A stretch of DNA of 13,864 bases, taken from NCBI GenBank assembly GCA_001464165.1, contig LNEX01000123.1:1-13864 (forward strand), written 5' to 3'. How positions within the stretch are numbered: the first letter of the stretch is position 1; each line of letters starts with the position of its first letter. The translations under genes and the position numbers were made by a program. The notes below the pieces were generated by a model that did no database searches, had not been told where the DNA came from, and saw nothing but the letters and a program-made list of their open reading frames with translations. This DNA is from a bacterium Ga0077546. Lineage in GTDB: Bacteria > Cyanobacteriota > Vampirovibrionia > Obscuribacterales > Obscuribacteraceae. This document shows, piece after piece, positions 1 through 13,864 of the stretch.

Positions 1-1
1 T

Positions 2-1042
2 AACGCTCTTGAACTGCGGCGCCTCTCTTCTGCTGCCCATTTTTCACGAACCTTGATTGGTGTGAGGATAGACCCGAATAATGGCCCTGAGATCTGGGGC
101 TTGGTGCACTCTGGCCCCCGCTGGTTGCATGCTATTCACGGTGGTCGCGGTTCTGCTCCACCTCTGCCCGATGCCCTTACTATCAGTGTCACTGGTCCTG
201 GTGATCTTGATGTCGGCAAGGGGCGAGAAGTAATTGGTCATTTGGCTGAAGGTCGGGTTTTTGAACCCTCTCTTAATTTGTTTCAATCACAGTGGTTGCA
301 GGAGTGGTTTGCTTCAATTAGGCAAGAACGTCAAGAGATTCACGAAGAGGCCAAGAAAGAAGCGTCTGAACCTTGGGCTGAGTTAGAGCCAGATCTTACG
401 CGTGTAATTGGTCAGCACATGATGAAACGACTTATTGCTGGCATGAGAGCATTTCACCATGGCGGAACCCTGGTGGTGATACCACCTGAGATGGCAGATG
501 TCTTTTGTGGTGAGAATCCCTATCTGTCAATTAAGTATGGCTTTGTTAATGACGAGCCGAGGGCGCGCTTTCGTACTTTGATAATAACTGTCATGAATAC
601 CCTGGCAAAGATAGCTGGTGATCAGCACAGCATCATTGGTTGGCGCGACTATCAGCAGACTACCAACCCGGATATTATCAAGTTAGATGAAGCCATTTTT
701 GAAATGTCGCACTTGGTAGCTGCTCTTTCTACAGTTGATGGTGCTGTGGTTTTGACCAGGCGCTTTGAACTGTTAGGTTTTGGTGCTGAAATTCACTGTG
801 AGTCGACAGATCTTAATTTCGTTGCCAAAGCCTTAGACCTTGAAGGCGATCATTCAGTAATTGAATCTGTTCACGCTGTTGGTACGCGTCATCGTTCAGC
901 TTATCGCATATGTAGCGCCCATAAAGACGTGCTTTCAATCATTCTTTCTCAAGATGGTAATGTGCAGTTTGCCCGGTGGAAAGACGATAATGTTATGTAC
1001 TGGGATCAACAAGCTGCTTTTAACTTCACTTCGATATACTAG
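2..1042 (+). CDS. Diadenylate cyclase (DAC/DisA_N domain) protein, 5' end missing
   Basis: Likely makes cyclic di-AMP from two ATP. The frame is open to the left edge, so the true start lies outside the window; a TTG at 53 begins a 329-residue reading used for numbering here. The C-terminal half has the DAC signatures in order: a GGTLVVIP strand (137-144), the DGA motif (229-231) followed by a hydrophobic strand and a Gly-rich turn, and GTRHRSA (277-283) holding the RHR triad, then a SQDGNVQFA strand (299-307). DGA and RHR are the established metal and ATP contacts of DAC enzymes and both are intact, so activity is plausible. Upstream is an alpha/beta region (about 1-85, with motifs like EIWGLVHSG) and a charged helix (85-110), resembling the sensor-type domains found N-terminal to some DACs (DACNV class); that subclass is a guess. 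No membrane helix is visible, unlike CdaA. The next gene starts 63 bp downstream. Confidence 0.85.
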   Translation, partial: NALELRRLSSAAHFSRTLIGVRIDPNNGPEIWGLVHSGPRWLHAIHGGRGSAPPLPDALTISVTGPGDLDVGKGREVIGHLAEGRVFEPSLNLFQSQWLQEWFASIRQERQEIHEEAKKEASEPWAELEPDLTRVIGQHMMKRLIAGMRAFHHGGTLVVIPPEMADVFCGENPYLSIKYGFVNDEPRARFRTLIITVMNTLAKIAGDQHSIIGWRDYQQTTNPDIIKLDEAIFEMSHLVAALSTVDGAVVLTRRFELLGFGAEIHCESTDLNFVAKALDLEGDHSVIESVHAVGTRHRSAYRICSAHKDVLSIILSQDGNVQFARWKDDNVMYWDQQAAFNFTSIY

Positions 1043-1067
1043 TTAAGTATTCTTCTTAAATATTTTC

Positions 1068-1083
1068 AGGGCGCACCCTTTTT
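1068..1083 (+). terminator. Possible weak terminator after the DAC gene
   Basis: A 4-bp stem AGGG/CCCT with loop CGCA is followed by five T. The stem is very short, so it may terminate poorly or not at all, and the downstream gene may be co-transcribed. Confidence 0.22.
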
Positions 1084-1105
1084 GATTTGCTCGAGGGCCT
1101 CTATT

Positions 1106-1468
1106 GTGAGTTCAATGAAAGACTGTCTTGCCTTTTATCGTTCGCGCCACCGAACCCCTGGCTGCAAGCTTACTCATATGATTGGTCTGCCGTCGCTTGT
1201 CGCTACGCCTTTCTTCCTGCTTTTTCGGCGCGACAAAAAGCTAGGCGTGAGTTTACTGTTTCTTGGACTCTTTATGCAATTTGCGGGACATTTCTTCTTT
1301 GAGAAGAATAAGCCAACCTTGATTGAATCAGGGGATGCAAAAGTTATTCCTGCTTCTCTCATATTTATCTGGGGTGAATGGTTAGACGTTTTCAGCGGTC
1401 AGTGGATAAAAAAGAACGGCCTAAATCTCTGGGCTAAGGGCGATTTAGAGCTGCCACCTGGCCGCTAA
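1106..1468 (+). CDS. Mpo1-like / DUF962 family membrane protein
   Basis: Small membrane protein of the DUF962 (YGL010w/Mpo1-like) family. Yeast Mpo1 is an Fe(II)-dependent dioxygenase acting on 2-hydroxy fatty acids; whether this bacterial member does so is inference. Visible family marks (numbering from GTG): a YRSRHRTPG segment with H15, H24 in THMIGLP, and GHFFFEKNKP with H62 and E66. Hydrophobic stretches lie at about 26-41, 46-62 and 80-93. I chose the GTG at 1106 because GAGGG at 1093-1097 sits 8 nt upstream; the same frame extends to a TTG at 1082, and an ATG at 1115 is too far from that site. The 120-residue length suits the family. Its last 35 bp overlap the end of the minus-strand gene. 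Confidence 0.75.
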   Translation: MSSMKDCLAFYRSRHRTPGCKLTHMIGLPSLVATPFFLLFRRDKKLGVSLLFLGLFMQFAGHFFFEKNKPTLIESGDAKVIPASLIFIWGEWLDVFSGQWIKKNGLNLWAKGDLELPPGR

Positions 1469-2405
1469 AGCTTCCTTTTGCTAGTTCGGCATAAAAGGCT
1501 TTTTTAAATTGTGCCTTGCCGTGTTTGTGTGCAGGCCAGGAACGGTCTAAGAGGAATTTCGCTTGTTTGCTGTTACCTTCGTAAATTAAGTCAGCCATTT
1601 GAGCCGCTAGCTGTGCTGGAGCAAAGGTAATAGGTGCATCCACACAGTCGAGGTCGGTGAATAGGGCCTTCAGTTTGATGCTGTCTTTGATTAGCTGGGC
1701 GTTCTTTCTCGGACCAAACTTGTGGAGGCTCAGGGACGTTTGTGCCTTTATACTTAAATCGAAAACTACTGTGGGAATAACTGGTTGATGTCCCCAAGCT
1801 TGAAGATGATCGCAGCCAACCAACTGATATTGCTCACTATTATTGCTATTCAAGACTTTCAGTAACTTAAATTGATTGCTGCCGCTGTTGAGTGTGGTTA
1901 ATAGCTTAACTGGCGATAGCCTCAATATTAGGTAGTGTCTACGTTCTAACGCTGAATCTGCTTCCTCCGCGCCTTCGGCCTGTTCGATTTGTTCTATGAC
2001 TATTGCTGATTGCTTTGAATCAAGTGGTACGACAAAGTGGGCTGTCTCTGGCTTATAGTCGTAGCGAAGCGAGTCAATTGATTCTATCTTTTGTAATTTA
2101 TAGGTTGAATTTACCGCGCACTGCCTAAAAACTTCATGCTCGCCTTTCAGTATCCGAAAGTATGGTTGGTGGCTATCGGTGCTAGCAAAATATTGATAAG
2201 TGAATTGGCCGAGGTTTTGTTCTTCGCTTGGTTGTTCACTGAGCGAGCTTGATATGGTCTCGTCGAGCGACTCTTTCTCAATCGAGGAGTTTTCAATTTT
2301 GTCGAGGGATCTGTTTAGGTATGAGTAAGAATAACCTATGGCAATAGCGGCTAGTGAAATTAGCCAAACTGGCGGATTGATTGCCTTGGGTTTGATCATC
2401 GCCAT
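1434..2405 (-). CDS. Membrane-anchored hypothetical protein
   Basis: I do not recognise this 323-residue protein. It has a positively charged N-terminus (MAMIKPK), one hydrophobic segment at about 12-30 and no clear signal peptidase site, which suggests an N-terminal anchor with the rest outside the cytoplasm. A Ser/Glu-rich linker (about 33-65) leads to a probable beta-rich region (68-225) and a helical C-terminus (262-312, motif MADLIYEGNSKQAKFLLD). Cysteines are at 96, 198 and 254. The start is well supported: AGGAAG lies 6 nt before the ATG. It is divergent from the CvfC-like gene and converges on the DUF962 gene with a 35-bp overlap, so it is probably its own transcription unit. Confidence 0.7.
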   Translation of the reverse strand: MAMIKPKAINPPVWLISLAAIAIGYSYSYLNRSLDKIENSSIEKESLDETISSSLSEQPSEEQNLGQFTYQYFASTDSHQPYFRILKGEHEVFRQCAVNSTYKLQKIESIDSLRYDYKPETAHFVVPLDSKQSAIVIEQIEQAEGAEEADSALERRHYLILRLSPVKLLTTLNSGSNQFKLLKVLNSNNSEQYQLVGCDHLQAWGHQPVIPTVVFDLSIKAQTSLSLHKFGPRKNAQLIKDSIKLKALFTDLDCVDAPITFAPAQLAAQMADLIYEGNSKQAKFLLDRSWPAHKHGKAQFKKAFYAELAKGSFSGQVAALNRP

Positions 2406-2576
2406 CTTTCACTTCCTAGATATCGAAGGACCATAGAGCTATTATGAGCTTTGTCTTTGAAGTGCATCAGTTGCTAAGCTACAAATATGATTGGATTTCT
2501 GTAAGTTAGTAGTAAAAGTCTTCAACACCCTAGCTTCCTCTGTAAATCTCGGACATAACTCGGATAAAGCAAGATC
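2406..2576. promoter_or_regulatory. Divergent intergenic region
   Basis: These 171 bp separate the starts of two divergent genes and must hold promoters for at least one of them. I see the minus-strand ribosome binding site near 2405 but no convincing -35/-10 pair. A short AGCT-N6-AGCT element near 2437-2450 is too small to interpret. Confidence 0.35.
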
Positions 2577-3707
2577 ATGAAAATTAGTTCTGTTGAAACT
2601 ACTCCTAATCCAAACTCAATTAAACTGAATTTTGTTGAGCCTCTTGGTCAGACAGCTACTTATACTTCGTCCAGCCAGGCAGCTCCTGATTTCGTTATCA
2701 AGCTTTTGGCCATCGAAGGCGTGCAGAGTGTTTTTGTTTGTGGCGATTTTATCACCTTAAATCGCCACCCGCTCTCTGATTGGCGGTTGCTGCTAGAGCT
2801 TGCAACTTTTGCCCTAACGGGTGACAAGCTTTCTGGGCTTGACTCTTCTTCTTCGTCTTCTTCTTTTTCAGTCACCGCTCTCGAAGGGCAGAACCAAATT
2901 TTAGTGCAGACTTTTAGAAGTGTGCCGATTCAAGTCAAAGCTGTGGATATTGCCGGCGAAACTCGTCTCAGTCTTGGCTCGGCTTTTAATGAAGCGGCCC
3001 AGCTAATTCAGAAAGAGACTGGGGCTGATTTTCTTAAAGAGCGGCTCTGGCTAGACCATGGTCTGCGCTATGGCGAGCGTGCTGAAGTGGCAGAGCAAGT
3101 GCTCTCTGAGTTACAGAACTATTTCTCTCCTGAACGCCTAGGTTTGCTTGTAAGGCAGGCGCTTGGTGCTAGCGGTGCTGAGCCAGAGGCCGATCTTGAT
3201 CAAATCAAACGACTTTTGTCTCACTCTCAATGGCAGCAAAGATTGTTGGCAGTTCAAGAGCTTAGTCGAATTGATAGCAGCCAGTCTGTGGTTATAGACC
3301 TTCTGATTGAGTCTTTGCAAGACAGCAATGCTCAAGTTCGTCGCCTTGCTGCTGCTGCTTTGGGCACTACAGGCAGTGCCCTAGCTGTGCCTAGTCTTTG
3401 TCAGGCTGTCACTTCTGATAGTTCCATTGCCGTGCGGCGCACAGCAGGTGACGCGCTTTCTGATATTGGTGACCCTGCTGCGCGCCCGGCCATGTGTCTG
3501 GCCCTCAGCGACGAGAACAAGCTTGTGCGTTGGCGTGCAGCGAGATTCTTAAATGATCTTGGTGGGGAGGAGAGCCTCCACTATCTTGAGGCTGCAGTAA
3601 AAGATAGTGAGTATGAGGTATTTTTGGAAATTAGCGCTGCCATTGAGCGAATTAAGAGTGGAGCACTGGGGGCTGGCCCTGCCTGGAAGCGCATTGCCGA
3701 CCGCTAG
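2577..3707 (+). CDS. cvfC: CvfC-like protein: Nfu N-terminal domain plus HEAT repeats
   Basis: Matches the conserved virulence factor C family, first described in Staphylococcus aureus, along its whole length. Residues 6-80 are an Nfu/NifU N-terminal domain (ETTPNPNSIKL, then GVQSVFVCGDFITL and DW). A Ser-rich linker at 90-98 follows. The middle region (100-200) has the family pattern FRSVPIQVK and ERLWLDHGLRYGE. From about 220 to 360 are HEAT/PBS-lyase-type helical repeats including AVRRTAGDALSDIG (285-298) and LVRWRAARFLNDLG (316-329). The C-terminus ends in AWKRIADR, like the W-K-x-x-A-N-R end of the staphylococcal protein as I remember it. The CxxC of NifU-type scaffolds is absent, so Fe-S carrier activity is not expected. 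Molecular function is unknown; binding to proteins through the HEAT surface is likely. The ATG has only a weak Shine-Dalgarno sequence. Confidence 0.85.
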   Translation: MKISSVETTPNPNSIKLNFVEPLGQTATYTSSSQAAPDFVIKLLAIEGVQSVFVCGDFITLNRHPLSDWRLLLELATFALTGDKLSGLDSSSSSSSFSVTALEGQNQILVQTFRSVPIQVKAVDIAGETRLSLGSAFNEAAQLIQKETGADFLKERLWLDHGLRYGERAEVAEQVLSELQNYFSPERLGLLVRQALGASGAEPEADLDQIKRLLSHSQWQQRLLAVQELSRIDSSQSVVIDLLIESLQDSNAQVRRLAAAALGTTGSALAVPSLCQAVTSDSSIAVRRTAGDALSDIGDPAARPAMCLALSDENKLVRWRAARFLNDLGGEESLHYLEAAVKDSEYEVFLEISAAIERIKSGALGAGPAWKRIADR

Positions 3708-3763
3708 GCTTGAGAAAGGGCGATATTGGGTAAGTTATTCTGGGAAATAATGGAGACATTGAT

Positions 3764-4330
3764 ATGGCCTTAGATGACAGAATCAGCAAACCAGAGCAGG
3801 TCAAATTGGCTGCTGCCGAAGGGCCCTCGAATCTTCAGTGCGAGGCTTGGTCGATGTCAAAGGCTAGAAGTACGGCTATTGCCGACGCCGCTAAGCTTGT
3901 GCAGGGTGATAAACCTATTGAGGGCCCCCACAAAGCCGAAATTGATAAGCAATTTGGGGGGCAAGCTGGCTTCATGCGACAAATGGGTCAAGATTTACGC
4001 TCTCAGTATAGTTTGCCCGCTGATGCCTCAAGCGAACAGCTATATCACAAGATGGCCGCCGATGCTGTAGCCCTTTTTCCCTCTATGACCAGAGCTGAAA
4101 AGGCTGCTGGGTTAGCAAGTTTGCAACTAGATGGTGCTTCTATCAAAGATGAAGGCAAGGTCTTTAAGGCTTTGATCGACCGCGATCGTCGTGACGCTGG
4201 CCTTTCAGCCCTTTCGTTGCCCGAGTTGAAGGCCAATGGTTGCTCAGCAATGAAAGAGACCGAAGTGGCTGCGCACCTTACGGCCTATAAAGACGCGGTT
4301 AAGAACGGCATTAAAATTGACTATAATTAA
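3764..4330 (+). CDS. Hypothetical cytoplasmic helical protein
   Basis: I do not recognise this 188-residue protein. It has no signal peptide or membrane segment, is rich in Ala, Lys, Asp and Gln, and looks mostly helical. Notable short segments are GGQAGFMRQMGQDLR (65-79), LYHKMAADAVALFPSM (93-108) and KVFKALIDRDRRDAGL (132-147). Cysteines are at 26 and 159. The start is clear: GGAG at 3752-3755 lies 8 nt before ATG 3764. It begins 56 bp after the CvfC-like gene with no terminator between, so the two may share a transcript. Nothing in the sequence ties it to a pathway. Confidence 0.65.
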   Translation: MALDDRISKPEQVKLAAAEGPSNLQCEAWSMSKARSTAIADAAKLVQGDKPIEGPHKAEIDKQFGGQAGFMRQMGQDLRSQYSLPADASSEQLYHKMAADAVALFPSMTRAEKAAGLASLQLDGASIKDEGKVFKALIDRDRRDAGLSALSLPELKANGCSAMKETEVAAHLTAYKDAVKNGIKIDYN

Positions 4331-4332
4331 CA

Positions 4333-4371
4333 GCAAATTTTCCTCTAACAGCATTCGTTAAGGCAAATTTT
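4333..4371 (+). repeat. Two direct repeats GCAAATTTT upstream of ovoA
   Basis: The 9-mer GCAAATTTT occurs at 4333-4341 and again at 4363-4371, 30 bp apart, which is close to three helical turns. It lies in the 105-bp gap ahead of ovoA and could be an operator pair or chance in AT-rich DNA. Confidence 0.3.
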
Positions 4372-4408
4372 GGGCTATTCACCATTTGTACACTCAAGGT
4401 GTTTCAAT

Positions 4409-4435
4409 ATGGCTAAGGGCACCTTGGATAAATGA
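4409..4435 (+). promoter_or_regulatory. Eight-codon leader ORF abutting ovoA
   Basis: ATG at 4409 opens an ORF reading MAKGTLDK and ending in TGA at 4433-4435. The next three bases are the ovoA ATG, in the same frame. AAGGTG at 4395-4400 sits 8 nt before this ATG, a better site than anything placed for the ovoA ATG, where the nearest purine-rich match is GGAT inside this mini-ORF. Termination on the mini-ORF could deliver ribosomes to the ovoA start. It contains no run of regulatory codons such as His or Cys, so classical attenuation is unlikely. Whether it is translated is unknown. Confidence 0.35.
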
Positions 4436-6757
4436 ATGGCTACACGTAATCCGAATTTAGATCTAATAGTAAGCCTTACGGACTTTTCTGACTTTTCTGA
4501 TTTGTCAGAGTCGTTGAGTAAAACGGCAGTATGGCGGCAGAACCTCGGTAAGTCTGAAATTGACCTGTCTGTCCCGCGCGGCAGTAACTGGTTCACTGGT
4601 TTGACTCCTGAGAATTGCCCGGGCTTTTCTAGCGACGGCAAGCTTTACTCTTTGGTGATGCCCAACCTAGCAACTTGCACCAGGCAGGAAGCACTAGACT
4701 ACTTCAATAACACTTGGACTCTCTCAGAGCTTTTGTTCTCTTCGCTCAAGGGTGATGAGGCTTTCTATCGGCCACCTTACCATAGCTTGCGTCACCCTCT
4801 GATTTTCTATTATGTCCATCCGGCCGTTCTTTACGTCAATAAATTACGCTTGGCAAAATTAGTAGAAAGCCCTATAGATTCTAAATTTGAGAGTCTCTTT
4901 GAGACCGGTGTCGATGAAATGTCTTGGGACGACATGTCGAAGAATGACATTGAATGGCCTGCTGTTGACGAGGCGCAGGCCTATCGCCGCAGAGCTTATG
5001 AGTTGATCACCGAGGTTATTGCTAGCGCCCCAGGGCTAGAGTCTGGCCATGCTCCCATCTCTCAAGAGAGCTCGCTTTGGGCACTCTTCATGGGCTTTGA
5101 GCATGAGAGAATCCACCTTGAGACTTCATCTGTTTTGATTAGAGAGTTGCCGCTTGCTCTCTTGGCGCGGCCAGAGATGTTTCCAGCTAATTCACCGAGC
5201 TATGGAGTTCAGGGCGAGCAAGAGTTTTTGCCTGTTCCAGCTGGGGCTGTTTCTGTTGGCAAGTCGTCTACTGTGCCGACCTTTGGCTGGGACAACGAAT
5301 ACGGCGAGCGATTGGTTAATGTCCCGGCATTCGAGGCCAGCCGTTCATTAGTAAGCAATTTTCAGTTCTGGAAATTCGTTGACCAAGGTGGTTACCAGAA
5401 TGACAAGTACTGGAGTGTTACTGGCCTTCGCTGGAAGCAGTTCCGCAATGTCAAATGTCCTACGTTTTGGGTGCCCGATGGCCCTCAAGGCCTTAACCAG
5501 TTTCGCTTACGGACACTTTTTGAAGTAATAGACATGCCCTGGGACTGGCCTGTTGTTATCAATTATCATGAAGCAGAAGCTTTTTGCGCATGGTTGCAGG
5601 CTCATGATAGTGAGCACGCATTCCGTCCGCTCACCGAAGCTGAGCATCAGCGGCTGGCCACAGCCAATCAATTCAAACTAGACGTTGAAAATGGTGAAGT
5701 GATATCGCCTCGAGGTAATATCAACCTCAGAGCTGGTTCTGAAAGTTCGGTTATTGAAGATACTGTCACTGCCGGTGGTGACATGCCTTTTCGCGATTTA
5801 TATGGCAATGTCTGGCAATGGTTAGGTGATCATTTTAACCCATTGCCAGGATTCAGAATTAATCGGCTTTATGACGATTTTAGTACACCTTGTTTTGATG
5901 GCGAGCACCAAATGATTGCTGGCGGCTCATTCATCAGCACTGGCGATGAGGCCAGTGTACATGCACGATTCCACTTTAGACCGCATTTCTTTCAGCATGC
6001 TGGCTTGAGGGTTGTGCGCACAAGTTTGGCTAGTCGCGAGAATCAGAATCTCGATATCTTCGGTGCCGTAGTTCACCTTGGTAATGAGGCTGAAGTAAAC
6101 GGTGAGATAGCCTCAAGCTACGGTCAAGAAACAAATAGCTTCGAAGACTTGGACGTTTTGCTAGCTCAGTATCTGCCCGAGAGTAAAGCTGAACGCGCCC
6201 TGCAAGTTGGTTGTTCAGTTGGTGCCTTTACACATGTGTTGGCTCGTCATGTTGAGAATGTCGTGGCTGTCGACTTGCGTTTACCCTTGATTAGTGCGGC
6301 GCAAGAAATATTATTGACTAAACGATATCAGTTCAGTCAGCTGGATAGCAATTTAGAGCAGTTTACCGTAAATGGTGTGATTGAGAACCTTAGGGCAGAC
6401 AGTGTGCAGTTTAGGCGCTGTGATCCTTGCTCGTTGCCTGCAGACTACCTAAACTTTGATCTTGTTGCCTTGACTGATGCTTTGACATTGGTGCCGAGTC
6501 CACTGTCTATATTGTCTCGTTTAAAAGGCGACCGTAGTATTGTTAAAGTAGGCGGCTTGCTTTTGTTAGTCAGCGATTTTAATTGGCAAAAACACGTCAC
6601 TCCTAAAGAATTGTGGCTAGGTGAGAAAGAAGTTTGCCATATTCTTTCTCAAGATTTTGAGCTTTTGCAGCAAGTGAATTTGCCCTTCATCAATCGTGAG
6701 AGTGAACGAGTTTTTCGTCAAGTCACCAAACACTGTTCCGTTTGGCGGCGTTTCTAA
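4436..6757 (+). CDS. ovoA: OvoA: 5-histidylcysteine sulfoxide synthase / 4-mercaptohistidine N-methyltransferase
   Basis: Ovothiol biosynthesis enzyme. It joins cysteine to the imidazole C5 of histidine using O2 and non-heme iron, and its C-terminal domain methylates the imidazole nitrogen after C-S cleavage by a PLP lyase. Domains of the 773 residues: DinB-like part 50-245 with OvoA hallmarks (CTRQEALDYFNNTWTL at 81-96, FYRPPYHSLRHPLIFYY at 110-126, FETGVDEMSWDDMSKN at 155-170) and GFEHERIHLE (220-229); probable iron ligands are H120, H223 and H227. An FGE/SUMF1-like domain spans 262-530 (PRGNINLR, FRDLYGNVWQW, AGGSFISTGDE, HFRPHFFQHAGLRVVR). The SAM methyltransferase spans about 570-773 with VGCSVGAF (591-598), VDLR (612-615) and TPKELWLGE (722-730). 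The start is fixed by an in-frame TGA directly upstream. Residues 12-30 contain a short repeated Phe-Ser-Asp stretch not typical of the family. No ovoB-type lyase gene lies in the window. Confidence 0.95.
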   Translation: MATRNPNLDLIVSLTDFSDFSDLSESLSKTAVWRQNLGKSEIDLSVPRGSNWFTGLTPENCPGFSSDGKLYSLVMPNLATCTRQEALDYFNNTWTLSELLFSSLKGDEAFYRPPYHSLRHPLIFYYVHPAVLYVNKLRLAKLVESPIDSKFESLFETGVDEMSWDDMSKNDIEWPAVDEAQAYRRRAYELITEVIASAPGLESGHAPISQESSLWALFMGFEHERIHLETSSVLIRELPLALLARPEMFPANSPSYGVQGEQEFLPVPAGAVSVGKSSTVPTFGWDNEYGERLVNVPAFEASRSLVSNFQFWKFVDQGGYQNDKYWSVTGLRWKQFRNVKCPTFWVPDGPQGLNQFRLRTLFEVIDMPWDWPVVINYHEAEAFCAWLQAHDSEHAFRPLTEAEHQRLATANQFKLDVENGEVISPRGNINLRAGSESSVIEDTVTAGGDMPFRDLYGNVWQWLGDHFNPLPGFRINRLYDDFSTPCFDGEHQMIAGGSFISTGDEASVHARFHFRPHFFQHAGLRVVRTSLASRENQNLDIFGAVVHLGNEAEVNGEIASSYGQETNSFEDLDVLLAQYLPESKAERALQVGCSVGAFTHVLARHVENVVAVDLRLPLISAAQEILLTKRYQFSQLDSNLEQFTVNGVIENLRADSVQFRRCDPCSLPADYLNFDLVALTDALTLVPSPLSILSRLKGDRSIVKVGGLLLLVSDFNWQKHVTPKELWLGEKEVCHILSQDFELLQQVNLPFINRESERVFRQVTKHCSVWRRF

Positions 6758-6786
6758 ACAACCGAGAGAAGAAATTAGTCAGTTTT

Positions 6787-6815
6787 TTTTGAGAAATAGG
6801 CAGGGGCGCTATATT
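6787..6815 (+). promoter_or_regulatory. Possible sigma70-type promoter for the repeat-protein gene
   Basis: TATATT at 6810-6815 could be a -10 box, with TTTTGA (6787-6792, 17-nt spacing) or TTGAGA (6789-6794, 15-nt spacing) as an imperfect -35. It lies in the 160-bp gap after ovoA, just after a run of eight T (6783-6790) that has no good stem in front of it. Weak match. Confidence 0.22.
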
Positions 6816-6917
6816 TTGTTGCTGGCATGACAAATCAGTAAGGATTGAATGTCATATGGTGGGATAGAATGCGCACTTAAATGGCTTTCTGTCCTATTTC
6901 CTTATTGGCGATTAATA

Positions 6918-7850
6918 ATGAACGTGAAAACTAACTATATTCTAGCTGCGCTTGTCATCCTCTGTGCTGGTACTGAAGCCAGAGCCGATAACCCTTTGTC
7001 TTTGACCAATCTAGTTAAGGATGTTAAGGAATTAACTGGCAAAGCCGTCAAAGGTACGGCCCATGGCGCTGAAGCTGTGATCAAAGGAACAGGCAATGCT
7101 GTCAAGAATACAGCTGAGGGAGCTGGGGCTGTAGTTCGCGGCACAGCCCATGGCGCTGGAGCTTTAGTTCAGTATTCCGAAAAAGCAGTTGGTATTACTC
7201 CGGCTGACCCCGCCTATCATGCCCCGGTGGCTGGAGCTCAAACTGGAGCTGCTGCAGCTGTGGTTCCACATCAACCTGTGAGCAGCCAACAACAGCAACA
7301 AACTGCTGCCACAAAGGCACCAAACAAATTTTTCAAACTGCCTTTTGCCCATGGTCAGGCCGCACCAGTGGTCAGTAGTACTGCTAACTCTGCAACTAGT
7401 GCTGCTGTCAAAGCTTCATCTGGCCCTACTTCATTGATTGGTACTAGCATTGACATTGCTGTCGATCGCCACGGTAATATTATTGACTCTACTGGAAAAC
7501 TGGTCGGTCGAGTTTCTGTTATTACTTCTGATGTTGTTGGCACTCCTTCTGAATTCGCTGGGCAGAAATTAAATGTCACCGTTAATGGTGCCGGTGAAAT
7601 GATAGATGGTGCAAACCGCATCATTGGCCATATTTTGGGAGCTGAACCGCCGTTGATTCCAAAGGATTTGCCCATAGAATCTAGTTCTAGTGCTAATTCT
7701 AATTCGCAGACGGCTATACCCAGTGATCTTAGTGGTGCTGTTTCGGTGCCCACAACAATTATTCAGGGGCCTGCGTCTAGTCCGGCTTCAAGTTGGACTG
7801 AAGAAGATGTGCTCAAAAATTCTGCGCCGATTATGCACGGTATTAACTAA
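6918..7850 (+). CDS. Secreted repeat protein with amphipathic Gly/Ala repeats and two small beta modules
   Basis: Unrecognised exported protein, 310 residues from ATG 6918. That start gives a clean signal peptide (MNVKTNY, hydrophobic core, cleavage after EARA at about 23). An upstream in-frame ATG at 6849 has a better Shine-Dalgarno sequence (AAGG) but would put 23 extra residues before the signal. Residues 39-92 are a Gly/Ala/Val/Lys amphipathic repeat; GTAHGA occurs twice, 29 residues apart, with matching DNA around 7060-7071 and 7147-7158. An Ala/Gln-rich linker with five Gln follows. Two copies of a 22-residue module lie at 178-199 (IDIAVDRHGNIIDSTGKLVG) and 218-239 (LNVTVNGAGEMIDGANRIIG), then a Ser-rich tail. 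The repeats resemble LEA-like or apolipoprotein-like helices, suggesting surface or membrane association; this is inference. It is 15 bp upstream of yqeY. Confidence 0.7.
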   Translation: MNVKTNYILAALVILCAGTEARADNPLSLTNLVKDVKELTGKAVKGTAHGAEAVIKGTGNAVKNTAEGAGAVVRGTAHGAGALVQYSEKAVGITPADPAYHAPVAGAQTGAAAAVVPHQPVSSQQQQQTAATKAPNKFFKLPFAHGQAAPVVSSTANSATSAAVKASSGPTSLIGTSIDIAVDRHGNIIDSTGKLVGRVSVITSDVVGTPSEFAGQKLNVTVNGAGEMIDGANRIIGHILGAEPPLIPKDLPIESSSSANSNSQTAIPSDLSGAVSVPTTIIQGPASSPASSWTEEDVLKNSAPIMHGIN

Positions 7851-7865
7851 TTAAAGAAGGTTTGA

Positions 7866-8351
7866 ATGAGTCTTAAAGAAAAAATTTCTGCCGATTTGAA
7901 AGAAGCAATGAAAGCCCGCGATCAAGTGAGGGTTGATACTTTGCGCTCTGCTCTTTCGGCATTTTCATATAAGAAGCTTGAAGCAAAGCCATCAGTCAAG
8001 AATGCTGAAGACGATGGGGTTGCCAGTGAGAAGTGCGAGTTGACTCATGAGGAAGAGTTAGCGGTTTTGCAGAAGCAAGTAAAGCAGCGCAACGACTCAA
8101 TAGCAGAGTTTACTAAAGCTAACCGCACTGAGTTAGTTAGCAAAGAAGTAATTGAGCGTGACATATTAGCCAGCTATTTGCCTGCCCAAAAATCTGAAGC
8201 AGAAGTGCGCGACCTGGTTAAAGCCATCATCGATAGCTTGCCTGCCGAAGGCCGCAATCAAGGCGGGGCGATGAAGGCCGTAATGCCGCAGCTTAAAGGT
8301 TTGGCCGATGGCAATCTTGTGCGTCAAATCGTTACCGACCTGTTGAAGTAG
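7866..8351 (+). CDS. yqeY: YqeY / GatB-like domain protein
   Basis: Cytoplasmic protein of the GatB/YqeY family, related to the C-terminal tRNA-binding part of the GatB amidotransferase subunit. The free-standing protein's exact job is unsettled; a role near tRNA or translation is usually proposed. Family marks: SLKEKISADLKEAMKARD (2-19), LRSALSAF (26-33), LQKQVKQRNDSIAEF (68-82), a basic/acidic helix ending in YLP (104-106), and the Gly-rich GAMKAVMPQLKGLADGNLV (134-152). At 161 residues it is a little longer than the usual 145-150, owing to an acidic insert at about 41-60. AAGAAGG lies 5 nt before the ATG. It follows the secreted protein by 15 bp and directly precedes the YchJ-like gene, so the three probably share a transcript. 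Confidence 0.9.
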   Translation: MSLKEKISADLKEAMKARDQVRVDTLRSALSAFSYKKLEAKPSVKNAEDDGVASEKCELTHEEELAVLQKQVKQRNDSIAEFTKANRTELVSKEVIERDILASYLPAQKSEAEVRDLVKAIIDSLPAEGRNQGGAMKAVMPQLKGLADGNLVRQIVTDLLK

Positions 8352-8378
8352 GTGACTGTGGTAGTTAGAGATCGTTTT

Positions 8379-8774
8379 ATGCCCTGCCCTTGTTGTAGTC
8401 AGGTTGTCTATCACAAGTGCTGTAAGCCCTATCACGATGGTGCTATTCCCCAATCAGCACTGCTTTTGATGCGCTCACGCTATTGTGCCTATGCCTTAGG
8501 GCTGGCTGATTATTTGATGAATACCACTCACCCTGATCACCCGGCTTATAATCCTGATTTTATTGAATGGAAAGCCGATTTGTTGAACTTCTCTAGAGGT
8601 ACTAATTTTCACGGTTTGAAAATACTTGAATTTGTAGATGGCGCAGAAATGGCCACTGTTTCTTTCAGTGCATACTTACGCCAGGGCGAGCATGATTCTA
8701 CCTTTTCTGAGAAGAGCACATTTATAAAGCAAGACGGCCGTTGGCTGTACCAAGCTGGTGAGCTAGCAACCTAA
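8379..8774 (+). CDS. ychJ: YchJ-like (UPF0225) SEC-C motif protein
   Basis: Small zinc-binding protein of the YchJ family, biochemical role not established. From ATG 8379 it starts MPCPCCSQ and has a SEC-C-type cysteine cluster (C3, C5, C6, C14, C15), the hallmark LMRSRYCAY (30-38), DYLMNTTHP, VSFSAY, and GRWLYQAGEL at the end, matching the WYY-x-DG region of YchJ. The first motif reads CPCC rather than the usual CPCG, and the second, C-terminal SEC-C motif of E. coli YchJ is missing, giving 131 residues. I chose ATG 8379 because AGAG sits 8 nt upstream and family members begin just before the first Cys; the frame also allows GTG 8352, directly after the yqeY stop, which would add nine residues. 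Confidence 0.82.
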   Translation: MPCPCCSQVVYHKCCKPYHDGAIPQSALLLMRSRYCAYALGLADYLMNTTHPDHPAYNPDFIEWKADLLNFSRGTNFHGLKILEFVDGAEMATVSFSAYLRQGEHDSTFSEKSTFIKQDGRWLYQAGELAT

Positions 8775-8781
8775 ATTTAAG

Positions 8782-8795
8782 GTCTACTTGTAGAC
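8782..8795. terminator. Inverted repeat between convergent genes, possible two-way terminator
   Basis: GTCTAC-TT-GTAGAC is a perfect inverted repeat; as RNA it can fold into five pairs closed by a CUUG loop. It sits between the ychJ-like stop and the minus-strand operon and overlaps the stop codon of the displaced TPR tail frame. No strong T run follows on either strand, so termination would be weak. Confidence 0.3.
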
Positions 8796-8954
8796 GTAGT
8801 CCCAGCCTGTCGATTCTGTTTTATGCTCAGGCTTGTCTTCTGGCTTACGCTCTGGCTTTACTTGAGCTGGTTTTAGCGTCCTCTCAAGCTTTGGGTTGCT
8901 GCTTTCTGGCACTGGCTTGCGAACTGTGGCTTTCGCTAGGGGCACTTTGTTTAT
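8784..8954 (-). pseudogene. Displaced C-terminal tail of the three-TPR protein (-1 frame)
   Basis: Directly after the TPR gene's stop, the -1 frame is open for 56 sense codons and ends in TAG at 8784-8786. Its product is Lys/Pro/Glu-rich, reading INKVPLAKATVRKP, then PAQVKPERKPEDKPEHK and ending GWDYVYK. This composition is normal for a flexible tail of an exported protein and abnormal for non-coding DNA. The two frames meet at a run of four A on the minus strand (8954-8957): adding one A would give ...MRQPK-INKVPL... without a break. The segment has no good start codon or Shine-Dalgarno sequence of its own, so it is best read as the tail of the upstream gene, separated by a one-base deletion, an assembly error or a ribosomal frameshift. 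Confidence 0.65.
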
Positions 8955-9484
8955 TTTGGCTGGCGCATGGCGAGAATTTTATTGATGTCGGCAATGTCGC
9001 GATTAATTGCTGCTCGTTCGCCGGCTGGCATGGTGAGCTTGAGGCACTTCTCGAAAGTGCTAACTGTCTCTGCCAGTTTATTTTGCTTCAACAGAGCGTT
9101 GGCGAGATTGCTCCAAGTCATCCAGTCTTTATTGTTCAAGGTCAGTGCTTTGCGAAAAGCCTGTTCAGCACTTTCATAATCTCCTAGCTTACGGTAGCAA
9201 AAACCCAAATTGATATAGAAGTCTGGGTCATCAGGAAAACGAGCAATGGCTTCATGATAGTTGTCCACGGCATCTTCATAGCGTTCTTTTTCTAGGTATT
9301 TGTTGGCTAGATTGTAATATGGTATGGCATCGCTCCAGGCGGCCGGATGTTCTATGGGGTCTTGCAACTGTCCGTTTTTTTCTTGCTTAATTGCTGGTGC
9401 GGCTTGTGTCTCTAAACTGACAAGCCAGCTGCTTAGACAAAGAGCGAGGATATATATTGTTTTTCTTGTTTTGTTCTTTTGCAT
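8951..9484 (-). CDS. Exported three-TPR protein, apparently frameshifted near its end
   Basis: Exported protein with three tetratricopeptide repeats, probably a scaffold in the periplasm or on the cell surface. As read it has 177 residues: a basic N-terminus and hydrophobic core with cleavage likely after ETQA (28), then TPRs at 53-86, 87-120 and 121-154 showing the usual A-x-x-x-Y/F and A-x-x-x-F-x-x-A-L spacing. The frame stops at TAA (8951-8953) after MRQPK, while the -1 frame continues for 56 codons; the intact protein would be about 233 residues. Its ATG lies 3 nt after the stop of the upstream gene and has no Shine-Dalgarno sequence, so its translation is probably coupled. It is the last gene of the minus-strand operon. 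Interaction with the upstream TPR/TonB-C-like protein is plausible from context only. Confidence 0.8.
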   Translation of the reverse strand: MQKNKTRKTIYILALCLSSWLVSLETQAAPAIKQEKNGQLQDPIEHPAAWSDAIPYYNLANKYLEKERYEDAVDNYHEAIARFPDDPDFYINLGFCYRKLGDYESAEQAFRKALTLNNKDWMTWSNLANALLKQNKLAETVSTFEKCLKLTMPAGERAAINRDIADINKILAMRQPK

Positions 9485-9487
9485 GTT

Positions 9488-10945
9488 TTAACGATTTAGG
9501 TCTGGCCAACTCAAGATTTTATTGTCATCAATAGAAGCAAATGGATCTCCTTCAGTTACAGCGGCACCGGTAGTGGTACCTAAGTCGTTTAGTTCAAGGG
9601 TAACTGCTCGAAGTTCTTTGATTGTTGGTTTTGTCATTATGTGTCCTTCAACCTCAGCTTTAATTTCACGAGTTTGTTCTAGCAGTTTGGCTTTGGTGGC
9701 TAGGTCTTTTTCTTTTGCCAGCTTTTTCATTTTTGCTTTGAGCTCGCGTTCATTTTTAGTTTTTAAAATTTTCGCCTTGATTTGAGCATCAGCGGCTAGT
9801 GCATCTGCCAACTGTTTGATTGCTTCGGCTTGTTTTACCTGCTCGCGATAGTTGCGCACATAGGCCAGCATTTTGCCGAAATTCCAGGTCATCTGAAAAT
9901 TCCAACCGGTTATATTTGAGTTGGCAGGAAAGGCGAGGATGCGCGAATGATTGAGGTCGCGAATCGCTCCAACGAGACATTTATTTAAGACCGAGTCGGC
10001 TGTGCTGGCGTAAATGCTGCCATGGAGATTACCTTTTCTATCAATACTAAAGATAGCGGCTGCGGCACCTCTTACCTGGTTTGTCGACTCGGCATTCAAG
10101 CGCTTGAGCAAAACGTGTTGAATAGAGCGTTTAAATCGAGCTATCCAGTAATCCCATTCAGGGATATTTTCTGGGGCCTGCGAATAGACAGTCAGACCTT
10201 CAGCATGACTAGCCCAAGCCGGTACATTCATGGTTTTGCTTTTCTCAACCAAATCTAGCATTTCGTCCATGTGCATAATTTCAGCTGGGCCACTAGTGCG
10301 CCTAGAGCGAGAAGATTGTGATGATTGAGAAGAGGATGCACCGCTGGCAGTCTTTATCATCTTTTTGCCGCTGCGAATGGCGTCTTTCATCGAGCCAAAC
10401 AAATCAGGAATTTCAAAATTTGCTGATGTTGTCGGCTTTTCGTTATTGCTTGGTTTGTTAGTTTCGGGCTTTGTCAGGCCGATAAAGTCAGTCACTGAAG
10501 AAGTCATTTGGGCAAACCAGTCTTTGGGCTTGGTTGGTGCTGCCCGTAATAGCGGTGATTTCGCGTTGTCTAGGCCCTCTAGCTTTTCTTCGGCAAAGGC
10601 ACTAATCATTTCTGGTGGAGCTAGACGAGCGGCCATTTCTAGCTCTTTTAAGGCAGACATGTCCAAGCCCTGTTTCTTCAAGGCGAGGCCCAAGTAGTAG
10701 TGCGTTTTGCTGTCGTCAGGGTGCTCTTTTAAGTCAGTGAGCAAAAGGTTGGCTGCCTCGCCATATTTTCCCGCTTTGTATGCCTTTAGAGCCAGGTTAA
10801 CTGTGGCTTTAGAATCAAGTTTTGCCGCTGGTTTTTTCTCATCTTTAACTTGAGCGTGTACTTGGCTTATAGACTGGAGTGAACACAGTGAAATACTTAG
10901 GGCGATGAAAAAATTTGATGCTTTAATCAATATTTTCCGGCTCAT
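9488..10945 (-). CDS. Exported TPR protein with internal TonB-C-like domain and coiled coil
   Basis: Exported 485-residue protein. Signal peptide: MSRKILIK, hydrophobic core, cleavage likely after VHA (31). Two TPR units lie at about 46-113 (AYKAGKYGEAANLLL; HYYLGLALKKQGLDMSALKELE). A low-complexity linker with a Ser/Arg run (201-219) follows. Residues 264-357 resemble the TonB C-terminal fold: WDYWIARFKRSIQHVL, IFSIDRKGNLHG, a Ser/Thr-Ala turn, LNKCLVGAIRDL, then FPANSNITGWNFQMTWNF. A Lys/Glu/Ala-rich helix, probably coiled coil, spans 365-435, before a short acidic tail. TonB-C modules usually end a protein, so an internal one with a long helix behind it is unusual. No TonB-type N-terminal anchor or Pro-rich rod is present, so energy transduction is not implied. 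The ATG overlaps the stop of the upstream gene (ATGA), showing operon membership. Confidence 0.78.
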   Translation of the reverse strand: MSRKILIKASNFFIALSISLCSLQSISQVHAQVKDEKKPAAKLDSKATVNLALKAYKAGKYGEAANLLLTDLKEHPDDSKTHYYLGLALKKQGLDMSALKELEMAARLAPPEMISAFAEEKLEGLDNAKSPLLRAAPTKPKDWFAQMTSSVTDFIGLTKPETNKPSNNEKPTTSANFEIPDLFGSMKDAIRSGKKMIKTASGASSSQSSQSSRSRRTSGPAEIMHMDEMLDLVEKSKTMNVPAWASHAEGLTVYSQAPENIPEWDYWIARFKRSIQHVLLKRLNAESTNQVRGAAAAIFSIDRKGNLHGSIYASTADSVLNKCLVGAIRDLNHSRILAFPANSNITGWNFQMTWNFGKMLAYVRNYREQVKQAEAIKQLADALAADAQIKAKILKTKNERELKAKMKKLAKEKDLATKAKLLEQTREIKAEVEGHIMTKPTIKELRAVTLELNDLGTTTGAAVTEGDPFASIDDNKILSWPDLNR

Positions 10946-12546
10946 GCACTGGGGCTCATGTCTCTGAACATGACTATAGGATAGTTGTTTTTCTGTGCCA
11001 CTACTTTGGCGGCCTTGGCGGCAGCTAGAAGCAGACCAATTTCGTGGCAGTCTTCCGGGATACCAGCCACACCAAATGCTAGAGCCAGTTGGCTGAGATT
11101 GGCCTCAGGGCCAAGACTTCGAGCTCTCAATATTTCAAGTATGCGATGAGCCAGCACTGCCGCTGCTTGTGTTTCGGTGTGGGGCAGCAGAATGGCATAG
11201 CTTAGAGCTTCAAAGTGAGCAAAGAGATCAAGCGAACGTTTAGCACCGTTTATGCGACTAACCGCTTCTTGTAAAGCTGATGGAGAAAGGGCCTTGAGCT
11301 CGTTATTGTGCCAAGCCCACATCTCAAATATGATGATCGAATAGGGTATGCGATACTGCTGAAAACGCTGAAATTCTTGATCTAGAAAATAGTGAAAAGA
11401 GGGATAGGAAAGAATCCCAGTATCGGGGCGAGACAACATTTTGTTGACTCTCTCAATTGCCACATGATCAATCGGAGTGGCATTTAGCCCAGCTGTTTTA
11501 TCGGTTTTTGCTGGTTTGCTTGAGGCGGTAATGAGCTTGCTATTGACCAAATTGAAGAGAATTGGCACCCAGTCTTTTTTAGCCATGGGGGTCTTGCGCA
11601 AAATATCGGCCAAGGTGGAACAGCCATCAAGTTGAATATAGAAATATTTCTGCCTGGCCATATCTACAGGAGCACCACTTGCAACCCGTTCTTCGAAGTC
11701 TCTTTCAGTCAAGCTGGCTTCAGCTTTGTTGATATACGACTCGGCTTTTATACCTGCGGCATCAAGTGTCTTGGTCTGATCAAGAATAGTAATTCCTTCC
11801 ATCAAAAGTGCATCGATGCGCTTCACTACGGTTCTTAGCGGGTTGGTTTCATCCCGGTAGAAGTAGAATTTACCTTTTTCCCAGGTAACCAGTTCTAATA
11901 CTGCCAGGTCACCTTCGAGACCTAGGGCAGTGGCATGGGTCATTGCGCCCTCGTAAAAGAATACTTCTGCTCCCGATTGACCGTTGTCGACAAACAAACA
12001 GCCAGTCATGCCACCCATATTGATCGATTGAAGCAAGTTGGGCACTTGCATATCTACTAAGCTGCCCTCCATGGTGGCAACTTTTGAGTTGCGGCTGGCA
12101 TTGGAAACAGGGGCCCTTTGGGTGGAGATTGATTGCATTTTTAGCAGTGTGCTAGTGAATATGCCGCTGCTGTTAATGTTGCCCTTCGCTGAGTTGCTTA
12201 CCAGTTGGTTCGAATCGCCCAGGGGAAGAGCATCACCGGTGCATTCTGCTGTCACTAAGTTGAGAATGAGGCCGACATCGCCGCATGGATAAGTCCAAAT
12301 TTCTCTAATTTCTCTCTGGCTGCTTTCGGTCAATTCCCAGACCGGTTCGCCGCCAAGAGGATTGAAGGTGCATGTCAGTGTCAGTGTATTTTCGCTAGCA
12401 GGTCGCCCCCAAATTACTTCAATTCTTCTACCGGCACTTTTTTGGGCGTGTTGAAGAGCTTCCGTAACATCTTTGCTAGTTGGCAAAGACTCCAGTCGCG
12501 GTAGACGCAGAGGCAGAGAGTTTGGGTCGACTTTGGGACGGTACAT
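10942..12546 (-). CDS. PATAN (DUF4388) plus degenerate GGDEF-like regulator
   Basis: Cytoplasmic signalling protein with no membrane segment, 534 residues from ATG 12546. An N-terminal alpha/beta domain (20-100, TLTLTCTF at 54-61) is shared with the divergent gene. A PATAN/DUF4388 domain spans about 158-262 (MEGSLVDMQVPNLLQSI, GCLFVDNG, VFFYEGAMTHATA, GDLAVLELVTWEKGKFYFY), followed by a helical winged-helix-like stretch (275-342). Residues 371-530 have a GGDEF-like layout (DTGILSYPSFHYFLDQEFQR, HFEALSYAILLP, FGVAGIP). The GGDEF signature is replaced by F-E-A-L-S-Y and the metal-binding acidic positions are missing, so cyclase activity is not expected; nucleotide or protein binding is possible. 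The frame extends upstream to ATG 12654, but those 36 residues lack domain character; neither start has a clear Shine-Dalgarno sequence. First gene of the minus-strand operon, overlapping the next by 4 bp. Confidence 0.8.
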   Translation of the reverse strand: MYRPKVDPNSLPLRLPRLESLPTSKDVTEALQHAQKSAGRRIEVIWGRPASENTLTLTCTFNPLGGEPVWELTESSQREIREIWTYPCGDVGLILNLVTAECTGDALPLGDSNQLVSNSAKGNINSSGIFTSTLLKMQSISTQRAPVSNASRNSKVATMEGSLVDMQVPNLLQSINMGGMTGCLFVDNGQSGAEVFFYEGAMTHATALGLEGDLAVLELVTWEKGKFYFYRDETNPLRTVVKRIDALLMEGITILDQTKTLDAAGIKAESYINKAEASLTERDFEERVASGAPVDMARQKYFYIQLDGCSTLADILRKTPMAKKDWVPILFNLVNSKLITASSKPAKTDKTAGLNATPIDHVAIERVNKMLSRPDTGILSYPSFHYFLDQEFQRFQQYRIPYSIIIFEMWAWHNNELKALSPSALQEAVSRINGAKRSLDLFAHFEALSYAILLPHTETQAAAVLAHRILEILRARSLGPEANLSQLALAFGVAGIPEDCHEIGLLLAAAKAAKVVAQKNNYPIVMFRDMSPSA

Positions 12547-12727
12547 TATTTGAACTGTATATCGGTTTGGACAGTACACTTTGACTGGTGGTGAATGAGA
12601 CTTAAGCCTAACAGAATAAGGCCAAATTTTGGATGTAAAGAGAGCTCTAGGCATTCTACTAGTTGCTGGTGCTAGATTTTATTGGGCCAGGCTGCTATTA
12701 AATGATTGTTGAGCCTGCGAGTTTTTA
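12547..12727. promoter_or_regulatory. Divergent intergenic region between the two pseudo-GGDEF genes
   Basis: These 181 bp must hold promoters for the minus-strand operon and for the divergent paralogue. An inverted repeat ACTGT-N12-ACAGT (12554-12575) lies just before the minus-strand start and could be an operator, but it is short. No convincing promoter pair was found on either strand. Confidence 0.35.
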
Positions 12728-13618
12728 ATGGAACGTACCAAACTATCGAAAGTAAGTAAAACCCCCGACCAGTTCACTTTGCTGTCAGTGGTTGAGATGG
12801 CATCGATGATTCGTAGTTCTTTGATAGCTTTGCCTTTTCAGGCTGCCAGCCAAACTTTGCTGGTCACCTGTACGTTTTCTTTTGCCACTACCAATGTGCC
12901 ACGCTGGTGTCTATATGCCAGTGAAGCTGAAGATGCTCCGGCAGTCTGGTGTCATGATTCCGCCGATTTAGAAGAAGTTAGCGCTTTCTTAGCTCAGGGT
13001 CTGCCCCCTCAGGCAATACCAATTCAAGTTTCGCCTAGTCAAGATGACCGGCGCTCCCATGCGGTATCCTCTCCTCAGCCCGGGGTTTTGCCCCAGCCGG
13101 CGGTTTTTGACCAGGCTAGCTTTGACGAATATTGTAAGCGCCTTATTGACGTTAGTTCGGGCATGTTTGCTGAAGGATCATTCTATTGGTTTTTGATGCA
13201 AGAGTTTAACCGTTATCAACGCACCAAGCTTGGTTTTGGCATTGTTCTGCTATCGCCTTGCGCGAGTCTTGATCAGAATTTGGGCTTGACGCACTCAAGG
13301 CAAGAAGTAATTGCTTGGTTGGGCAGTTTGGCCGTGGTCGAAGTCCGTAAGCTTGATTATCTCTGCCACTTCAACGGCTTAATTGGCATGGTGTTGGCCA
13401 ATTCATCGCTAGAAGAGTCTGAAACTTGTGCTCAGAGAATTATTGAAATTGCTAATTCTCGCAACAATAGCCAGCGGTTCGACGCCGGCTTTGACCCCCA
13501 CGCCGGGGTGGCAGGGATGCCACAGACCTGCGAGCATCCAGGTATTTTAATAGCTGCTGCCCAGCAGTGTCTAAACCAGGCAATCACGGCCAAAATACCA
13601 GTGTTGGCCTATCGCTAG
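12728..13618 (+). CDS. Degenerate GGDEF-like protein, short paralogue of the divergent gene
   Basis: Cytoplasmic protein of 296 residues related to the divergent PATAN gene at both ends. The N-terminal domain carries TLLVTCTF (43-50) and P58/W60, matching TLTLTCTF and P68/W70 there. A Pro/Gln/Ser linker at 100-128 takes the place of the PATAN domain. The C-terminal domain (145-296) aligns with motif pairs F-Y-W-F-L-M-Q-E-F-N-R-Y-Q (152-164), CHFNGLIGMVLAN (213-225) and GVAGMPQTCEHPGILIAAA (260-278). The position of the GGDEF signature reads F-N-G-L-I-G, so the active site is lost. The role is unknown; it could compete with or pair with its paralogue, sensing a common ligand. ATG 12728 is preceded by only a weak GAG. 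No terminator is evident before the next gene, 70 bp on. Confidence 0.78.
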   Translation: MERTKLSKVSKTPDQFTLLSVVEMASMIRSSLIALPFQAASQTLLVTCTFSFATTNVPRWCLYASEAEDAPAVWCHDSADLEEVSAFLAQGLPPQAIPIQVSPSQDDRRSHAVSSPQPGVLPQPAVFDQASFDEYCKRLIDVSSGMFAEGSFYWFLMQEFNRYQRTKLGFGIVLLSPCASLDQNLGLTHSRQEVIAWLGSLAVVEVRKLDYLCHFNGLIGMVLANSSLEESETCAQRIIEIANSRNNSQRFDAGFDPHAGVAGMPQTCEHPGILIAAAQQCLNQAITAKIPVLAYR

Positions 13619-13633
13619 TTTCTTGCCTTCGTA

Positions 13634-13687
13634 GAACCCCGATATTCAGATTTAGCTTTGTTATATAAGCTTTTCTCAGGGGGGTTC
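13634..13687 (+). promoter_or_regulatory. Inverted repeat able to pair with the next gene's ribosome binding site
   Basis: GAACCCC (13634-13640) is a perfect complement of GGGGTTC (13681-13687), which includes most of the Shine-Dalgarno run and ends one base before the ATG at 13689. The 40-nt interior contains a second small stem, AGCTT/AAGCT (13653-13657 and 13666-13670). If transcribed, the leader could hide its own ribosome binding site. The effect is not shown. Confidence 0.35.
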
Positions 13688-13688
13688 A

Positions 13689-13864
13689 ATGCCGATTAAA
13701 GCAGAAAAGTTCGATGAAGATCAACGATTTACGAGTTTTGCTGATGACAAGTTGGCTCGCGAAGTTTATGTAGTAGCGGCCGGAACCGTGGATGCTTTGG
13801 GCGCCGTCAAGGACAGGTTGCCTGAAGTCGGTATCGCGGTCGCTGCTTCTTTCGCTGCCGGCTT
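13689..13864 (+). CDS. Unknown protein, 3' end beyond the window
   Basis: An ORF opens at ATG 13689 behind a strong Shine-Dalgarno sequence (AGGGGGG, 13678-13684, 4 nt spacing) and remains open to the right edge, giving 58 residues. It starts MPIKAEKFDEDQRFTSF and continues with ALGAVKDRLPEV and an Ala/Gly-rich hydrophobic stretch, AVAASFAAG, at the edge. The hydrophobic part could be the start of a membrane helix or a small-residue amphipathic helix. There is no N-terminal signal peptide. I do not recognise the family. Confidence 0.6.
   Translation, partial: MPIKAEKFDEDQRFTSFADDKLAREVYVVAAGTVDALGAVKDRLPEVGIAVAASFAAG

Follow-up and report, generated by a model that had tools for sequence, protein, structure and literature searches.

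The described systems closest to the locus analysed here are the dnaX-type -1 frameshift genes, the bacterial genes truncated by a frameshift and the TPR family of the Obscuribacterales. PMC5009743 describes nearly all -1 shifts as needing at least a Z_ZZN tetranucleotide, and gives A_AAA_AAG as the site at which E. coli dnaX shifts. Genes of the dnaX type share with the present locus consecutive As where the two frames meet and an overlap in the -1 frame. Frameshift-truncated bacterial genes share with it an indel that is not a multiple of three, an immediate stop, a conserved sequence out of frame downstream and intact relatives, and the copy studied here shows nothing beyond what is usual for such genes. 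The Obscuribacterales TPR family (P0001-P0086) shares with it the TPR domain and the domain order, the closest members having the same GWDYVYK ending; the present copy, on the other hand, is cut before the linker and the C-terminal motif. A search for literature joining Obscuribacterales with tetratricopeptide found none. The locus is probably the outcome of a real and recent frame-breaking deletion in the organism, which cuts the TPR protein before its C-terminal motif.

The window, that is the whole stretch of 13,864 nucleotides that was analysed (contig LNEX01000123.1 of the bacterium Ga0077546), carries 12 ORFs. The features around the frame join are collected in Table 1, where L004 is a collinear locus of genome G001. 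The TPR gene begins with the ATG at 9484 and stops with the TAA at 8953-8951 of the minus strand, and the 177-aa protein is matched by the TPR families of Pfam. By eye, with no tool applied, its N-terminus resembles a Sec signal peptide. The minus-strand letters around the join are ...CGC CAG CCA AAA TAA ACA AAG TGC..., in which the AAA codon takes up 8956-8954 and the four As at 8957-8954 are the meeting point of both frames. Starting from the ATA at 8954-8952, the -1 frame encodes INKVPLAKATVRKPVPESSNPKLERTLKPAQVKPERKPEDKPEHKTESTGWDYVYK and ends with the TAG at 8786-8784. This tail consists of a Lys/Pro/Glu-rich linker followed by the C-terminal STGWDYVYK. An earlier note on this DNA had described the stop at TAA, the -1 frame open for 56 codons and their join on A-AAA-TAA of the minus strand; its coordinates and description are correct and the letters agree.

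Table 1. Features around the frame join, in positions of the window
Feature	Positions	Strand	Description	Basis
TPR gene as read now	8951..9484	minus	177 aa, ends ...AMRQPK-TAA	ORF, Pfam TPR families
Out-of-frame C-terminal tail	8784..8954	minus	56 codons and TAG	Homology to relatives
Join with AAAA run and TAA	8946..8957	minus	25 nt fewer (net) than in L004, breakpoints ambiguous	Alignment
GWDYVYK-type motif	8784-8813	minus	Conserved Trp after a variable linker, in an apparently exported TPR family	
Co-directional gene upstream of the TPR gene	9488..10945	minus	485 aa, weak sub-threshold TPR match	
YchJ-like gene, convergent	8352..8774	plus	Frame intact in L004	

The upstream gene for the 485-aa protein, whose frame is intact in L004, ends 3 bp before the TPR gene, and this spacing suggests that the two form an operon. 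On the other side, the stops of the YchJ-like gene and of the tail are separated by 9 bp. The inverted repeat that the earlier note had placed at the TAG is present (GTCTAC-AA-GTAGAC); it is not scored as a terminator, and no terminator was scored anywhere in 8600-9600. Of the genome loci compared below, L001 has a shorter version of the repeat and L002 has none, so it is probably incidental.

The open length of the tail is by itself weak evidence. In 20,000 trials, 5.4% of random sequences with the base-to-base transitions of the tail stayed open this far in a given frame. The codon score of the tail frame is 0.078 log-units per codon; another frame of the same strand reaches 0.147, one frame of the opposite strand 0.119, and the 12 ORFs of the window, all above the tail, range from 0.111 to 0.285. 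The -1 frame past the stop of the YchJ-like gene is also open, for 138 codons (8774-9187 of the plus strand, opposite the tail and the TPR gene), and this opening probably arises as a shadow of coding on the minus strand.

Given these figures, an unrelated or chance open frame is a reading that length and codon statistics, both near chance, would allow. It is refuted by the alignments to relatives, in which the tail is homologous, residue by residue, to the relatives' C-terminus in the right order and place, and its probability is next to nil. The earlier note had counted codon statistics no better than random against the tail; that objection half holds and is overridden by the homology, and it is on homology, not on frame statistics, that the tail is accepted as real.

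The TPR part of the window's gene is homologous to the Obscuribacterales family by its Pfam matches, by 88 protein hits at E <= 0.001 (P0001-P0088, the last two being distant TPR proteins) and by 30 orthologous ORFs. Identity to the TPR protein ranges from 71 to 98% among the 17 best protein hits. The nearest relative, P0001 (241 aa), reads ...LAMRQPK-SATKSETISKK-VPLAKATVRKPVPDNSNPKLERMLKPAQVKPERKPEEKPEHKTESTGWDYVYK and is identical to the window in 174 of 177 residues of the TPR part and in 50 of the 56 aligned residues of the tail; it carries 64 residues after MRQPK, where the tail of the window has 56. The tail is fused in frame in P0001-P0020, the proteins that were read. At the DNA level it is likewise fused, with no stop at the join, in three genome loci (L001-L003). 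Within the family of genome G001, all 50 genomes searched gave matches, many of them to other TPR proteins; the orthologous ORFs fetched were the 30 best matches, one per genome, the other 20 being left unread. Of these ORFs 29 are complete, L026 running off its locus, and a Trp, often within SGWDYVYK, stands among the last 12 residues of all 29. A Trp at this place also occurs in 83 of the 88 protein hits, the exceptions being P0025, P0048, P0084, P0087 and P0088. Among the C-terminal ends listed, none stops at MRQPK; as the protein database is clustered at 90% identity, a longer representative could conceal truncated copies.

The comparison with homologues that the earlier note had proposed thus comes out in favour of its view that the tail belongs to the TPR gene: the tail stands in frame in P0001, in L001-L003 and in all complete ORFs. 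On the residue-level homology to the relatives' ends, the tail is the displaced C-terminus of the same TPR gene. The window copy does not have the Trp-motif tail in frame, as intact members of the family do, but in the -1 frame, the last quarter of the protein apparently being displaced, and its 177-aa product differs from the usual form of the gene. The tail ORF alone gave no candidate in the protein database, and a second copy of the same break was not seen. A separate gene for the tail was considered and rejected: the 53-aa ORF that starts with the GTG at 8945 shares too few words with proteins of fitting length, has no ribosome-binding site when read by eye and has no signal peptide of its own. 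A viral origin of the TPR gene was also rejected, given that 16 stretches in viral contigs match a search pattern and none of them encodes a relative.

The break removes the C-terminal Trp motif. In 54 relatives selected from the 88 hits (the 34 omitted comprising the five hits that lack a terminal Trp, near-duplicates and others), the C-terminal Trp (W236 in P0001) never varies and the preceding Gly hardly does, and the linker is without conservation. The endings include GWDYVYK, GWDWV, GWEEVAK, DWGY and QWLG. The motif is a putative tethered docking peptide. In the structural model of P0001, the TPR helices over residues 51-170 have block means of 97-98, and the linker and tail from residue 181 have poor values of 39-59; helices span residues 47-174, followed only by a short helix/strand stretch near 178. 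Because confidence in the linker and tail is poor, the model gives no docking site for the tail. The sequence comparison lists TPR chains, and none of the 22 listed NCBIfam models scores P0001 at or above its cut-off. A genome-wide C-terminal tag was rejected by a crude test on three genomes, in which a W-D-Y DNA pattern near a stop was rarer than its reversed control (20, 19 and 17 in G001, G002 and G003, against 62, 61 and 57) and no sign appeared that the motif is common to many proteins. The conserved Trp motif is a useful by-product of the analysis, as it makes a clear target for interaction studies in this family.

The earlier note had also raised programmed -1 frameshifting at A-AAA-TAA, by which a short and a long form of an exported scaffold would be made. 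The join does present the minimal Z_ZZN tetranucleotide, a -1 slip on the AAA codon gives a seamless product, and the AAAA run is kept in L001. However, the relatives have one fused form: the place of the join reads CCAAAATCG in L001, CCGAAATCA in L002 and CCGAAGACA in L003, in each case in one frame with no stop, and the two-frame arrangement is found neither in these loci nor in any of the 29 complete ORFs. The AAAA run is absent from L002 and L003, so that two of the three relatives do not keep the site. Unlike in dnaX-type genes, neither a slippery heptamer nor a stimulator was found: in place of an A_AAA_AAR or other X_XXY_YYZ heptamer, or of a conserved shift site, only A_AAA stands before the TAA, and the fold of the 100 nt downstream is unremarkable (z = -0.27 against 200 random sequences with like base-to-base transitions, pseudoknots left out). 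A programmed system is therefore highly improbable. Low-level slippage may yield a little full-length product, which would not amount to a programmed system, and the break looks like a chance mutation with no hidden second product.

The nature of this mutation was addressed by aligning the window with L004 over its full length, in which 12,426 of 13,811 aligned bases (90.0%) are identical; a separate comparison of the two gave 89%. With the tail counted as coding, the alignment has 12 coding indels, 11 of which are multiples of three; the sole exception is a stretch of 25 nt missing from the window at the join, a frame-breaking indel relative to the intact relatives. Three further indels, of 1, 3 and 1 nt, are intergenic. 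The frames of the other 11 ORFs of the window are unbroken both in the window and in L004. Comparison with P0001 gives the same size, as the 11 codons between K and V correspond to 8 nt in the window, a net loss of 25 nt; the difference between 64 and 56 residues after MRQPK, with one base added, leads to this figure too. Of the causes named in the earlier note, a recent deletion is the best option. Its picture of a single missing A is too simple, in view of the net 25-nt difference from both L004 and P0001; an in-frame difference of 24 nt combined with the loss of one base is possible. Three kinds of reconstruction fit the join when drawn by eye from the linkers of P0001 and L001, with the codons of P0001 guessed: a loss of 22 nt plus one of 3 nt, one loss of 25 nt with a substitution, and 24 nt in frame plus one base.

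The same data bear on the possibility that the contig is wrong and the gene intact, through either a one-base error in the A run added to a true in-frame difference of 24 nt or a collapsed stretch in the linker. The break sits on an A run, all 29 complete fetched ORFs are intact, the closest relative P0001 is intact despite only 3 differences in 177 TPR residues, and an undecayed tail is as much to be expected from an error as from a recent mutation. On the other hand, the 12 ORFs hold 180 homopolymers of at least 4 bases, 48 of them 5 to 7 bases long, with no other frame break relative to L004, which argues against a sequence rich in homopolymer errors; and a net change of 25 nt goes beyond simple slippage on a homopolymer. 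One isolated error in the contig is possible. As a whole, a sequence or assembly error is unlikely, and less likely than a recent frame-breaking deletion.

The age of the break was estimated from the state of the tail. Between the window and L001, Ka/Ks is 0.062 in the TPR part and 0.336 over 49 alignable tail codons, and the last nine residues of the tail are identical. For the distant relatives Ka/Ks is of no use, since Ks of the tail is 2.42 for L002 and could not be computed for L003. The tail diverges more than the TPR part in all 10 pairs compared, six intact pairs included. The window and P0001 differ in the tail at 6 of 56 residues and in the TPR part at 3 of 177. The resulting tail/TPR ratio of 6.3 is slightly above the range of the six intact pairs (3.0 to 5.3), but only nine differences underlie it, and two of the six in the tail fall at the join. 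There is no clear excess decay of the tail and, as it has hardly decayed, the break is either very recent or an error.

In the reading preferred here, a recent deletion in the organism, the ancestral protein would have consisted of a signal peptide, a TPR domain, a disordered Lys/Pro linker and the conserved C-terminal Trp motif. A deletion in the fast-evolving linker, with the net loss relative to L004 given above, would have broken the frame. Translation would then stop at the TAA directly after the TPR domain, and the remnant of the linker would be stranded in the -1 frame together with the GWDYVYK motif. Loss of the motif would impair the protein, presumably by removing its docking peptide. 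We infer both that the mutation took place in the organism, not in the sequence record, and that this loss has a functional cost. Seen in this way, the locus is an ordinary case of a conserved, uncharacterised gene truncated by a recent frameshift. The frameshift itself is of little consequence beyond the warning that the 177-aa product is not the typical form of the gene.

Two metagenomic family members depart from their relatives in a comparable place. P0025 (138 aa, JGI) tracks the family through MRQPKSAAKPETISKK and then departs, and P0048 departs from its relatives late in the linker. Judged by their protein sequences, both seem to be independent frame breaks in the linker, with the Trp motif missing, and they may be errors. 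A wider proposal is that the A-rich linker acts as a contingency tract, in which slippage or small deletions repeatedly switch GWDYVYK off and on, as in the window, P0025 and P0048. This proposal is doubtful in the extreme; if it were true, a population would contain exported TPR proteins that have the docking motif alongside others that lack it.

Other genes of the window also deserve mention. The ORF at 4436-6757 of the plus strand encodes an OvoA-like protein that scores 592 with TIGR04344 (5-histidylcysteine sulfoxide synthase, cut-off 400) and 118 with TIGR04345 (C-terminal methyltransferase), under the cut-off of 170; this similarity suggests ovothiol synthesis. A single ORF at 2577-3707 of the plus strand combines a NifU N-terminal domain, a PF13769 domain and HEAT repeats. 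At 10942-12654 of the minus strand lies a gene for a DUF4388 protein whose C-terminus has a weak resemblance to GGDEF, below the threshold; this gene overlaps the next one by 4 bp.
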